Shown: positions 1 through 64,000 of the stretch, one piece after another
Numbering within the stretch: the first letter of the stretch is position 1
Layout: each line of letters begins with the position of its first letter
Source: Rhodothermia bacterium
GTDB taxonomy: Bacteria; Bacteroidota; Rhodothermia; Rhodothermales; JAAAOL01
Assembly: GCA_030428385.1 (NCBI GenBank)
Contig: JAUIDY010000004.1
Span: 1-64,000 of the forward strand
Reading direction: 5' to 3'
Length of the DNA: 64,000 nucleotides
Program-made: the position numbers and the translations under genes
The notes under the pieces: model-generated
What the model was told of the DNA's origin: nothing
The model's database searches: none
What the model saw: only the letters and a program-made list of their open reading frames with translations

Positions 1-352
1 ACGATGATTCAGCTAGCAATGTCCCGTTTAATGATCAATCGGCTCGCCTAATTCCTCAACAGTTTCTGACAGCACTTCGACGGTTCGTGCAGATACGAAT
101 CAAATTTGGTGGCATCCTCCAGGGAGTGCTGGTCTGTATTTGGGAATAGTCGCAGCGGATAATAGGAGCCTTTCGGAAAGACCAGTATCGAGAGGATTTA
201 GAATAACCGTCATAGAGTAGTGGAGAGGCTTGTGGCGATGAAAAAAAGGGACCTGATAGACCTGTGACCACCCCCCTCGAACCCGAACACGCCTCCCTGC
301 GTTTACCCCCGCTTCCCTGAATAACCGTTTATGATTGCAGCACCTCCGGGCC
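1..352. other. Window-edge stretch before miaB, no firm gene
   Basis: No gene here can be supported firmly. On the plus strand a frame is open from base 3 to a TAG at 147-149 (48 codons, no start inside the window). It could be the C-terminal tail of a gene cut by the window edge, but its codon use lacks the strong G/C third-position bias of nearby genes. Bases 150-352 hold no convincing open frame, repeat or hairpin and presumably contain the miaB promoter, which I could not identify. Confidence 0.3.
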
Positions 353-1801
353 ATGAACCTGATTCCCGACCTCGACCTATTGACCGATGACATCGATGCG
401 CCGAAGCTGACCACCGACGAGGCGGTGGGCACGCGGCAGGTGTACCTGGAGACGTACGGTTGCCAGATGAACGTCTCGGACTCCGAGATTGTAGCGTCGG
501 TGCTGCGCGAAAACGGCTTTGGCCTCACGCACGACGCCGACCACGCCGATGTGGTGCTGCTCAACACCTGCGCCATCCGCGAGAACGCCGAGCAGAAGGT
601 GCGCCATCGCCTCAGCCATTTCCGCGCCGCCAAAACCAAACACGGGCGCGACCTCAAGATCGGGGTGTTGGGCTGCATGGCCGAGCGCCTGCGTGAGAAG
701 CTGCTGGATCAGGAAAAGCTGGTGGACCTCGTCGTCGGCCCCGACGCCTACCGCGACCTGCCTCGCCTGCTCCATGAGACCGACGAAACCGGGCAGGCCG
801 CCGTCAACGTGCTGCTGAGTCGCGAAGAAACCTACGCCGACATCGCGCCGGTGCGCTACGACACCAACGGCGTCAGCGCCTTCGTGTCCATCATGCGCGG
901 GTGCGACAACATGTGCGCGTTCTGCGTGGTGCCGTTTACGCGGGGCCGCGAGCGCAGCCGTCCGGTGACCAGCATCCTTTCTGAAGTCAGCCAACTCGTC
1001 GAACACGGCTACAAAGAAGTGACGGTGCTGGGCCAGAACGTCAACTCGTACCGCGTGGAGCACGACGGCACAGCGGTCGACTTCGCCGAACTTTTGTACC
1101 GCATCAGCCTGATTTCGCCGGAACTGCGCATTCGCTACTCCACGAGCCACCCGAAAGACTGCTCCGACGACCTGCTGCGCGTGCACGCCGAGCGGCATAA
1201 CGTGTGCAACTACATCCACCTGCCCGTGCAGCACGGCAACACCGACGTGCTGCAGCGCATGCGCCGGACGTACACCCGCGACGAATACCTCGACCTCATC
1301 GACCGGGCGCGGACGATCTGCCCCGGCATCAGCTTTTCGACCGACATCATCGCGGGTTTCTGCGGCGAGACGGAGGACGAGCACCAAGACACGCTCTCGC
1401 TCCTTGAGCACGTCGGCTACGACCATGCCTACATGTTTATGTACAGCGAGCGCCCCGACACCTACGCCGCCCGCAAGTACACGGACGACGTGCCCGAGGC
1501 CATCAAAAAGCGCCGACTTACCGAGATCATCCAACTCCAAACCGGGATCGCCCGTGCCCGCAACGAGGCCGAGATCGGACAGGAGCACACCGTGTTGGTG
1601 GAAGGCACCTCGAAGCGCAGCGACGCACAGCTGTACGGGCGCACCGACACGAACAAAGTGGTGGTGTTCGACCGGAAGGACTTCATAAAAGGCGACTACG
1701 TCAACGTTCGTATCACCGACTGCACCTCCGCCACGCTGATCGGCACGCCGCTGGGCAAAACGACGCTCGAAACCGAGGCGGGGCGGCTGGTGGTGGCGTA
1801 A
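353..1801 (+). CDS. miaB: tRNA-2-methylthio-N6-dimethylallyladenosine synthase MiaB
   Basis: Radical-SAM methylthiotransferase that converts i6A37 of tRNA to ms2i6A37, in the cytoplasm. From the ATG at 353 the protein has 482 residues, normal for MiaB. The N-terminal cluster-binding domain shows Cys37 (in YGCQMN), Cys73 (LLNTCAIRE) and Cys108 (GCMAE). The radical-SAM motif CxxxCxxC is Cys184, Cys188 and Cys191. A TRAM-like RNA-binding region closes the protein. A TTG at 335 is in frame, but the ATG fits the family start better. miaB followed some distance downstream by a sigma-54 activator and lptE is a gene order I know from Bacteroidota. Confidence 0.96.
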
Positions 1802-1824
1802 TCCATCGAACTAATACCGTTGTT

Positions 1825-2379
1825 ATGAGGAATCTCTTTCGTTTGCTGGTGTTGCTCGTTGTTGTGGCGTTCGGCGCGGGGTGCGATTCGTCCGGTGATG
1901 ATTTTAACATCGAAGATTACTTGGGCACGTATGAGGGCACGCTGACCGTAGCGGGGTTTCCCATCGGCACGATCACGCATACATTTACGGCTGATTTGGA
2001 CGCCGGAACGGTGACGCTGACGGTGGAGCAAGACGGCCTTTTGGTGGGAGAGCTGCCAGGCGACGGCGAACTCCCCGAAGACCTCCCAACAGATGTAACG
2101 GGCACCTTCAATGCAGGTGGGATGGTGTTTGACCAGAGCATCCCGGAACTTGGCACCGTTAGCATCCTGACCGTGGATGCCGAAGAAAACGTCACGGGCG
2201 AGTTTGTGCTGGGCAGCTTCGATAACCCCTTGACCGCGGAGGTGGTGGGCACCCTCACGCCTGAAAATTTCGACCTCGAATTAACCTTCCGCATCCCCGA
2301 CGCCTTCGCCACCGAAGACTTCCCCGCCGGTACCGAAATCCTCGTGCTGCAATTTGCCGAGCGGGTGGGGGCGCAATAG
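1825..2379 (+). CDS. Putative secreted lipoprotein, unknown function
   Basis: 184 residues. An N-terminal hydrophobic stretch ends in a lipobox (AFGAGC, Cys near residue 20) followed by an acidic, flexible DSSGDDFN segment, so it is predicted to be lipidated and exported. The rest is rich in beta-type residues (alternating Thr/Val/Gly) and resembles no enzyme I recognise. It starts 23 bp after miaB on the same strand and may be co-transcribed. Function unknown. Confidence 0.75.
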   Translation: MRNLFRLLVLLVVVAFGAGCDSSGDDFNIEDYLGTYEGTLTVAGFPIGTITHTFTADLDAGTVTLTVEQDGLLVGELPGDGELPEDLPTDVTGTFNAGGMVFDQSIPELGTVSILTVDAEENVTGEFVLGSFDNPLTAEVVGTLTPENFDLELTFRIPDAFATEDFPAGTEILVLQFAERVGAQ

Positions 2380-2402
2380 ATCGGTGCTTTACGTTTGCAT
2401 CC

Positions 2403-2747
2403 ATGTCTCGTTTGAAGATCTTAAAGCCAGGGTTCGATACGGCTGACGCCGAATATCCAAGCCTTGAATTAAGAAACGGAAGCCTCACGTTAACTTTTCT
2501 CGATTGGCGTGAGCAGACACAGCGGGTTCGGTTTGATGAAGTGGTTGCGATGAAGTGGCAAGAGGTTGAAGACTTGCAAGAAGGAGAGCCGTATGATGGG
2601 ACCTGCGAACTACTTGATTCTCAGTGGCTCGCGCGTCACCTTGAGGAAGGAATCATTGCCCCCTTGTCTGGGCACCGCCACTTGTGCTTAAATTTTAACG
2701 CTTGTGGCAAGTTGGAAGTGATTTGTACAGGCTTTTACATCGAGTAA
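2403..2747 (+). CDS. Small conserved hypothetical protein, possibly YxiG-like
   Basis: 114 residues, no signal peptide or membrane segment, so predicted cytosolic. The C-terminal half (LLDSQWLARHLEEG, then HLCLNFNACGKLEV) recalls small YxiG-like proteins, some of which sit in toxin-immunity islands. That resemblance is from memory and unverified. Base composition is visibly less GC-rich than in the flanking genes, a weak hint of recent acquisition. No toxin gene is adjacent. There is no clear ribosome binding site, as is common in this phylum. Confidence 0.6.
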   Translation: MSRLKILKPGFDTADAEYPSLELRNGSLTLTFLDWREQTQRVRFDEVVAMKWQEVEDLQEGEPYDGTCELLDSQWLARHLEEGIIAPLSGHRHLCLNFNACGKLEVICTGFYIE

Positions 2748-2809
2748 TCAATAAAGTCGTTATTTCGACATAGCGTGGACAATATGAAATGGTATATCCA
2801 TGCTAACGT

Positions 2810-2913
2810 GTCATCGCGAGGAGCCCACGGCGACGTGGCGATCTCACCCCGTGGGTATTGCCACCAAGGATCGGGGTGAGATCACCACAGGATCTACGAT
2901 CCTTCGTGATGAC
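2810..2913. repeat. Dispersed palindromic element, full copy A
   Basis: A 104-bp element bounded by GTCATCGCGAGG on the left and the inverted TTCGTGATGAC on the right. The inner arms GATCTCACCCC and GGGGTGAGATC are inverted copies of each other. The right arm holds a small stem AGGATC/GATCCT. The same arrangement is found at 11294-11397 and 32446-32553, with left halves alone at 13060-13101 and 20035-20074. Confidence 0.85.
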
Positions 2914-2951
2914 AAGGACGGAACGTATCCAACTTTTTGAACAAAACCATT

Positions 2952-3353
2952 ATGGCTACCACCACCAACCTCAACGCCCGCACCCTCGGCATCCTGCGCC
3001 TCGCCTTGCTGATGGGCGTCCTTGTGATGGGTGGCATCTGCTGGTACCTTGGCACTAGCGGTCAGATTGCTGACCCTGCGGCGGAAGATCTGGGCGGCAT
3101 GTTTCAGGTCATCTTTGTGGTTCTGCTTGTGGGGCAGGGGGCGGCCTTGTTCTTCATCAAGAAGCGGTGGGAGGCGATGGACACGCTGGCTAAAAAAGCC
3201 CCGCTCAACATCGTCGGCTGGGCGCTGGGCGAGAGCCTGGCCCTGCTGGGGGCCGTCGCCATGCTGCTCACGGGCGGTACGCTGTTGTACCTCGGCGGCC
3301 TGCTCTTTTTTGCGCTCGCGTGGATCATGTTTCCCATTCCGGCAGACGACTGA
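2952..3353 (+). CDS. Small four-helix integral membrane protein, unknown function
   Basis: 133 residues from the ATG at 2952 (an in-frame TTG lies 15 bp upstream). Four hydrophobic segments fill most of it, at about residues 13-33, 47-68, 82-103 and 106-127, joined by short loops; one loop carries KKRWEAMD. It should sit in the inner membrane with both ends on the same side. No catalytic motif is visible and no family is recognised. It lies alone between a dispersed palindromic element and the DinB-like gene. Confidence 0.7.
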   Translation: MATTTNLNARTLGILRLALLMGVLVMGGICWYLGTSGQIADPAAEDLGGMFQVIFVVLLVGQGAALFFIKKRWEAMDTLAKKAPLNIVGWALGESLALLGAVAMLLTGGTLLYLGGLLFFALAWIMFPIPADD

Positions 3354-3457
3354 CCGGGCGGCCCGTGCAAAGAAACTTCGAAGCCAGTTGCGAGGCGTAA
3401 CTTGCCCTTGTGCGGTGCGCACAACGATTACCCCGTTCCACCACTGTGCGTCTTGTT

Positions 3458-4039
3458 ATGCCCTCTTCCGACCCCGACGTTTCCCTCCGGCATCCACATC
3501 TGCAAGACCTGCGTGCCAGCCTGAACATCGTCACCACCGCTGCCGAGCGCTTTCGGAGCACCTTTTCCGACGAACAGCTTCGGTGGCAGCCGTCGCCCGA
3601 TGCCTGGGGGACTGCGGCCTGCTTCGACCACCTGTACGTGACGGGCGAACTCTATTATCCGCGTATTCAGGAAGCCATCAGACGGGCCAAGACCAACGCG
3701 GAGGAGCCGTATCGCCCGTCTTTCTTCGCGCGCAAGTTCATCGACGCCCTGCGGCCCGGCTCCACGCGGCGGCTGCGGACGCTTCGCATCTTTCGTCCCG
3801 AGCAGGCCCCGACCGATGCCCCCGCCCTCGACCGCTTCCTCGCACAACAGCGCGAACTGGCGGGGCTGCTGCAGCAGGCGGATGCGGTGAACCTCAACTC
3901 GGGCACGTTTGCCTCCCCCGCAACGCGGCTCGTTCGGTTTACGATAGGCGCGGCGCTGACGATGCTCATCACCCACCAACAGCGGCACCTCGCCCAGGCC
4001 CAGCGCGTGCAACAAGCGCCGGGGTTTCCTGCCTCCTGA
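3458..4039 (+). CDS. DinB superfamily protein (DinB_2-like)
   Basis: 193 residues from the ATG at 3458; an earlier in-frame start at 3410 would add 16 residues unlike the family. The four-helix-bundle DinB fold is suggested by the early FDHLY segment and the late motif HQQRHLAQAQRV, where the histidines are the usual divalent-metal ligands. Relatives include thiol-dependent transferases (bacillithiol or mycothiol type) and many proteins of unknown function, so no substrate can be named. Cytosolic. Confidence 0.8.
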   Translation: MPSSDPDVSLRHPHLQDLRASLNIVTTAAERFRSTFSDEQLRWQPSPDAWGTAACFDHLYVTGELYYPRIQEAIRRAKTNAEEPYRPSFFARKFIDALRPGSTRRLRTLRIFRPEQAPTDAPALDRFLAQQRELAGLLQQADAVNLNSGTFASPATRLVRFTIGAALTMLITHQQRHLAQAQRVQQAPGFPAS

Positions 4040-4367
4040 CATCGTGTGCCCGCAGCGGCTGGGTGGCACGCGAGGCGTTGCGCTTTGGGAGGAGCCTCCA
4101 TTTTTGCCGTGGAAGGGGTCGTGTTTCCCGTCCTTGACGACAACGAATCGCGCGCCTAAAAAAATCGGGAAACGTTTTGGGGAGGCTGGCGTGTTTTCGT
4201 GCGCTTAAAGGGCATGGCGTCGTCTTGCTCTGGCAGGGCGGTTGTGGTGCTCGCTTTTCGCTGGAGGAATCACCGACGCGAGCGTAGCTCGCACATGACA
4301 ACGAGTGACGCAGGCGTGGCCTGCTGATGACACAAACGGCAATAGAATTCTCTAGGAAACAGTTTTT
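4040..4367. other. Intergenic stretch before the sigma-54 activator gene
   Basis: No coding frame is convincing over these 328 bp. It contains an 8-bp inverted repeat GTTTCCCG (4123-4130) / CGGGAAAC (4166-4173) with a 35-base loop and an A-tract between the arms. I see no clear promoter. A TGGCAC...TTGC pair near 4064-4080 has the wrong spacing for sigma-54. Confidence 0.45.
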
Positions 4368-5651
4368 ATGGATCGTGCAGCCTTACAGGAGCGGTTTGGT
4401 ATCGTTGGCAGTTCGCAGGCCCTGATGCAGGTGCTGGATCGGGTGCGGCAGGTAGCCCGGACCGACATCACCGTGCTGGTGGAAGGAGAGAGCGGCGTTG
4501 GCAAAGAACTCATCGCTCACGCCGTGCATGAACTCAGCCCCCGCAAACACGGGCCGTTTATCATCGTCAACTGCGGAGCCATTCCCGAAGGCTTGATCGA
4601 AAGCGAACTGTTCGGGGCCGAAAAAGGCGCATACACGGGCGCCACCGAGCGCCGTACGGGCTACTTCGAGGGCGCAGACAAAGGCACCATTTTTCTCGAC
4701 GAAATCGGCGAGATGCCGCTGGCAGCGCAGGTGCGGCTGCTGCGCGTGCTCGAAAGCGGGCAGTTCAGCCGCGTGGGCTCGAACCAGACGCGCACCACCG
4801 ACGCCCGTATCATCGCGGCGACGAACAAAGACCTCGGGCGCGAGGTGCAGGCCGGGCGTTTCCGCGAAGACCTCTACTACCGCCTCAGCACCGTCCGCAT
4901 CAGCCTGCCGCCGCTCCGCGAGCGCAAGGAAGACATCCTGCCGCTGTTCGAGAGCTTTGTGTTCCAGTCAGCGCAAAAATACAATTCCTCCCGCCGCACC
5001 CTCGACGCCAGCGCCCGCGACCTCGTGCGCCGGTATGCATGGCCAGGGAACGTCCGCGAACTCCGAAACGTGGCCGAACAAACCGTGGTGCTGCTGCGTG
5101 GCGAGTCGGTAAGCGCCGCCGACCTCCAACCGTTTTTGCGGGGCGTCACCGCTGGCACCGGCACCGAGTTGATGCCCATCGCCCGCACCGGTGAGGCCGA
5201 CGAGACCCGCGAGCGCGAACTGATCTACCGGGCCTTGCTGGAACTGCGTCACGAGATGCGCGACGTGAAGGAAGAAATGAGCAAGCTGGTGGAACTGATC
5301 CGGGGCGGTTTCGCGGCCCGGCCCAGCATCGAGCCCAATACACTGGCCGGGAGCAACTTTGTGGTGGTGCGCAAGCCAGAAGAAGACGAAGAAGACTACG
5401 CGTCGTATATCGAAGATGTGATTTACGAAATCGAAAACGGCGACGAGGGCGAGGACGAAGCTGATGATAGTGCCTTGCCAGACTTTATGACCAATACGCA
5501 GGCCCTGCCCACCCTCGAAGATGCCGAGCACGAACTGATTACGCGGGCGCTGAAGCAGTTTGAGGGCAACCGCCGCCAGGCCGCCAAGGCCCTCGGGATC
5601 AGCGAACGTACGCTGTATCGCAAGCTGAAGGAGATCGATGAAGAACTGTAA
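4368..5651 (+). CDS. Sigma-54-dependent Fis-family transcriptional activator
   Basis: 427 residues. There is no receiver or other N-terminal sensor domain; the AAA+ domain begins almost at once. Walker A is residues 40-46 (GESGVGK), the sigma-54-contacting loop is GAYTGA (87-92, a conservative variant of GAFTGA), and Walker B is around 106-112 (TIFLDE). The arginine-finger region YYRLS and the WPGNVREL segment are present. A strongly acidic linker (about 336-372) separates the AAA+ part from a C-terminal Fis-type helix-turn-helix ([22 protein letters not shown]). In Bacteroidota this gene type usually precedes lptE, as here. Targets are unknown. Confidence 0.93.
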
Positions 5652-5660
5652 GGGGTGGCA

Positions 5661-5666
5661 AGGAGG
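5661..5666 (+). promoter_or_regulatory. Ribosome binding site that fixes the lptE start
   Basis: A perfect AGGAGG lies 7 bases before the ATG at 5674. It is one of the few strong Shine-Dalgarno sites in the window. It supports 5674 over the earlier in-frame ATG at 5638, which overlaps the preceding gene. Confidence 0.8.
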
Positions 5667-5673
5667 AAGCGGG

Positions 5674-6189
5674 ATGAGGGAAGGGGGGCGTTTTGTAGCG
5701 CTGGTGGTGGGGTGTGCCGTGCTGTGTTCGGGGTGTGGGTACTACAGTTTTACGGGGGCGACGATACCGGCGCAGTATCAGACCATCGCCATACCGCTGG
5801 TGGAAGACCAGAGTCTGAGTCCGCTGCCTACGTTGGATGACGAGATGACGGAGCGGCTCATCGACCGGTTTGTGCGGCAGACGCGGCTCTCACTCGAAAC
5901 TGTAGAAGACGAAGCCGACCTGATCCTTTCGGCTCGCATTGAGCGGTACACCAACGCGCCGACAGCCGTCAGCGGCGACGAGCGGGCGCAGCAGAACCGC
6001 GTCACCGTGGCCGTCAACGCCCGCTACATAGACCGCAGCACCGAAGAGGCCCTGGTCGAACGCACCTTCACCAGCTTCGAGCAATACGACCCGTTGGTGG
6101 ACGGCCCCGGCGGTGAAGAAGCCGCCGCCCTCGCCGCCCTCGACAACATCGCCGACGACATTTTTACTGCCGCGACGTCCAACTGGTAG
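5674..6189 (+). CDS. lptE: LptE family LPS-assembly lipoprotein
   Basis: 171 residues from the ATG with the strong ribosome binding site. The signal sequence ends in a lipobox (VLCSGCGYYSFTG), and the CGYYSFTG start of the mature protein is typical of the Bacteroidota LptE/LptE-like family. LptE plugs the LptD barrel and helps insert lipopolysaccharide in the outer membrane. It follows the sigma-54 activator by 22 bp, the expected neighbour. The protein is short and poorly conserved outside the N-terminus, so the assignment rests on lipobox, length and context together. Confidence 0.85.
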   Translation: MREGGRFVALVVGCAVLCSGCGYYSFTGATIPAQYQTIAIPLVEDQSLSPLPTLDDEMTERLIDRFVRQTRLSLETVEDEADLILSARIERYTNAPTAVSGDERAQQNRVTVAVNARYIDRSTEEALVERTFTSFEQYDPLVDGPGGEEAAALAALDNIADDIFTAATSNW

Positions 6190-6353
6190 CCGTTGGGTGG
6201 TTTGTAGCTTCCCTGAGGTTGTCTCCAAGGTTGCCTTGCGAAGGAAGCCAGCGATGGCTAGTTTCTGGCCTTCTGCGGAGTACACCGGATCACCCATCCA
6301 GTGCATCATCTCCTGCGATGCAGACGTTTGTGTAAGGGCTTGATTTCAGCGGT

Positions 6354-7358
6354 ATGGATATTTCGGTCGTGATCCCGGTGCATCAGGGAGGACGTGCGTT
6401 TGAGCAATGCCTCGAAGGGCTGGCACAAACGTTGGGCCGTCCCGCTGAGATCATCGTGGTGCCCGATGGCGAAACCGATGGCGTCTGGCGCAAGGCCGAG
6501 GCGTACGGCGCCCAGGCACTAGAACCGACGCCCGTTGCCCAAGGCCCCGCCCATGCCCGCAACCGGGGTGCCCGTGTCGCCCAGGGCGAATTTCTTTTTT
6601 TTGTGGATGCCGACGTAGTGGTGCACCCGAACGTGTTTGAGGAGATGGAGGCCGCCTTTGCAGCGGATCCGTCGCTGGATGCCCTGATTGGCTCGTACGA
6701 TGATGCGCCTGCCGCCCCCGATTTCTTCTCGCAGTACCGCAACCTGCTGCACCATTATGTTCACCAGCAGGGCCAAGAGGAGGCGTTTACGTTTTGGGGC
6801 GCGTGTGGCGTCGTGCGCCGCGCCGCGTTCTGGGACGTGGGTGGGTTTGATGCGGCCCGCTTCCCGAAGCCATCGGTGGAAGACATTGACCTCGGGTATC
6901 GCCTCAAGGCGGCAGGGTACCGGCTTGGTTTGCGCAAGACGCTGCTGGTCAAGCACCTGAAACGGTGGACGCTGGCCTCCATCGTGCGCACCGATGTCTT
7001 TCAGCGGGCGCTTCCGTGGACGGCGCTCTTGCTGGCCTCACCAAACGACGAAAAAGACCTGAACCTCGACACCCGAAGTCGAACCAGCGTGGCAACGATG
7101 GGCGTGCTGCTGCTGGCGCTGGCAGGAGCGTTTTTTGTGCCAGTGCTTGGGATATTGGCAGGCGTGGCGGCGGTGCTGCTGCTCGTCCTTAATGCCGCCC
7201 TGTACCGATTCTTTTGGAAGAAACGCGGTTTTCTGTTTATGCTGGGCGCGATTGCATGCCACGGGCTGTATTTTCTCTACGGCGGAGCCGCGTTTGTTGC
7301 CGGATGGCTTCAGTATCACCTGGGCCGCCGCGCGCCCGAAACCCCTGTGCCTGCCTGA
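6354..7358 (+). CDS. Family 2 glycosyltransferase with C-terminal membrane segments
   Basis: 334 residues. The GT-A fold opens with MDISVVIPVHQGG and carries the metal-binding Asp-Ala-Asp at 85-87 (FFVDADVVV). An ED box (KPSVEDIDLGYRL) lies near residue 180, as in inverting GT2 enzymes. The last 90 or so residues form two to three hydrophobic helices, placing the enzyme on the inner membrane. It probably moves a sugar from an activated donor to a lipid carrier. The gene leads a cluster of four with an FAD oxidoreductase and two small membrane proteins. Confidence 0.9.
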   Translation: MDISVVIPVHQGGRAFEQCLEGLAQTLGRPAEIIVVPDGETDGVWRKAEAYGAQALEPTPVAQGPAHARNRGARVAQGEFLFFVDADVVVHPNVFEEMEAAFAADPSLDALIGSYDDAPAAPDFFSQYRNLLHHYVHQQGQEEAFTFWGACGVVRRAAFWDVGGFDAARFPKPSVEDIDLGYRLKAAGYRLGLRKTLLVKHLKRWTLASIVRTDVFQRALPWTALLLASPNDEKDLNLDTRSRTSVATMGVLLLALAGAFFVPVLGILAGVAAVLLLVLNAALYRFFWKKRGFLFMLGAIACHGLYFLYGGAAFVAGWLQYHLGRRAPETPVPA

Positions 7359-7369
7359 ACTTTTTCCTT

Positions 7370-7750
7370 ATGGCGACGACGCTTTCTTCACAGGATAAGA
7401 CCGAGGCCCTGCTGGCCCGCTCCTTTGCCCGCTTCGATACCGTGGCGCTGGGCGTGGGGTGCGGCGCGGCGCTGGGGCTGTTTCTTTTTCTGATTACGGC
7501 CCGCGTGGTGCTGAGTGGCGCGGTGATTGTCAACTTGGGCTTGCTGGCGAACTATTTCCCCGGCTACGAAATCTCCTGGCTCGGAAGCCTAGAAGGGCTG
7601 CTCTATGGCTTCGGGGTGGGATTTGTAGGCGGGTGGCTGTTTGCCTTCCTGCACAACACCGCCATCGCGTTGTTTCTGTACTATTTGCGGTTTAAGGTGC
7701 AGCTTTTCTCCATTACCGACTACGTGGACATCGACCATGCCCGCCCCTGA
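7370..7750 (+). CDS. Small membrane protein, paralogue of the product at 9353-9706
   Basis: 126 residues from the ATG 11 bp after the glycosyltransferase; longer in-frame starts overlap that gene and look spurious. Two hydrophobic segments are predicted (about 25-50 and 70-105). The second region, NYFPGYEISWLGSLEGLLYGFGVGF followed by GGWL and HN, closely matches HFFPGYTVTWGGSFLGGFYGF, GGWL and YN in the second paralogue beyond the oxidoreductase. The short spacing implies one operon. I know no function for this family. Confidence 0.75.
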   Translation: MATTLSSQDKTEALLARSFARFDTVALGVGCGAALGLFLFLITARVVLSGAVIVNLGLLANYFPGYEISWLGSLEGLLYGFGVGFVGGWLFAFLHNTAIALFLYYLRFKVQLFSITDYVDIDHARP

Positions 7751-7790
7751 TCCCATGCCATTTTTTACCTGGGGGTGGATTTAGCAGCCT

Positions 7791-9320
7791 ATGCATCCGT
7801 CCGATTCAGAGAAGCACGTTGTGGTGGTGGGAGCCGGTCCGGCGGGGCTGACGGCGGCGTATGAACTATGCCGGCGCGGTATCCCGAACACCGTCGTGGA
7901 GAAAGCAAACGTGGTGGGCGGCATCTCGCAGACAGCCCGCTACAAAGGCTATCACTTCGACATCGGCGGGCACCGCTTTTTTACGAAGGTTAAAGTCGTC
8001 GATGATTTCTGGCACGAGGTCTTGCCCGATGAAGACTTCCTGACGTGCAGCCGCCTCTCGCGGATCTACTACAACAAGAAGTTTTTCTACTATCCGCTGC
8101 GTCCCGCCAACGCGCTGTGGGGCCTCGGGCTGTGGAACAGCACGCTCATCCTGCTCAGCTATTTCAAGGCGCAGTTTTATCCCACCAAAGAGGAGCGCTC
8201 GTTCGAGGACTGGGTCTCCAACCGATTTGGCAAGCGGCTCTACCGCACGTTTTTTAAGACGTACACCGAAAAGGTGTGGGGGATGCCGTGTTCTGAGATC
8301 GCCGCCGACTGGGCCGCGCAACGCATCAAGGGGCTCTCGCTGACATCGGCACTGAAGAATGCGGTGCTGCAACAGACGACGCGGCAAACTGACAAGGACG
8401 CCGTCATCAAGACCCTCATCGACTCGTTTCAGTACCCCAAGCGGGGGCCGGGCATGATGTGGGAGGTGGTGACGGAGACGATTCAGGAACGCGGCAGCAC
8501 GGTGCTGATGGAAACTGAGGCCGACCGGGTGCATGTACGCCACAACCGCGTGGAGGCCATCGAGGTGGCGACGGCGGGGGAGCGGCAGGTGCTGACGGGG
8601 TCGCACTTCATCAGCAGCATGCCCATCCGCACGCTGCTCCAGTCCATCACCCCGGCCCCGCCCCCCGACGTGGTAGCGGCTGCAAAACGACTCAAGTACC
8701 GCGACTTCCTCACGGTGGCGCTTATCATCGACCAGGAAGAACTGTTTCCCGACAACTGGATCTATATCCACGACCCAGAGGTGCACGTCGGGCGCATCCA
8801 GAACTTCAAGAACTGGAGCCCTTACATGGTGCCCGATGCGTCGAAGACGTGCCTGGGGCTGGAATACTTCTGCAACGAAGGCGACCACCTGTGGGCGATG
8901 GACGACGCCGATCTGGTGGCGCTGGGCCGCCGCGAGATCGACAAGCTGGGGCTGGCGCGGGCCGCCGACGTGCAGGATGGCTGTGTGGTGCGCATGCCCA
9001 AGGCGTATCCGGTGTATGATGCCGACTACCAGGACGCGCTGGCGGTGATCCGCGACTATGTCGCGCAGATCGAAAACCTGCAACTGGTGGGGCGCAACGG
9101 CATGCACCGCTACAACAACCAGGATCACTCCATGCTCACCGCGATGCTGGCGGTGCAAAATATCGAAGGCGCGACGTACGACCTGTGGAAAGTGAACGAC
9201 GACGATCACTACCATGAAGAAGTGCAGGCCGACGAAGCCGACCCCTACACGCAAGACCTCGCCGCGCTTCAGGCTACCCAGCCGCTGGTGCCGAGCAGCA
9301 TTGACGACGAGCAACGGTAA
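7791..9320 (+). CDS. NAD(P)/FAD-dependent oxidoreductase, amine-oxidase / protoporphyrinogen-oxidase fold
   Basis: 509 residues. A dinucleotide-binding GAGPAG motif is at residues 14-19 (HVVVVGAGPAGLTAAYEL), followed by the acidic ribose-binding end of strand 2 (VVEKANVVGG) and the GGHRFF segment common in COG1232-type enzymes. The protein is cytosolic or peripheral. Related proteins often lie in polysaccharide or glycolipid clusters, where some resemble UDP-galactopyranose mutase. Here it sits between two paralogous membrane proteins and downstream of a glycosyltransferase, so a role in modifying a lipid-linked sugar is a reasonable inference. No substrate can be assigned. Confidence 0.85.
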   Translation: MHPSDSEKHVVVVGAGPAGLTAAYELCRRGIPNTVVEKANVVGGISQTARYKGYHFDIGGHRFFTKVKVVDDFWHEVLPDEDFLTCSRLSRIYYNKKFFYYPLRPANALWGLGLWNSTLILLSYFKAQFYPTKEERSFEDWVSNRFGKRLYRTFFKTYTEKVWGMPCSEIAADWAAQRIKGLSLTSALKNAVLQQTTRQTDKDAVIKTLIDSFQYPKRGPGMMWEVVTETIQERGSTVLMETEADRVHVRHNRVEAIEVATAGERQVLTGSHFISSMPIRTLLQSITPAPPPDVVAAAKRLKYRDFLTVALIIDQEELFPDNWIYIHDPEVHVGRIQNFKNWSPYMVPDASKTCLGLEYFCNEGDHLWAMDDADLVALGRREIDKLGLARAADVQDGCVVRMPKAYPVYDADYQDALAVIRDYVAQIENLQLVGRNGMHRYNNQDHSMLTAMLAVQNIEGATYDLWKVNDDDHYHEEVQADEADPYTQDLAALQATQPLVPSSIDDEQR

Positions 9321-9352
9321 CCGTAACCGTACAAAACTGAATGGTGACTCTT

Positions 9353-9706
9353 ATGACGCAACCCACCGCTGTTCAGGATAATCAGGAAGACCGCCGCGCC
9401 GATGAACTGTTGATGCGGGCGATCCGGCGCATTCACAGCACCATCCTGGGCCTTGTTTTCGGGATTCTGTTTGGCCTGCTCATTTTTGTGGCCACGGCGG
9501 TGTTGGTGGTGAAAGGTCCGTGGTCCCCCGGCGATGAAGTAGGGCCGCACCTGATCTTGCTGAGCCACTTTTTCCCCGGCTACACCGTGACGTGGGGCGG
9601 CAGCTTTCTGGGCGGGTTCTATGGGTTTGTCACCGGCTTTCTCGGCGGGTGGCTCATCGGTTGGGTATACAATGCCCTCATCACGTTCAAGAGCCGTCGC
9701 CGCTGA
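9353..9706 (+). CDS. Small membrane protein, paralogue of the product at 7370-7750
   Basis: 117 residues from the ATG at 9353 (an in-frame ATG at 9341 is also possible). A charged N-terminal helix (NQEDRRADELLMRAIRRI) precedes two hydrophobic segments and a basic tail KSRRR. The FFPGYTVTWGGSF...GGWLIGWVYN block is shared with the paralogue upstream of the oxidoreductase. The two proteins may form a heteromeric membrane anchor for the enzyme encoded between them; that is inference from gene order and similarity. Confidence 0.75.
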   Translation: MTQPTAVQDNQEDRRADELLMRAIRRIHSTILGLVFGILFGLLIFVATAVLVVKGPWSPGDEVGPHLILLSHFFPGYTVTWGGSFLGGFYGFVTGFLGGWLIGWVYNALITFKSRRR

Positions 9707-9715
9707 AAGGCTGGA

Positions 9716-10012
9716 TCAGTCCTTTGGCTTTTCCTTGTCTTCGTCGGGGCGGTAGAGCGTCACGACGCGGCCCATCGTCTGGACGACCTGTACGCCTTCA
9801 AGGCCTTGCGCCAGCGTGTAGCCCGTGTCGCGGGGTTCTTGCGGGGCCGTGTCCAGCACCTTCACCTTGAGCAGTTCGCGGGTGTGGAAGGCCTCTTCGA
9901 GCGCGTGCAAGGTGGCGGCCGTCACGCCGTCTTTGCCGATGTGAACGATAGGTTTGAGGCCATGCGCCTGCCCCCGAAGGTCGGCGCGTTGTTTGGACGT
10001 AAGCGTTTTGAT
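9716..10012 (-). CDS. yhbY: YhbY family RNA-binding protein with a probable ATC start
   Basis: A CRS1-YhbY domain protein of about 98 residues (E. coli YhbY has 97), implicated in ribosome or tRNA maturation. Conserved segments are LTSKQRADLRGQAHGLKP, a GKDGVT loop and a VVTLYRPD end. No ATG, GTG or TTG lies in frame near the family start. The codon at the expected place is ATC at 10012, and GGAG sits seven bases before it. The frame stays open further upstream to a GTG at 10210, but that extension runs through the MITE-like insert. Either ATC is used, or the insert now supplies an extended N-terminus. Confidence 0.85.
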   Translation of the reverse strand: MKTLTSKQRADLRGQAHGLKPIVHIGKDGVTAATLHALEEAFHTRELLKVKVLDTAPQEPRDTGYTLAQGLEGVQVVQTMGRVVTLYRPDEDKEKPKD

Positions 10013-10044
10013 GGTCGTACTCCGGATCGTGGAAAGAGAAGGAC

Positions 10045-10233
10045 TTAGAAACTGTCTGGTACGTCGAATTGGGGCTGTGCCGGTCGCTTTTCGGCCCACC
10101 GCCGCCCGATGCCCTGCGGCTCCGCCTTCGGTTTTTCGGCCCGTAGCGCTGCTACGAGCCTCGAAATCGGACGACGCTGGTCTCGAAAATCGCCTCGGCT
10201 CGCCGACCAACCCCTGTACCAGACAGTTTCTTA
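10045..10233. mobile_element. MITE-like insertion with 15-bp terminal inverted repeats
   Basis: A 183-bp segment (10048-10230) bounded by perfect 15-bp inverted repeats, GAAACTGTCTGGTAC and GTACCAGACAGTTTC. Direct TTA repeats at 10045-10047 and 10231-10233 look like a 3-bp target duplication. It has no transposase. Three-base duplications are typical of some IS5-family subgroups, so a non-autonomous derivative is likely. The interior contains ttttcggccc twice and a small CGTAGC/GCTACG stem. It inserted 33 bp upstream of the probable yhbY start codon. Confidence 0.75.
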
Positions 10234-10387
10234 AAATACGTTGTGTCGCCGTTGTTTTTGTTCAGCGGCTTTTTCATCCGTTCTACCTCGCCCGTCAACC
10301 CCGTCGTCTTCGCCGAAGAACACGCGAAGGGGTGCATCCTCCGGCAACGGCTTCGTACCTTAGCGCCTCTCACCAACCGAGATCACC

Positions 10388-11251
10388 ATGTACGAAGACA
10401 CCACCGCCCGCCTCCTGATTCGCTGCGCCGACCGGCCCGGCATCGTGGCGTCGGTTTCCAACTTTCTCTATAACCACGGGGCCAACATCACGGCGCTCGA
10501 CCAGCATTCGACCGATCCCGAAGACGGCACCTTTTTCCTGCGCCTCGAATTTCAGACGCCGCACCTGGACCTGCCGCGTCCGGTGCTGGAGCGCTCGTTC
10601 GCTACGGCGGTGGCCGACCGGTACGACATGGAGTGGCGCATCAGCTATGCGTCTGAGCGCAAAAAGATGGCGCTGATGGTGTCGAAGTACGACCACGCCT
10701 TGCTCGAACTGCTGTGGCGCTCCACCCGGGGCGAGTTGCCCGTCGAGGTGACCATGGTCATTAGCAACCACCCGGATTTGAAGGCGGCGGTGGAGAACTT
10801 CGGCATCTCGTACCACCATGTGCCCGTCACCAAAGCCAACAAGCCCGAGGCCGAAGCGCAGGCGCTGGACCTCCTCGACGGGCAGGCCGACCTGATTGTG
10901 CTGGCACGGTACATGCAAATCCTGACAGACGATTTTGTGCGGCGCTATCCGAACTGCATCATCAACATCCACCACTCGTTTTTGCCCGCCTTCATCGGGG
11001 CCGATCCGTATCGGCGGGCGTATGAGCGCGGCGTGAAGCTCATTGGGGCGACGGCGCACTACGTCACCGCCGACCTCGACGAAGGCCCGATCATCGAGCA
11101 AGATGTGATCCGCGTCTCGCACCGCCAACCCGTGCCCGTGCTCAAGGAACTAGGCGCCGACATCGAGCGCACGGTGCTGGCGCGGGCCGTCCGCTGGCAC
11201 CTCGAAGACCGCATCATCGTACATGGCAACAAGACGGTGGTGTTTGTTTAA
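10388..11251 (+). CDS. purU: Formyltetrahydrofolate deformylase
   Basis: 287 residues. Hydrolyses 10-formyl-THF to formate and THF, balancing one-carbon pools and feeding formate to PurT-type purine synthesis. An N-terminal ACT domain (about 5-85, [14 protein letters not shown]) precedes the formyltransferase-fold catalytic domain. The catalytic triad is visible as Asn193 and His195 ([12 protein letters not shown]) and Asp231 (TADLDEGP). Length and layout are normal. It stands alone between the MITE-like element and a dispersed repeat. Confidence 0.95.
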
Positions 11252-11293
11252 GCGGTTGGGGAAAAGGGGGCTTGTTTACGTCTCTATTACCAG

Positions 11294-11397
11294 GTTGTCG
11301 CGAGGAGCCCACGGCGACGTGGCGCTCCCACCCCGTCTGCAATGCTATGTCCCATCGGGGTGAGATCACCACAGGATCAAAGATCCTTCGTGATGAC
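11294..11397. repeat. Dispersed palindromic element, full copy B
   Basis: Also 104 bp, matching copy A at both ends, in the inner CACCCC / GGGGTG arms and in the stem AGGATC/GATCCT with a three-base loop. Two changes in the left border (GTTGTC for GTCATC) and a few in the arm show independent drift. It fills most of the 292-bp gap between purU and the aminotransferase gene; nothing else is evident there. Confidence 0.85.
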
Positions 11398-11543
11398 GAG
11401 AAGAAAGGAAGTTGGTTGTGTCAGCCGCCCAGTATGCGCAACAGGCGTTAAGTCACTAAAAAACAGCAGAGACCTTGCAAAAAACCGCGCCAGCAAGCAC
11501 CTTTACGGCTGTGCATGCGGTGTCAACGGAACGGAAAAGCATT

Positions 11544-13040
11544 ATGCAATCGATGGAAGCCTATTTTGAGCCCTTTCGGCAACAGGTGGTTGGGTGCGAA
11601 CAGCCCTTCGACACGCCCTACGGCACGCACCGGATCGTGTATGCCGACTGGGTGGCGAGTGGGCGCTTGTATGGCCCCATTGAGGATGTGATGCGCCAGC
11701 GGTTTGGGCCGTTTGTGGGCAATACGCACACGGAAACAACGGTGACGGGCACGGCGATGACGCATGCGTACCACCATGCCCAGCATCTGCTGAAACGCCA
11801 CGTCAACGCAGGGCCGAACGACCTTATTCTGACGTGTGGCTCGGGCATGACCCGCGTGCTGACCAAACTCCAGCGCATCCTCGGGCTGCTGATCCCGGAG
11901 CGGGTACGGCGCTACGTACAGGTCCCGGAGGCTGAGCGCCCCGTGGTCTTCGTCACACACATGGAGCACCACTCGAACCACACCTCATGGCTCGAAACCA
12001 TTGCCGACGTGGAATGGCTGCCGCCCGACGAGCGCGGGCTCGTGTGCCTGGCGCACCTGGAAGAAGCGCTCGCCAAATACAAGGACCGTCCGTACAAAAT
12101 CGGAGCGTTTACCGCGTGCTCCAACGTGACCGGTATCTGCACGCCCTACCACGAACTGGCGCGGCTGATGCACCAGCACGGCGGCGTGTGCTTCATCGAC
12201 TTCGCCGCGTCGGGGCCGTACGTAGACATCGACATGCACCCCGCCGACGACCCCGAGGCGCGGCTCGACGCCGTTTATTTCTCCCCGCACAAGTTTCTCG
12301 GCGGTCCCGGTTCGACGGGTGTCCTGATTTTTAATGCAGCGCTGTACCACAACCGCACGCCCGACCAGCCCGGTGGTGGCACCGTGGACTGGACGAATCC
12401 GTGGGGCGAGCATCGCTATGTGGCCGACATCGAGGCGCGGGAAGATGGCGGGACGCCCGCGTTTTTGCAGACCATCCGGGCGGCGCTGGCGGTGCAACTA
12501 AAGGAGGCGATGGGGACAGACAAGATCCACGCCCGCGAGCAAGAACTGCTGGCGCAGGCGTTCACGAAGCTGCGCACCGTGCCCGGCCTCCGCATCCTTG
12601 CCGATCATGTGGAAGACCGCATCGGCATTGTGTCGTTCTACATCGAAAACATCCACTACAACCTGGTGGTGCGGCTGCTCAACGACCGTTTTGGCATCCA
12701 GGTGCGCGGCGGTTGTTCTTGTGCCGGTACGTATGGGCACTACCTGCTGCACGTCGATTGGGACCGGTCGCACCTTATCGCCGAGCAGATTGCGCATGGC
12801 GACCTGTCGGAGAAGCCGGGCTGGGTTCGTTTGTCGCTGCACCCGACCCTCACCGACGCCGAACTGGATGACATCGTGGAGGCGTTGCATGCGATTGTCG
12901 CCAACGTGGAGGCGTGGCGGGTCGATTATCGCTACGACAACCACACCAACGAATACCACCACCACGACAAGGCCGACCCAACGCCTGGGATGGTGAATAC
13001 GTGGTTCACGGTGCCCACGGGCGCGCCCGTGGGGGTCTGA
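11544..13040 (+). CDS. Class V aminotransferase / cysteine-desulfurase-like PLP enzyme
   Basis: 498 residues from the ATG at 11544; a TTG 69 bp upstream would add an unconserved tail. The PLP-binding lysine is about residue 250 in YFSPHKFLGGPGSTG, preceded by the cofactor-contacting Asp in CFIDFAASGPYV. Near the C-terminus a GGCSCAG loop (Cys391, Cys393) occupies the place of the catalytic cysteine of SufS-type desulfurases. At nearly 500 residues it is longer than SufS or IscS, and no iron-sulfur assembly genes are nearby. Desulfurase activity is possible but unproven. Cytosolic. Confidence 0.85.
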   Translation: MQSMEAYFEPFRQQVVGCEQPFDTPYGTHRIVYADWVASGRLYGPIEDVMRQRFGPFVGNTHTETTVTGTAMTHAYHHAQHLLKRHVNAGPNDLILTCGSGMTRVLTKLQRILGLLIPERVRRYVQVPEAERPVVFVTHMEHHSNHTSWLETIADVEWLPPDERGLVCLAHLEEALAKYKDRPYKIGAFTACSNVTGICTPYHELARLMHQHGGVCFIDFAASGPYVDIDMHPADDPEARLDAVYFSPHKFLGGPGSTGVLIFNAALYHNRTPDQPGGGTVDWTNPWGEHRYVADIEAREDGGTPAFLQTIRAALAVQLKEAMGTDKIHAREQELLAQAFTKLRTVPGLRILADHVEDRIGIVSFYIENIHYNLVVRLLNDRFGIQVRGGCSCAGTYGHYLLHVDWDRSHLIAEQIAHGDLSEKPGWVRLSLHPTLTDAELDDIVEALHAIVANVEAWRVDYRYDNHTNEYHHHDKADPTPGMVNTWFTVPTGAPVGV

Positions 13041-13059
13041 GCGACTCCGCCCTCTTGTT

Positions 13060-13101
13060 GTCATCGTGAGGAGCCCACGGCGACGTGGCGATCTCACCCC
13101 G
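13060..13101. repeat. Dispersed palindromic element, left half only (copy C)
   Basis: 42 bp matching the left arm of copy A with one change (GTCATCGTGAGG). No right arm follows; the sequence passes into the region just past the end of the GH16 gene. It shows that half elements occur as well as full ones. Confidence 0.75.
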
Positions 13102-13130
13102 TTTGGGATAAAACACCCGCCGTCTGCCGT

Positions 13131-13976
13131 CTATTCTTCGCCCCGCTGGTACACCCGCACGTAGTCGATCTCGAAGCGCTGGGGGAAGACCGTCGTTTCG
13201 TCGGGGTTGCCGGGCCAGTTGCCGCCCACGGCGAGGTTGAGCAGCAGATGAAACTCTTCGTCGAACGGGGCGGGGAAGGCGTGCCCGTCGGTGTGCCACT
13301 GCGTCTGGGTGGCGTAGCGTTCGCCGTCGATGTACCAGCGCATCTCGCCGTGGTCCCATTCGATGGCAAAGACGTGGAAGTCGTCGTTGAACGTGCCACT
13401 GGGAAGGTTGTAGCTGTTCGACGAACTGGTGTTGTTGGGCCAGCTTCCGCCGTAGTGCAGCGTGCCGTGGATGGTGCGGGGCTCGTGGCCGAGGTATTCC
13501 ATGATGTCGATCTCGCCGCTGGCGGCCCAGCCGCCGTAGACATCGCTGGTGGGCAGCATCCAGATGGCGGGCCAGAGGCCCTGCCCGATGGGCAGCTTGG
13601 CGCGGACCTCCACGCGGGCGAAGCGCCAGTCGCCCCGGTTCATCGTGCGCAGCCGCGCCGAGGTGTAGCCCGCACCGCCACCGGATTGCTCGCGGGCGGT
13701 GATGACGAGGACGCCGTCTTCAATCGTGGCGTTGGCGGCCTGATACCATTGCAGTTCGTTGTTGCCCCAGCCACAGATGCCCAGGTTACAGCCGTCGCCG
13801 ATCATCGCTTCCCATTTGCTGGCGTCCAGCGCAGCCCCGTCGAACTCGTCTTGCCACACCAGTTCAAAATCGCCGGTGTTGGGCGTCGGGTCTTGGTTGG
13901 GTTCCGTGTCGCTGTTGGTGGTGCCACACGCGACGATGAGGCAGGCGCTGAGAAGCAGGACGAGGCTGGGTTTCAT
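13131..13976 (-). CDS. Glycoside hydrolase family 16 lipoprotein (laminarinase-like)
   Basis: 281 residues from the ATG at 13976. The signal sequence ends in a lipobox (CLIVACGTT, Cys17), so it is predicted to be anchored on the outer membrane or exported. The GH16 catalytic signature ExDxxE is Glu155, Asp157 and Glu160 (SGEIDIMEY): nucleophile, helper and acid/base. The WQDEFDG, WPAIWMLP and FEIDYVRVY segments are typical. Endo-beta-1,3-glucanase activity is the best guess; the substrate cannot be fixed from sequence. No sugar transporter is adjacent, so it looks like a lone scavenging enzyme. Confidence 0.93.
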   Translation of the reverse strand: MKPSLVLLLSACLIVACGTTNSDTEPNQDPTPNTGDFELVWQDEFDGAALDASKWEAMIGDGCNLGICGWGNNELQWYQAANATIEDGVLVITAREQSGGGAGYTSARLRTMNRGDWRFARVEVRAKLPIGQGLWPAIWMLPTSDVYGGWAASGEIDIMEYLGHEPRTIHGTLHYGGSWPNNTSSSNSYNLPSGTFNDDFHVFAIEWDHGEMRWYIDGERYATQTQWHTDGHAFPAPFDEEFHLLLNLAVGGNWPGNPDETTVFPQRFEIDYVRVYQRGEE

Positions 13977-14875
13977 GGGGCGATCGGGTATGCGGGTATT
14001 TGGGTGTGGGCGTGTGCATAGATACAATCCCCAAACACACGCCTAAGGGCCCAGACAGTTCAGCCTTTGCGCACAAAGAAGCAAGCGGCCCCAAACGTGC
14101 CAACGGTAAACATCCACGAAGGAGAAGACATCCAGAGGTTGATTGCCGACGCTATGGTGCGACTTGGGGGAGAAGCAGAGGTGTTGAGGCTGGGCAGCCA
14201 CGCTGCAAAAGAGTGCTGCAAAAACAACCCAAAGCGAACCAGAGGCCTAGCATGCACATCAGCCTTAGCAAAATCGGAGGCTCGGACGTGGAGCGCTGGA
14301 AATCAAGAGTGCAACCGTTGCTTCCTTGGTGTCATGCCGGCTTCCCGCATCAAGTGCGGGACACGCACAGATGTGATAGCGCGTTGTTTCTGAGCGATCG
14401 AGCTAAAAGAACTGTAAACACGTCCTAAAGCGTGCAAACCTGAGAGACCTCCGTTCCCCCGATCAGAGATCTCCCAGGTTTTTGTTGCACATAGAAAGTT
14501 GGTGTGTGGTCTGCCCTGCTTCTTTCCGTACAGTCCCCCAGTGGAAAAACAGGTTGCCACGGATTCTCCATGTAAATGGAGATTGTATGAAAGCCTTTTC
14601 AACAGAAAAGCGCAAGTACAGCGTTCAGAAAAGCGAAACTGTAAAGGTCGTTTCACCAACTTTCCAGTCTCCACGATAATCATTCTTCATTGTGTAATCA
14701 ATACACAATGGGAAATCTTCATAGTTCAGCGTCGGCAAAACCTGCTTTTTGACATGACTTTTAGCGATTTAATCGCGCTGTCGCCCTTTTTTTAAGGGCC
14801 AAGCTTGTTTTTGGGTTTGCTGAGCGGTTTCGTTAATTCAAGAAGAAGTCCTGCTCCGTCTCTTCCTGCCTTGTT
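13977..14875. other. 900-bp noncoding stretch rich in inverted repeats
   Basis: No gene is supported. A short open frame from 14067 (IHEGEDIQRLIADAMVRLGG) has a helical look and could be a gene relic; it loses coding character after about 14220. From 14400 on the DNA is clearly less GC-rich than its surroundings. Hairpins found: CCCGCA/TGCGGG (14344-14360), TCTCCAT/ATGGAGA (14565-14582), CATTGTGTA/TACACAATG (14688-14710), GCGAT/ATCGC (14764-14776) and GCCCTT/AAGGGC (14783-14799). The last three lie upstream of the nuclease gene and may be regulatory. Confidence 0.5.
14688..14710. promoter_or_regulatory. Perfect 9-bp dyad, operator-like
   Basis: CATTGTGTA and TACACAATG separated by five bases, with no mismatch. 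It lies 166 bp before the secreted nuclease start. No run of T follows, so a protein-binding site is more likely than a terminator. No cognate regulator can be named. Confidence 0.45.
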
Positions 14876-17359
14876 ATGCGCCGTCTCTTTCTGCTCGTTT
14901 CGTTGCTTTTCCTCGTTGTGTATGTGGCACACGCCGCATCCCCACCGCCTTGCAGCGTGCCCACCACGCCCATTCACGCCGTGCAGGGTAGTGGGACCAC
15001 CAGCCCGCTCGTCGGCATGACCGTAACGATTGAAGGCATCGTGGTGGGTGACTTTCAGAGCGGCGGCCTCGGGGTGAGTGGTGACGTACGGGGCTTCTAT
15101 GTGCAGGAGCAAGACGGCGAGGCCGACACCAACCCTGCTACGAGCGAAGGCGTCTTCGTCTTCGATGGCACAACACCCGGCGTTGATGTGGCGGTGGGTG
15201 ATGCGGTGTGTGTGACGGGGCAGGTAAACGAGTTTTTTGGTGAGACACAGATCAATGCGACGGTGGTTGGAGGAGGTGTGCTGGTCGAAAGCATGGGAAA
15301 CCCGCTGCCCACGCCCCGTATGATTGCGCTGCCGCTGGCAGGAACGGTGCTGAACAGCGACGGGTGGCGCATTGGCGACTATGAGGCGTATGAAGGCGAA
15401 CGGGTGGCCTTTGTCGATCCGCTGACCATTACGGGCACGGCCACGCTCGACAGCTACGGCGACTTGATGCTTTCGAGCGACGGACGGCTCGTGGCATTTA
15501 CCCAGACCAATGCGCCGAGCGTGGCAGGCTTTGCGGCGTGGGACGACGATCAGGCACGGCGGCGTATTCAACTCGACGATGGGTTCTCTGCCGCCAACCC
15601 GAATCCCATGCCCTATCCTCCACCTGCGCTCAGCCTGACCAATCGCCTGCGGGCCGGTGATGTCGTCAGCAACCTTGTGGGCACCATCCGCTATAGCCGG
15701 GGAGCGGGTCCCAATGGCGATGAACTGTTTCGCCTGATGCCCACGGAATCCCCTATTTTCACCATTTCCAACCCGCGTCCTGCGCCTCTAGCGCCGAGCG
15801 GCGATGTGACAGTAGCCTCCTTCAACCTGGAAGTCTATAACAATGGCAATGGCGGTGGGCCGGGCGGTTTCCCATCGCCTGGTGCTGATACCTTCGCGGA
15901 GTTTCTGCGCCAGCGCGACAAGCTCATTGCCGCCATCGTGCAAATGAATGCCGACATTGTGGGGCTGGTGGAGCTGGAGAATGACTATGTAGAAGATCTG
16001 GAAAGTGCCATTTATGATCTGACCAGTGGCCTAAATGCCGTGCTCGGCGCGGGTACCTATGCCTACATCGACCCCGGTGTTAATCTCGGGACCGGGCCGA
16101 TTGCCGTGGGCTTGTTGTACAAACCCGCATCGGTAAGCCCTGTGGGTGATCATGTGGTGCTGGACACGCCCGAATTTGGTAATCCCAATGGCTATGCCTT
16201 TCATCTGAACCGCCCTGCGCTCACGCAGACGTTTCAGGGGCCGGGCGGCGGTGCGTTTACGGTCATTGTCAACCACTTTAAGGCCAAGTCGTGCCGCCCT
16301 ACCCCGACGGGGCTCGACGTGGATCAGGGCGACGGGCAGGCCTGCTTCAACGATACGCGGACCAAAGGTGGTGCGGAACTGGTCGAGTGGCTCGCCAACG
16401 ACCCGACGAACACGTCGTTTTACTTGGGAGAAACAGATACCGACTTCCTTATCATCGGCGACCTGAACGCGCATCCACAGGAAGACCCCATCGCCGCCCT
16501 CAAGGCTGGATACGATGGCATCGCGGGCAATGGCGACGACTTCGTGGACCTGCTGTCTGCCAGTGATCACTCGTTCGTTTTTCAGGGTGCCGCGAGTCGG
16601 CTTGACTATGCGCTGGCGAGCCCCACGCTTGCGCCGCAGATCGCCGGAGCCACGGTGTGGAACATCAACGCTGACGAGCCGGATGCCTTTGACTACAACG
16701 AAGACTTACCCGCGCCTGCCGCGCTCTACGCGCCCGACCCCTACCGCTCCAGCGACCACGATCCCGTGGTGGTCGGCATCAACACCGCCCCACTGATGAC
16801 GATTCTTTCGTCGTTTGAGGCAAGAACGCGGCGTCATGTGGTGCAACTACGCTGGGTCACCGAGCGCGAGGTGAACAACCGGGGCTTTGAGGTACAGCAC
16901 CGAGCGGGGGGCGAGGAGGAATGGAAGGTGGTTGGGCGGGTCCGTGGACATGGCACCACCAACAAGCCGAAACGGTACCGCTGGGTGGGCAAGCGGTTTG
17001 CAGCGGGGATACATGGGTTTCGGTTGCGCATCGTCAGCAAAGACGGCAGCTTCCAGTACAGCCCGGAGCTTGAAGTGGAGGTGGAAGGCAAATCACAGGG
17101 CATGATGTCGGAGCCCTATCCCAATCCGTTTAACCCACAAACAGCGATGACGCTGACCGTAGATACACCGCAGCACGTTCGTGTTGTGGCCTACGACCTG
17201 CTGGGCCGGGAAGTCGCGGTGTTGTTCGACGGGCCGCTTGCGGCGGGGCAGGCGCAGCACGTCGTGTTCGACGCCGGGCATCTTGCCACGGGCACCTACC
17301 TCCTCCGCGCCGAGGGCGAGACGTTTGTCACCACCACACGCGCTGTGCTGACGAAATAG
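14876..17359 (+). CDS. Secreted ExeM/NucH-like endonuclease with type IX-style sorting domain
   Basis: 827 residues. A signal peptide (about 1-20) is followed by an OB-fold-like region (VGMTVTIEGIVVGDF ... GDAVCVTGQV), then an endonuclease/exonuclease/phosphatase domain: ASFNLEVYN, a VELEND glutamate, VNHFKAKS, FLIIGDLNAHPQEDP and the SSDHDPVVV end. These residues bind metal and catalyse phosphodiester cleavage. A beta-sandwich follows, then an 80-residue C-terminal domain starting EPYPNPFNPQT, the form used for type IX secretion in Bacteroidota. Likely role: extracellular DNA or RNA degradation for nutrient uptake. It converges with the TonB receptor gene, one base separating the two stops. 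Confidence 0.9.
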   Translation: MRRLFLLVSLLFLVVYVAHAASPPPCSVPTTPIHAVQGSGTTSPLVGMTVTIEGIVVGDFQSGGLGVSGDVRGFYVQEQDGEADTNPATSEGVFVFDGTTPGVDVAVGDAVCVTGQVNEFFGETQINATVVGGGVLVESMGNPLPTPRMIALPLAGTVLNSDGWRIGDYEAYEGERVAFVDPLTITGTATLDSYGDLMLSSDGRLVAFTQTNAPSVAGFAAWDDDQARRRIQLDDGFSAANPNPMPYPPPALSLTNRLRAGDVVSNLVGTIRYSRGAGPNGDELFRLMPTESPIFTISNPRPAPLAPSGDVTVASFNLEVYNNGNGGGPGGFPSPGADTFAEFLRQRDKLIAAIVQMNADIVGLVELENDYVEDLESAIYDLTSGLNAVLGAGTYAYIDPGVNLGTGPIAVGLLYKPASVSPVGDHVVLDTPEFGNPNGYAFHLNRPALTQTFQGPGGGAFTVIVNHFKAKSCRPTPTGLDVDQGDGQACFNDTRTKGGAELVEWLANDPTNTSFYLGETDTDFLIIGDLNAHPQEDPIAALKAGYDGIAGNGDDFVDLLSASDHSFVFQGAASRLDYALASPTLAPQIAGATVWNINADEPDAFDYNEDLPAPAALYAPDPYRSSDHDPVVVGINTAPLMTILSSFEARTRRHVVQLRWVTEREVNNRGFEVQHRAGGEEEWKVVGRVRGHGTTNKPKRYRWVGKRFAAGIHGFRLRIVSKDGSFQYSPELEVEVEGKSQGMMSEPYPNPFNPQTAMTLTVDTPQHVRVVAYDLLGREVAVLFDGPLAAGQAQHVVFDAGHLATGTYLLRAEGETFVTTTRAVLTK

Positions 17360-17360
17360 C

Positions 17361-20039
17361 TCAAAACGTCACCGCCACATCAAACGCGGGTTGCAGGCCG
17401 AGGTCGTACACATCCACAGTGGCGTAGCTGAGGCGGCGGGGGCGTTGCGACGTGTCGATGATACCGACGACATCGCGGTACCACGGGTTGTCGCGGTCGT
17501 ACAGGTTGAACACCGACACGCGCGCTTCGAGGGTGGCGGTGCCGAGGGCGCGGCGGAACTGCACGCTGGCGTCCATGCGGTGGTAGGCGTCGAGCATCGC
17601 GGGTTCGTCGGGCAGTTCGTAGGCCAGCAGGTTGGGTGTGCCCGAAGCGTAAAGCCACGACACATGGGCAGTGAGGCTTGGGGTGAGCGTGGCCTGAAGC
17701 TGGGTGCTAAACTGATGCGTACGGTCCCACTCGGCCAGAAACCGTGCGCCGCCGTTGACCACATTGTTTTGCAACTCCACCCGCGAGAGCGTATAGCTGG
17801 CCGTCCATGTTGCCGTGCCCAGTTGCTGTCGCCCCATCATTTCGAGGCCGCGCGCATAAGCGGTGTTGTCGAAGAACCAGGGTGTGGCGAGCAGGCCCGC
17901 GTCTTGCCGCGCCGGAGCGCTGATCTCGCGTTGGCGCAGGTTGCGGTGGGTTTTGTGGTAGGCTTCAACCTGAAAGCGCGTGCTGGACGACGGGCGCAGG
18001 TATAACCCGGCGGTGGCATAATCCACGCTGCCGGGGGGCTGGTCGGCCGTGGAGAGCACCCACACGTCGGCGCTGGTGGTGTTTTGTACGACGAGCCGGT
18101 GCAGAAACTGGTAGTTGCGGCTGTAACCCGCACCGACGGAGACGTGCCCCTGTGGCCATGCCTGCACGCGCACCCGCGGCGAGACGCGCAGGAAGTCGCC
18201 ATCCGTAAAATAGTGGCTACGCACGCCAAGCTGGGCATTCCAGAACCTCGGCCCCGTTACATCAAGCTGCGCAAAGGCGTCCAGTTGAATGGCGGCCTGG
18301 TCGAGCGTAAACGGGCGTTCGCGCAGGAGGGTGTGTTCCTCATACGTTAGGTGGTACTGGTGGCCTTCGAGGCCGCTGCTCCAGCTTCCAAACGCCAGCG
18401 TACCGTCAATCTGTGACAAGGCTTTGAGTTCGATGAGGGTGTCGTCGTAGCTGAACGGTCCCCGGCGGGCAACGAGCGTGTCAGACGGGTTGCGGCGGTA
18501 CGGAAAGTCGCCCTTGGCATACTGCGCGCCATAGTGGCTGATCGCGAGCAGTGTGCGGTTGTACAGCCGGGATCCTATCGGAAGCTGCACCTGCAAACTG
18601 GCGGCGTCGTTGCCCCAGCGGTTCTGGGTGGTGATAGCGCGAAAATCGAGGGTCTCGCCGCCGAGGCCATCGCCTGCGGCGAAGACGCGCAGCGCAGGCT
18701 GGTCAGTGTCCGTGAGGCCGGTATAAAGGCTGAGGGTGAGGCGTCGCCCGGAGGTGCCTTCGGCGTAGAGCTTGGCGTGGGCGTCGTAGAAGAGCGCCGA
18801 CGGCTCGCCGGGGACCACCAGCCGCTGGCCCCGCTCGAAGCTGTTGTCGGGCAGCGCACTCGTGGCGCGGTCCACATCCAGCCCCTGGTCGATGAGATGG
18901 GCGTTGCCCAGCCAGCCGATCTGGTCGAAAAACGAATAGCGACCGGAGACGAGCACGCTGGCGCGTCCGTCGGCGAGCGGCCCTTCGATGGTGGCGCGGG
19001 CGGCGACGTTGCTAAGGCCCACCGTCGAGCGAAAGCCGGTCTGGGCCCCGGTGCGTGTCGCAAATGACAAGGTGCCGCCGGGCGGACCGCTGTACTGGGC
19101 AGGCGTCACGTCGTAGAAAAAACCTACGGTTTGCAGCGCGTCCTCGTTGAACGCATCGAACAGCCCAAAGAAATGCTGCTGGTTGTAGATCGCTGCGCCG
19201 TCGAGCAACACCTGAAAGCCGTCGGACTGGCTGCCGCGCACGGTCAGCCCGGCTCCAAACGCGGGGCCGAGCGCCACCGAGGGTAGTGGCTGCAATGCCC
19301 GCAGCACACTCGCCTCACCGAGCGGAGCGTACAGGTCGGGGCGGATCAAGGCGTGCCACGTCGTGTCGAGGTCACTGTGGAAAAAGGTGCCCGTGACGAC
19401 CACTTCCTTCCCCGGTGTGGCATCCGGCTGCAACCGGATGGATAAGGCGGCCGCTTCATGGGGGTCGACCGCGACGGACTGCACTGCATAGCCTACATAC
19501 GACGCGGACAACACCACCGACGACGCGTCGGGCAGGCTGCGGCTGTCGATGCGAAACAAACCGCTTTCATTGGCGGCCACGCCGCGTATTTGCCCGTCGT
19601 CGCGCCAGGTGACGGTGGCGAAGGGCAGGTGTGTTCCGGTTTCAGCATCCAGCACGTGCCCCGTCAGCACCGCAGGCGGCGTTGGTGCGGTTTCGTAGAC
19701 CAACACCTGCTTGCGGTCGTCGTCCACGCGCAGGCCCAGATTATAACGGCGAAGGTCGTCATGCAGGCGGTCAAACACCGCGTTGCCCTCCGCTGCGAGG
19801 GTGACGCTGCGTCCTGCTACCAGCGCGTCCCGATAAAGAAAGCGGTAGCCCGTTGTTTCGTGCAGGTCGTTGAAGACGGTTCGCAACGGCGTTTGGTCAT
19901 AGCGAAACGACTGTGCCTGTGCCGGAAGCACCATCAGCAGCCCTACCAACACTACGCCAACGAGCAAAGGAGAACTCCCGAGATGGGTAATTCTCCAGAA
20001 GCGGTTGGCATCAAAGAATAAAGCGTTGCTAATGGTCAT
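17361..20039 (-). CDS. TonB-dependent outer membrane receptor with STN signalling domain
   Basis: 892 residues. After a long signal sequence (about 1-43, ending LPAQAQ), an STN domain (about 45-110, TPLRTVFNDLHETTGYRFLY) marks receptors that signal to a FecR anti-sigma factor. A carboxypeptidase-regulatory-like domain (about 118-200), a plug (about 220-350) and a 22-strand-type barrel follow. Substrate unknown. It is the last gene of sigma factor - FecR - receptor, all on the minus strand. The start ATG falls inside a half copy of the dispersed element. A TTG inside the signal peptide is the only plausible later start, so the N-terminal 20 residues are uncertain. Confidence 0.9.
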   Translation of the reverse strand: MTISNALFFDANRFWRITHLGSSPLLVGVVLVGLLMVLPAQAQSFRYDQTPLRTVFNDLHETTGYRFLYRDALVAGRSVTLAAEGNAVFDRLHDDLRRYNLGLRVDDDRKQVLVYETAPTPPAVLTGHVLDAETGTHLPFATVTWRDDGQIRGVAANESGLFRIDSRSLPDASSVVLSASYVGYAVQSVAVDPHEAAALSIRLQPDATPGKEVVVTGTFFHSDLDTTWHALIRPDLYAPLGEASVLRALQPLPSVALGPAFGAGLTVRGSQSDGFQVLLDGAAIYNQQHFFGLFDAFNEDALQTVGFFYDVTPAQYSGPPGGTLSFATRTGAQTGFRSTVGLSNVAARATIEGPLADGRASVLVSGRYSFFDQIGWLGNAHLIDQGLDVDRATSALPDNSFERGQRLVVPGEPSALFYDAHAKLYAEGTSGRRLTLSLYTGLTDTDQPALRVFAAGDGLGGETLDFRAITTQNRWGNDAASLQVQLPIGSRLYNRTLLAISHYGAQYAKGDFPYRRNPSDTLVARRGPFSYDDTLIELKALSQIDGTLAFGSWSSGLEGHQYHLTYEEHTLLRERPFTLDQAAIQLDAFAQLDVTGPRFWNAQLGVRSHYFTDGDFLRVSPRVRVQAWPQGHVSVGAGYSRNYQFLHRLVVQNTTSADVWVLSTADQPPGSVDYATAGLYLRPSSSTRFQVEAYHKTHRNLRQREISAPARQDAGLLATPWFFDNTAYARGLEMMGRQQLGTATWTASYTLSRVELQNNVVNGGARFLAEWDRTHQFSTQLQATLTPSLTAHVSWLYASGTPNLLAYELPDEPAMLDAYHRMDASVQFRRALGTATLEARVSVFNLYDRDNPWYRDVVGIIDTSQRPRRLSYATVDVYDLGLQPAFDVAVTF

Positions 20040-20074
20040 CGCGAGGAGGGAAGCGACGTGGCGATCTCACCCCG
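20035..20074. repeat. Dispersed palindromic element, left half only (copy D)
   Basis: 40 bp from GTCATCGCGAGG to GGCGATCTCACCCCG, with a shortened middle (GAGGGAAGCGACGTGG). Its outer end contains the complement of the receptor gene's start codon (20037-20039). No right arm follows. Confidence 0.75.
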
Positions 20075-20134
20075 CGCAGAATTACAGCCAGTCATATAGG
20101 AGGTGTGATGAAAAAAGATAGGTTGCCCTTCATG

Positions 20135-21082
20135 TCATTCCCGAATAAACTGATAGCTGTCTGGCCCGGTTTGCTCGAAGCGGCCGCCCGCGACAAGCGC
20201 AAGGTCGGCGAGGGTTTGTTCGGTATCGGCGAGGGGGAAGCTGCCTGAAAGCGTCTCCGTGAGGATTTCCGGGTCGGCGGTTAGCGTGAGACCAAAGCGC
20301 TGGGCAATAAGGGTGAAGGCCGCCTGAATCGGCTCTGAGGTGAAAGACACCTGCAACCAGTTGGTAAACGGAGTTGCTTCAGCCGCTTCGGGCGGCGTCA
20401 GCGTACCACCAGCGGAAACCTGTGCTTCTTCGCCGGGCGACAGGATAACTTGCTCGTTCGTCGGTTGGCTCTGGAGCGACACGCGCCCTTCTTCCAGATA
20501 CACCGCCGTGCCCGCCTCGTCTGTGCGGACGCCAAAGCGCGTGCCCAGCACGGTGATGATGGCTTCGCCTGCTTCCACAGAAACGGTGCGGCTCGGGTTA
20601 TGCGTAATCGCAAAGAAACCTTCCCCTTCGAGTTGATACTGGGCGTTTTCGCTGTCTTGGGCGACTTCGTAGAGCTTGGCGGACGGATGCAGCAACACCG
20701 TCGAGCCATCCGCTGCCGTCCAGGTCACCACGTCGGTTCCGGCTTCGGCGAGCAAGACGGGCGCAGGTGTGGGGTTCCACAGCAACGCACCCACGGCGAT
20801 GGCGAGGACGAAGCTGGCGGCAATGGCCCAGCGGACAGCGGGTTGCAGGGTGTAGATGCGGGCTTGCGGCGGCGCCTCAACCTTTGCCATTACGCGGTCG
20901 GCGAAGCCGGGAGAAAAGGCGGTGGCGCGGCTCTGGGTCAGTACGTTGGTCATGGCTTTCAGGGACGAGAATTCGGCACGGAGGTCGGGTTCGGAAGCGA
21001 GGCGCTGTTCCAGGGCGGCGGCTTCGTCGTCGGTGAGTGCCCCTTCGAGGGCACGGAGCAGGAGGTCGCGGTCGGTTGTCAT
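20135..21082 (-). CDS. FecR family anti-sigma factor
   Basis: 315 residues. An N-terminal cytoplasmic segment with LEGALTDDEAAALEQRL, the sigma-binding zinc-finger-like region, precedes one transmembrane helix (about 85-104, AIAASFVLAIAVGALLW). The periplasmic FecR domain follows (DGSTVLLHPSAKLYEV ... GEAIITVLGTRFGV). A C-terminal STN/DUF4974-like part (EPIQAAFTLIAQRFGLTL) is positioned to meet the receptor STN domain. The start ATG overlaps the sigma-factor stop as ATGA, implying translational coupling. Confidence 0.92.
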   Translation of the reverse strand: MTTDRDLLLRALEGALTDDEAAALEQRLASEPDLRAEFSSLKAMTNVLTQSRATAFSPGFADRVMAKVEAPPQARIYTLQPAVRWAIAASFVLAIAVGALLWNPTPAPVLLAEAGTDVVTWTAADGSTVLLHPSAKLYEVAQDSENAQYQLEGEGFFAITHNPSRTVSVEAGEAIITVLGTRFGVRTDEAGTAVYLEEGRVSLQSQPTNEQVILSPGEEAQVSAGGTLTPPEAAEATPFTNWLQVSFTSEPIQAAFTLIAQRFGLTLTADPEILTETLSGSFPLADTEQTLADLALVAGGRFEQTGPDSYQFIRE

Positions 21083-21663
21083 ATGGCACCTCCGAGGTCG
21101 GTGGCATCCAGGTGGGGAGCGAGGAGTGTTTTGAGGTTGTCGAGGGCCCGTTTCAACCGCGACATCACGGTGCCGGGCGGGATGTTGAGTAGCGCGGCGG
21201 TCTCTTGCGTCGAGTATTCATTGAGCATCCGCAGCACCACCACGGCGCGGTGGTCAGGTTTGAGCTTGCGGATGGCACTTTGCACCAGCGCTTGCTGTTC
21301 TTTGGCAGCGAGATCGCGCCCGCCTTCGATGGCAGGTGTTGGCATCTGTTCGAGGTCGTCGCGGCGTAGGAAGCGCAGCCGCCGTTTTTTGCGCCGTTCT
21401 AGCGCGGTCAGCGAGGCGTTGATGGCGATGCGCGTCAGGTACGTGCCCACCGCCGCGTCGCCCCGAAACCGATCCAGCGAGCGGTAGAACCGCACAAACG
21501 TCTCCTGCCCCACTTCGTCGGCTTCGGGCGTGTGCCCCAGCATGCCGATCACGGTGGCCGCCACCTGCGATTCATACCGCTCCACCAACAGCCGGAACGC
21601 GCCCGCGTCGCCGCCTTGGGTACGGGCGATGAGGTCGGTATCGGATAAGGTGGTGGGCGGCAT
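21079..21663 (-). CDS. ECF RNA polymerase sigma factor (FecI-like)
   Basis: 194 residues from the ATG at 21663. Region 2 is seen in GAFRLLVERYESQV ... DEVGQETFVRFYRSLDRF and region 4 in LKPDHRAVVVLRMLNEYSTQETAALLNIPPGTVMSRL. A longer in-frame reading from 21855 adds 64 residues with no family resemblance and is rejected. In this gene order the sigma factor is released when substrate binds the receptor and then drives receptor transcription. I could not identify its promoter. Confidence 0.93.
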   Translation of the reverse strand: MPPTTLSDTDLIARTQGGDAGAFRLLVERYESQVAATVIGMLGHTPEADEVGQETFVRFYRSLDRFRGDAAVGTYLTRIAINASLTALERRKKRRLRFLRRDDLEQMPTPAIEGGRDLAAKEQQALVQSAIRKLKPDHRAVVVLRMLNEYSTQETAALLNIPPGTVMSRLKRALDNLKTLLAPHLDATDLGGAI

Positions 21664-22068
21664 GGCGTGGTGAGTCGGGGAGGCAGGCGTCGCCGCTAAG
21701 ATAGCCGTTTGCACGAGGACAATTGCAGGGTTGATGGTGCATTTGTCCGTTAGACCGGAGCCGAGGCCGAGGCATTCCATCGAATCTGAAAAAATGGCAA
21801 GCCAACCTTGCTTTTCAAAAAGGTAGGAAGAGGGGGAGTGACATTTTTTCAACAAAAACTGTCATTTTGTTCGAAAAACGCCCTTTTGGGGAGATGGAAT
21901 ACGGTTTGTGTAGCGGACGAAACGAATCAGGAAGCGATGGTAGAGACGGAGGTGAGCGCGCTGCTTATACGCCGAGCACCCATATCCTACCCTTCAGCCT
22001 CCTCAATTTCTCTCACACAAATACCACTGCACATGCACTAATACCAAACCTGATCTGAGGTACAAGCT
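21664..22068. other. Divergent intergenic region with an A/T dyad
   Basis: 405 bp between the ECF sigma gene (leftward) and an outer-membrane barrel gene (rightward), with no gene inside. The centre is A/T-rich and carries the inverted repeat AACAAAA (21851-21857) / TTTTGTT (21865-21871) with a seven-base spacer. Promoters for both directions must lie here, but none could be assigned. Confidence 0.5.
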
Positions 22069-22755
22069 ATGAACACACTGATCACTCGTCCACTGCGGGC
22101 TGCTTGGGTATTCGTACTTGCACTTGTTTTCCTTGCAGCGCCTGCCGCCCATGCCCAGGAAACCCAATGGCGGACCCTCGAACCCACCCTTGCACCGTCT
22201 AACTGGTCCTTTGGCCTGAAAGCGGGACTAGCAAACACTGACTTCTACGGGTCGTCTAGTAATGCCGATGGTACCGGCGTTGGTTTCACGGGCGGGGCCT
22301 ATCTGACCTATCATTTCCATCCCAGGTGGGCGCTTCAGTCGGAATTGATGTACACGCACCGGACAGGCACCGAAGACCACAGTCAGGTCTTTCGGGGTTC
22401 TCGGAATGCGGAATATACCTTCGGCTTCCTCGAAGTGCCGGTTCTCATAAAGGCGTATTTGCCCCAGCAGCAAGGCCCCGCGGCGTATGCCACCGTGGGC
22501 CCCTATGCCAGCATGCGGCTCTATGAAGATGCCCGCGATGCCAACAACATCTTGCAAACCGTGGACCTCGACAGCGAGTTGCGACGCTGGGATTATGGTG
22601 TCGCCGCCGGGTTCGGGATGGAGAGCTTCGCCAACGGCCGGTCGTTGTCTTTCGACGCTCGCTACAATTGGGGCCTGGCCAACCTGTTTACAGACGAAAC
22701 CCGCCCTGAATTTCGCACGCGTGGTTTCACCGTTGCCGTAGGCATCGGGTTGTAG
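22069..22755 (+). CDS. Outer membrane beta-barrel protein, PorT-like
   Basis: 228 residues. A signal peptide (about 1-29, ending APAAHAQ) is followed by alternating amphipathic strands: NWSFGLKAGLANTDF, VGFTGGAYLTYHF, RWALQSELMYTHR, LEVPVLIKAYL. It ends in a barrel-type strand (FTVAVGIGL). Bacteroidota PorT-type eight-strand barrels look like this. Function unknown; possibly structural or involved in surface protein transport. Confidence 0.8.
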   Translation: MNTLITRPLRAAWVFVLALVFLAAPAAHAQETQWRTLEPTLAPSNWSFGLKAGLANTDFYGSSSNADGTGVGFTGGAYLTYHFHPRWALQSELMYTHRTGTEDHSQVFRGSRNAEYTFGFLEVPVLIKAYLPQQQGPAAYATVGPYASMRLYEDARDANNILQTVDLDSELRRWDYGVAAGFGMESFANGRSLSFDARYNWGLANLFTDETRPEFRTRGFTVAVGIGL

Positions 22756-22784
22756 GCTGGCGTGCCCCCTGTGTATCCTGAGAG

Positions 22785-22820
22785 GGAGGAGGCGTGTTAG
22801 GCGACCTCCTCCTTTTTTTT
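22785..22820 (+). terminator. Intrinsic terminator after the beta-barrel gene
   Basis: An 8-bp stem GGAGGAGG (22785-22792) / CCTCCTCC (22805-22812) is followed directly by eight T. Its right part overlaps the 3' end of the convergent dehydratase gene. That gene's last codons, read on the other strand, supply the A-tract. Confidence 0.8.
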
Positions 22821-24821
22821 GTCCGTCGTCGGGGAATTGATTGCTGCCAATCCGGCCTGAATGACCGAGACGATGCGATCTACGTCGTACACGGCACCCG
22901 CCCAAACGCCACCGCTGGCCTGCTGCAACGCTGCCCACAGCCGCGTGTCGTTCGGAAGTTGGGCATGCGGCTGAACGTCGGGATGAACGGGGCGCGATTG
23001 GAGGAGTTGATCGGCTTCGTCGGGCGTGAGGTCGGTGCTGGCGGTGCCGATGAGGTGAAGCTGGCCGGTGAGGTTGCGGCGGTCGATCTTGATCTGGATA
23101 CGGTCGCCGTCGCGGACTTTGCCGATGGGACCGCCCGCCAGCGCCTCGGGGCCGATGTGGCCCACGCAGGCTCCGGTCGAGACGCCCGAAAAACGCGCGT
23201 CGGTGAGGATAGGGACGGTTTTGCCCCACGGAATAAACTTGAGCGCCGAGGTAAGTTGGTACGTTTCCTCCATTCCCGTGCCCAGCGGGCCGCCGCCGAT
23301 CAGGACGATAATCTCGCCGGGTTGCAGCGCGGGGTCGGTTTGCCCTTTGATGGCCTGAATGGCCGCCCGCTCGGAGGTGAAGACGCGGGCGTTTCCGGTG
23401 TGGCGGTATACGTTGTCATCGTCCACCACCGAGGGGTCGATGGCAGTGGCTTTAATGACGGCACCCTGCGGTGCGAGGTTGCCGGTGGGAAATACCACCG
23501 TGCTGCTGAGTCCGGCTTTCCGGGCCGCGTCGGCGTCCATAATGACGTGGTCGGGGTCGATCTGGTCGGCCTTGGCGAGGTGCGCCCGGGCAGCCTGACG
23601 CCGTTCGCTTTCTTGCCACCAGCCGAGCACGGTGTCCAGCGTCTCGCCGGTTGCCGTTAGCACATCAAGGTGCAGGAGGCCCATGTTGCGCAGGTGCAGC
23701 ATTACTTCGGGGACGCCGCCTGCCATAAAGACCTGCACGGTTGGGTGGTTGCGCGGACCATTGGGCAGGGCATCCACCAGCCGGGGTGTTTGCCGGTTGA
23801 TGCGAATCCAGTCATCCACCGTCGGCTGCTTGAGGCCCGCCGCGTGCGCGATCGCGGGAATGTGCAGCAGCAGGTTCGTCGAGCCGCCAAACGCCGCGTG
23901 CAGCAGCATCGCGTTTTCGATGGCTTTGTTGGTCAGGATGGACGAGAGCGGCAGATCCAGTGCTTTCATCCGCAGCAGCGCCCGCGCCGACCGCTCGGCC
24001 ATATCGAGCCAGATCGGTTCGCCCGACGGGATGAGGGCGCTGTGGGGCAGCGACATCCCCAGCGCTTCGGCGACGACCTGCGCGGTGGCGGCGGTGCCCA
24101 GAAACTGGCAGCCGCCCCCCGGCGAGCCGCAGGCGCGGCAGCCCATCGACGCGGCATAGTCAAGGCTGATCAGGTCGTGCGCAAAACGCGCCCCGATGGT
24201 TTGGACCTTACCCGCGTCTTCGGCTCCGGTGGCAGGCAGCGTCACGCCCCCCGGCACGATGATGCCCGGCAGGTCGCTGCTTCCGGCGAGGGCCATCAGC
24301 GTGGCAGGCAGTCCCTTGTCGCACGTCGCCACGCCCATCACCCCGGCGCGTTGTGGTAGTGAGCGGATGAGGCGGCGCATGGTCATGGCGGCGTCGTTGC
24401 GGTAGGGCAGGCTGTCGAACATACCCGTGGTGCCCTGCGAGCGCCCATCGCATGGATCGCTGCACGCAGCAGCGAACGGCAGTGCCCCTTCCGCCCGCAT
24501 CGTCTCGGCGGCGGCTTTGACCAGCAGCCCGATTTCCCAGTGTCCAGTGTGGTAGCCCAGTGCCACGGGCGTCCCGTCGTCGGCGCGCAGCCCGCCCTGG
24601 GTGCTGAGGATCAGATACGGTGTGCGGCCCACGTCGGGCGCATCCCAGCCCATGCCTGCGTTTTGTGTCAGCCCAAACAGGTTGCCGCTTGGCTCTTGCA
24701 GCAGCATCTCGGACGTAATCGGAAGCTGGCCTTCCGGGCCATGCCCTTGGGTGCGGGTGGACGAAACAGGAGCGGCGGTGCCCAGGATGTCGGCCAAGGC
24801 TGGAGTGGTGTGGGAAAGCAT
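22797..24821 (-). CDS. YjhG/YagF family sugar-acid dehydratase (xylonate dehydratase-like)
   Basis: 674 residues, of the IlvD/Edd superfamily. From memory it aligns throughout with E. coli Yjh[18 protein letters not shown] near the start, [32 protein letters not shown], the [13 protein letters not shown] cluster region, [14 protein letters not shown] and [19 protein letters not shown]. The cysteines in these segments bind the iron-sulfur cluster. Likely reaction: dehydration of D-xylonate or a related aldonate to the 2-keto-3-deoxy acid. No other pathway gene is close, so the substrate is inferred only from family. The stop overlaps the terminator of the opposing gene. Confidence 0.9.
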
Positions 24822-24897
24822 GGGGGTGGAGGAAGGAGAAAAGGGGAAAGCAAAACGAAAGAAGATAGCGGCTCTGCACCACCCGCAATGTCAAGAA

Positions 24898-25293
24898 TCA
24901 TGGGAGGCGCGTGGTGGCGTAAGCTTCTTTTTCAAACACGTTGTCGTAGTACGGGTCTTGGCCGCGGCTCCAGGCGAGCAGGCTGCTGAAGAAATAGGCG
25001 GGGAGAAAGAAAAGACCCCACCGTTCAGCCTGACGTACGTGCACATGCTCATGGTCGCGGCATCGGGCGAGTGCGTCGGGGGTTTGGCCCAGCACCACAT
25101 GCCCCAGCGTGAGGGCCAGCGCGCCACCTTTGAGCGGAACCGCATGTTGCAAGAGCCATGTCGTGAGGCCGCCATGCACTTCAAGCACACCCTGTACCCG
25201 CTGCATGCGGCCACGCGTAGCCAGTGCCAGGGCCGCCATGATCAGCCCGATCAAGGTGATAGGAAAGGCCCAGATGTAACGCAGTAGCTTCAT
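24898..25293 (-). CDS. Small membrane protein with a HEXXH motif
   Basis: 131 residues from the ATG at 25293. A first hydrophobic helix covers about 5-26 and a second about 93-108. Between them, residues 81-85 read HEHVH, matching the HEXXH zinc-binding pattern, with conserved-looking HVRQAERWG after it and NVFEKEAY (Glu121, Glu123) near the end, where a third ligand could lie. A membrane-associated minimal metalloprotease is possible; equally it may be a non-enzymatic member of an uncharacterised family. It starts 76 bp before the dehydratase region on the same strand as that gene. Confidence 0.65.
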   Translation of the reverse strand: MKLLRYIWAFPITLIGLIMAALALATRGRMQRVQGVLEVHGGLTTWLLQHAVPLKGGALALTLGHVVLGQTPDALARCRDHEHVHVRQAERWGLFFLPAYFFSSLLAWSRGQDPYYDNVFEKEAYATTRLP

Positions 25294-25582
25294 AGGTATA
25301 GGGCAGTTCAATCATCTTGATGGTCGTGCTGCGTATGTGACGCGTGATATGAGACGGAAGACGTTAACTTTTCTCCAAATCATGGTGCGTGGCACCCTCA
25401 CGTTTTACGTTTCAATCACTAAGCGGCACCCACCATATCAGTGACCAACACTAAATCATGTGTCTTTGGTTTGCCCGCAGTAATTTTTTAAGTTCTGGGC
25501 GGCGTTGAATGATCCGCCCCATACTCGATGAAATGCAGGTGCCGGCGGCGCTGCCGGCTGTTGTTTGTTGATCCGATGGTTG

Positions 25583-26554
25583 ATGTCTAGGTCTGTCCGT
25601 TCTACTGTTGAAGCCACGCCGGAGCCTTTGGTGCGTGCGTTCGAGGTATGGATTCCCGATGCCCGGCGTACCCAACTGCGTTTCCAGTCGGGTTTTTACC
25701 GAGGTGCTCGGTCATCTCGCTCAGCGGTTCCTGCGGTTGTTGCCAATGGGCAGGGACTGCCGGGACAGGTGTTGCAGCGCAAAGCCCCGATGATTCTCGA
25801 AGATCTGACGGCATATCGGGGCGTTGTGCGCCCGGCTATTGCGGCGCGGTCTGGGTTCAGCGCGGGCGTAGGGCTACCCATCATATACCGGAAAAAGGTG
25901 GTCGCGGTGGTGACGTTGCTCTTTGCCACGCCCGAGGGCGCAGCAGGCGCGTTTGAGATCTGGCAACCCAGCGTCGATAGACAAAAAATGGTGTGGGGCG
26001 ACGGCTTCTACGGCGATCTGCACCCGTTTAAGGCCGTCAGCCAACAAACGGCGTTTGCCTTGGGCGAGGGGTTGCCAGGGCAGGTGCTGGCCTCGCGGGC
26101 ACCGATCCTGTTTGAAGACCTATCGCTGCAACGCGGGTTTGTGCGCTCGGAAGTGGCAGCCGCTGCCGGATTAAATGCGGGGTTGGGCATTCCGGTGCTG
26201 GACGGTGACAACGTGCAGCAGGTGGTGCTGCTTCTCACCTCGGCGCTGACGCCCATTGCGCGGGTGATGGAGATCTGGAAACCCAATTCGCAAGGGGTGT
26301 TATCGCTGAACGCTGGGTATTATGGCCCGCTCGCTGGTTTTGCCAAAATCAGTGTGGAAACCCGGTTCAAACGTGGCATCGGTTTGCCGGGGCGGGTATT
26401 TGCCGAGCGCACCCCGGTCGTTTTTGAACGACTCACGGGGGAAGCGGGCTTTATCCGCTATGAAGCCGCCGCCCGCGCTGGACTTGACGCGGCGCTGGGC
26501 TTTCCAGTGTTTCGGGGCAATGCCGTGGAAGCGGTGGTGGTATTGTTTAATTGA
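25583..26554 (+). CDS. Three tandem GAF-like domains, no output domain
   Basis: 323 residues from the ATG at 25583 (an in-frame TTG lies 18 bp upstream). The protein is three copies of a 103-105 residue unit. Each begins F/M-E-[VI]-W, has a GFY or GYY turn about 16 residues later, then GLPG[QR]V, an ED/ERL segment, and ends in a hydrophobic strand VV.L.LF. This is the look of GAF sensor domains. There is no kinase, cyclase or DNA-binding domain and no signal peptide, so it must act through a partner or as a ligand-binding protein. The upstream 290-bp gap has nothing clear apart from a CGTTTTACGTTTCA string at 25401-25414. Confidence 0.7.
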   Translation: MSRSVRSTVEATPEPLVRAFEVWIPDARRTQLRFQSGFYRGARSSRSAVPAVVANGQGLPGQVLQRKAPMILEDLTAYRGVVRPAIAARSGFSAGVGLPIIYRKKVVAVVTLLFATPEGAAGAFEIWQPSVDRQKMVWGDGFYGDLHPFKAVSQQTAFALGEGLPGQVLASRAPILFEDLSLQRGFVRSEVAAAAGLNAGLGIPVLDGDNVQQVVLLLTSALTPIARVMEIWKPNSQGVLSLNAGYYGPLAGFAKISVETRFKRGIGLPGRVFAERTPVVFERLTGEAGFIRYEAAARAGLDAALGFPVFRGNAVEAVVVLFN

Positions 26555-26680
26555 GGGATTGGGGAATGGCCAGTAGGGAATGGGGAAAACCTCTATCGAA
26601 AACAACACCGTAGCGACGTGCCGTGGCGCGTCGCGTGCCCGGAAATACCAACCTCGCTGATCTAAATGCCCCGCCATCCC

Positions 26681-27118
26681 CTACCGAAACAACCCCGCCG
26701 GAAACGCATGGTGGGTCACCTTGCCGTTGAGCGCGCCGCCGCTGCCGCTGACGGTGAGGCTGGCGCCGTGGCGCGTATGCACGCGGATCGACTGCGACTC
26801 GGCGAGGGCGAGGTCGAGCACCTGCACGAGTTGGTCGGCGGTGAGGAGGCAGGTGGCGGTGTTGCCGCACACGAGACCCAGGAAAAACGCCCGCGCTTTG
26901 CCCAATTCCTCTTTCATCAGGCGCACATCGCGGGGGCGAAAGGTGAAGTACCACGGCCCGCGCTCCGACTGGGTATAGCGAATCAGCAGCCGCCGCGAGT
27001 CATTCACCTCATAATGTCCAAGGGTTGCGCTGGCCTTGCGCATCGACGCAAAGCCGATACACTCGACAATCTGGGTGAGGGCCGCTCCGAGGTACAGTTC
27101 CTTGTCTACAATTTTCAT
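26681..27118 (-). CDS. Hypothetical protein translationally coupled to cobA
   Basis: 145 residues, no signal or membrane segment. The sequence has a compact alpha/beta look (IRYTQSERGPWYFTFRPRDVRLM, ARAFFLGLVCGNTATCLLT) and no motif I can assign. Its ATG overlaps the cobA stop as ATGA, so it is almost certainly made with cobA. The coupling suggests a role linked to siroheme or corrinoid supply, but it could be incidental. Confidence 0.65.
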   Translation of the reverse strand: MKIVDKELYLGAALTQIVECIGFASMRKASATLGHYEVNDSRRLLIRYTQSERGPWYFTFRPRDVRLMKEELGKARAFFLGLVCGNTATCLLTADQLVQVLDLALAESQSIRVHTRHGASLTVSGSGGALNGKVTHHAFPAGLFR

Positions 27119-27930
27119 GTGGGGAGGATGGTTGGCAACGAGGCAACAAGGTCGGCGATGCGGTGCGGGGGAGCGGCATGGGCCGGGTCAAACCACGAAA
27201 GGGTCGGTCCCAGCCCCACCGCCTCGCCGAGGACAATAAGTGTTGGTGTTTCAAAGTCGGTGATCGTACGGGCGAGGGTGGCCAGGTTCGCAAACGCGGT
27301 GCGCTGAGACGCCGTGGTGCCTTGCTGAATGGCGGCAGCGGGCGTGTCAGGATTCCACCCAGTGGCTTGAAGTTGGCGGGCAATGTGGGACCAGCGGCGC
27401 AAGCCCATTAGGATGACGAGCGTGCCATTGCGGGGCAGCGTACCCCATTCAATGTCGGCTTGCTGGGTGCCGGGGTGCCCAGTCACAAACGTCACCTGCG
27501 CCGAAACGCCCCGGTGCGTTACGGGAATCCCGGCATACGCAGGCACCGCCATTGCGCTCGACACGCCGGGCACCACCTCGAAGGGGATGCCTGCCTGCGC
27601 GAGGGCCAGCGCTTCTTCACCGCCCCGTCCAAACACAAACGGGTCGCCGCCCTTGAGGCGCACCACGCTCAGCCCACGCCGGGCGTAGCCGATCAAGAGT
27701 TCGATGATGAGCGATTGGGGCACCTTGTGGCAGCCCGGCAGCTTACCCACATCGATGCGCTCAGCGTCGGGGCGTAGGTGCTGCAGCAGGTCGGGGTGGC
27801 TGAGGCGGTCGTAAAAAACTGCATCGGCGTTACGGAGCAGCCGCAACGCCTTCAGGGTGAGGAGTTCAGGATCACCGGGGCCGGCACCGACAAGGGAAAC
27901 CCGGCCGCAATGTGAGGGGATCGTTTGCAC
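27115..27930 (-). CDS. cobA: Uroporphyrinogen-III C-methyltransferase
   Basis: 271 residues, single-domain SUMT. Uses two SAM to methylate uroporphyrinogen III to precorrin-2, the branch point to siroheme and cobalamin. Motifs: VSLVGAGPGDPELLTLKA at the N-terminus, VRLKGGDPFVFGRGGEEA, VVPGVSSAMAVPAYAGIPVTHRG and TLVILMG. It lacks the CysG oxidase/chelatase part, which must be elsewhere. It lies just beyond the nitrate operon whose nitrite reductase needs siroheme, on the same strand but separated by an oppositely oriented small frame. Confidence 0.95.
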   Translation of the reverse strand: MQTIPSHCGRVSLVGAGPGDPELLTLKALRLLRNADAVFYDRLSHPDLLQHLRPDAERIDVGKLPGCHKVPQSLIIELLIGYARRGLSVVRLKGGDPFVFGRGGEEALALAQAGIPFEVVPGVSSAMAVPAYAGIPVTHRGVSAQVTFVTGHPGTQQADIEWGTLPRNGTLVILMGLRRWSHIARQLQATGWNPDTPAAAIQQGTTASQRTAFANLATLARTITDFETPTLIVLGEAVGLGPTLSWFDPAHAAPPHRIADLVASLPTILPT

Positions 27931-28114
27931 AATCGGGAAGTTTTTGTATGTTGTTAGGCCCTATTCGGAAGGGCTTCCATGGGTTCACCGTGGGCAACGC
28001 AGCCCGTATATGGTGATGGTGTATGGGCGTGTGTGGGAGTCAAGATTCTCCCATACCCTCAATCTCCATCACCCCCATACCCTTTTATTTCTTGCATAGG
28101 CGTTGGTATTGATC

Positions 28115-28317
28115 ATGTGGTGGATTTATGTTTTAGCGTTTGTGCTGACGCTCACAAATTCAGCCATCGCTGTATGGCTCATCACCCGCGAGAACGGGCC
28201 TAGCGACTTTGGGCCGTTTCGACGTCGGCGCGGCCCCGAACCGCCTCGCTTTTCTGGCGACCGTGGTTCGGTGATGCATCGTTCCCGGGTACATCGGCGC
28301 GTGCGTCAGCCGTAGGG
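28115..28317 (+). CDS. Small single-helix membrane protein
   Basis: About 66 residues from the ATG at 28115. One hydrophobic helix (WWIYVLAFVLTLTNSAIAVWLI) is followed by a strongly basic, arginine-rich tail. No family known. Its stop lies about 10 bp from the stop of the opposing nitrate reductase gene. The upstream 180 bp contain an imperfect inverted repeat of GTGATGG/GGGAG-type blocks (about 28010-28085). Confidence 0.45.
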
Positions 28318-28326
28318 TAGTGGTGT

Positions 28327-31300
28327 TCATGCCAGTTCCAGGGTTTCGAGGCTGCCGTCGCCGTGGGTTTCGGTGAGCAGCGGTAGGTTTTCCAGTTCTT
28401 TTTCCAGGATCATCTGTACTTCGGGGCGGCAACTGCCACAGCCTGTCCCCGCGCGGCTGCGGCTGCACAGGGTTGGCAGGTCGGCGCAGCCCTCGGCGAT
28501 AAACTTTTTGAGGTTTCCCTCGCCTACGCGGTTGCAGCTACACACCAGCCGCCCGATGGGCGGTTCGGCGACTTCGCCAGGGGCACCGCCCAGCAGCGTC
28601 GCCCGCTGCTCTTCTAGCTCGAAGCCGGTTTCAATCAATTGGCGGAAGGTGTCGAACTCGGCCTTGTCGCCCACGAGGATCGCCCCCACCAGCCGGTCGT
28701 TTTTGATCACGCACTTCTTGTAGATCTGCCGCCGCAGGTCGGTGAGCACAATCTCTTCGTACTCGTCGGCTTCTTTTTCGGGCACCACCGACTTGCCGAG
28801 GGCGCACACATCGAGGCCGTGGATCTTGAGGATGTTAAACGGCACCGAACCTTCGTACGTCGCCCACACATCGCCCGCAATGTGGGCCGCAGCGATGGCG
28901 GCCTGCTCCTCGGCGGCAGGGGTGATGCCGTAGAGTTCGCTGTGGTGCTCAGCGATTTCGCCCGCAGCGTAGATGTCGGGATCGCTGGTTTGCAGGTGGT
29001 CATTCACGGTCACGCCCCGGCTGTGGTGCAACTCGGTGCGGACGGCGAGGCCGATGTTGGGGCGGGTGCCCACAGCCACGATCAACGCGTCGCAGGACAA
29101 GTGGCGGTCGGCTTTCGTGAGCACGCCCCGGATGCGCCCGTGGCCCAGGTAGTCCATCACCACGTCGCCGCAGTACACGTCGATGCCCCGGTCCAGCAAC
29201 TCTTCTTCGAGGATCATGCTGGCAGTGGCGTCGAGCTGGCGCTGCATCAGCCGCTCGCCCATCTCGATGATGGACACTTGAAAGCCCGCATGTTCGAGCG
29301 CCGCAGCCATCTCCAGCCCCAGCAGGCCGCCGCCCATGATGAGCACGCGCGCGCCGGGTTCGAGGTAGCGCTTGATGCGGTCGGCGTCCCAGCGGGTGCG
29401 CAGGCTGAAAACGCCGTCCCAGCCCATCGGCACGCCCGTCGGCACAAAGGCGCGGCTGCCGGTGCACAGCATCAGCTTGTCGTAGGCGTGGCGTTTGCCC
29501 GAGGCGTCTTCAATTTCCTTGGCCTCGCGGTCGATCTTGACGATTTCACTCGCGGTATGCAGGTGGAAGTCCAGCGTTTCCTGTTTCTCGGGCGACATGG
29601 TCGAGAGTGATTCCCATGTGCGCTCGCCGCCTACGTAATCGGGCAGCAGGATGCGGTTATAGAAGCCGTTCGGCTCGCGCCCGAAGACGTGGATTTCGTC
29701 CTCGGTGTTGTGCTTGCGGTAGGTCTCCACGAAGTTGCGCGCCGCTGCGCCTGCCCCCACCACGAGGATCCGCTCTTTCGTTTTCTCCACCCGCTCCACA
29801 CGTACGGCGGTGTACTTGTAATCCGGTTGTTTCGAGCGGGCATCGACGCGGTGGCTGGTGGCGAGGTTGGCCCTTCCATCATGACCGCCCAGCATCTTGC
29901 CCCAGTGCATCGGCAGGAACACGGTGCCGGGTTTGATGGCGTCGGTGAGGGTGGCACGGACCGTGACTTCGCCGTGGCGGCTGCTGATTTGGGCGGTGCG
30001 CCCGTCGGTGAGGCCCAGCGGTGCGGCGTCGTCGGGGTGGATTTCGAGCATCGGCACCGCCTGGTGCTGGTTCAGCCGGTTGACCTTGCCGGTTTTGGTG
30101 CGCGTGTGCCACTGGTCACGGGTGCGGCCCGTCGTGAGGATCAGCGGGAACGTGTCGGTCGGCGGGTCGGGCGCTTCGGTGGGCGTCACGCCGTGCAAAT
30201 GGGCGCGTCCGTTGGGCGTCCAGAATTGCCCGTTGGCAAACAGCCGGTCGGTGCCGGGGTGGTCGGTGGACGGGCAGGGCCACTGCACCGAGCGCTCGGC
30301 TTGCAGGCGGGCATGGCTCAGCCCCGCCACGTCGATGGTGGTGCCCCGGCTCAGGCGGCGGTATTCGTTGTAGATGGCGGCTTCGTCCTCGTAATCGAAG
30401 GCCGTTTTCCAGTCCATCTTCTCGGCGAAGCGGCACAGGATCTCCACGTCGGGCAGCGCCTCGCCGGGCGGGTCGATGAGCTTGGGCAGGTACGTGATGC
30501 GCCGCTCCGAGTTGGTCATCGTGCCCACCTTTTCGAGCCACGCCGCCGCCGGAAGCACACAGTCGGCGAAGCGGAGCGTGTCGCTGTGGTTGGAAATATC
30601 TTGCACGACGACATATTCGCAGGCGTCGAGGGCACGTTCGAGCCGTTTCAGGTCGGGCAGCGACACGGCGGGGTTGGTGCAGATGATCCACAGCGCTTTT
30701 AATTCGCCGCGCTCCATTGCCGCGACCATTTCGGTGGCGGTGAGGCCGGGCTTGTCGTCGATGCTGGGCACGCCCCAGAACGACGCCACCTCGGCGCGGT
30801 GCTGCGGGTTGCTAAGGTCGCGGTGGCACGCCAGCAGGTTAGCGAGGCCGCCCACTTCGCGCCCGCCCATAGCGTTGGGCTGGCCCGTCAACGAAAACGG
30901 CCCGCAGCCGGGTTTGCCGATTTTTCCTGTCAGCAGTGACAGGTTGAGCAGCGCAAGGTTTTTATCCACACCGTGCACGCTCTGGTTCAGGCCCATCGCC
31001 CACAGGGTCAGCAGCGTCGGGCTTTCGCCCATCCACTGTGCCGCCTGCCGGATGTCATCGACGGGGACTTTGCAGATCGCGGCGGCTTCTTCCAGCGTCG
31101 TTGCGTGCACGGAAGCCTTGCACGCCTCAAAGCCGTCGGTGTGGTTAGCGATAAAGTCGTGGTCGATCAGGTCCTGCTCAATCAGGTGCGCAGCGATGGC
31201 GTTGAACAGCACCACATCGGTACCGGGCTGAACCTGCAGATGCAAGTCGGCGAGGGCGCACGACTGCGTCCGGCGCGGGTCCACCACGATGATTTTGACA

Positions 31301-31893
31301 TCGGGGTTCTGCTGCTTACGGGCTTCGATGCGGCGGAAAAGAATGGGGTGGCAATAGGCCGGATTCGCGCCAGCAATGAAGAAGCAGTCGCACGCTTCGA
31401 TGTCGTCGTAGCTGATGGGCGGGGCGTCGTCGCCGAGGGCCTTTTTGTAGCCCACCACCGCCGAACTCATGCACAGCCGCGAGTTGGTGTCGATGTTGTT
31501 CGAGCCAATGAACCCTTTCATCAGCTTGTTGGCGAGGTAGTATTCTTCGGTCAGGAGCTGACCGGAGACGTAGAACCCCACCGAGCGGGGGCCGTGGGCT
31601 TCGATGAAGCCCCGGAAGACCCCCGCCGTGTACTCCAGCGCCTCATCCCACCGAACGCGCCGAAGTGTCTCTTTGCGGCGATGCCGCAACATCGGATACA
31701 GGAGCCGGTCTGTCTGATCCATCGCCACGTGGTGCAGGTACCGACCTTTGCTGCACAACATGCCCCGGTTCACCGGGTGGTCGGGGTCGCCTTCAATGGA
31801 CAGGCGACCGTCGCGGTGGCGCGTCACCTCCACGCCACATCCGACGCCGCAGTAGCAGCAGGTGGATTTGATGGTCTGTTTGGTGGTTCTCAC
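28327..31893 (-). CDS. Assimilatory nitrate reductase fused to a NirB-like FAD/NAD(P)H and [2Fe-2S] module
   Basis: 1188 residues. The N-terminal part is a NasA/NapA-type Mo-bis-MGD enzyme with a [4Fe-4S] motif Cys12-x2-Cys15-x3-Cys19-x27-Cys47 and the molybdopterin dinucleotide domain (LILTTGRTRDQWH, CxxG-type loops). From about residue 700 it continues as an FAD/NAD(P) oxidoreductase like the first third of NirB (ERILVVGAGAAARNF for FAD, RVLIMGGGLLGLEMAAALE for NAD). It ends with a BFD-like [2Fe-2S] domain (VCSCNRV ... GTGCGSCRP, about 1115-1160). NAD(P)H electrons could thus reach nitrate within one polypeptide. It is the last gene of the nitrate operon. Confidence 0.92.
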   Translation of the reverse strand: MRTTKQTIKSTCCYCGVGCGVEVTRHRDGRLSIEGDPDHPVNRGMLCSKGRYLHHVAMDQTDRLLYPMLRHRRKETLRRVRWDEALEYTAGVFRGFIEAHGPRSVGFYVSGQLLTEEYYLANKLMKGFIGSNNIDTNSRLCMSSAVVGYKKALGDDAPPISYDDIEACDCFFIAGANPAYCHPILFRRIEARKQQNPDVKIIVVDPRRTQSCALADLHLQVQPGTDVVLFNAIAAHLIEQDLIDHDFIANHTDGFEACKASVHATTLEEAAAICKVPVDDIRQAAQWMGESPTLLTLWAMGLNQSVHGVDKNLALLNLSLLTGKIGKPGCGPFSLTGQPNAMGGREVGGLANLLACHRDLSNPQHRAEVASFWGVPSIDDKPGLTATEMVAAMERGELKALWIICTNPAVSLPDLKRLERALDACEYVVVQDISNHSDTLRFADCVLPAAAWLEKVGTMTNSERRITYLPKLIDPPGEALPDVEILCRFAEKMDWKTAFDYEDEAAIYNEYRRLSRGTTIDVAGLSHARLQAERSVQWPCPSTDHPGTDRLFANGQFWTPNGRAHLHGVTPTEAPDPPTDTFPLILTTGRTRDQWHTRTKTGKVNRLNQHQAVPMLEIHPDDAAPLGLTDGRTAQISSRHGEVTVRATLTDAIKPGTVFLPMHWGKMLGGHDGRANLATSHRVDARSKQPDYKYTAVRVERVEKTKERILVVGAGAAARNFVETYRKHNTEDEIHVFGREPNGFYNRILLPDYVGGERTWESLSTMSPEKQETLDFHLHTASEIVKIDREAKEIEDASGKRHAYDKLMLCTGSRAFVPTGVPMGWDGVFSLRTRWDADRIKRYLEPGARVLIMGGGLLGLEMAAALEHAGFQVSIIEMGERLMQRQLDATASMILEEELLDRGIDVYCGDVVMDYLGHGRIRGVLTKADRHLSCDALIVAVGTRPNIGLAVRTELHHSRGVTVNDHLQTSDPDIYAAGEIAEHHSELYGITPAAEEQAAIAAAHIAGDVWATYEGSVPFNILKIHGLDVCALGKSVVPEKEADEYEEIVLTDLRRQIYKKCVIKNDRLVGAILVGDKAEFDTFRQLIETGFELEEQRATLLGGAPGEVAEPPIGRLVCSCNRVGEGNLKKFIAEGCADLPTLCSRSRAGTGCGSCRPEVQMILEKELENLPLLTETHGDGSLETLELA

Positions 31894-31913
31894 AACAGGT
31901 TCGGCTTGGCTAG

Positions 31914-31935
31914 AAAAACGGCCCCTTGAGGGGGC
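31914..31935 (-). terminator. Terminator-like hairpin in the leader of the nitrate reductase gene
   Basis: Read on the minus strand, GCCCC-CTCAA-GGGGC is followed by CG and five T. It lies 21 bp before the nitrate reductase start and after the haemoglobin gene. It could end the upstream transcript in part or act as an attenuator. No antiterminator alternative pairing was worked out. Confidence 0.5.
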
Positions 31936-31983
31936 TGTCGCGTGGCGGCAGGGGGTGGAGTTCGCTGGCTGATTACACCCTCC

Positions 31984-32014
31984 GGCCCTTGCGGGCCACC
32001 TCCCTCAAGGGAGG
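31984..32014. repeat. Twin hairpin block between haemoglobin and nitrate reductase genes
   Basis: Two adjoining perfect stems: GGCCC-TTGC-GGGCC (31984-31997) and CCTCCCT-CA-AGGGAGG (31999-32014). Similar paired hairpins occur as dispersed intergenic repeats in other genomes, from general knowledge, but this is the only copy I found in the window. Distinct from the 104-bp element family. Confidence 0.5.
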
Positions 32015-32028
32015 GGTTGGGTAGGTGG

Positions 32029-32412
32029 TCATGCGGCCACAGAGGTTCGGCCCAGCACATCTTCGCGGGTAGATTCGGCGATGGCGGCGGCTTCGGCGAT
32101 GAGGGCGGGGGGGACGCCCAGTTCGTTCAGCGTAGCGCCCAGGTTTTCGATCACGGCATCGAAGTGGGTGTCGTCAAGGCCGCGTTCCACCAGCCGGGCG
32201 TGGGCTGCCGTCATCGTGCGTCCGCTGTAGCGGTTCGGGCCACCCAGGGCCACGGTCAAAAACGACCGCTGGTGGCGCTTCAGGCGCTCCATGTCGGTCC
32301 CTTCGAAAAAGTGTTTGATGCGTTCGTCCGAAACGACGTGTCCGTAAAACACATCGACGGCGGCGTTGATGGCGGCTTCTCCGCCGAGGCGTTCGTAAAG
32401 GGTGGTTTCCAT
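32029..32412 (-). CDS. Group 1 truncated haemoglobin
   Basis: 127 residues, normal for TrHb1. Signature features: VFYGHVV with the B10 tyrosine (Tyr23), FFEGTDMERLKRHQRSF around the E helix, ALGGPNRYSGR, and the proximal haem-ligand histidine His71 in MTAAHARL. Such proteins bind O2 and NO and many convert NO to nitrate. Inside a nitrate-assimilation operon it most likely deals with NO formed from nitrite. Cytosolic. Confidence 0.93.
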   Translation of the reverse strand: METTLYERLGGEAAINAAVDVFYGHVVSDERIKHFFEGTDMERLKRHQRSFLTVALGGPNRYSGRTMTAAHARLVERGLDDTHFDAVIENLGATLNELGVPPALIAEAAAIAESTREDVLGRTSVAA

Positions 32413-32445
32413 GACAGGTTGGGTTTAAGATTTATATAAAGCGAG

Positions 32446-32553
32446 GTCATCGTGAGGAGCCGGAGGCGACGTGGCGATCTCACCCCGACCCCAGGTAGCG
32501 TTCCCGCAAGGGGTGAGATCACCACATCCCGCAAGGGCGGGATTCGTTATGAC
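32446..32553. repeat. Dispersed palindromic element, full copy E
   Basis: 108 bp. Outer ends GTCATCGTGAGG and CGTTATGAC, inner arms GATCTCACCCC / GGGGTGAGATC as in copies A and B. The small right-arm stem reads ATCCCGC/GCGGGAT instead of AGGATC/GATCCT: changed on both sides but still paired. It lies inside the nitrate operon between the FAD reductase and haemoglobin genes. Confidence 0.85.
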
Positions 32554-32575
32554 GAGGAAAAGGGGGCGCTGAGGG

Positions 32576-33886
32576 CTAATACACATCGCGGAGGTAGCGC
32601 TTGGCGCGTTTTAGCTGTTTCAGGTAGTCGGCGGCGGCCTCTTCGGTGAGTCCGCTTGCAGTGCGGATGACCTCGAACAAGGCGGCGTCTACGTCTTTTG
32701 CCATGTGCGAGGCGTCGCCGCAGACGTAGAAGGCGCCGCCGTCTTCGAGCCATGCAAACAGCGTCTCGGCGTGCTCTCGTATGCGGTGCTGCACGTACAC
32801 CTTCTCGGCGCCGTCGCGCGACCACGCGAGGTCCAGCCGGTCCAGCGTGCCGTCGCTGAGGAAGGCTTCCAGTTCGTCGCGGTACAGGTAGTCGGTGGCT
32901 TCGTGCTGGTCGCCGAAGAACAGCCAGTTTTTACCCGTTGCGCCGCTGGCCTTGCGTTCTTCCAGAAAGGCCCGGAACGGCGCGATGCCGGTACCAGGGC
33001 CAACCATGATGACCGGCGTCGCTGGGTCTGTGGGCAGGCGGAAGGCGTTATTGTGATGCACAAACACAGGCAACGGCGTCTCGTCGAGGCACCGATCCGC
33101 CAGAAACGTGGAGCAGACGCCCGTCTTGGCGCGTCCGTGGGCTTCGTAGCGCACCGCGCCAACCGTCAGATGCACCTGTCCAGGGTGGGCCTTGGGGCTC
33201 GACGAAATCGAATAGAGCCGGTGCGCCAGCGGGCGCAGTAGGTCGATAAAAGCCTGCGGTTCAAACCGGACATCGGGGTAGGCGAGCGCCAGATCCAGCA
33301 CGTCGCGGCCCCAGAGGAAGTCGTTCAGCGCGTCGCGGTTTTCGAGGATGGCGCGGAGGTCGCCGTCGCCACTTTGTTCGGCATAGGCCTCGAGCAGGGC
33401 TTTCGGCGGCTCGGTGATGGTGCGGTGGTGTTGCAAGGGATCGCGCAGCGGCAGCGTTTCATCGCCAAGTGTCACAGCTTCATCACCTGTCCAGCCAAAG
33501 GCTTCCAGCAGATCACCCACCAGTGCGGGGCAGTTCTGCGGGATGATGCCGAGCGCGTCGCCCACCTCGTACGTCAGCCCCGAGCCGCTGAGGTCGATCT
33601 CGATGTGGCGCACGTCTTTGACGGAGCCTTTGGCGTTCAGCGGGCGGTTAGTGAGGAGCCGGGCAGCGAAGGGGTTGTTGCGGTCGTAGCGTGGTGCTTC
33701 AGGCTCGGGCAGCACGGGTTCTCCCACGGCCTGTCCATCGCCGGAAATGACCTGTCCATCGCCGCCAAACGCGGGGACCGTGGCGCTGCCGTTGGCTCCA
33801 CACACCCAACCCGCGAAGTAGCCATTGAGCCACTGCCGCTGTTCCTCGGTGAAGGGGGCATTGTTGGGAAGGAAGGGGACGAGCAT
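32576..33886 (-). CDS. NADPH:flavodoxin-type FAD reductase (CysJ C-terminal-like)
   Basis: 436 residues. It corresponds to the FAD/NADP half of sulfite reductase flavoprotein CysJ without the flavodoxin domain. FAD-binding RLYSISSSPKAHPGQVHLTVGAV with TGVCSTFLAD, then the NADP part VGPGTGIAPFRAFLEER, FGDQHEATDYLYRDELE and GDASHMAKDVDAAL are all present, with a C-terminal aromatic (Tyr). Residues about 10-26 carry the motif APFTEEQRQWLNGYFAG, shared with the flavodoxin and nitrite reductase encoded upstream. Likely role: NADPH to FAD to flavodoxin to nitrite reductase. Confidence 0.88.
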   Translation of the reverse strand: MLVPFLPNNAPFTEEQRQWLNGYFAGWVCGANGSATVPAFGGDGQVISGDGQAVGEPVLPEPEAPRYDRNNPFAARLLTNRPLNAKGSVKDVRHIEIDLSGSGLTYEVGDALGIIPQNCPALVGDLLEAFGWTGDEAVTLGDETLPLRDPLQHHRTITEPPKALLEAYAEQSGDGDLRAILENRDALNDFLWGRDVLDLALAYPDVRFEPQAFIDLLRPLAHRLYSISSSPKAHPGQVHLTVGAVRYEAHGRAKTGVCSTFLADRCLDETPLPVFVHHNNAFRLPTDPATPVIMVGPGTGIAPFRAFLEERKASGATGKNWLFFGDQHEATDYLYRDELEAFLSDGTLDRLDLAWSRDGAEKVYVQHRIREHAETLFAWLEDGGAFYVCGDASHMAKDVDAALFEVIRTASGLTEEAAADYLKQLKRAKRYLRDVY

Positions 33887-33982
33887 GGTGTGGGAGGAGG
33901 GAAAAGATTAGAGGGAAGAGGGTTGTGGGTTTGAGGAAAAAGGGGCATCCCGCTTCCCTCATCCCCCTTCCCTCGCGAGCCG

Positions 33983-34597
33983 TTAGGCGAGCGCGAGGGC
34001 ACCATCGCCGGAGGGTTCCGCCAGTGCTTCGCTGACGCTATCCAGCCATTCGGAAAACGGGTCTTCGAAGTCGATATCGCAGTCGATGCGGGGGTGCAGG
34101 CGCTGCGCGCCGAGGGCTTCGAGGCGGGTGTCGAGGGCCTTGCCGGCTTGGCAGAAGTCGGGGTAGCTGCTGTCGCCAAGGGCGCAGATCGAAAACGTTG
34201 TCTGTTCGAGGCGCGGCGCGCCGTCGTCGGCGAGGGCGTCCCAGAAAAGCTGGGCGTTGTCGGGCATCTCGCCGTCGCCATAGGTGCTGGTGATGATCAG
34301 CAGGTACGCGGTGGCGGCGAGGTCGGCGGGGTCGACGGCGTCGAGTGCCTTCGCCTCGGCGGCAAAGCCGTTGGTGTTCAGTTGCTTGACGGTTTTTTTC
34401 GCCAGCCCTTCGGCGGTGCCCGTCTGCGAGCCAAACAGCACGGTGACGGGAATGGCGGGGGCGGTGGGCTCCGGGGCGGCAAAGCCGAGGGTCGCAGGGT
34501 TGACCTCCTGTACCGAATACAGTCCGGCGAGGAAGCCATTAAGCCACGACCGCTGCTCGCGGCTGAAGGGGGCGTTGTCGGGAATCGTCGGCGTCAT
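33983..34597 (-). CDS. Flavodoxin (CysJ flavodoxin-domain-like)
   Basis: 204 residues. After an N-terminal motif APFSREQRSWLNGFLAG (residues 9-25) and a Pro/Ala-rich linker, a flavodoxin domain begins: VTVLFGSQTGTAEGLAKK binds the FMN phosphate, STYGDGEMPDNA and ALGDSSYPDFCQAG complete the site. It matches the flavodoxin half of CysJ, here a separate protein. Its ATG overlaps the nirA stop as ATGA. Expected to carry electrons from the FAD reductase to the nitrite reductase. Confidence 0.9.
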   Translation of the reverse strand: MTPTIPDNAPFSREQRSWLNGFLAGLYSVQEVNPATLGFAAPEPTAPAIPVTVLFGSQTGTAEGLAKKTVKQLNTNGFAAEAKALDAVDPADLAATAYLLIITSTYGDGEMPDNAQLFWDALADDGAPRLEQTTFSICALGDSSYPDFCQAGKALDTRLEALGAQRLHPRIDCDIDFEDPFSEWLDSVSEALAEPSGDGALALA

Positions 34598-36366
34598 GAC
34601 ACGTCCGTGGTTTCGAGGAATAAGGTTTGGAGCGCCGCTTCGTCGTGGCGGCGGGTGAAGGCGGCAAACGACTCGTCACCGTCGCGCTCGCGGAGGTAGG
34701 TGTTGAGCACGGTGGCGAGAAGGGGCGGGACGTCGGTGATGGGCACGCTGCGGATGAGTTCGCGGCCAATGCCCTGGTCCTGATCCATGCCGCCGCCCAC
34801 CACGATGGTGCAGCCGTCCACGCGGGTGCCGTCGTCCAGCTTCACCGACGCGCCCAGCAACCCGATGTCGCCGCAGTAATGCTGGGCGCACGAGTGGGGG
34901 CAGCCGGTAAAATGGATGTTGATGGGCTGATCCATCGGCACCTGCGCGGCGAGGTAGTCGCCGATGACGAGGAGGTGCTCCTTGGTGCGTGAGTTGGCAT
35001 ACTGGCATCCGGCCGCGCCCGTGCAGGCCACCAGCCCGCTCCGCACGTCTTCGGTTTCATAGTGGAAGCCAAGGGCGATGATGGCGGCTTTGACCGTGTC
35101 CACATCGGCGTCGGCGAGGTCGGGAATCAGCAGGTTCTGGAAGATGGTCAGCCGGATGTCGCCGGAGCCATAGCGCGTGGCGATGTCGGCGAGGCCGCGC
35201 ATCTGCTCCGACCGCATGCGTCCCACCGGCACCACGATACCAACGTACTGCTTCCCATTCTGACGTTGGGCGTGGAAACCGATGTGACTGTGGCGCACCA
35301 CCGGGGGGCGGGTGGTGCATTGATCGAGTGGCAACGCGATCAGGTCGAAGGCGAGGCGCTGCTGCACCTCCGCCATAAATTTTTCGACGCCCCAATCCCG
35401 CAACAGGTAGATCAGGCGCGCCTTTTTGCGGTTGGTGCGGTTGGCATTTTCGAGGTAGACCCGCACGATGGCGGCCGCCACGGCGACGCACTGTTCGGGG
35501 CGCATCATAAAGCCGGTGTCGCTGGCAAACGACTTGTGCCCGGTGATGCCGCCCAGTTCGAGGCGGAAATACACGCCGGGCTCCACGCCTGCGCCGTCGT
35601 CCACCCGCACCGCCATAAAGCCGATGTCGTTGGTGTCCGACGCCGTGCTCACCTGGCCGCCGCCGTCGAAGGCGATGTTGAACTTGCGCGGCAGGCCGTA
35701 CAGGTCGGCGCTATTGAGGATGTAGTGGTTCATTGCCTTCGCCATCATCCGCACGTCGTACAGTTCCTGCGGGTCGAAGCCCGCCGTGGGCGAGGCGGTG
35801 ATGTTGCGGAGGTTGTCAGCCCCCGCGCCCTTCGAGGTCAGGCCGATGTCGTAAAGGCCAAGCAGCACGTCGGCGGCGTGTTCGGCCTTGATCTCGCGGA
35901 GCTGCATGTTGCCGCGTGTAGTGATGTCGCCATAGCCCGCGCCGTACGCATCGGCGAGGTCGGCGAGGCCGCGAAGCTGATCGGCACGCAGCATGCAGCC
36001 GGGGATGCGGCAGCGCAGCATAAAGCCCTCCTGCGCGGGGGCCACGTTGAACAAGCCGAGCGCTTTGTAGCGGAAGATGTCGTCGCCTTCGGGCATCTTG
36101 CCCGCCGCCGCATTCGCCACCACTTCGTCCCACATCGCGTGCGGGTTTTTTTCCAGCTTGATCCGCTCCTGCTTGCACAACTCGTCGAAGGGCGTGCCAT
36201 AGAGCGTATCAATCCCCGGCTCGGCGAGGTCGTTCGTCGCCGCGTCGGGGTCGTGCGTGATTCGTCCGTCGGCCGTCTGCCCCGCAAAGGGCAAGCCGCC
36301 GCGCTGCATCGCTCCGGCCATAAAGCCTTGTAAATACTGTTTTTGTTCTTCGCTAAACGGTTGCAT
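34594..36366 (-). CDS. nirA: Siroheme [4Fe-4S] nitrite reductase (ferredoxin/flavodoxin type)
   Basis: 590 residues. Reduces nitrite to ammonium with six electrons. The duplicated NIR/SIR ferredoxin-like halves are present, and the siroheme-[4Fe-4S] cysteines appear in LVACTGAAGCQYANSRTKEH and FTGCPHSCAQHYCGDIGLLG. GFMLRCRIPGC and ITTRGNMQLREI are typical substrate-side segments. The protein starts with PFSEEQKQYLQGFMAG, the motif shared with the two downstream flavoproteins. Sulfite reductase activity cannot be excluded from sequence, but the operon (NarK, nitrate reductase) supports nitrite. Confidence 0.93.
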   Translation of the reverse strand: MQPFSEEQKQYLQGFMAGAMQRGGLPFAGQTADGRITHDPDAATNDLAEPGIDTLYGTPFDELCKQERIKLEKNPHAMWDEVVANAAAGKMPEGDDIFRYKALGLFNVAPAQEGFMLRCRIPGCMLRADQLRGLADLADAYGAGYGDITTRGNMQLREIKAEHAADVLLGLYDIGLTSKGAGADNLRNITASPTAGFDPQELYDVRMMAKAMNHYILNSADLYGLPRKFNIAFDGGGQVSTASDTNDIGFMAVRVDDGAGVEPGVYFRLELGGITGHKSFASDTGFMMRPEQCVAVAAAIVRVYLENANRTNRKKARLIYLLRDWGVEKFMAEVQQRLAFDLIALPLDQCTTRPPVVRHSHIGFHAQRQNGKQYVGIVVPVGRMRSEQMRGLADIATRYGSGDIRLTIFQNLLIPDLADADVDTVKAAIIALGFHYETEDVRSGLVACTGAAGCQYANSRTKEHLLVIGDYLAAQVPMDQPINIHFTGCPHSCAQHYCGDIGLLGASVKLDDGTRVDGCTIVVGGGMDQDQGIGRELIRSVPITDVPPLLATVLNTYLRERDGDESFAAFTRRHDEAALQTLFLETTDVS

Positions 36367-36452
36367 GGTGGGATGAACGTTTAGGGTTTTGGCTGTTTGC
36401 TATCGGCGTTCGGCTATCAGCAAAAACATGTTGGTTTGGTGGTCATGTGTTG

Positions 36453-36508
36453 AAAAAACAGGGATCAGGAAGGCGGCACCGGGGGAACCACCGCCTTCCT
36501 GATCCCTG
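36453..36508 (-). terminator. Strong intrinsic terminator after the nitrate transporter gene
   Basis: A perfect 18-bp stem (36459-36476 with 36491-36508) around a 14-base loop. On the minus strand it is followed by six T (36453-36458). It begins six bases after the narK stop and sits 87 bp before nirA. It should strongly limit read-through, unless antitermination or a second promoter serves nirA and the genes beyond. Confidence 0.8.
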
Positions 36509-36513
36509 GAGCA

Positions 36514-37860
36514 TTAGGCCATCGCAGGGGCGAGCACCGCCTGTTCGTTTTCTTTCATTCTCGTTTCCCATTCCTCCTTGGCGGCTTTCTCGTCGGCTTC
36601 GGAGAAGCGCACGGCGAAGGCGAGGAACGAGGCGCACAGCACAATGCCGCCAAGGATGAGGAAAGCCGTAGGCCAGGCGATGGAGCCTTTAAACAGGAAT
36701 CCGGCCATCACGGCACCGAAGTTGCCGCCGGCCCCGACGATGCCTGCCACGGAGCCGAGCGCTTTCTTGTTGACAAACGGGACGACGGAGAACGTCGCGC
36801 CTTCCGACATCTGCACGAACAGGCTGAAGAAGATCAGCGAGGCGATGGCGACGGGCAACACCGACATGCGCGAGAACAGCATCAGCGCGATGCCTTCGAT
36901 GAAGAGGGCGATAAAGAGCCACTGCACGCGCCCGCGCAGCCCTTTCTTCGCGCCAAACTTGTCGCCAAACACGCCGCCGAGGGTGCGGGCGAAGATGTTC
37001 ATCAGCCCGAAGAGCGCGGCCACCACGCCCGCCGTGGCGAGGTCAAGCGTGAAGTAGTCGGCGAAGTAGAGCGCGGCGACGTTGTTGATGGTGAGTTCGA
37101 TGCCGAAGCAGGCGGCGTAGATGAAAAACAGCGCCCACACGCGGTAGTCCTTGCAGGCCATCAGGAAGGTGCCCTTGGCCGATTTCTTGGTGCCAATCTC
37201 GATGCCTTTGGCGCGGAGGTCTTTGAAGTTGCCTTCGGGGGTGTCCGTCGTGAAGAAGTAATACAGGACGCCCACGACCATACACACGGCCCCGGCGACG
37301 ATCATCGACACACGCCAGCCCATCGCTTCTGTCATGCCCAGGCCCAGCATGCCCAAGAAGATGAGCGGCATGACCATCTGCGTGACGCCGCCTCCGAGGT
37401 TGCCCCAGCCCGCCGACGTGGCGTTGGCGGTGCCGACGACGTTGGGGGCGAACATGATGGAGGTATGGTACTGCGTGATGACAAAGCTCGCGCCGATGAC
37501 GCCGATGAGGAGGCGGAAGATGAGGAAGGTGGTGTAGTCTTGCGCCAGCCCAATCGCCATCACGGGAATCGCGCCGAGGATGAGCAGCCACGTGTAGGCG
37601 AGGCGCGGCCCGATGCGGTCGCACAGCCAGCCGATCAGCAGGCGGGCGATGATGGTGACGGCGACAGAGGCGATGATGGTGTTGCCCACCTGCGCGGGCG
37701 TCAGCGCCAGTTCTTCGCGCACCACCTTCATCAGCGGGGCGATGCCAAACCAGGCGAAGAAGCAGAGGAAGAAGGCGAACCAGGACATGTGAAACGCCCG
37801 CATCTGCGGCGTGGTGATGTTGAACAGGTTGATGCGGGTGGCTTTTCCTTTGAGTTCCAT
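36514..37860 (-). CDS. narK: Nitrate/nitrite transporter, NarK/NasA family MFS
   Basis: 448 residues from the ATG at 37860; a longer open frame to 38079 overlaps the porin gene and is rejected. About twelve hydrophobic helices. The nitrate-signature segments of the NNP family are seen: a glycine-rich GWGNLGGGVTQMVMPL and a later GIVGAGGNFGAVMAG. Also FAWFGIAPLMKVVREELALTPAQVGN near the start. Imports nitrate (or exchanges nitrite) across the inner membrane. Follows the porin gene by 43 bp. Confidence 0.94.
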   Translation of the reverse strand: MELKGKATRINLFNITTPQMRAFHMSWFAFFLCFFAWFGIAPLMKVVREELALTPAQVGNTIIASVAVTIIARLLIGWLCDRIGPRLAYTWLLILGAIPVMAIGLAQDYTTFLIFRLLIGVIGASFVITQYHTSIMFAPNVVGTANATSAGWGNLGGGVTQMVMPLIFLGMLGLGMTEAMGWRVSMIVAGAVCMVVGVLYYFFTTDTPEGNFKDLRAKGIEIGTKKSAKGTFLMACKDYRVWALFFIYAACFGIELTINNVAALYFADYFTLDLATAGVVAALFGLMNIFARTLGGVFGDKFGAKKGLRGRVQWLFIALFIEGIALMLFSRMSVLPVAIASLIFFSLFVQMSEGATFSVVPFVNKKALGSVAGIVGAGGNFGAVMAGFLFKGSIAWPTAFLILGGIVLCASFLAFAVRFSEADEKAAKEEWETRMKENEQAVLAPAMA

Positions 37861-37903
37861 GTTTTTATCGGGGGCGGGGTGGGTTCGGAGGGAATCGAGG
37901 GGA

Positions 37904-39229
37904 TTAGAAGTTGACCGTGGTGCCGAGGAAGAACCACGTGGAAGTGCTGGTGCCAAACACGGCTTCGGCCTGATCGCTGGCGACGAAGACCGACGCGCCG
38001 CCAACAATGCTGAAGGCGTCGTTGTATTTGACGTTGACGGTGAGGTCAACCTCTTGGCCGAGCGCCGTGCCCTCGCCAAGGTCTTCGGACAGTTGGAAAT
38101 GGTGCACGTCTAGCTTGGCCCCCATACGGGATGAGAGCGGGTGGCTCAGTTGCAGCACGGCGTTGTGCAAGCCGCCGGGACGGAACGTGGCGTTGAAGGG
38201 GAAGAAGTCGAGGAAGCCGTAGAACTTGTGGTTGGTAGCGAAAAGCGTGTTGAAGGTCGTCGCTTCATCGTCCGTGGCGTTGTTGTCGCCGGAGAGGATG
38301 GTGTACATCGCCCCGATGCGGCCTTTGCCAGCCTTCATGCCAGCGGCCACGCTGACGAGGTACGCGGCGATGGAGGACCGGGCGGCGTCGCCAGCAGCGG
38401 TTTTGCCAAACTGATAGGCAGCTTCCACTTCATAGTCGAAGGCCGAGGCTTTGCCCCGGAGCGTCGTGCCCACCGTGGCGCGGTTCAGCGCCGATTCACC
38501 CGCATCAGGCCCGGCTGCAATCTCAGCGTCGTTGTCATCATAGAGCGCAAAAAGCTCCAGCGACGGCGCGCCCAGCGACCACGTTGAGTAGACGCCCAGC
38601 AGGTTTTGGGAGGTCGCTCGGTCGTCCACCAGCCGGGCGGCGAGGACATCCACCTTGGCCTTGTCGCTGGCATAACTCAGCACACCAGCGTCAAACGTGC
38701 GTCCCACGTTGCTCCAGCCGACGCTGCCGATCAGCCGCTGGTTACCGTACGCCAGTTCCTGACGGCCCACCTTCAGGTTCAGGTTGCTGCCGAAAAGGTT
38801 GGAGACGGCGAAGTACGCCTGATGCAGGTCCAGCGCCGGGGCTTGTCCGTCCAGCGTGCCACGTCCGGCAGCGGGGTTGCCGTTGCCAAACGTCCGCGCA
38901 TCCTGGATCTGGACAAACGCCTTGACATCAGCGGCAGGCTGAAACGCCACGTTGAGGCGCGTACGCAGGAGATGCAAGCTGGGTGGCTCAGCGGCCGACT
39001 TCCGGTCCAACTCGCTGCGGTGCCGGACTTGCCCGCTGATGGTGAGGGCGTCGAACAGATCGGGAGAAGGCTCGGCGGCTTCAGCAGAAGAGGCGGTGGA
39101 GGCCGCCGTTTCTGTCGTGTCGGAAGGGTCTGCGGCGGCCAAGGGGATGTTCGTCTCTTGTGCCGTGGCCCGGTGCGAGATCGCAACCACAAGCATTACA
39201 ATGAGAAGAGGAACTCGATACGGTTTCAT
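37904..39229 (-). CDS. Outer membrane porin of the alginate-export type
   Basis: 441 residues from the ATG at 39229. A signal peptide (about 1-24, ending HRATAQ) and a low-complexity Ala/Ser/Glu spacer precede a barrel with GQVRHRSELDR, LLRTRLNVAF, LKVGRQELAYGNQRLIG and a final strand TWFFLGTTVNF. This pattern matches the alginate_exp family, whose members form anion-selective channels. As the first gene of the nitrate operon it probably lets nitrate through the outer membrane. Confidence 0.85.
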   Translation of the reverse strand: MKPYRVPLLIVMLVVAISHRATAQETNIPLAAADPSDTTETAASTASSAEAAEPSPDLFDALTISGQVRHRSELDRKSAAEPPSLHLLRTRLNVAFQPAADVKAFVQIQDARTFGNGNPAAGRGTLDGQAPALDLHQAYFAVSNLFGSNLNLKVGRQELAYGNQRLIGSVGWSNVGRTFDAGVLSYASDKAKVDVLAARLVDDRATSQNLLGVYSTWSLGAPSLELFALYDDNDAEIAAGPDAGESALNRATVGTTLRGKASAFDYEVEAAYQFGKTAAGDAARSSIAAYLVSVAAGMKAGKGRIGAMYTILSGDNNATDDEATTFNTLFATNHKFYGFLDFFPFNATFRPGGLHNAVLQLSHPLSSRMGAKLDVHHFQLSEDLGEGTALGQEVDLTVNVKYNDAFSIVGGASVFVASDQAEAVFGTSTSTWFFLGTTVNF

Positions 39230-39675
39230 GCGCTTTACCTGTTTGCATGGCGAAATAGTCGTGCACGCAGTCGTCGGTGGCATCGGGGCTCAACCAATCC
39301 ACCGACGGCTTTTTTTTGCCCGTCCTGTGCGGTGAGGTTCTTTATTTTGCAGCCGGGCGGGCAAGAAGCGCCAAGCGACAAAGGGCATATTTGATTAATT
39401 CAATTTCCTGTCAGACTAAGTTTTTTAGGCATAATTGGGTATGTGCCTAAATTATTGACAATGAATTATAGCTATGACGTTACGTTGGTGAAAGGAAATT
39501 CAGTGAAGGATCGGTGAAGAGGTGTGGTTAGAAGCGCTTACATTTTCCGGCCGAAAACAGGAAGCGCTTTGCACGTAAGGATGCAAACGGGAGAAAGGGT
39601 GAGCGGGAGAAGGGAAACTGGTTGCAAGCACCCGAAAAAGGGGAAGCAAGACCGACCAAACTGACGGCCCACAGC
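39230..39675. other. Regulatory-looking region upstream of the nitrate operon
   Basis: 446 bp without a gene, between the porin start and the end of mpl. Bases 39390-39490 are markedly A/T-rich. They contain the dyad TTTAGGCA (39424-39431) / TGCCTAAA (39444-39451) about 195 bp upstream of the porin start. A TTGACA at 39455-39460 has no matching -10 in either direction. The rest shows a purine-rich stretch (39580-39660) and nothing else. Confidence 0.5.
39424..39451. promoter_or_regulatory. 8-bp dyad upstream of the nitrate operon, operator-like
   Basis: TTTAGGCA, twelve bases, TGCCTAAA: perfect symmetry with a spacing of about two helical turns between half-site centres, as for dimeric regulators. 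It differs from the NtcA (GTA-N8-TAC) and FNR consensus sites. No regulator gene is in the operon. Confidence 0.4.
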
Positions 39676-41148
39676 CTAACGTTCCAAGGCATCCAGCAAC
39701 CGCTGGTGGAGGCCACCAAAGCTGCCGTTGCTCATGATCAGGGCCACATCGCCGGGGCGCAGGTGGGTGAGGAGGAGGGGCAGCAGCGCGTCGGCGCTGG
39801 GGCGGAGAAACGCCGGGGTGCCGCGTTCGTGGATATGCTGGACGACGGTTTCCGCATTCATAAAGTTCGCGGCCTCGTCGTTGTGTCGAAACGGCGGGGC
39901 GCTGAGAAAAGCGAGCGCGGCATCGTCGAAGGCTTCGCTGTAGGGTTGCTCGAAGATTTTGCGGCGGCTGGAGTTGCTACGCGGTTCAAAGATGGCAACG
40001 ATGCGGCGCTCGGGCCAGCGGGCCTGCACGGCGCGGATGGTCTCGCGAACAGCAGTGGGATGGTGGGCAAAATCGTCTACCACCAGCACGCCGCCTGCTT
40101 CGCCCCGCACTTCCTGGCGGCGCTTCATGCCTTTGAACGAGGCAAACCCGGTAGCAATTTGTTCGGAGGTCAGTCCTTCGTCTAATGCCAGCGTACACAC
40201 CGCCAGCGCATTCATCAGGTTGTGCCGTCCGCTCATCGGCAAGGCGATGGTTGCCACGGCTTCACCTTGCACCGAGAGCGTAAATGTTTGTCCGCCGCTG
40301 ACGGTTTGAACATCCGTCGCGGTGACTTCGGCATCGGGGTTGTCCAGCCCATAAAGGCGCACCCGGGCGTAGGTGTAGTCCGCCAGATCGCACACAGCGT
40401 CGGCATCACCGTTGAGGACGAGCAGGCCGGTGGAGGGCATGGAGCCGACGAAGGCACGGAAGGCTTTCTGGTACGCGTCCCAGTCGGCGTAGATGTCGGC
40501 GTGGTCAAACTCCATCGAGGTGACGATGGCGCTGGTGGGGCGGTAGTGCAAAAACTTGGGCCGCTTGTCGAAGTAGGCGCTGTCGTATTCGTCACCTTCC
40601 ACCACAAAATGCTGCCCGGTGCCCACCGCGTAGCTGCGGTTGGTGTTGGTCATCACCCCGCCGACGAGGAAGCCCGGATCGAGGGCTGCCTCACGAAGAG
40701 CATGGGCGAGCATGCCCGTCGTGGTGGTTTTTCCGTGTGTACCCGCTACCACCAGCGGACGGTGGCCCTGCAGAAAGAAGTGGTGCAGGGCTTCGGGAAA
40801 GGATTGCTGTACGAGTTCATGGGTGCGGGCATAGGCCGCTTCCACATGCGTAGGCTTACATGCATTGCCGACGATTACCAGGTCGGGAGCCGGTTTCAGG
40901 TGCGCCGCGTCGTAGCCCTCCTGCACGGCGATGCCCATTTCGGCGAGGCGGGTGCTCATGGGTGGATAGGCGGCTTCATCCGAACCCTGCACCTCGTATC
41001 CGGCTTCCCGAAACAGCCCCGCCAACGAACCCATGCCCGTACCGCAGATGCCAATCAGGTGCACCGAGCGGATTTTTTCAGGAGCAGGGACGGGTGGCTT
41101 GTTGAAGATGCGGAGGGGGGCGTCGGCGAAGTCGGTGAGCTTAATCAT
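39676..41148 (-). CDS. mpl: UDP-N-acetylmuramate:L-Ala-gamma-D-Glu-meso-DAP ligase
   Basis: 490 residues. Mur-ligase family enzyme that attaches recycled murein tripeptide to UDP-MurNAc. N-terminal SVHLIGICGTGMGSLAGLF, P-loop AGTHGKTTTTG, VEGDEYDSAYFDKRPKF and the Mpl-specific FEPRSNSSRRKIFEQPY segment separate it from MurC. Length is normal. An upstream 10-bp inverted repeat (41156-41165 / 41211-41220) lies between it and the preceding lipoprotein gene. Implies meso-DAP peptidoglycan and a Gram-negative envelope. Confidence 0.95.
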   Translation of the reverse strand: MIKLTDFADAPLRIFNKPPVPAPEKIRSVHLIGICGTGMGSLAGLFREAGYEVQGSDEAAYPPMSTRLAEMGIAVQEGYDAAHLKPAPDLVIVGNACKPTHVEAAYARTHELVQQSFPEALHHFFLQGHRPLVVAGTHGKTTTTGMLAHALREAALDPGFLVGGVMTNTNRSYAVGTGQHFVVEGDEYDSAYFDKRPKFLHYRPTSAIVTSMEFDHADIYADWDAYQKAFRAFVGSMPSTGLLVLNGDADAVCDLADYTYARVRLYGLDNPDAEVTATDVQTVSGGQTFTLSVQGEAVATIALPMSGRHNLMNALAVCTLALDEGLTSEQIATGFASFKGMKRRQEVRGEAGGVLVVDDFAHHPTAVRETIRAVQARWPERRIVAIFEPRSNSSRRKIFEQPYSEAFDDAALAFLSAPPFRHNDEAANFMNAETVVQHIHERGTPAFLRPSADALLPLLLTHLRPGDVALIMSNGSFGGLHQRLLDALER

Positions 41149-41155
41149 GAAGACA

Positions 41156-41220
41156 GGGCGTGCGTGAAACCGGCGCAGATGAACGCGGTGCCGGGCGCAA
41201 TGTTTGTGGCACGCCCTGCC
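41156..41220 (-). other. Long-loop inverted repeat between lipoprotein gene and mpl
   Basis: CAGGGCGTGC (41156-41165) and GCACGCCCTG (41211-41220) pair perfectly across a 45-base loop. No T-run follows on the minus strand, so it is not a classic terminator. It lies directly before the mpl start and could form in its 5' leader. Confidence 0.4.
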
Positions 41221-41232
41221 TTCGGACTCGTG

Positions 41233-41667
41233 TTATTCGACGGGCAGGGTTTCAGCAGGCAGGTTGCGCGTAAACGAAACGGTCGGGTCGACCGCCGAGG
41301 TGGGGCGGGCGCAGTTATCGCCTTCCACGTTGATGGTGCCCTCCAGCATGTTGCCTTCATCGTCGAGGAGGAAGGTGCCGGTCCAGGTTTCGCAGCCGTT
41401 CAGGACGGTCCAGCGGAAGCGCCCGAAGTCGTCAATCTCGCCATCGAGCGGACGGCCATTGGGAAAGACTCCGGCAATGCGCAGGGTGCCTGCGATGGCA
41501 TCGCCCTGCTGTTTGAGGTCGAGGAAGGAACTGAGGCGGAAGCTCACGCCGGACCATTCGCCTTCGAGGGCGGCGGTGGGCTCATCGTTGGCTCCGCTGG
41601 TATCGCAGGCAGCGAGGAAAAGGACGAGGGTGAGCGAAAGAAGCGTGTATGTGAATGTGCGTGGCAT
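41233..41667 (-). CDS. Small putative lipoprotein
   Basis: 144 residues from the ATG at 41667. A signal sequence ends in LFLAACDTSG, a clear lipobox. The mature part is a beta-rich domain (EGEWSGVSFRLSSFLDLKQQGDAIAGTL ... FLLDDEGNMLEGTI) resembling small lipocalin-like or META-like proteins, without a firm family. It was chosen over a longer in-frame start because of the signal sequence. Function unknown. Confidence 0.75.
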   Translation of the reverse strand: MPRTFTYTLLSLTLVLFLAACDTSGANDEPTAALEGEWSGVSFRLSSFLDLKQQGDAIAGTLRIAGVFPNGRPLDGEIDDFGRFRWTVLNGCETWTGTFLLDDEGNMLEGTINVEGDNCARPTSAVDPTVSFTRNLPAETLPVE

Positions 41668-41773
41668 GGAAGAGTGATCGCTTGGGTGAAAAAGAGGCGT
41701 CACTCCAACATGCGAGATCTGGGGGAGCAGTGGATCGTTTTCTGAGATTCAGGCGGACAGAAGGGCCAGCCAC

Positions 41774-42904
41774 CTACCCCTTCGGCGCAGGTGGCGGTCC
41801 GCCCGTGAGTCCCAACCGAATCGCCGCATCGCGCTCGGCGGCGGTGTTTTTGGCAAGGTCGTCCGGGACAAGGCCCAAACGCTCAGCGCGTTGTTGCCAC
41901 TTTTTGCGGGCAAGGCGCTGCATGTCGTCCACGGAGTCAGCTTCGTCTACAATTTCGAGGCCCAGCAGCGTCTCCACCACATCTTCCATACTCACGATGC
42001 CCGCCGTGCCGCCGTATTCGTCCACCACCAGCGCAAAATGTTCGCGGCGGTCCATCATTCGCTCGAAGCAGGTGGGTAGCGGCAGCGTCTCGGGCACAGC
42101 GAGGATCTCACGTTTCAGGTCGTGCAGCGGCGTGTCGCCTTTGTTCTGGGCCGCAGTCAGGAGGACTTCATCCTTCAGCACGTAGCCGCTGATTTCGTCG
42201 CGGTTGGTCTGGAAGATGGGGATGCGAGAGAACCGAAGGCTTTCGTGTTTTTCGATTACGTCAGCCGCAGTCATTGTTTCGGACAGGGCAAAGATGACGG
42301 TGCGGGGCGTCATCACGTCGCGCACGCGAATGGAACGGAAGCGAAACAGGTTTTGCAGGAAGCGCGACTCGCTTTCCTCGAAGACGCCCTCGCGTTCGCC
42401 AATTTCGGCCAGTGCCGCCATCTCGGCGCGACTCACCGAGGCTCCCTTGTCGCCGCGCGACAGCATCCGCGTGATGCCCATCGACAGCCACACGAGCGGT
42501 TTCATGGGCCACTCGATGATGGCCAGCATCCGCGCAATGCTGGGGGCCATGCCGCGCCAGTACAACGCACCCAGCGTTTTGGGAATGATTTCGGAAAGGA
42601 CAAGGATGAGCAGCGTCAGCACGCCGGAAATGATACCGACGTATGCATCGCCGAACACCTTGGTGGCCTGCGCCCCCGCGCCCGTCGCGCCGACGGTGTG
42701 CGCGATGGTGTTGAGGCTGAGGATGGCTGCCAGCGGTCGCTCAATGTCCTCTTTGAGTTTGCGCAGGCGTCCACCGGCCCGGGCGTCTTCTTTTTCTTTC
42801 ATCGCCACATATGACGGCGTCACGCTCAGGAGCACAGCCTCCATCACCGAGCACAAAAACGAAATACCCAGCGCCAGCGAGACGTAAAAAACAAGCAGAA
42901 CCAT
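41774..42904 (-). CDS. CNNM / CorC-HlyC family membrane protein with CBS pair
   Basis: 376 residues from the ATG at 42904. The N-terminal DUF21/CNNM part has about three hydrophobic helices (VLLVFYVSLALGISFLCSVMEAVLL; IISGVLTLLILVLSEIIPKTLGALYW). A CBS pair follows (VRDVMTPRTVIFALSE ... HFALVVDEYGGTAGIVSMEDVVETLLG). It ends in a short unstructured tail with GGPPPAPKG and lacks the CorC_HlyC C-terminal domain. Related proteins take part in Mg2+ or cobalt transport. Inner membrane. Confidence 0.9.
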   Translation of the reverse strand: MVLLVFYVSLALGISFLCSVMEAVLLSVTPSYVAMKEKEDARAGGRLRKLKEDIERPLAAILSLNTIAHTVGATGAGAQATKVFGDAYVGIISGVLTLLILVLSEIIPKTLGALYWRGMAPSIARMLAIIEWPMKPLVWLSMGITRMLSRGDKGASVSRAEMAALAEIGEREGVFEESESRFLQNLFRFRSIRVRDVMTPRTVIFALSETMTAADVIEKHESLRFSRIPIFQTNRDEISGYVLKDEVLLTAAQNKGDTPLHDLKREILAVPETLPLPTCFERMMDRREHFALVVDEYGGTAGIVSMEDVVETLLGLEIVDEADSVDDMQRLARKKWQQRAERLGLVPDDLAKNTAAERDAAIRLGLTGGPPPAPKG

Positions 42905-42970
42905 AGAATCGGAGAGACGACCAAAAGCAGAACACAGGGGACAAGGTACAACATGGCGCGCAAAGACAAA

Positions 42971-43001
42971 GGGCACCCGGCGTTAAGATAGCCGGGTGCC
43001 C
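42971..43001 (-). terminator. Hairpin terminator after the LolA-like lipoprotein gene
   Basis: A perfect 11-bp stem GGGCACCCGGC / GCCGGGTGCCC with a nine-base loop, 26 bp after the stop of the gene at 43027-43782. The minus-strand continuation CTTTGTCTTTG is T-rich rather than a pure T-run. Confidence 0.65.
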
Positions 43002-43026
43002 TTCGCATCATGGTACAAAACGACGG

Positions 43027-43782
43027 CTAATCTTCCGGAAAAGCGAAGATTGCGTCGTCGATCTCGGCGTTGGGGGTGGCTTCATTGAGCTTGATGCGGA
43101 CGGTCTGGCCGCCTTGCACCATCTCCATCCCAAAGGCAATCTGCACACCGCCGACTTCGCGGTAATCCGTCATGTAGGTCGTGGTCGGGACGATGTTGCC
43201 CGTCTGGCCGTCCACGCCTTGCCCGTCTTGCCGCACCATCAGGAAGGTTTCGGCATCGAGATACACGGTGACGTCCGCCATCTCGGGACGCATCACTTTG
43301 ATTTTGTGGGTGTTCTGCTCGCGGACGACTTCTTCGCCGAGGTATTCGAGGGTGTAGCCGTCGGCTTCATACCCGACCAGGATGCCATCCATGTCGGCGC
43401 CTTCGCTGGAGACAGCGGCGACTTCGGCAGGGAGCTTCTGTGGCTTGGTGCTCATCATCGGGTTGATGTTCCAGGCCGTCTCGCCGTCATAGCTGTTGAC
43501 GAACTGCATGCCCATGGCGTCCACGTCGCTGCGCGTCATGTTGGGGCGCTTCTGCTGGATGGTCATGTCGAGGGTCATGCCTTGGATGTCCAGGGTGCCC
43601 ATGGCCGTGTAGCTGGTCAAGGCATCGAGGTTTTCTTGGCCTCCCAGGGCCGCGATGTGCTTCTGCACAAGCTCTTGCTCCATCGTCAGCGGTTCCTGGG
43701 CGTTTTCAGACGACTTACAGGCGCTGAAGAGCAGCAGGCCGCTCATCAAGCACGTGAGGAGAAGGGAAGGGTAACGTTTCAT
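43027..43782 (-). CDS. LolA-like outer membrane lipoprotein-sorting family lipoprotein
   Basis: 251 residues from the ATG at 43782. Lipobox GLLLFSACKSS. The mature part begins with MEQELVQKHIAALGGQENLDALTSYTAMGTLDIQGM, the pattern of periplasmic LolA/LolB-fold proteins that bind lipid acyl chains, and continues in repeated beta strands. Being itself a lipoprotein it is nearer to LolB-like or uncharacterised sorting proteins than to LolA. Partner unknown. Confidence 0.75.
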   Translation of the reverse strand: MKRYPSLLLTCLMSGLLLFSACKSSENAQEPLTMEQELVQKHIAALGGQENLDALTSYTAMGTLDIQGMTLDMTIQQKRPNMTRSDVDAMGMQFVNSYDGETAWNINPMMSTKPQKLPAEVAAVSSEGADMDGILVGYEADGYTLEYLGEEVVREQNTHKIKVMRPEMADVTVYLDAETFLMVRQDGQGVDGQTGNIVPTTTYMTDYREVGGVQIAFGMEMVQGGQTVRIKLNEATPNAEIDDAIFAFPED

Positions 43783-43935
43783 AAAAGTGGTGAGGTTTGG
43801 TGCATGGTAGATCGCCCTACGGAAAAGCAAAGCACATGATTCAGCAGGTCCATCAATCCTAGAGTATAGGTATCTTATTCGGTACTTGCCGTGTCAACTA
43901 AGGCAGGACGGGAAAGACGTAGTCCGTTGGTTTTC

Positions 43936-44000
43936 TGAAACGTAAAACAGGAGGAAGCCAAAACCCATCGTTACGCAAAACATTCACGTTTTATGTTTCA
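43936..44000. repeat. Inverted pair of GTTTTAYGTTTCA strings
   Basis: TGAAACGTAAAAC (43936-43948) and GTTTTATGTTTCA (43988-44000) form an inverted repeat with one mismatch and a 39-base loop, in the 260-bp gap before the methyltransferase gene. The same string occurs once more at 25401-25414. It may be a chance A/T-rich motif or part of a small dispersed repeat. Confidence 0.35.
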
Positions 44001-44045
44001 CGAACGCTGGGCGGAGCCTGAAGTCCATAAACCGATACTTGATTG

Positions 44046-44828
44046 ATGAAACCGTACATCGAGACCAACCGGGGCCTGTGGAATGGCTGGGCCCGCCTGC
44101 ATGAAACTTCTGCGTTCTACGACCCCGATGCTTTCCGGGCGGGGCAGTCCAGCCTCCAGTCCATCGAGCGGGAAGCGCTGGGCGACGTGCGGGGCCTAAC
44201 GCTGCTGCATCTGCAATGCCACTTCGGGCAAGACACGTTGTCTTGGGCGCGGGAAGGAGCCGTCGTCACCGGTGTTGATCTGTCTGACGAAGCCATCCGC
44301 ATCGCCCGCGCCTTGAGGGACGAACTGGCGCTACCGGCCACGTTTATTGCATCTGATCTCTACGACCTGCCGCAGCACCTTGATGCCACGTTCGACATCG
44401 TCTTCACCTCGTATGGCGTGTTGGCATGGCTGCCTGACCTTAACAAATGGGCCGCGCTGGTGGCCCGCTACCTGAAGCCGGGTGGCACGTTTTATATCGT
44501 CGAGTTTCATCCGGCGATCAACATGCTGGACGACGCGGGGCGGCTGGAGCATACCTACTTTCCGCAGGGCGCCGAGCAGTACACCAACCAGGGCTCGTAC
44601 GCGGAGCCCGACGCCGATTTTACGCACGACGCCTACGAGTGGACGCACCCCCTGGGCACTATCATCTCGGCGCTGACTACCGCTGGTTTACGGATCCAAT
44701 CGCTGCGCGAATATCCCTTCAGCCCATACAACTGCTTCGACTTTGTGGAGGCGACGGCACCGGGGCGGTATGTGCACAAAGACCACCCCGGTTTCCCGTT
44801 GCTCTTTTCGCTCCGCGCCACCCGCTGA
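44046..44828 (+). CDS. Class I SAM-dependent methyltransferase
   Basis: 260 residues from the ATG at 44046 (a TTG directly precedes it). Motif I is LTLLHLQCHFGQDTLSWAREGAVVTGVDLSDEAI, with the acidic residue of strand 2 in GVDLS; then FDIVFTSYGVLAWLPDLNKW and LKPGGTFYIVEFHP. This is a family of methyltransferases with unknown substrates, common in Bacteroidota. Stands alone; the following 195 bp hold no gene. Confidence 0.88.
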   Translation: MKPYIETNRGLWNGWARLHETSAFYDPDAFRAGQSSLQSIEREALGDVRGLTLLHLQCHFGQDTLSWAREGAVVTGVDLSDEAIRIARALRDELALPATFIASDLYDLPQHLDATFDIVFTSYGVLAWLPDLNKWAALVARYLKPGGTFYIVEFHPAINMLDDAGRLEHTYFPQGAEQYTNQGSYAEPDADFTHDAYEWTHPLGTIISALTTAGLRIQSLREYPFSPYNCFDFVEATAPGRYVHKDHPGFPLLFSLRATR

Positions 44829-45023
44829 CGACCCAATCGGCAGAAAAAGGGCGAAATCCAGAAGGGATGACTTGACGTTGTCGCCCCCTGGCTTCAACTT
44901 GAGCGGCGGAGTGGCCACAGGTCGCTTTTCTTTATCGTCAGGGTGTACGCACTCCTTCCTTGAGGGAGCCGTTATACGTCATCTGAAGAAACCCTGAACA
45001 TCTGAACACAGAACGGTAGGCTT

Positions 45024-46784
45024 GTGCAGGAAACGCAGAACGGAACGAAAAAATATCGCTGGGTACTGAAAGACGTTGCTCATGCGGGCGCGGTGCCGAT
45101 GTTGGCGCGGCAGTTAAACGACCTGCCCGAAGCACTGGCGCGGGCGCTGGTGCTGCGGGGCATCACCACGTTCGATGAGGCGCGGCGCTATTTCCGCCCC
45201 TCGAAGGAGACGCTGCACGATCCGTTCCTGATGCAAGACATGGATGCCGCCGCCGACCGGGTGGGGCAGGCCATCCAGCGGGGTGAGCGTGTGCTGGTGT
45301 ATGGCGACTACGACGTGGACGGCACCACCTCTACAGCGCTGATGACCAGCTTTTTGCGCAGCCAGGGCGTGCCCGCCGATTTTTTTATCCCCGACCGCTT
45401 CAAGCACGGCTACGGCCTTAGCAAGGCCGGCATCGACCACGCCAAAACCCAGGGCGCGAAGCTTATCATTGCACTCGACTGCGGCATCACGGCGATTGAC
45501 GAAGCCGCCTATGCCCGGTCGCTCGGCATCGACCTGATTATCTGCGACCACCACACGGCGGGCGAGACGTGGCCCGACGCCGTGGCCGTGCTTGATCCCA
45601 AGCGCCCGGATTGCAACTACCCGTTTAACGAACTGAGTGGTTGTGGCGTCACGTTTAAGCTGGTGCAGGCCACCCTCCGTCGGCTGGGACAGGATCCGGA
45701 GTCCGCGTCGCAATACCTTGACCTCGTTGCGGTGTCTACCGCCAGCGATCTCGTCCCGCTCGTCGGCGAAAACCGCGTGCTGATGCGGGAAGGGTTTGTG
45801 CAATTAAAAGAAGGAGCACGCATTGGGCTGCGGGCGCTCGCGAAGCAGGGCGGTGTGGATTATGACCATGTGACGGTGGACCGCATCGTGTTTGCCATCG
45901 GGCCGCGCATCAATGCGGCGGGGCGGATGGAACACGCCCGACAGGCCGTCGAACTGCTGCTGGCCGACGACATGGCAACAGCCCAGCACCTGGCGCAGGA
46001 ATTGGAACGCGTGAATAATGACCGTCGCAAGCTGGACCGCGAGATCTGCGACGATGCGTTGGACAAGGCGAAAATCCAGATGGGCGGTCGGTTTCGGCAT
46101 GCCCTGGTGTTGCATGAGCCTGGCTGGCACCAGGGCGTCATCGGTATCGTTGCCAGCCGGGTGGTGGACCGGTATCATCGCCCCGCGGTGATGTTATGCA
46201 CGGCCAACGGCGCGGCCAAAGGCTCCGCCCGTTCGATCCCCGGCGTGAATATTTACAAAGCGCTGAAGCAGTGCGATGACCTTATCACCCAGTTTGGCGG
46301 GCACGACTTTGCCGCCGGGCTCACCCTGCCCGAAGCCAACGTCCCGGCGCTGCGCGACCGCCTCGACCGCGTGATCGAAACGATGGTTCAAGACCCCGAT
46401 CTGTTGCTGCCCTCCATCGACATCGACGCCCAGGTGACGCTCCATGACATCGACGACCGGTTTTGGGCGGTGCTGAAGCAGTTTGGCCCTTTCGGCCCCG
46501 AAAACATGAAACCGGTCTTTCAGGCGGATGGCCTGCGGGTGGTGGGAAGGCCGCGCACGGTGGGCAGCGGGGCGCATCTCAAGTTTAAGGTGGCTCAGAA
46601 CGGCTCGGCGGCCCATGATGTGATCGGCTTTCGGTTGGGCAAGCACCTGCCCACGGTCGAAGCCAGCCAGCGCGAGGGTCGTCCGCTGGACCTGCTTTTT
46701 TCCGTCGAAGAAAACGAATGGCAGGGCCGCGTCTCCCTGCAACTCGTTGCCCGCGACCTCCGGCTGGCGAACCACGGACCTTGA
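45024..46784 (+). CDS. recJ: Single-stranded-DNA-specific exonuclease RecJ
   Basis: 586 residues, start GTG at 45024. 5'-3' exonuclease of RecFOR repair and mismatch excision. DHH phosphoesterase motifs: VYGDYDVDGTT (metal-binding Asp), LDCGITAIDEA, ICDHHTAGE, then the DHHA1 part with VIGIVASRVVDRYHRPA and the GGHDFAAGL motif, and a C-terminal OB-like domain. Full length. Confidence 0.95.
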   Translation: MQETQNGTKKYRWVLKDVAHAGAVPMLARQLNDLPEALARALVLRGITTFDEARRYFRPSKETLHDPFLMQDMDAAADRVGQAIQRGERVLVYGDYDVDGTTSTALMTSFLRSQGVPADFFIPDRFKHGYGLSKAGIDHAKTQGAKLIIALDCGITAIDEAAYARSLGIDLIICDHHTAGETWPDAVAVLDPKRPDCNYPFNELSGCGVTFKLVQATLRRLGQDPESASQYLDLVAVSTASDLVPLVGENRVLMREGFVQLKEGARIGLRALAKQGGVDYDHVTVDRIVFAIGPRINAAGRMEHARQAVELLLADDMATAQHLAQELERVNNDRRKLDREICDDALDKAKIQMGGRFRHALVLHEPGWHQGVIGIVASRVVDRYHRPAVMLCTANGAAKGSARSIPGVNIYKALKQCDDLITQFGGHDFAAGLTLPEANVPALRDRLDRVIETMVQDPDLLLPSIDIDAQVTLHDIDDRFWAVLKQFGPFGPENMKPVFQADGLRVVGRPRTVGSGAHLKFKVAQNGSAAHDVIGFRLGKHLPTVEASQREGRPLDLLFSVEENEWQGRVSLQLVARDLRLANHGP

Positions 46785-46873
46785 CGTTGTTGCAATCTTT
46801 GAAGAGGGGGATGGCACATGACACGCAGGCGTAGTACCGTATCGTGATTTGTCACGCATTATCGGTGGATGCT

Positions 46874-48406
46874 ATGATCGCACGTTTGGGCGTCGGGGTG
46901 TTGCTTTTTTTACTGATTAATCCGGTGGTGGCTGCGCAGGAAACGGGGACCATCACCTGGGTGCATTCGCTGGAAACGGCCCACACCCTGGTTCACATGG
47001 ACGCCGAAGGGGCCATGTACGGTGCCAACTCGGCAGAAACGGGCAGTTTTCCGGGCACGCTGGTTGCCAAGTATGACGCCGACGGGCAGCGCCTGTGGGA
47101 GGCCGAGGCGAGTGGACAGTGGCTCGTCACACATCTTGCTGCCAACACTTCCGGCGCGGTCTTCGTGATGGGGTTCTGCATCGGCAATACCGACTTCGAC
47201 GGCGACGGCGCGCCCGAGGTGGATCTGGACTACGACCGCAACGAACGGTCGCAGTTTTTCCTCGCCAAATACCAGCCGGACGGAGTTTTGCAGTGGGTAC
47301 GGGTGGCGCCCGGACCCGAGATCGGGGCGAAGGGCTACCAGTTGGCGGTTAATGAAGCTGGCGCGGCGTTTGTCGCAGGCGAAGGGCTGGTGGGGACCGA
47401 CTTTACAGGAAATGGAAAAGGGGATCTGGACGGCCAAAAGCGCACCGTCCGGCATTTTCTGACGGCCTATAATCCAGCGGGTGAAGTAGATTGGGTGTGG
47501 TCCTATGAGCCTGACGAAAGTGGCATTGCCGGGCTCTATGCGGATGATCGTTTTCTTTACCTCACCGGATTCACAACCGCGCCTGAACTCGATCTGGATG
47601 GCGATGGTCGCACTGACTGGATCTCGGACCGCGCCGATGGGCGTCCCGCCTTTTTCGTCGCCCGCTATCAGCCACGCAACCGCTCGTTGTGGGTGGTGCC
47701 ATTGCCCGGGGTGGGGTACGCCCTCACGGTGGATGACGACGACCACCTGTTTGTAACAGGCACCTATCTGTATGATGTCGATTTTGATGGTGACGGACGG
47801 CGAGAGGTGCCCCACGAAGGACTCGGCGACTTTTTCCTCGCCAAATACACAGGATCTGGCCGCGCCGTGTGGATGCGGTCGGCTACGGGAACGGGCTATG
47901 AAGGCGGGTTCAGTGTGGCAGCCGATGGAATGGGGGGAGCGTATGTGGCGGGTTCGTTCAGCAATGAGATGGACCTGGACCGCGATGGCAGCATCGACGT
48001 GCGCGGGGCCGGGCAAGGGCGTCCGGGTCTTTTTGTGGGACACTACGATGCGGATGGCATCCTGTCTTGGAAGCGCCCGTCCCTGATCGGTGCGGTGCCG
48101 GAGAGCCAGGTGGACGTGGTGTCTTTTGTGGTGGAGGGCAAGGCCCTGCCCGTGCTCACGGCACATCCGAAGGGGGTATACCTGGCCGGGATTTATGAAG
48201 GCACCGCGGTTTTTCCGGCGGGCACGGGGCAGAGGACCCCGGATGCCTTTGCTTCCGGGGCAGGCATCTATGTGGTTGGTTCCTTTGCGAACAGCCCGGC
48301 GTATACGGAGGACCTGCCGGCCTTTCTGAAAACCACCTTTGGGCAAACTTCCACCGTCAGCCACACACGCGGTTCATTTCTGATAAACTACGCGCCCCGG
48401 CCGTAA
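46874..48406 (+). CDS. Secreted SBBP-like repeat protein with calcium-type loops
   Basis: 510 residues from the ATG at 46874. Signal peptide about 1-22 (ending NPVVAAQ). Six related repeats each contain a strand like FFLAKYQPDGVLQWVR. The last five are preceded by an EF-hand-like aspartate loop: DFDGDGAPEVD, DFTGNGKGDLD, DLDGDGRTD, DFDGDGRRE, DLDRDGSID. This resembles beta-propeller SBBP repeats with built-in Ca2+ loops. No C-terminal sorting domain or anchor was seen. Function unknown; probably periplasmic or extracellular. Confidence 0.8.
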   Translation: MIARLGVGVLLFLLINPVVAAQETGTITWVHSLETAHTLVHMDAEGAMYGANSAETGSFPGTLVAKYDADGQRLWEAEASGQWLVTHLAANTSGAVFVMGFCIGNTDFDGDGAPEVDLDYDRNERSQFFLAKYQPDGVLQWVRVAPGPEIGAKGYQLAVNEAGAAFVAGEGLVGTDFTGNGKGDLDGQKRTVRHFLTAYNPAGEVDWVWSYEPDESGIAGLYADDRFLYLTGFTTAPELDLDGDGRTDWISDRADGRPAFFVARYQPRNRSLWVVPLPGVGYALTVDDDDHLFVTGTYLYDVDFDGDGRREVPHEGLGDFFLAKYTGSGRAVWMRSATGTGYEGGFSVAADGMGGAYVAGSFSNEMDLDRDGSIDVRGAGQGRPGLFVGHYDADGILSWKRPSLIGAVPESQVDVVSFVVEGKALPVLTAHPKGVYLAGIYEGTAVFPAGTGQRTPDAFASGAGIYVVGSFANSPAYTEDLPAFLKTTFGQTSTVSHTRGSFLINYAPRP

Positions 48407-48539
48407 CGTGAACGGGGCAAGAAGAACGCCGCAGAGCGCGTGCCGAAACCCGGCATTTAATGATAACATAATAGCGTGGCGACCCTGTCATCGTACTTTT
48501 GGCACTCCACCCCGGGTCGCTCAACCCCACGACGCTCCT

Positions 48540-49268
48540 ATGAACCACGCGGTCCTTTCTCTTCCCATGGTAGCTACCCCTACTGAAGCGCAAGCAAAGA
48601 TTCTCGTCGTTGATGATGAGGACGACATCCTCGACCTGATGGAGTATAACCTGCATCGGGCCGGTTTTGAGGTGGTGTTGGCCCGCGATGGCGTTGAAGG
48701 ATTGCGCAAGGCCGAGGCCGAAGCTCCGTCCCTCATTGTGCTCGATATCCTGATGCCCAACATGGACGGCATCGAAGTGTGTCGGCGGCTTCGTCAAAGT
48801 GCGCACCTGCGCCAGATTCCCATCCTGATGCTGACCGCGCTCAGCAGCGATGAAGACCACGTGCGAGGACTGGATGTCGGGGCCGATATCTACCTCAGCA
48901 AGCCCATCTCGGTCCCGGTACTGCTGAGCCAGATCAAGGCGCTGCTGCGTACCCAGCGCCGCACCGAGGAGCCGCCCGACCTGCTGCGGATTCACGACCT
49001 GGAGATCGACCGCGACCGCTATCTCGTCTTTCGAGGCTCCGACAAAGAGGAACTGCGGTTTCCGCGCAAAGAGTTCGAACTCCTCTATTTCCTCGCGTCC
49101 CATCCCGGCAAGGTCTTCACGCGCCAGGAACTGCTCGACCATGTGTGGGGGCGCGATGTGTATGTGGTAGACCGGACGGTGGATGTGCACGTCCGTAAAA
49201 TCCGCGAAAAGCTGAGTAATATCTACATCGAGACGGTGAAAGGCGTCGGCTACAAATTTATGGAGTAG
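48540..49268 (+). CDS. OmpR/PhoB family response regulator
   Basis: 242 residues from the ATG at 48540 (another ATG nine codons later is possible). Receiver domain with acidic pocket VVDDEDD, phosphoacceptor Asp69 (IVLDILMPNMDG) and the SKP lysine near 121. A winged-helix DNA-binding domain follows (FPRKEFELLYFLASHPGKVFTRQELLDHVWG ... VDVHVRKIREKL). Pairs with the histidine kinase gene 56 bp downstream; layout and sequence are close to PhoB or YycF. Confidence 0.93.
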   Translation: MNHAVLSLPMVATPTEAQAKILVVDDEDDILDLMEYNLHRAGFEVVLARDGVEGLRKAEAEAPSLIVLDILMPNMDGIEVCRRLRQSAHLRQIPILMLTALSSDEDHVRGLDVGADIYLSKPISVPVLLSQIKALLRTQRRTEEPPDLLRIHDLEIDRDRYLVFRGSDKEELRFPRKEFELLYFLASHPGKVFTRQELLDHVWGRDVYVVDRTVDVHVRKIREKLSNIYIETVKGVGYKFME

Positions 49269-49324
49269 CGTTTTTTGGGCAAAATCGCGTACTCTTGGTA
49301 GAACGATTGTAGAGGTAGCTGCCC

Positions 49325-50407
49325 ATGCCCGAATCCCGTCCACGCTGGTCTAGCAAAATTGCCCTGAAGCTCGCTTTTGGTGTGGCAGGGGCCGTGCTTG
49401 CCGTTGTCTTGCTCACGTCGGGCAGTGCATGGGCCATGCCGTGGCCCGCCGGGCTGGTGGTGGCGGTAGTCAGCGGTGCGGTAGCGTATGGCATGGCTTT
49501 GCGGATGGTAGCCCACCGGCTTGATGTGGCACGGGTCACCTTGCGGCAGATCCGCAAACACCAGTTTGAAGGACTCGAGGCGACGAAGCTGGCCCGCGGC
49601 GATGAAGTGAATGGATTAATCTGGGAGGTGTACCGCACCGGGCTGACGCTGGAGAAAGAGATCCATGAATTCAAACGCATTGAGAACTACCGCCGCGAGT
49701 TTCTGGGCAACGTCTCGCATGAGTTAAAAACGCCCATCTTCTCCATTCAGGGCTACGCCGAGACGCTGTTGCAAGGAGCCCTGGACGACGAAGATTATCG
49801 GCACGGGTTTGTGGAAAAAATCCTGCGCAACGCGGGGCGGCTGGGGAATCTTGCGAATGATCTCACCGAGATCTCGCGGATTGAGACGGGCGACCTCAAG
49901 ATGACCGTCGACACGTTTGCCTTGCCCATGTTGATGCACGAAGTGGTGGATGCGCTGGAGCCACTCGCCGCTTCGAAAAACGTGACGCTGCGCTGTCGCG
50001 TGGGCGATGACGTAAAGCCCGTCTGGGGCGATCGTGAGCGTATCCGGCAGGTACTGACCAACCTCGCCGATAATGCCATCAAGTACAACAACGCGGAGGG
50101 CCACGTCGAATTGGTGGCACGCATGCTTACTTCCGGCGACGTGAAAATTTCAGTGGTAGACGACGGCATCGGCGTCGCGCCCGAGCACATCCCCCGCCTC
50201 ACCGAGCGGTTTTACCGGGTAGACCGCAGCCGCTCGCGGCAGCAGGGGGGCACGGGCCTCGGCCTTGCCATCGTGAAGCACATCCTTGGTGCCCATGACC
50301 GCGAACTGGTCGTCGAAAGCAGCCCGGGGCGTGGCTCTACGTTTGGCTTTACGCTTTCGACGGCCTCCACCGCGCAGCGGCACAACCGCGTTCGCGCGGT
50401 TTTATAG
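49325..50407 (+). CDS. Sensor histidine kinase, PhoR-like
   Basis: 360 residues. Two N-terminal transmembrane helices (about 15-32 and 38-60) with almost no periplasmic loop, a short linker, then the DHp domain with His132 (VSHELKTPIFSIQGY). The ATPase motifs are N-box NLADNAIKYN, G1 VVDDGIGVAPEH and G2 GGTGLGLAIVKH. The lack of a sensory loop suggests it senses within the membrane or through a partner protein, as PhoR does. Phosphorylates the adjacent response regulator. Confidence 0.92.
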   Translation: MPESRPRWSSKIALKLAFGVAGAVLAVVLLTSGSAWAMPWPAGLVVAVVSGAVAYGMALRMVAHRLDVARVTLRQIRKHQFEGLEATKLARGDEVNGLIWEVYRTGLTLEKEIHEFKRIENYRREFLGNVSHELKTPIFSIQGYAETLLQGALDDEDYRHGFVEKILRNAGRLGNLANDLTEISRIETGDLKMTVDTFALPMLMHEVVDALEPLAASKNVTLRCRVGDDVKPVWGDRERIRQVLTNLADNAIKYNNAEGHVELVARMLTSGDVKISVVDDGIGVAPEHIPRLTERFYRVDRSRSRQQGGTGLGLAIVKHILGAHDRELVVESSPGRGSTFGFTLSTASTAQRHNRVRAVL

Positions 50408-50476
50408 CGAAGCCGTGGGCGGAACGTGGTGGAGCATCGGCCGTTCATCACGGGTCGCTAAAACAAGGGCCTCCTC

Positions 50477-50935
50477 ATGAAGCTTTCGGAACTGATCAAA
50501 CAAAACCACTTTGCCTCGCCGGGCCACGAAGCCATTCTAAATATTGTTGTTACGAGTTCGTGGCTTATGAATGAACTGGCGACGGCGATGGCTCCGTTTG
50601 GTGTGACACCGGCCCAATACAATGTCTTGCGCATCCTGCGGGGGAGCCATCCCGACCGGCGCACATGCAGCGACATCGGCGAGCGGTTGCTGGACCGAAC
50701 GCCCGACGTAACCCGCCTGCTCAACCGCATGCAGCATGCCGGGCTCATCTGCCGCCGCCGCGCCGAGCACGACCGCCGCGTGGTGGAGGTAGGGATCACC
50801 GCTGATGGAATGGGGTTGCTCGACCGCATGCAACCCACCGTCGAGGCCGTCACCGAGCGGTTGGTGCAGCACCTGTCCGAGGATGCCTTGATCACCCTGA
50901 ACCAGGCCCTCGAACAGATCCGCGCTGATCAGTAG
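50477..50935 (+). CDS. MarR family transcriptional regulator
   Basis: 152 residues. Winged helix-turn-helix: VTPAQYNVLRILRGS, CSDIGERLLDRTPDVTRLLNRMQHAGLICRRRAEHDRRVVEVGIT, with the DxR wing of the family. Dimeric repressors of this type usually respond to small phenolic or oxidative signals. It lies 24 bp before the YhhQ transporter gene and may be co-transcribed with it. Confidence 0.9.
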   Translation: MKLSELIKQNHFASPGHEAILNIVVTSSWLMNELATAMAPFGVTPAQYNVLRILRGSHPDRRTCSDIGERLLDRTPDVTRLLNRMQHAGLICRRRAEHDRRVVEVGITADGMGLLDRMQPTVEAVTERLVQHLSEDALITLNQALEQIRADQ

Positions 50936-50959
50936 TCTCCCATCCATTTCCCGCCACCC

Positions 50960-51685
50960 ATGGAATCACCCCTCGAAGCCCTGCGTGTGTCTGCGCCGGG
51001 GCGGGCCGAACAGGTTTATCTGCTCCTTGCCGGTATTTTCCTCGGCGCATTGGTCATGACCAATGCCATTGCCGGGAAGTTTTTTGTGCTGTTCGGACAA
51101 GAGCTTTCCTGTGGCATCATCGCCTATCCGGTCACCTTTCTCGCGACGGACTTGATCTCGGAGCTGTATGGGCGCAAGCGGGCGACGCTGATCGTGAAGG
51201 TGGGCTTTGCCGTCAGCGTCTTCGTGACCCTCGTGGTGATGGTAGCCAACTACGTGCCCATCTTCGACCAGTCCCCGGTGGATCAACAGTCGTTTAGTAC
51301 GGTCTTTGGCTTGTTGCCCGGCATTGTTTTCGGTTCTATGATTGCGTACCTCACGGCGCAGTTTATCGATGTGCAGCTTTTTGAGTTTTGGCGCACCCTG
51401 ACCAAGGGACGGCACCTGTGGCTGCGCAACAACGCATCCACCGTCTTTAGCCAACTCGTCGATACGGTGCTGGTGGTGACCATTGCACTGGTGATTTGGC
51501 CCCAGGTGGACACCAACCCCAATACGACCCCGATTTCCGGAAGCGTGTGGTGGAATATCATCGTGGGGCAATATCTTTTTAAGGCTGGCATCGCTCTGCT
51601 GGATACGCCGCTGTTTTATGCCCTCACGGCGTGGCTGCGCGGTTATATTGCCCCCACGGCGCAGGAAGGGGTGCTGGTTACGTAG
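50960..51685 (+). CDS. Queuosine precursor transporter, YhhQ family
   Basis: 241 residues with about six hydrophobic helices. Family signatures: MTNAIAGKFFVLFG, CGIIAYPVTFLATDLISELYGRKRA, AQFIDVQLFEFWRTLTKGRHLWLRNNASTVFSQLVDTV. Members import preQ0 or preQ1 for queuosine tRNA modification. Length is typical. No preQ1 riboswitch can fit in the 24-bp gap upstream. Confidence 0.93.
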   Translation: MESPLEALRVSAPGRAEQVYLLLAGIFLGALVMTNAIAGKFFVLFGQELSCGIIAYPVTFLATDLISELYGRKRATLIVKVGFAVSVFVTLVVMVANYVPIFDQSPVDQQSFSTVFGLLPGIVFGSMIAYLTAQFIDVQLFEFWRTLTKGRHLWLRNNASTVFSQLVDTVLVVTIALVIWPQVDTNPNTTPISGSVWWNIIVGQYLFKAGIALLDTPLFYALTAWLRGYIAPTAQEGVLVT

Positions 51686-51781
51686 GGCGTGCTGAATACC
51701 ACGCCACCACCTTCAAAAGACAACGCTTCCTCCGATAATGGGTAGTGGCTGCTCCCTTGATCATTAAGCCCAGAGGATGTT

Positions 51782-52120
51782 ATGGGAAAAAAGCTGGTAT
51801 TGTTCATCATCGTAGCCCTGGCCTTGGCGGGGTTTTTTACGCGTCCTTCTCAGGATGATTTCCAACAGGAGTTGCAGGCGCGGTATGACGTGATGGCGGC
51901 GCAGGCAGATGACATCCTGCGGTCGCGGATGCATAATGACAATGTGCTCGACCGCATGGTGGCCACCGCCACTCCTGCCGAACTGCTCCTGCGCACGGAT
52001 TTTTCTGATTTTTACGTGTTCACCATGTTCGTCACCGAATATGCGGATCCTATGGGAACCCAGCATGTGCGCACCTTTGGGGTCTTTCAAACCTTTTTGC
52101 CCTTTAAAAAGCCCGGTTGA
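51782..52120 (+). CDS. Small exported protein, DUF4359-like
   Basis: 112 residues. A short N-terminal hydrophobic helix (LVLFIIVALALAGFF) then FTRPSQDDFQQEL, a pattern I associate with DUF4359 proteins; the rest is a small alpha/beta domain ending in FGVFQTFLPFKK. Single-pass or secreted; function unknown. Precedes the FG-GAP protein cluster by 170 bp. Confidence 0.65.
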   Translation: MGKKLVLFIIVALALAGFFTRPSQDDFQQELQARYDVMAAQADDILRSRMHNDNVLDRMVATATPAELLLRTDFSDFYVFTMFVTEYADPMGTQHVRTFGVFQTFLPFKKPG

Positions 52121-52290
52121 GACAGGTCCCCTTTTTTGCGCAGCTAAAAATAAGGGCATAGGTGCGGTATTTTCCCTTTTTGTTTACCACCCAAGTACAG
52201 ATCTTTGAGGCCAAGCTCCTGATCCTGAAACCGTCTGGGACAACCGTTCAGGAAAGGCGTGGCTCTTGCAGGAATCTCCTCACCGGTTTT

Positions 52291-55200
52291 ATGCTTTTTC
52301 GTACCGCGCTGCTCCTTCTCTTTTTTACTGGGACGTTGTCGAGCCACGCCCAGCCATTTCTGCGGGTCAATACGGCTCCTGAAAGTGATGCCAGTCCCAT
52401 TGAATCTATTCCTATCGCGGGCGTTGGCGATTATGTGCCGGGGCATTATCTGGGAGCCGCCGCCTGGGGAGATTTTGACGGAAACGGGTTCCAGGACTTG
52501 CTTGCGACCGGCATCTCGCCGCAGATCATCAATGTGGGCTTGGGAGAAGCTGTGCAGGAAGATGTGCGCCTCCCGACGACGCGGATCGTGGCGGTGAGCC
52601 AGGTCTGCGATGCCGAGACGGGCATATGTAGCCTGGTGTACAACCGCCGGGAACTGCCGCTGGCCCTTGTTCACGCGGATGCCACATGGATCGACTATGA
52701 CAACGATGGCGACTTGGATGCCTTGCTGAGTGGATCGCGAACCGAAGTGGCTCCGTTCGATCCCGTCACGGCCCTTTTTGAGAATCAAGACGGGGCGTTT
52801 GTGGAGGTGAGCACGGGATTGGCGGGCCTGTACGCGTCCATGATTGCGTGGGCCGATACCGATAACGATGGCGACAGCGATGTCCTGCTCGCGGGGCAGA
52901 ACGCCGATGGGGTGCCGCAGACCTTGTTCTATCGCAATGATAACGGCACGTTTACCCCTGTTGCCATGCCCTTTCCTGACGTGGCCTTTGGCGATGCGGC
53001 GTGGGGCGACTATGACGGAGATGGCGACCAGGACCTGGTGCTGATGGGGGCAACGGCCAGCAAGGCTTTTCACATCTTCCTTTTCCGCAATGAAGGCGAC
53101 GGCAGTTTCACCGAAATTGATGCCGGGTTGCCCAACCTTGCCTTTGGAGTGCTGGATTGGGGCGACTATGACAATGATGGCGACCTCGACCTTTTTATCA
53201 CCGGGGCGCGCTTTGGGGTGTTTCTGCTGAACGCCGTCGCGGGTGTCTGGCGCAATGAAGGAGGGCGTTTCACGCAGGTGGTAACGGGGGCAGGTGTTTT
53301 TTATGGCGATGCAGGCTGGGGCGACTATGACGGAGATGGCGATCTGGACTTGTTGAGCACGGGTTTTGTGCGGCCCCGGACCTCGTCCACGATGCAGGTG
53401 TTGCGGAACGAAGGCAATGGGTCGTTCGCCACTACGTTTATTGAAGGATTAGAATTGGACGGGTATGACTACGGGAGTGCCTCCTGGTTTGACATCGACA
53501 GCGATGGCGACCTGGATGTGGCGTATATGGGCGAGGATGGCTTGGTGCGGCACCGTATCTTTATCAACCGGGTCCTGCGTAATTCCGCGCCCAACAACCT
53601 GCGGCCGGGAAGCCCGCAAGGGTTGCAGGCCGTTCGCGAGGACGAATTTGTTCGGTTTTCGTGGCAGCCGGCTGCCGATAATGAGACGCCCACAGTGGCT
53701 TTGACCTACAACCTGCGTGTGGGTACCAGCCCTAGCGGATCAGAGGTGCTGAGTGCGCTGGCGCATCCTATTACGGGGCAGCGGCGGGTTTCCACAAAAG
53801 GCAACGTGGGGGCCCGCACCAGTTGGCGGTTGCGGCTTCCCGAAGGCACCTATTATTGGAGCGTGCAGACCATCGACGCCACGCAGGCAGGCTCCGTCTT
53901 TGCTGCGGAGCAACTCTTCGACGGACAGGGCGGCGGCGATGATACCGTGCCGCCAGAGGCTCCCACCATGCTGGCCGCGCAGGCTCTCGACCAGCAGGTA
54001 GTGCTGACGTGGGCTCCGAATAGCGAAGACGACCTGGTGTCATATCGCATCTATCGCGGGGTTGCGCCGGATGCAGGGACGGTTCTCGCAAGTGTCCCGG
54101 CGGGGACGGAGTTCTACGACGATACCAGCGTGGTAAATGAAACCACCTATGCCTATCGCATCACGGCGCTTGATCGTTCAGGCAATGAAAGCACCTTCTC
54201 CACGACGGTAATCGCAACGCCCGCGCCGGTGCTTACCGCCCATGCTGTCAATTTGCCCGCCTTGCGTGATGGGGCGGGTGCCTGGGGCGACTATGACAAC
54301 GATGGCGACCTCGACCTGGTGCTGGTGGGCAACGGCGACGGAGTGGTCCTTGCCGACATCTACCGCAACGATGGAAACAACACCTTCACGCCCATCAACA
54401 GCGGCCTGCCGCCCAACTTCCGCAGTGCCGTGGCGTGGGGCGATTATGACAACGATGGCGACCTCGATCTGGCCCTGAACGGCGACGTAGGCCGCATCGG
54501 CGGCGAGGTGGTTTCGCAGATCTACCGCAATGACGAAGGCACGTTTGTCCTCACCGACATTAACCTGTTCGATGTCTTTGGCGGAGCGATGGCGTGGGGT
54601 GATTATGACAATGATGGCGACCTCGACTTGCTGCAAACGGGCAACCGCCCTGGCCCCGAAGGGAACAGCTTTGCACAGGCTCCCCTGACCATCCTCTATG
54701 AGAACAACGGGGCGGGTCAACTGCTGTCTTCCTCCATCGAAATTCCTGACCTCATCAATGGCGAGGTGGCATGGGGCGATTATGACAACGACGGTGATCT
54801 GGACATTTTGATGTCAGGGCTGCTGAACAATGACTTCCGCTCTCTTGTCTTGCGCAATGACAACGGTGCGTTCACCGATATCAATGCCGCGCTGTTGCCC
54901 GGCGTTCGGTCACACATTGCATGGGTGGATCATGACAGCGATGGCGATCTGGATGTGGCGATTGGCAGTCCCAATATTACCAGTGCCTTTGTCTATGTAA
55001 ACGAGGGCGGCCTATTTGACGGTACGCGCATTGGGTTCGGAGACGGCCTGATCGATGGAATGGCGTGGGGCGACTACGACAATGATGGCGACCCTGACAT
55101 GGCTGGTTTTGATGACCGCACCACCGAGCTTTTTCGCAATGACGGCGGCGTGTTCGTCAACGTCGACTTTGACCTGCCGGAGGGCACCGCTATCCCGTTC

Positions 55201-55650
55201 TTCGCATGGGGCGATTATGACCAGGATGCCGACCTCGACTTTGTGCTGCTCACCAACCTGTCGGTCCGGCTTTTTGAGCTTGACTATCGCCCCGGTAATA
55301 CCGCTCCTGAAACACCGGGCAACCTGGAGGCGGCGATAGCGGGTGCCGCCGCCACGCTGTCGTGGGATGTGGTTGTTGATGCCCAGACGCCCGTGCCCGC
55401 GTTAAGCTACAACCTGCGGGTAGGCACTACCCCGGGAGGGTCGGAGGTGATGGTGCCCATGAGCTTGTCAGACGGGACACGGCTCGTGCCCCAGGCGGGC
55501 AACGTGGGGCCGAATCAGGCCTGGACGTTGCGCAACCTGCCAGCGGGTACGTACTACTGGAGCGTGCAGGCCCTCGACGCCAGCTTTGCTGCTTCATCAT
55601 TTGCAGCGGAAGGTACATTTGTGATTGAGGAAGGAGGCCTTCGGCCTTAA
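52291..55650 (+). CDS. Secreted protein with two seven-repeat FG-GAP/VCBS propellers
   Basis: 1119 residues from the ATG at 52291, where a signal peptide starts (LFRTALLLLFFTGTLSSHAQ). Seven repeats with the loop W[GA]DYDNDGDLD lie at about residues 57-423. Two fibronectin-III-like domains follow (about 437-545, with TYYWSVQTID; about 550-645). A second set of seven repeats (about 665-1000) and a final fibronectin-like domain complete it. Seven repeats with Ca2+-type DxDxDG loops is the number in integrin-alpha-type propellers. There is no C-terminal sorting domain. Longer in-frame start at 52162 rejected. Probably a surface or extracellular binding protein. Confidence 0.85.
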   Translation: MLFRTALLLLFFTGTLSSHAQPFLRVNTAPESDASPIESIPIAGVGDYVPGHYLGAAAWGDFDGNGFQDLLATGISPQIINVGLGEAVQEDVRLPTTRIVAVSQVCDAETGICSLVYNRRELPLALVHADATWIDYDNDGDLDALLSGSRTEVAPFDPVTALFENQDGAFVEVSTGLAGLYASMIAWADTDNDGDSDVLLAGQNADGVPQTLFYRNDNGTFTPVAMPFPDVAFGDAAWGDYDGDGDQDLVLMGATASKAFHIFLFRNEGDGSFTEIDAGLPNLAFGVLDWGDYDNDGDLDLFITGARFGVFLLNAVAGVWRNEGGRFTQVVTGAGVFYGDAGWGDYDGDGDLDLLSTGFVRPRTSSTMQVLRNEGNGSFATTFIEGLELDGYDYGSASWFDIDSDGDLDVAYMGEDGLVRHRIFINRVLRNSAPNNLRPGSPQGLQAVREDEFVRFSWQPAADNETPTVALTYNLRVGTSPSGSEVLSALAHPITGQRRVSTKGNVGARTSWRLRLPEGTYYWSVQTIDATQAGSVFAAEQLFDGQGGGDDTVPPEAPTMLAAQALDQQVVLTWAPNSEDDLVSYRIYRGVAPDAGTVLASVPAGTEFYDDTSVVNETTYAYRITALDRSGNESTFSTTVIATPAPVLTAHAVNLPALRDGAGAWGDYDNDGDLDLVLVGNGDGVVLADIYRNDGNNTFTPINSGLPPNFRSAVAWGDYDNDGDLDLALNGDVGRIGGEVVSQIYRNDEGTFVLTDINLFDVFGGAMAWGDYDNDGDLDLLQTGNRPGPEGNSFAQAPLTILYENNGAGQLLSSSIEIPDLINGEVAWGDYDNDGDLDILMSGLLNNDFRSLVLRNDNGAFTDINAALLPGVRSHIAWVDHDSDGDLDVAIGSPNITSAFVYVNEGGLFDGTRIGFGDGLIDGMAWGDYDNDGDPDMAGFDDRTTELFRNDGGVFVNVDFDLPEGTAIPFFAWGDYDQDADLDFVLLTNLSVRLFELDYRPGNTAPETPGNLEAAIAGAAATLSWDVVVDAQTPVPALSYNLRVGTTPGGSEVMVPMSLSDGTRLVPQAGNVGPNQAWTLRNLPAGTYYWSVQALDASFAASSFAAEGTFVIEEGGLRP

Positions 55651-55872
55651 AAAAGGAGTGTGAAAAAGCAGCAAACGCATCAATTTTTACCTTTGAACTG
55701 TAGGTTCAGGCACAGATCTTAACCCGCTGGTTTCTTGGGGTACTAAATACACAGAAACTCCAAGGAGAAACCGCATCCGTCTGGCTAGGCACTGGTAGAT
55801 TGCAACCTGCCAGATCTGTGACACGGGTATGGCGACTTGAAAGACAATGACAACGTTTGGATGACGCATTGC

Positions 55873-57768
55873 ATGAATAAAACAAACACCTGGCTTTGTA
55901 GCGGATGGTTGCTGCTTGGCGTTTTGTTACTGGTCTCGGTTGAGGCTACGATGGCGCAGCCCTTCACCTTCACCTATGTAGAAACGGAGTTTCCCGCCAT
56001 CAACTATGGCTCGCTGGATTATGCCGATGTGGATGCCGATGGTGACCTGGATCTTGTGGTGGCGGGCAATGCCAACCGGTTTCAGCCCTTTCTCCCCACC
56101 TCGTTTGTGGCCATGAGTGAAGGCGAAGAAATCATCTCGTCGGGCAGTTCCGTTTTGTGGCGGCACAACTACAACGAAATGGCACTGCCCCAGCAGTTGT
56201 GGCACACCGAAACAAGCTGGGCCGACTACGACGCCGATGGTGATCTCGACTTTGTGATGATGGGCACGGCGCAACCCGAAGCGCCGTTTGAGGCCAGCAC
56301 CGTGATGTACCGCAAGGACGGCACCAGCTTTCAGGTGGCGGATGTGGGCTTGCCCGCGCTGTATGGCGGTGCTGCCGAATGGGCCGACTATGACAACGAC
56401 GGCGACCCTGACCTGCTCCTGACCGGCTCTACTTCGGACGAACAGTTCGAGTCGCACCTCTTTCGCAATGACGGGGGCGTCTTCACTGATGTAGACACCG
56501 ACCTGCGGAATGTGGCCTTCGGCGACGCCGCCTGGGGCGACTACGATGCGGATGGCGACCTCGACCTGTTGCTTTCTGGAGCCGACAACACCGGGGCGTT
56601 TTTCACCGAAGTGTACCGCAACGACGCGGGCACCCTGACCAACAGCGGGGCGTCACTCGAAGGACTCGCCTTTACCTCACTCGACTGGGGCGACTACGAC
56701 AACGATGGCGACCTCGACATCCTGCTGACCGGCGGCGAACTAAGCCCGTTTGTGCTAGATGGCGTCGTGAAGATCTACCGCAATGAAAGTGGCGGTTTCC
56801 TGGAGGTGGATACCAACCTCGATGGCATTGTGTATGGCACCAGCGCCTGGGGTGACTACGACAATGATGGCGACCTCGATATTCTTGTGATCGGAGGACG
56901 GCAAGCGCTCGGGACCCAGTTCGGACGCGTGTATCAAAACCAGGGCGGCGGACGGTTTGTGCAAACCGTCACGCTAAGCGGGGCGAGCCTCGCCACGGCC
57001 CTGTGGGGCGACTACGATGGCGATGGCGACCTCGACATCATCGTGAGCGGCTTAAGCTCCAACGGCAACCCCCTGACGAACCTGTACCGCAACGACCACC
57101 GGCTGGTTAACACGCCGCCGTTTGCACCCTCCGGCTTGCAAGCCAATGCGGAAGGCGGGAGCGTGACACTTAATTGGGAACGGGCAACCGATGAACAAAC
57201 CACGGCGGCAGGCTTGAGCTACAACCTGCGCGTCGGCACTTCGCCCGGAAGCGCCAATGTGGTTGCGCCCATGTCCTCATTGGAGACCGGGGAACGGTGG
57301 GTGCCCGCGCCGGGCAATGTGGGCAGCAGTGCCCGCTGGCGACTCAACCTGGAGCCCGGCACCTACTACTGGAGTGTGCAGGCGGTGGACCATGCCTTCA
57401 AAGGATCGGCGTTTTCTGAGGAGGGCACGTTCACCATAAGTGGGAAAAGCGACGACTCCGCCACGGATGCCGAGGACAGCACCTTGCCCACCCGTATTGC
57501 GCTGCATGCCAACTTCCCCAACCCGTTCCGCGAAGCCACCACCCTTGCCTACGACCTCCCCGCGCCCACTCAGGTGGACATGACCATCTACAACATTTTG
57601 GGAGCCGAGGTACGGCACTTGGTCAGTCAGACACAGCCTGCGGGCCAGCAACAGGTGGTTTGGGACGGCACCGACGAGGCTGGACGCCGGGTAAGCGCCG
57701 GGGTCTATTTTGTGCGGTTGGAGGTGGGCGGATCCGCATGGAGCCAGAAACTCATGCTGCTCAACTAG
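55873..57768 (+). CDS. Secreted FG-GAP propeller protein with type IX-style sorting domain
   Basis: 631 residues from the ATG at 55873 (other in-frame starts at 55837 and 55861). Signal peptide ending VEATMAQ. One set of seven W.DYD.DGD repeats (about 40-400), one fibronectin-III-like domain (about 415-525, TYYWSVQAVD), an acidic linker, and a C-terminal domain starting FPNPFREATTLAYDLP and ending in SQKLMLLN, the pattern of type IX-secreted proteins. Of the three genes in this row that are complete in the window, only this one has the sorting domain. The 220 bp upstream contain CACAGATCT (55711-55719) inverted at 55812-55820. Confidence 0.87.
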   Translation: MNKTNTWLCSGWLLLGVLLLVSVEATMAQPFTFTYVETEFPAINYGSLDYADVDADGDLDLVVAGNANRFQPFLPTSFVAMSEGEEIISSGSSVLWRHNYNEMALPQQLWHTETSWADYDADGDLDFVMMGTAQPEAPFEASTVMYRKDGTSFQVADVGLPALYGGAAEWADYDNDGDPDLLLTGSTSDEQFESHLFRNDGGVFTDVDTDLRNVAFGDAAWGDYDADGDLDLLLSGADNTGAFFTEVYRNDAGTLTNSGASLEGLAFTSLDWGDYDNDGDLDILLTGGELSPFVLDGVVKIYRNESGGFLEVDTNLDGIVYGTSAWGDYDNDGDLDILVIGGRQALGTQFGRVYQNQGGGRFVQTVTLSGASLATALWGDYDGDGDLDIIVSGLSSNGNPLTNLYRNDHRLVNTPPFAPSGLQANAEGGSVTLNWERATDEQTTAAGLSYNLRVGTSPGSANVVAPMSSLETGERWVPAPGNVGSSARWRLNLEPGTYYWSVQAVDHAFKGSAFSEEGTFTISGKSDDSATDAEDSTLPTRIALHANFPNPFREATTLAYDLPAPTQVDMTIYNILGAEVRHLVSQTQPAGQQQVVWDGTDEAGRRVSAGVYFVRLEVGGSAWSQKLMLLN

Positions 57769-57806
57769 ATGGTTTCATGGGTGTGTGTTGTTGTCGTGGA
57801 GCCGTA

Positions 57807-60800
57807 ATGAAGGTGTGCCTCACCTATGGTGCCTTGACCCTCGGCATTATGGGTGCTGCGGTGCCCGCCTGGGCGCAGGTAGAAGGCGGCTTTCGCATCA
57901 TGGCCGACTCGATTCCCAACGTCTACTTTGGCGAGATGGCATGGGGCGATGTGGACCAGGATGGTGATTTTGACGTCGCCATCTCGGGTGGGGAAACAGC
58001 CGGAACCACCACGCTGCATATCAATGCCGGGGATGTGATTTGGCAGACCCAAGCCGGGTCGATCTTTGGCACCGACTACGATTTTCCCTACAACCAGGGT
58101 GGTATTCTCGACCCGCGCCCGGAGAATCCGTTGCGTCCCAGTGGCATTAGCAAGGTGGCATGGATCGATTACAACGGCGATGGCAGCCTCGACCTGGTGA
58201 CCAATGGCCTGAATGATGCCGGTGTGCCCGAGGTAACGCTTTATGAGTATGTGGGCGGTGCCGTGCACCTCGCCTTAGATAGCCGTTTGCCGGGCACATT
58301 CTTCGGGGGGATGGATTGGGGCGATTATGACAATGATGGAGACCCTGACCTTGCACTCAGCGGGAAAGACGAAACGGGAGCCGATGCCACCTTTCTGTAT
58401 GAGTATCAACGCGAGAGGGGGGGTGGCTTTGTCCGACGTGATCCTGGATTGACGGCCCTGGCTTATGGCTCAGTCGATTGGGGTGACTATGACCGTGATG
58501 GCGACCTCGACTTGCTGGTTTCCGGCATCCAGGCCCAGCCTCAGGCTTTTCTTGTAAAGGTGTACCGCAACGATGGCAATGGTGCCTTCGTGGATATCGG
58601 AGCCCGTTTTGATGCGCTGGCCTTTGCCACGGCTGCCTGGGGCGATTATGACGCCGACGGCGACCTTGATGTGGTGTTGTCGGGCGGCAAGCTGAGCCCG
58701 TTTCTGCTCCGGGGAACCCTGCGCGTGTTCCAAAACACCGGCGGTAGCTTTTCGTCGATTGGGGTGGATGCACCTGGTGGGTTTCAGGGTGGCGTCATGT
58801 GGGGCGACTATGATGCCGATGGGCGGCTGGATGTGGCTTCGGTAGGCGGATCGGGGCCGGTGACCGTGAACCGATTACAGATCATTCGCAACCTGGGCCA
58901 TGATTTTGCTCCGATTGGCGATTTTGCTGGCGTGGCGTATGGCGATGTGACATGGGGCGATTATGACAACGATGGTGACCTCGATCTGTATATGGTGGGC
59001 CGGAGCACCACAGGGCTCCCCTTAAGTCAGCAATTCCGCAATGAACTGAACCCCGGCAACCAGCCCCCAGCGGAACCGCAAAACTTGCACGCCCGGCGCG
59101 AAGGCGACGACGTGATTTTTAGCTGGGACGCGGTCACGGATGATTTTACCCCGTCGGCGGGGTTGACCTATAACCTGCAGGTGGGGCTCGATCCCGGTAC
59201 GCACGATGTGTTATCGGCCATGGCCCGCCCTGATGGCAACCGCCTGATTGCTGATTTTGGCAACGTGGGGCACCGGCTGTCGTGGCGGCTGCGGATGCCC
59301 GAAGGGGTGTATTACTGGAGCGTGCAGGCCATCGACGGCAGCTATCGCGGCGGGCCATTTGGCGAGGAACAGATCATTATCAGCGGGGACCCCAACGACG
59401 AGATTCCGCCTGCGCCGCCCCAAAGGTTGGAGGTTCTGCCAGGAGATGGACAGGTCTTCCTTTCTTGGGCCGAGAATGAAGAAGAAGACCTCGCCCGCTA
59501 CCGTCTGTACCGCGGCACGGCACCCGGCACCGGCGAGCGGTTGGTGTCCATCACTGCCGGCACGCGGATCACCTACCTCGACGATAGGGTGCAAAACGGA
59601 ACGGTGTATTATTATCGCCTCACGGCGGTTGACATCTCGGGCAACGAAAGCGTGTTCTCCGAAGAAGCCGCCGCCGATCCCTTGCCGTTGCTTGCGGAGG
59701 TCGATCCTGGGTTGCCGCGCGGGACAGACATAAGCGCAGCCTGGGGCGACTACGATGCCGATGGCAACATGGACCTCCTTGTGGCAGGCAATGCCCAGTT
59801 TCGGTTCAACGACATCTATCGCAACGAAGGCGATACCCTGATCAACATCAATGCCAGGCAGCCCATTATTGTGGGCGGGACGCATGCCTGGAGTGACTAT
59901 GACGGCGACGGCGACCTGGATTATGCGTTCACCGGGAACGTGAACTTTACCTCACCCTCTACCCGGGTGCAGCGCAACGACGATGGACAGTTCGTCCGGG
60001 CAGCTTCAGGGGTAGACCTCCCGGGCGTGGCCTTCGGACGTATTATGTGGGGCGACTATGATACCGATGGCGACCTCGACTTGCTGGTGCAGGGACGCAC
60101 CAATAACCTGCCGTTGACGGCGGTTATTCGCAACGAGGGAGACAACACCTTCATGAATGCCGATGCTGCGTTGCCGGGTGTTTTTAGCGGCGACGCCGTG
60201 TGGGCCGACTACGACAACGATGGCGACCTTGATGTGGCGGTGGCAGGGCAGTCCGCAGCCGACGGCAGCTTCTTGACCCGCGTTTATGCGTACAACAATA
60301 GCCAGTTCGAACAAGGGACTTCGTATGCCAGCGTGAGCAATGCGTCCCTGGCCTGGGCTGACTTCGACGGCAATGGGCGGCTGGATCTTATGGTCTCGGG
60401 CTTCACCGCCCTGAATGCCAACACGCGGGTGTATTACGATGATGGCAACGCGACGGCCACAGGGTTGCCCCCTTCCGCTGTACAACTGTATCCGGGCGAT
60501 TTTAACAACGATGGCCGTATCGACGTGGCGACTTCCGGGTCAGGCGGGATACGGATCTACCTCAACCTCGGGCGCAGCTTTGTGAATAGTGGCATCTTCA
60601 TCCCCGATAGCGAAAATGCCGCTTTTGCCTGGCTCGACTGGGACGGCGATCTCGACCTTGATCTGGCCGTTATTCGCAGCCTTCGCTCCCGCATCTACCT
60701 CAACAACACCCGTCCGTTTAACACCCGCCCTGGCGTTCCCGCGGGGTTGAATACCACGGTGACCGAAGCGGGCGTGGCCCTGAATTGGGAGGCCGCACAC

Positions 60801-61085
60801 GATGCGCAGACGTCGCATCTGACCTACAATGTACGGGTCGGCACCACGCCCGGTGGGCAAGAGGTGGTCGCGGCGATGAGTTTGCCGGACGGCACACGGC
60901 AGGTCGCTGCGGCAGGCAATGCGGGCCACGCGCTGGCACGGCCTCTGTCGTTATTACCACCCGGAACGTATTACTGGAGCGTACAGGCCGTGGACCACAG
61001 CTTTGTGGGCTCGGCCTTTGCGCCCGAACAAACCTTCACGGTGGGTGCTTCTATATCCTCCGGCACCGAAGCGCCTGCTCCGTAA
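57807..61085 (+). CDS. Secreted protein with two seven-repeat FG-GAP/VCBS propellers
   Basis: 1092 residues from the ATG at 57807, which has GGAG a few bases before it and starts a signal peptide (CLTYGALTLGIMGAAVPAWAQ). Same architecture as the first gene of the row: seven aspartate-loop repeats, two fibronectin-III-like domains (RLSWRLRMPEGVYYWSVQAIDG; APPQRLEVLPGDGQVFLSWAENEEEDL), seven repeats, and a last fibronectin-like domain (TYYWSVQAVDHSF). Some loops of the second set have drifted (DFNNDGRID, DWDGDLDLD). It ends without a sorting domain. It starts 38 bp after the preceding gene, so the two are likely one transcript. Confidence 0.85.
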   Translation: MKVCLTYGALTLGIMGAAVPAWAQVEGGFRIMADSIPNVYFGEMAWGDVDQDGDFDVAISGGETAGTTTLHINAGDVIWQTQAGSIFGTDYDFPYNQGGILDPRPENPLRPSGISKVAWIDYNGDGSLDLVTNGLNDAGVPEVTLYEYVGGAVHLALDSRLPGTFFGGMDWGDYDNDGDPDLALSGKDETGADATFLYEYQRERGGGFVRRDPGLTALAYGSVDWGDYDRDGDLDLLVSGIQAQPQAFLVKVYRNDGNGAFVDIGARFDALAFATAAWGDYDADGDLDVVLSGGKLSPFLLRGTLRVFQNTGGSFSSIGVDAPGGFQGGVMWGDYDADGRLDVASVGGSGPVTVNRLQIIRNLGHDFAPIGDFAGVAYGDVTWGDYDNDGDLDLYMVGRSTTGLPLSQQFRNELNPGNQPPAEPQNLHARREGDDVIFSWDAVTDDFTPSAGLTYNLQVGLDPGTHDVLSAMARPDGNRLIADFGNVGHRLSWRLRMPEGVYYWSVQAIDGSYRGGPFGEEQIIISGDPNDEIPPAPPQRLEVLPGDGQVFLSWAENEEEDLARYRLYRGTAPGTGERLVSITAGTRITYLDDRVQNGTVYYYRLTAVDISGNESVFSEEAAADPLPLLAEVDPGLPRGTDISAAWGDYDADGNMDLLVAGNAQFRFNDIYRNEGDTLININARQPIIVGGTHAWSDYDGDGDLDYAFTGNVNFTSPSTRVQRNDDGQFVRAASGVDLPGVAFGRIMWGDYDTDGDLDLLVQGRTNNLPLTAVIRNEGDNTFMNADAALPGVFSGDAVWADYDNDGDLDVAVAGQSAADGSFLTRVYAYNNSQFEQGTSYASVSNASLAWADFDGNGRLDLMVSGFTALNANTRVYYDDGNATATGLPPSAVQLYPGDFNNDGRIDVATSGSGGIRIYLNLGRSFVNSGIFIPDSENAAFAWLDWDGDLDLDLAVIRSLRSRIYLNNTRPFNTRPGVPAGLNTTVTEAGVALNWEAAHDAQTSHLTYNVRVGTTPGGQEVVAAMSLPDGTRQVAAAGNAGHALARPLSLLPPGTYYWSVQAVDHSFVGSAFAPEQTFTVGASISSGTEAPAP

Positions 61086-61103
61086 CCTTTAGAAAGTACC
61101 TGA

Positions 61104-64000
61104 ATGACATTGTTAAAACGGACATTTTTCTTTTCACTGCTTCTGGCCATGAGCCTCGGGGAGGCGTCTGCGCAAAATCTGGTGTATCGGGTGATGTTCA
61201 ACCAGTTGCCACCCACGCAGGATGGCGCGGCCGCGTGGGGCGACTACGACGGCGACGGCGACTTCGACATCGCCATTACGGGCAACATGGGCGCGCGCTT
61301 CAATGGGGTCTATTCGTACGATGGCGACTTCACGTATCCCGGCCCGATGGGCGGAACGGTGTATGAAACGCGCTACAGCTTCCCATTTAATGAAAACCAG
61401 CCGCTCGACGTCCGCCCCCCGTCGCCGTTTATAAACTGCACCAACAGCAGCGTGGCCTGGGGGGATTATGACAACGACGGCGATGTGGACATGGCGATGG
61501 CGGGAATCTGCCAGGGGCAGCCGGGGCGCTTGGTGTTGCACGCCAACAACCAGAGTGAAGTCCTCTTCAGCTTTCCCATTTCGCTGGATGGCGTCTCGAA
61601 TGGAGCGCTGGCGTGGGGCGACCATGACAACGACGGCGACCTCGACCTTGCGGTCACCGGGATTACCAGCGACGGGAGTTATGCCGCATGGATCTACGAA
61701 AACCAGTTGCGCGACGCCGTCGGCTGGGTGCGCCGCGACGTAGGGCTGCCAGGGCTGGCCTTTGGCTCCATTGAATGGGGCGATTACGATGCCGATGGCG
61801 ACCACGACCTGCTCATCTCCGGCATTTCGCAGGCGAAAGCGTGGGTAACCGCCGTGTATCGCAACAACGCCGATGGTTCGTATTCCCAAGTAGATACCCG
61901 TTTCCGCGCGATGGCATGGTCCTCGGCGGCATGGGGCGATTACGACGCTGATGGCGATCTCGATATCGCCATCAACGGGGGGCGACTGAGCCCGTTTATG
62001 TTTCGCGGCAGCGCCCGTGTGTATCGCAACGATGGTGGGCAGTTTAACGACATCGGCGTAGACCTGGATGGGGGCTTTCAAGGCGGAATCGACTGGGGTG
62101 ATTATGACGGCGACGGCGATCTGGATCTGGTAATGAGTGGTGGCACTGCGCCGTTGGGGACGCGGTCCTTCCGGGTGTACCAGAACGATGGCGGGAACGG
62201 CTTTTCGCCCGTCACCCAGCCGACGGGCCTGAGCAATGGCACCGCGTTTTTTGGCGACTATGACGCCGACGGCGACCTCGACGCCTTTGGGCTGGGGCTG
62301 CGCTCGGATGGACGGCGCACCGATGTGCTGCGTAACGAGTTAACATCGGGCAACAGCGCCCCGACCGCGCCCACCGAACTGCGGGCCCGTCGCGAAGGCG
62401 ATGCACTGGTCTTTACCTGGGACGCTGCTTCCGATGCCGAGACGGCAGCGGCGGGGCTCACCTACAACCTGCGCGTGGGCAACTTGCCCGGCGGTGCGAG
62501 CTTCCTCTCGGCGATGGCCCTGCCCAACGGACGGCGGCTGATTCCGGGGGCGGGCAACGTCGGTCATCGGCTGGAGTGGGAACTGCGTGGCCTGCCGGAG
62601 GGCACGTACTACTGGAGCGTGCAGACCATCGATGGCAGCGGACGCACGTCGCCCTTTGCCGAAGAGCAGATCTTTTCCTCCAACCCCGACGACATGACGC
62701 CGCCTGCGGCTCCGGCGGGCTTTACGGCAGAAGAAGGCGACGGCTTTGTCACGCTAGGCTGGCAGGCCAACGCCGAACCCGACGTGGTGCGCTACCGCAT
62801 CTTCCGAGATACCACGCCCAACGCCGAGACCCGCCTGGCTACATTGCTGGCGGATAACCTTTCGTACCTCGATACCGACGTGGAAAACGGCACGACCTAT
62901 TATTACCGTCTCCGCGCCGAGGATGCATCGGGCAACGAGAGCGAGTATTCCGAAGAATTTGCGGTGCTGCCCCGCTCGCCGTTTGTGGACGCTGGCGTCA
63001 CACTGCCCGGGATTGCCTCTGGCGACGCGGCGTGGGCCGACTATGACAACGACGGCGACGACGATCTCATCCTCACGGGCCAATCCACGTCTTCCATTGG
63101 CGTTACATCGCCGCTGACGGAGGTGTTTGACAATGACGGCGGGACGCTGGTGATGGGCAACAAAGCCCTGCCCGCCCTCGTGGGCAGCGCTGCCGATTGG
63201 GGTGATTACGATGGCGACGGCGACCTGGATCTGGCGCTGGCAGGGACGCAGGATGGCACCCGTGTTGCGTATATCTTCCAAAACAACAACGGCGAGTTTC
63301 TGGACATCGGCGCTCCGCTGCGTGGGCTCGCGTTTGCAGCGGCCACCTGGGGCGATTATGACAATGATGGTGACCTTGACCTGATTCTGGCTGGCGACAC
63401 CGGCTCCGATACCGTCACCGACATCTACCGCAATGATGGCGGCAATACGTTTGTCCAACTGGGACCCACGGCCACGGGCGGCGACTTGCCCGGCGTGGCC
63501 CACGGCTCAGTGGAACTGGATGACTACGATGGCGATGGCGACGATGACCTGTTGTTATCGGGTAACTTCGACGGGTTTGTGGTGCTGCGCATTTACCGCA
63601 ACATCGGCAGCGGGCAGTTCCGCGACATCTTGGCTGGCTTCCCCGGTCTTGAAAACGGCGAAGCCACGTGGGGCGACTACGACGGCGACAACGACCTCGA
63701 CTTTGCCGTGACGGGCTCCGTGAATGGCAACTCCGTCGCCCGCGTGTACCGCAACGATGGCGGCGCGTTTGTCGACATCCTCGCCGACTTTGAAGGGCGC
63801 GGCGGACGCTCGATTGCCTGGGCCGACTATGACGGCGACGGCGACCTGGATCTGGCGCTGCAAGACGCGTTTGGCGAGACCGACATCTTTGCGTACGACG
63901 GCACGGCCTTCCAGAACATCCACGTGACCACCATGCCGCAGGACATCGCGTTTGGCAAGGTGGCATGGGGCGACATGGACGGCGACGGCGACCCCGACTT
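61104..64000 (+). CDS. Secreted FG-GAP/VCBS double-propeller protein, cut by window end
   Basis: At least 965 residues; the frame is open from the ATG at 61104 to the last base, and spot checks at 62.2, 62.9, 63.3 and 63.96 kb stay in frame. The signal peptide reads FFFSLLLAMSLGEASAQ. Seven aspartate-loop repeats, two fibronectin-III-like domains (EGTYYWSVQTIDGSG; EEGDGFVTLGWQANAEPDVVRYRIF), then six further complete repeats and the start of a seventh (WGDMDGDGDPD). This matches the two double-propeller genes upstream. It begins 18 bp after the previous stop. Whether a sorting domain follows is unknown. Confidence 0.85.
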   Translation, partial: MTLLKRTFFFSLLLAMSLGEASAQNLVYRVMFNQLPPTQDGAAAWGDYDGDGDFDIAITGNMGARFNGVYSYDGDFTYPGPMGGTVYETRYSFPFNENQPLDVRPPSPFINCTNSSVAWGDYDNDGDVDMAMAGICQGQPGRLVLHANNQSEVLFSFPISLDGVSNGALAWGDHDNDGDLDLAVTGITSDGSYAAWIYENQLRDAVGWVRRDVGLPGLAFGSIEWGDYDADGDHDLLISGISQAKAWVTAVYRNNADGSYSQVDTRFRAMAWSSAAWGDYDADGDLDIAINGGRLSPFMFRGSARVYRNDGGQFNDIGVDLDGGFQGGIDWGDYDGDGDLDLVMSGGTAPLGTRSFRVYQNDGGNGFSPVTQPTGLSNGTAFFGDYDADGDLDAFGLGLRSDGRRTDVLRNELTSGNSAPTAPTELRARREGDALVFTWDAASDAETAAAGLTYNLRVGNLPGGASFLSAMALPNGRRLIPGAGNVGHRLEWELRGLPEGTYYWSVQTIDGSGRTSPFAEEQIFSSNPDDMTPPAAPAGFTAEEGDGFVTLGWQANAEPDVVRYRIFRDTTPNAETRLATLLADNLSYLDTDVENGTTYYYRLRAEDASGNESEYSEEFAVLPRSPFVDAGVTLPGIASGDAAWADYDNDGDDDLILTGQSTSSIGVTSPLTEVFDNDGGTLVMGNKALPALVGSAADWGDYDGDGDLDLALAGTQDGTRVAYIFQNNNGEFLDIGAPLRGLAFAAATWGDYDNDGDLDLILAGDTGSDTVTDIYRNDGGNTFVQLGPTATGGDLPGVAHGSVELDDYDGDGDDDLLLSGNFDGFVVLRIYRNIGSGQFRDILAGFPGLENGEATWGDYDGDNDLDFAVTGSVNGNSVARVYRNDGGAFVDILADFEGRGGRSIAWADYDGDGDLDLALQDAFGETDIFAYDGTAFQNIHVTTMPQDIAFGKVAWGDMDGDGDPD

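Follow-up and report, generated by a model that had tools for sequence, protein, structure and literature searches.

Introduction

Single cargo proteins of the type IX secretion system (T9SS) are well known, and among T9SS surface proteins PorZ also has propellers. Type A sorting domains are established as leading to export by T9SS and to surface anchoring (PMC10202324; PMC9143113). Bacterial integrin-type propellers have been described as having seven repeats with a calcium-type loop in each, sometimes as two tandem rings (Chouhan et al. 2011, PMC3192720). Our search, mainly of open-access literature, found no paper joining FG-GAP or VCBS repeats with T9SS and none describing the gene pair analysed below, whose folds are already known.

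Here we analyse four genes, P1–P4, at the end of a 64,000-nucleotide stretch of DNA (the window, meaning the whole stretch). P2 is termed gene A; P3 and P4 are termed gene B, of which P1 is a separate upstream line. We conclude that the four-gene cluster is an enlarged form of an old two-gene A/B locus, found across much of the order, and we read it, at a probability of roughly 0.55, as an expanded locus in which a surface-anchored A has a tagless partner B.

Results

Four genes assembled from seven-repeat blocks

The four genes follow one another at gaps of 222 (P1–P2), 38 (P2–P3) and 18 (P3–P4) bases (Table 1). By motif score they contain 7+7, 7, 7+7 and 7+7 repeats in P1, P2, P3 and P4, respectively, giving a total of 49; the repeats are about 50 residues apart in blocks of seven, except that repeats 1 and 2 of every first block are 66–74 residues apart, with an insert common to P1–P4. 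Shuffled proteins used as a control averaged 0.2–0.8 hits, with a maximum of 5. The sequence-only reading had counted 7+7, 7, 7+7 and 7 plus a cut 7, which these results bear out, P4 completing its 7+7 past the window. We detected a DxDxDG-like loop in every repeat (49/49), and Pfam FG-GAP_3 (PF13517) scored 185.7, 96.8, 171.9 and 169.2 bits in P1–P4 (cut-off 26.9). Identity to P3 over the aligned length is 40% for P1, 43% for P4 and 35% for P2. Read directly, all four N-termini are signal-peptide-like, without a lipobox cysteine. The same reading had called the proteins giant, a relative term for chains of 631–1,119 amino acids, and had assigned them a fixed order of propeller, Fn, Fn, propeller, Fn. 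That order applies to P1 and P3 but not to P2 (propeller, Fn, sorting domain) or to P4, which has no third Fn.

Table 1. Features of the A/B cluster and its upstream neighbours (window coordinates)
Feature	Position	Strand	Description	Basis
Response regulator	48408..49268	+	Conserved upstream neighbour	Orthologue match in relatives
Histidine kinase	49325..50407	+	Conserved upstream neighbour	Orthologue match in relatives; name by sequence reading
MarR-like regulator	50477..50935	+	In part of relatives	Name by sequence reading
VUT-family transporter (PF02592)	50960..51685	+	Conserved upstream neighbour	Pfam, relatives
112-aa protein	51782..52120	+	No Pfam match	Same place in G001
P1	52291..55650	+	ATG start 52291; upstream B type; signal peptide, propeller, FnA, FnB, propeller, FnA	
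P1 first seven-repeat propeller	~52465..53640	+		Motif score
P1 second seven-repeat propeller	~54283..55314	+		Motif score
P2 (gene A)	55873..57768	+	Signal peptide, 7-repeat propeller, FnA, T9SS type A sorting domain	
P2 seven-repeat propeller	~56020..57140	+		Motif score, model
P2 T9SS type A C-terminal sorting domain	57514..57756	+		TIGR04183 37.8 bits, cut-off 23
P3 (gene B, doubled)	57807..61085	+	Signal peptide, propeller, FnA, FnB, propeller, FnA	
P3 first seven-repeat propeller	~57942..59090	+		Motif score, model
P3 second seven-repeat propeller	~59742..60735	+		Motif score, model
P4 (second gene B, doubled)	61104..64000	+	Stop at contig 64076; signal peptide, propeller, FnA, FnB, propeller	
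P4 first seven-repeat propeller	~61236..62370	+		Motif score
P4 second seven-repeat propeller	63033..64000	+	Rest beyond window end	Motif score

The linker modules, previously taken as fibronectin-III-like throughout, divide into two types. FnB, the second module, matches many solved fibronectin-III domains; FnA, the first and last type, is only weakly like fibronectin-III (best E 0.047). Pfam fn3 remained below its cut-off in P1–P4, and FnA was not called.

Predicted structures support seven-bladed propellers

AlphaFold models of P2 (605 residues, 15 rows, mean pLDDT 84.1) and P3 (1,069 residues, 20 rows, mean pLDDT 83.7) both have a predicted four-stranded blade pattern. The best PDB fold matches found with Foldseek were the integrin alpha-V and alpha-4 heads and CRTAC1 for P2, and the receptors ROS1 and Sevenless together with integrin alpha and CRTAC1 for P3. 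P2 aligned with the seven-bladed LGI1 EPTP ring at a target TM of 0.70–0.71 over about 395 columns; rmsd over whole chains is large, reflecting the joint comparison of several domains. A profile search against solved structures returned CRTAC1 (E 9.6e-16), integrin alpha-4 (E 2.5e-7) and also integrin alpha-V; by single-sequence search no solved homologue was found for P2, and only an Fn3-like chain for P4.

Repeat counts in relatives, obtained with a simple motif score, are exactly seven in 75 of about 85 single-ring frames of the order, the others having six or eight or being cut by a contig end. The smallest B proteins, in one family (412–419 amino acids), amount to hardly more than a signal peptide plus seven repeats. 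The claim that the strict sevens form complete seven-blade propellers is supported by the confident models, the integrin alpha and CRTAC1 relatives, the near-constant sevens and partners of 412 amino acids. These predictions fit seven-bladed β-propellers in P1–P4 and lend indirect support to ring closure; the loop repeats would bind calcium.

P2 alone among the four carries a sorting domain

The C-terminal domain of P2 also matches, by profile, the solved gingipain/Por sorting domains. No TIGR04183 match was found in P1, in P3 or in the part of P4 inside the window, and the full P4 stops directly after repeat 14 with neither a terminal Fn nor a sorting domain. A hidden sorting domain after P4 was considered and rejected: the next frame is soon closed by stops and is unrelated. 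The sequence-only reading had proposed a surface system. This stands for P2, given its sorting domain and, in the same genome, SprA of the T9SS translocon (1,736 bits) and at least 150 T9SS sorting domains; P1, P3 and P4 have a signal peptide only, and for B both export and a place at the surface are what we would expect of the proposed arrangement.

The B proteins of relatives likewise start with signal-peptide-like sequences, and an NCBIfam scan found a sorting domain in none of six of them (0/6) and in the A proteins. Because the doubled-propeller proteins of one relative, G006 (L147 1057–4779 and L148 3–3476), themselves bear a sorting domain, this division of labour between A and B is not absolute.

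A and B are neighbours across much of the order

P2 was matched at 1e-60 or better in 52 of the 114 genomes of the order. A and B are adjacent on one strand at 40 of the 47 relative loci inspected, a count made mainly in genomes picked for having A, and they usually overlap or lie within tens of bases of each other. The remaining seven loci are two in G006, one at a contig end (G028), one with a different arrangement (G021), two in which the partner gene is cut by a contig end (G026 and G002) and one in which B is truly absent (G004, with A at the VUT site and no B nearby). The locus spans several families. Where the assembly reaches, its main chromosomal site has the response regulator, histidine kinase, MarR-like regulator (in part) and VUT transporter upstream of A and then B, followed by genes facing the opposite way: an IlvE aminotransferase, at some loci a GT2 glycosyltransferase, then DUF4249 and a TonB-dependent receptor. 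In G001, the one further genome found for the family, the genes run doubled B, A, doubled B; other families have A then B, or B then A in part of one family, and the arrangement A, B, B occurs in two genomes. The neighbouring genes resemble housekeeping genes and give no pointer to a ligand. Further upstream, at 46844–48406 of the window, lies a 520-amino-acid protein with SBBP-type repeats, a propeller-like surface candidate with weak similarity to propeller lipoproteins of the LipL53 family (NF047494; its 44 bits fall far short of the cut-off).

No further FG-GAP genes, which the sequence-only reading had suggested looking for, occur in the 16 kb after P4. Most relatives have IlvE about 20–200 bp from the pair; here the distance is 12 kb, and the DNA between IlvE and P4 (contig 64.1–76.3 kb; L031 3080–15340), just past the window, is an insert with at least six attC-like sites of 118–124 bp (L031 4066, 5017, 6019, 8947, 9585 and 14554) interspersed with unrelated small genes (HNH, NYN, kinase and others). 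It resembles an integron cassette array without an integrase nearby; an integron integrase is present on another contig of the genome (C75, 462.9 bits). The insert may have removed the third Fn of P4. An Rfam scan downstream of P4 gave no match, and a phage origin was set aside, the viral-contig scan giving only two weak matches.

The genes belong to old, separate lineages

We built a tree of 84 labelled rows from the rings alone, leaving the sorting domain out. The A and B labels change three times on this tree, compared with 28 times in shuffles, and well-supported branches force one change. P2 falls in lineage A. P3 belongs to a supported group comprising 15 B rows, its first ring clusters with that of P4 (97), and P1 and the upstream gene in G001 make up a line of their own. 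In doubled proteins the second ring is placed elsewhere in the tree than the first, so a recent duplication of the first ring does not simply account for the doubling. We also rejected recent tandem duplication as the source of the cluster, as P2, P3/P4 and P1 group with their positional counterparts in other genomes. The run of closely spaced genes, earlier read as a tandem array, is therefore better described as old separate lineages at a conserved locus.

Of the 55 genome pairs drawn from 11 genomes, 52 show lower conservation for B than for A (mean identity 0.32 versus 0.40); the pairs are mutually non-independent, strict orthology of every B is not proven, and the relatives were sampled at one genome per species. 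The earlier suggestion that the run reflects diversified binding specificity does not hold in that form; what the comparison gives is a faster divergence of B than of A. Candidate pairs outside the order, in Latescibacterota and Gemmatimonadota (L044, L087 and L110), were left uncounted because their B proteins group elsewhere. At L044 9845–16040, L087 9821–15432 and L110 7100–14565, the gene for a doubled sorting-domain propeller precedes one for a tagless protein of about 500 amino acids with seven repeats.

FG-GAP_3 matches number 149 in the genome as a whole (6.19 Mb, 245 contigs), spread over about two dozen genes, and many of the single-ring genes among them bear a sorting domain. With so many matches and sorting domains, and SprA, in one genome, the FG-GAP propeller module taken alone is nothing unusual in this organism; the propeller–FnA unit is found in many phyla. 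Clusters of several FG-GAP proteins of a different repeat subgroup (580–680 amino acids) lie on other contigs of this genome, C86 (L161) and C20 (L162), and a sorting domain was not found in them with one profile.

Discussion

We propose that gene A encodes a seven-bladed, calcium-loop propeller that would be exported by Sec, cross the outer membrane by T9SS via its C-terminal sorting domain and then be anchored at the surface. Gene B, including the separate upstream line P1, would encode propeller proteins exported by Sec without a sorting domain. B would act as a partner of A, co-exported with it or held on it, and most likely binds A or the ligand of A. Together the two may form a two-subunit surface binding complex, with a glycan or a surface protein as a plausible ligand; in this family B has been doubled to two propellers and multiplied, which would give several rings per cell. 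A stronger version, in which A and B assemble into a hetero-oligomeric receptor at the surface, tagless B riding on T9SS-tagged A across the outer membrane and serving as the fast-changing, ligand-facing subunit, we consider doubtful. To our knowledge, such piggyback export is not known for T9SS.

That A stands beside B at 40 loci in several families, with order and orientation conserved, is difficult to account for unless the two function jointly. It argues against the view, which we regard as unlikely, that these are independent surface adhesins with their own ligands, B reaching the surface without a recognisable sorting domain and the neighbourhood being an old duplication, although two observations speak for it: the genome has numerous further single-propeller FG-GAP genes that bear sorting domains, and the fold occurs in many phyla. 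It is similarly improbable that B stays in the periplasm as a chaperone, quality-control factor or ligand carrier, either for A or for the DUF4249 and TonB-receptor neighbours. The B members examined do have a signal peptide but no sorting domain, and in most relatives the opposite flank of the locus contains DUF4249 and the TonB-dependent receptor; however, those genes face the opposite way, IlvE stands between them and B in several families, and B shares the ring architecture of A while diverging at a higher rate, something less expected of a chaperone. Calcium-type loops kept in all 49 repeats, and chains of rings and Fn modules that could serve as spacers, would also suit a structural surface layer, a calcium-stiffened coat rather than a receptor, but with one to four genes per genome at the A/B locus we think this very improbable.

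Read as a surface-anchored A with a tagless partner B, the locus offers a conserved, related pair of which one member is tagged, and hence a clean test of whether T9SS moves or holds protein complexes. The pair would also provide a surface marker for the whole order, with a ligand to search for.

Comparison with known systems

The closest structural relatives are CRTAC1 (9etn) and the integrin alpha head, which lead the profile matches to solved structures and rank among the top fold matches; both are animal proteins with other partners, and identity is low (11–17%). The bacterial integrin-type propellers (PMC3192720) are alike in their seven repeats, calcium-type loop per repeat and two-ring proteins, but their FG-GAP/Cage motif is mostly absent from P1–P4 (by a simple pattern, FG-like in 17/49 repeats and GAP-like in 1/49). 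Because the Cage motif is not found, the integrin analogy is limited to the fold. With T9SS surface proteins such as RemA and SprB (adhesins) and PorZ, P2 has its predicted T9SS export in common, but no similarity was found outside the sorting domain, and the match to PorZ is confined to the C-terminal domain. FG-GAP_3/VCBS-type proteins (PF13517) with a T9SS type A domain share the repeat family, the seven-repeat rings, the signal peptide and, with P2, the TIGR04183 domain. Compared with these, the present cluster differs in that P1, P3 and P4 lack TIGR04183, and in that A and B have been retained together as a pair at a single conserved locus.
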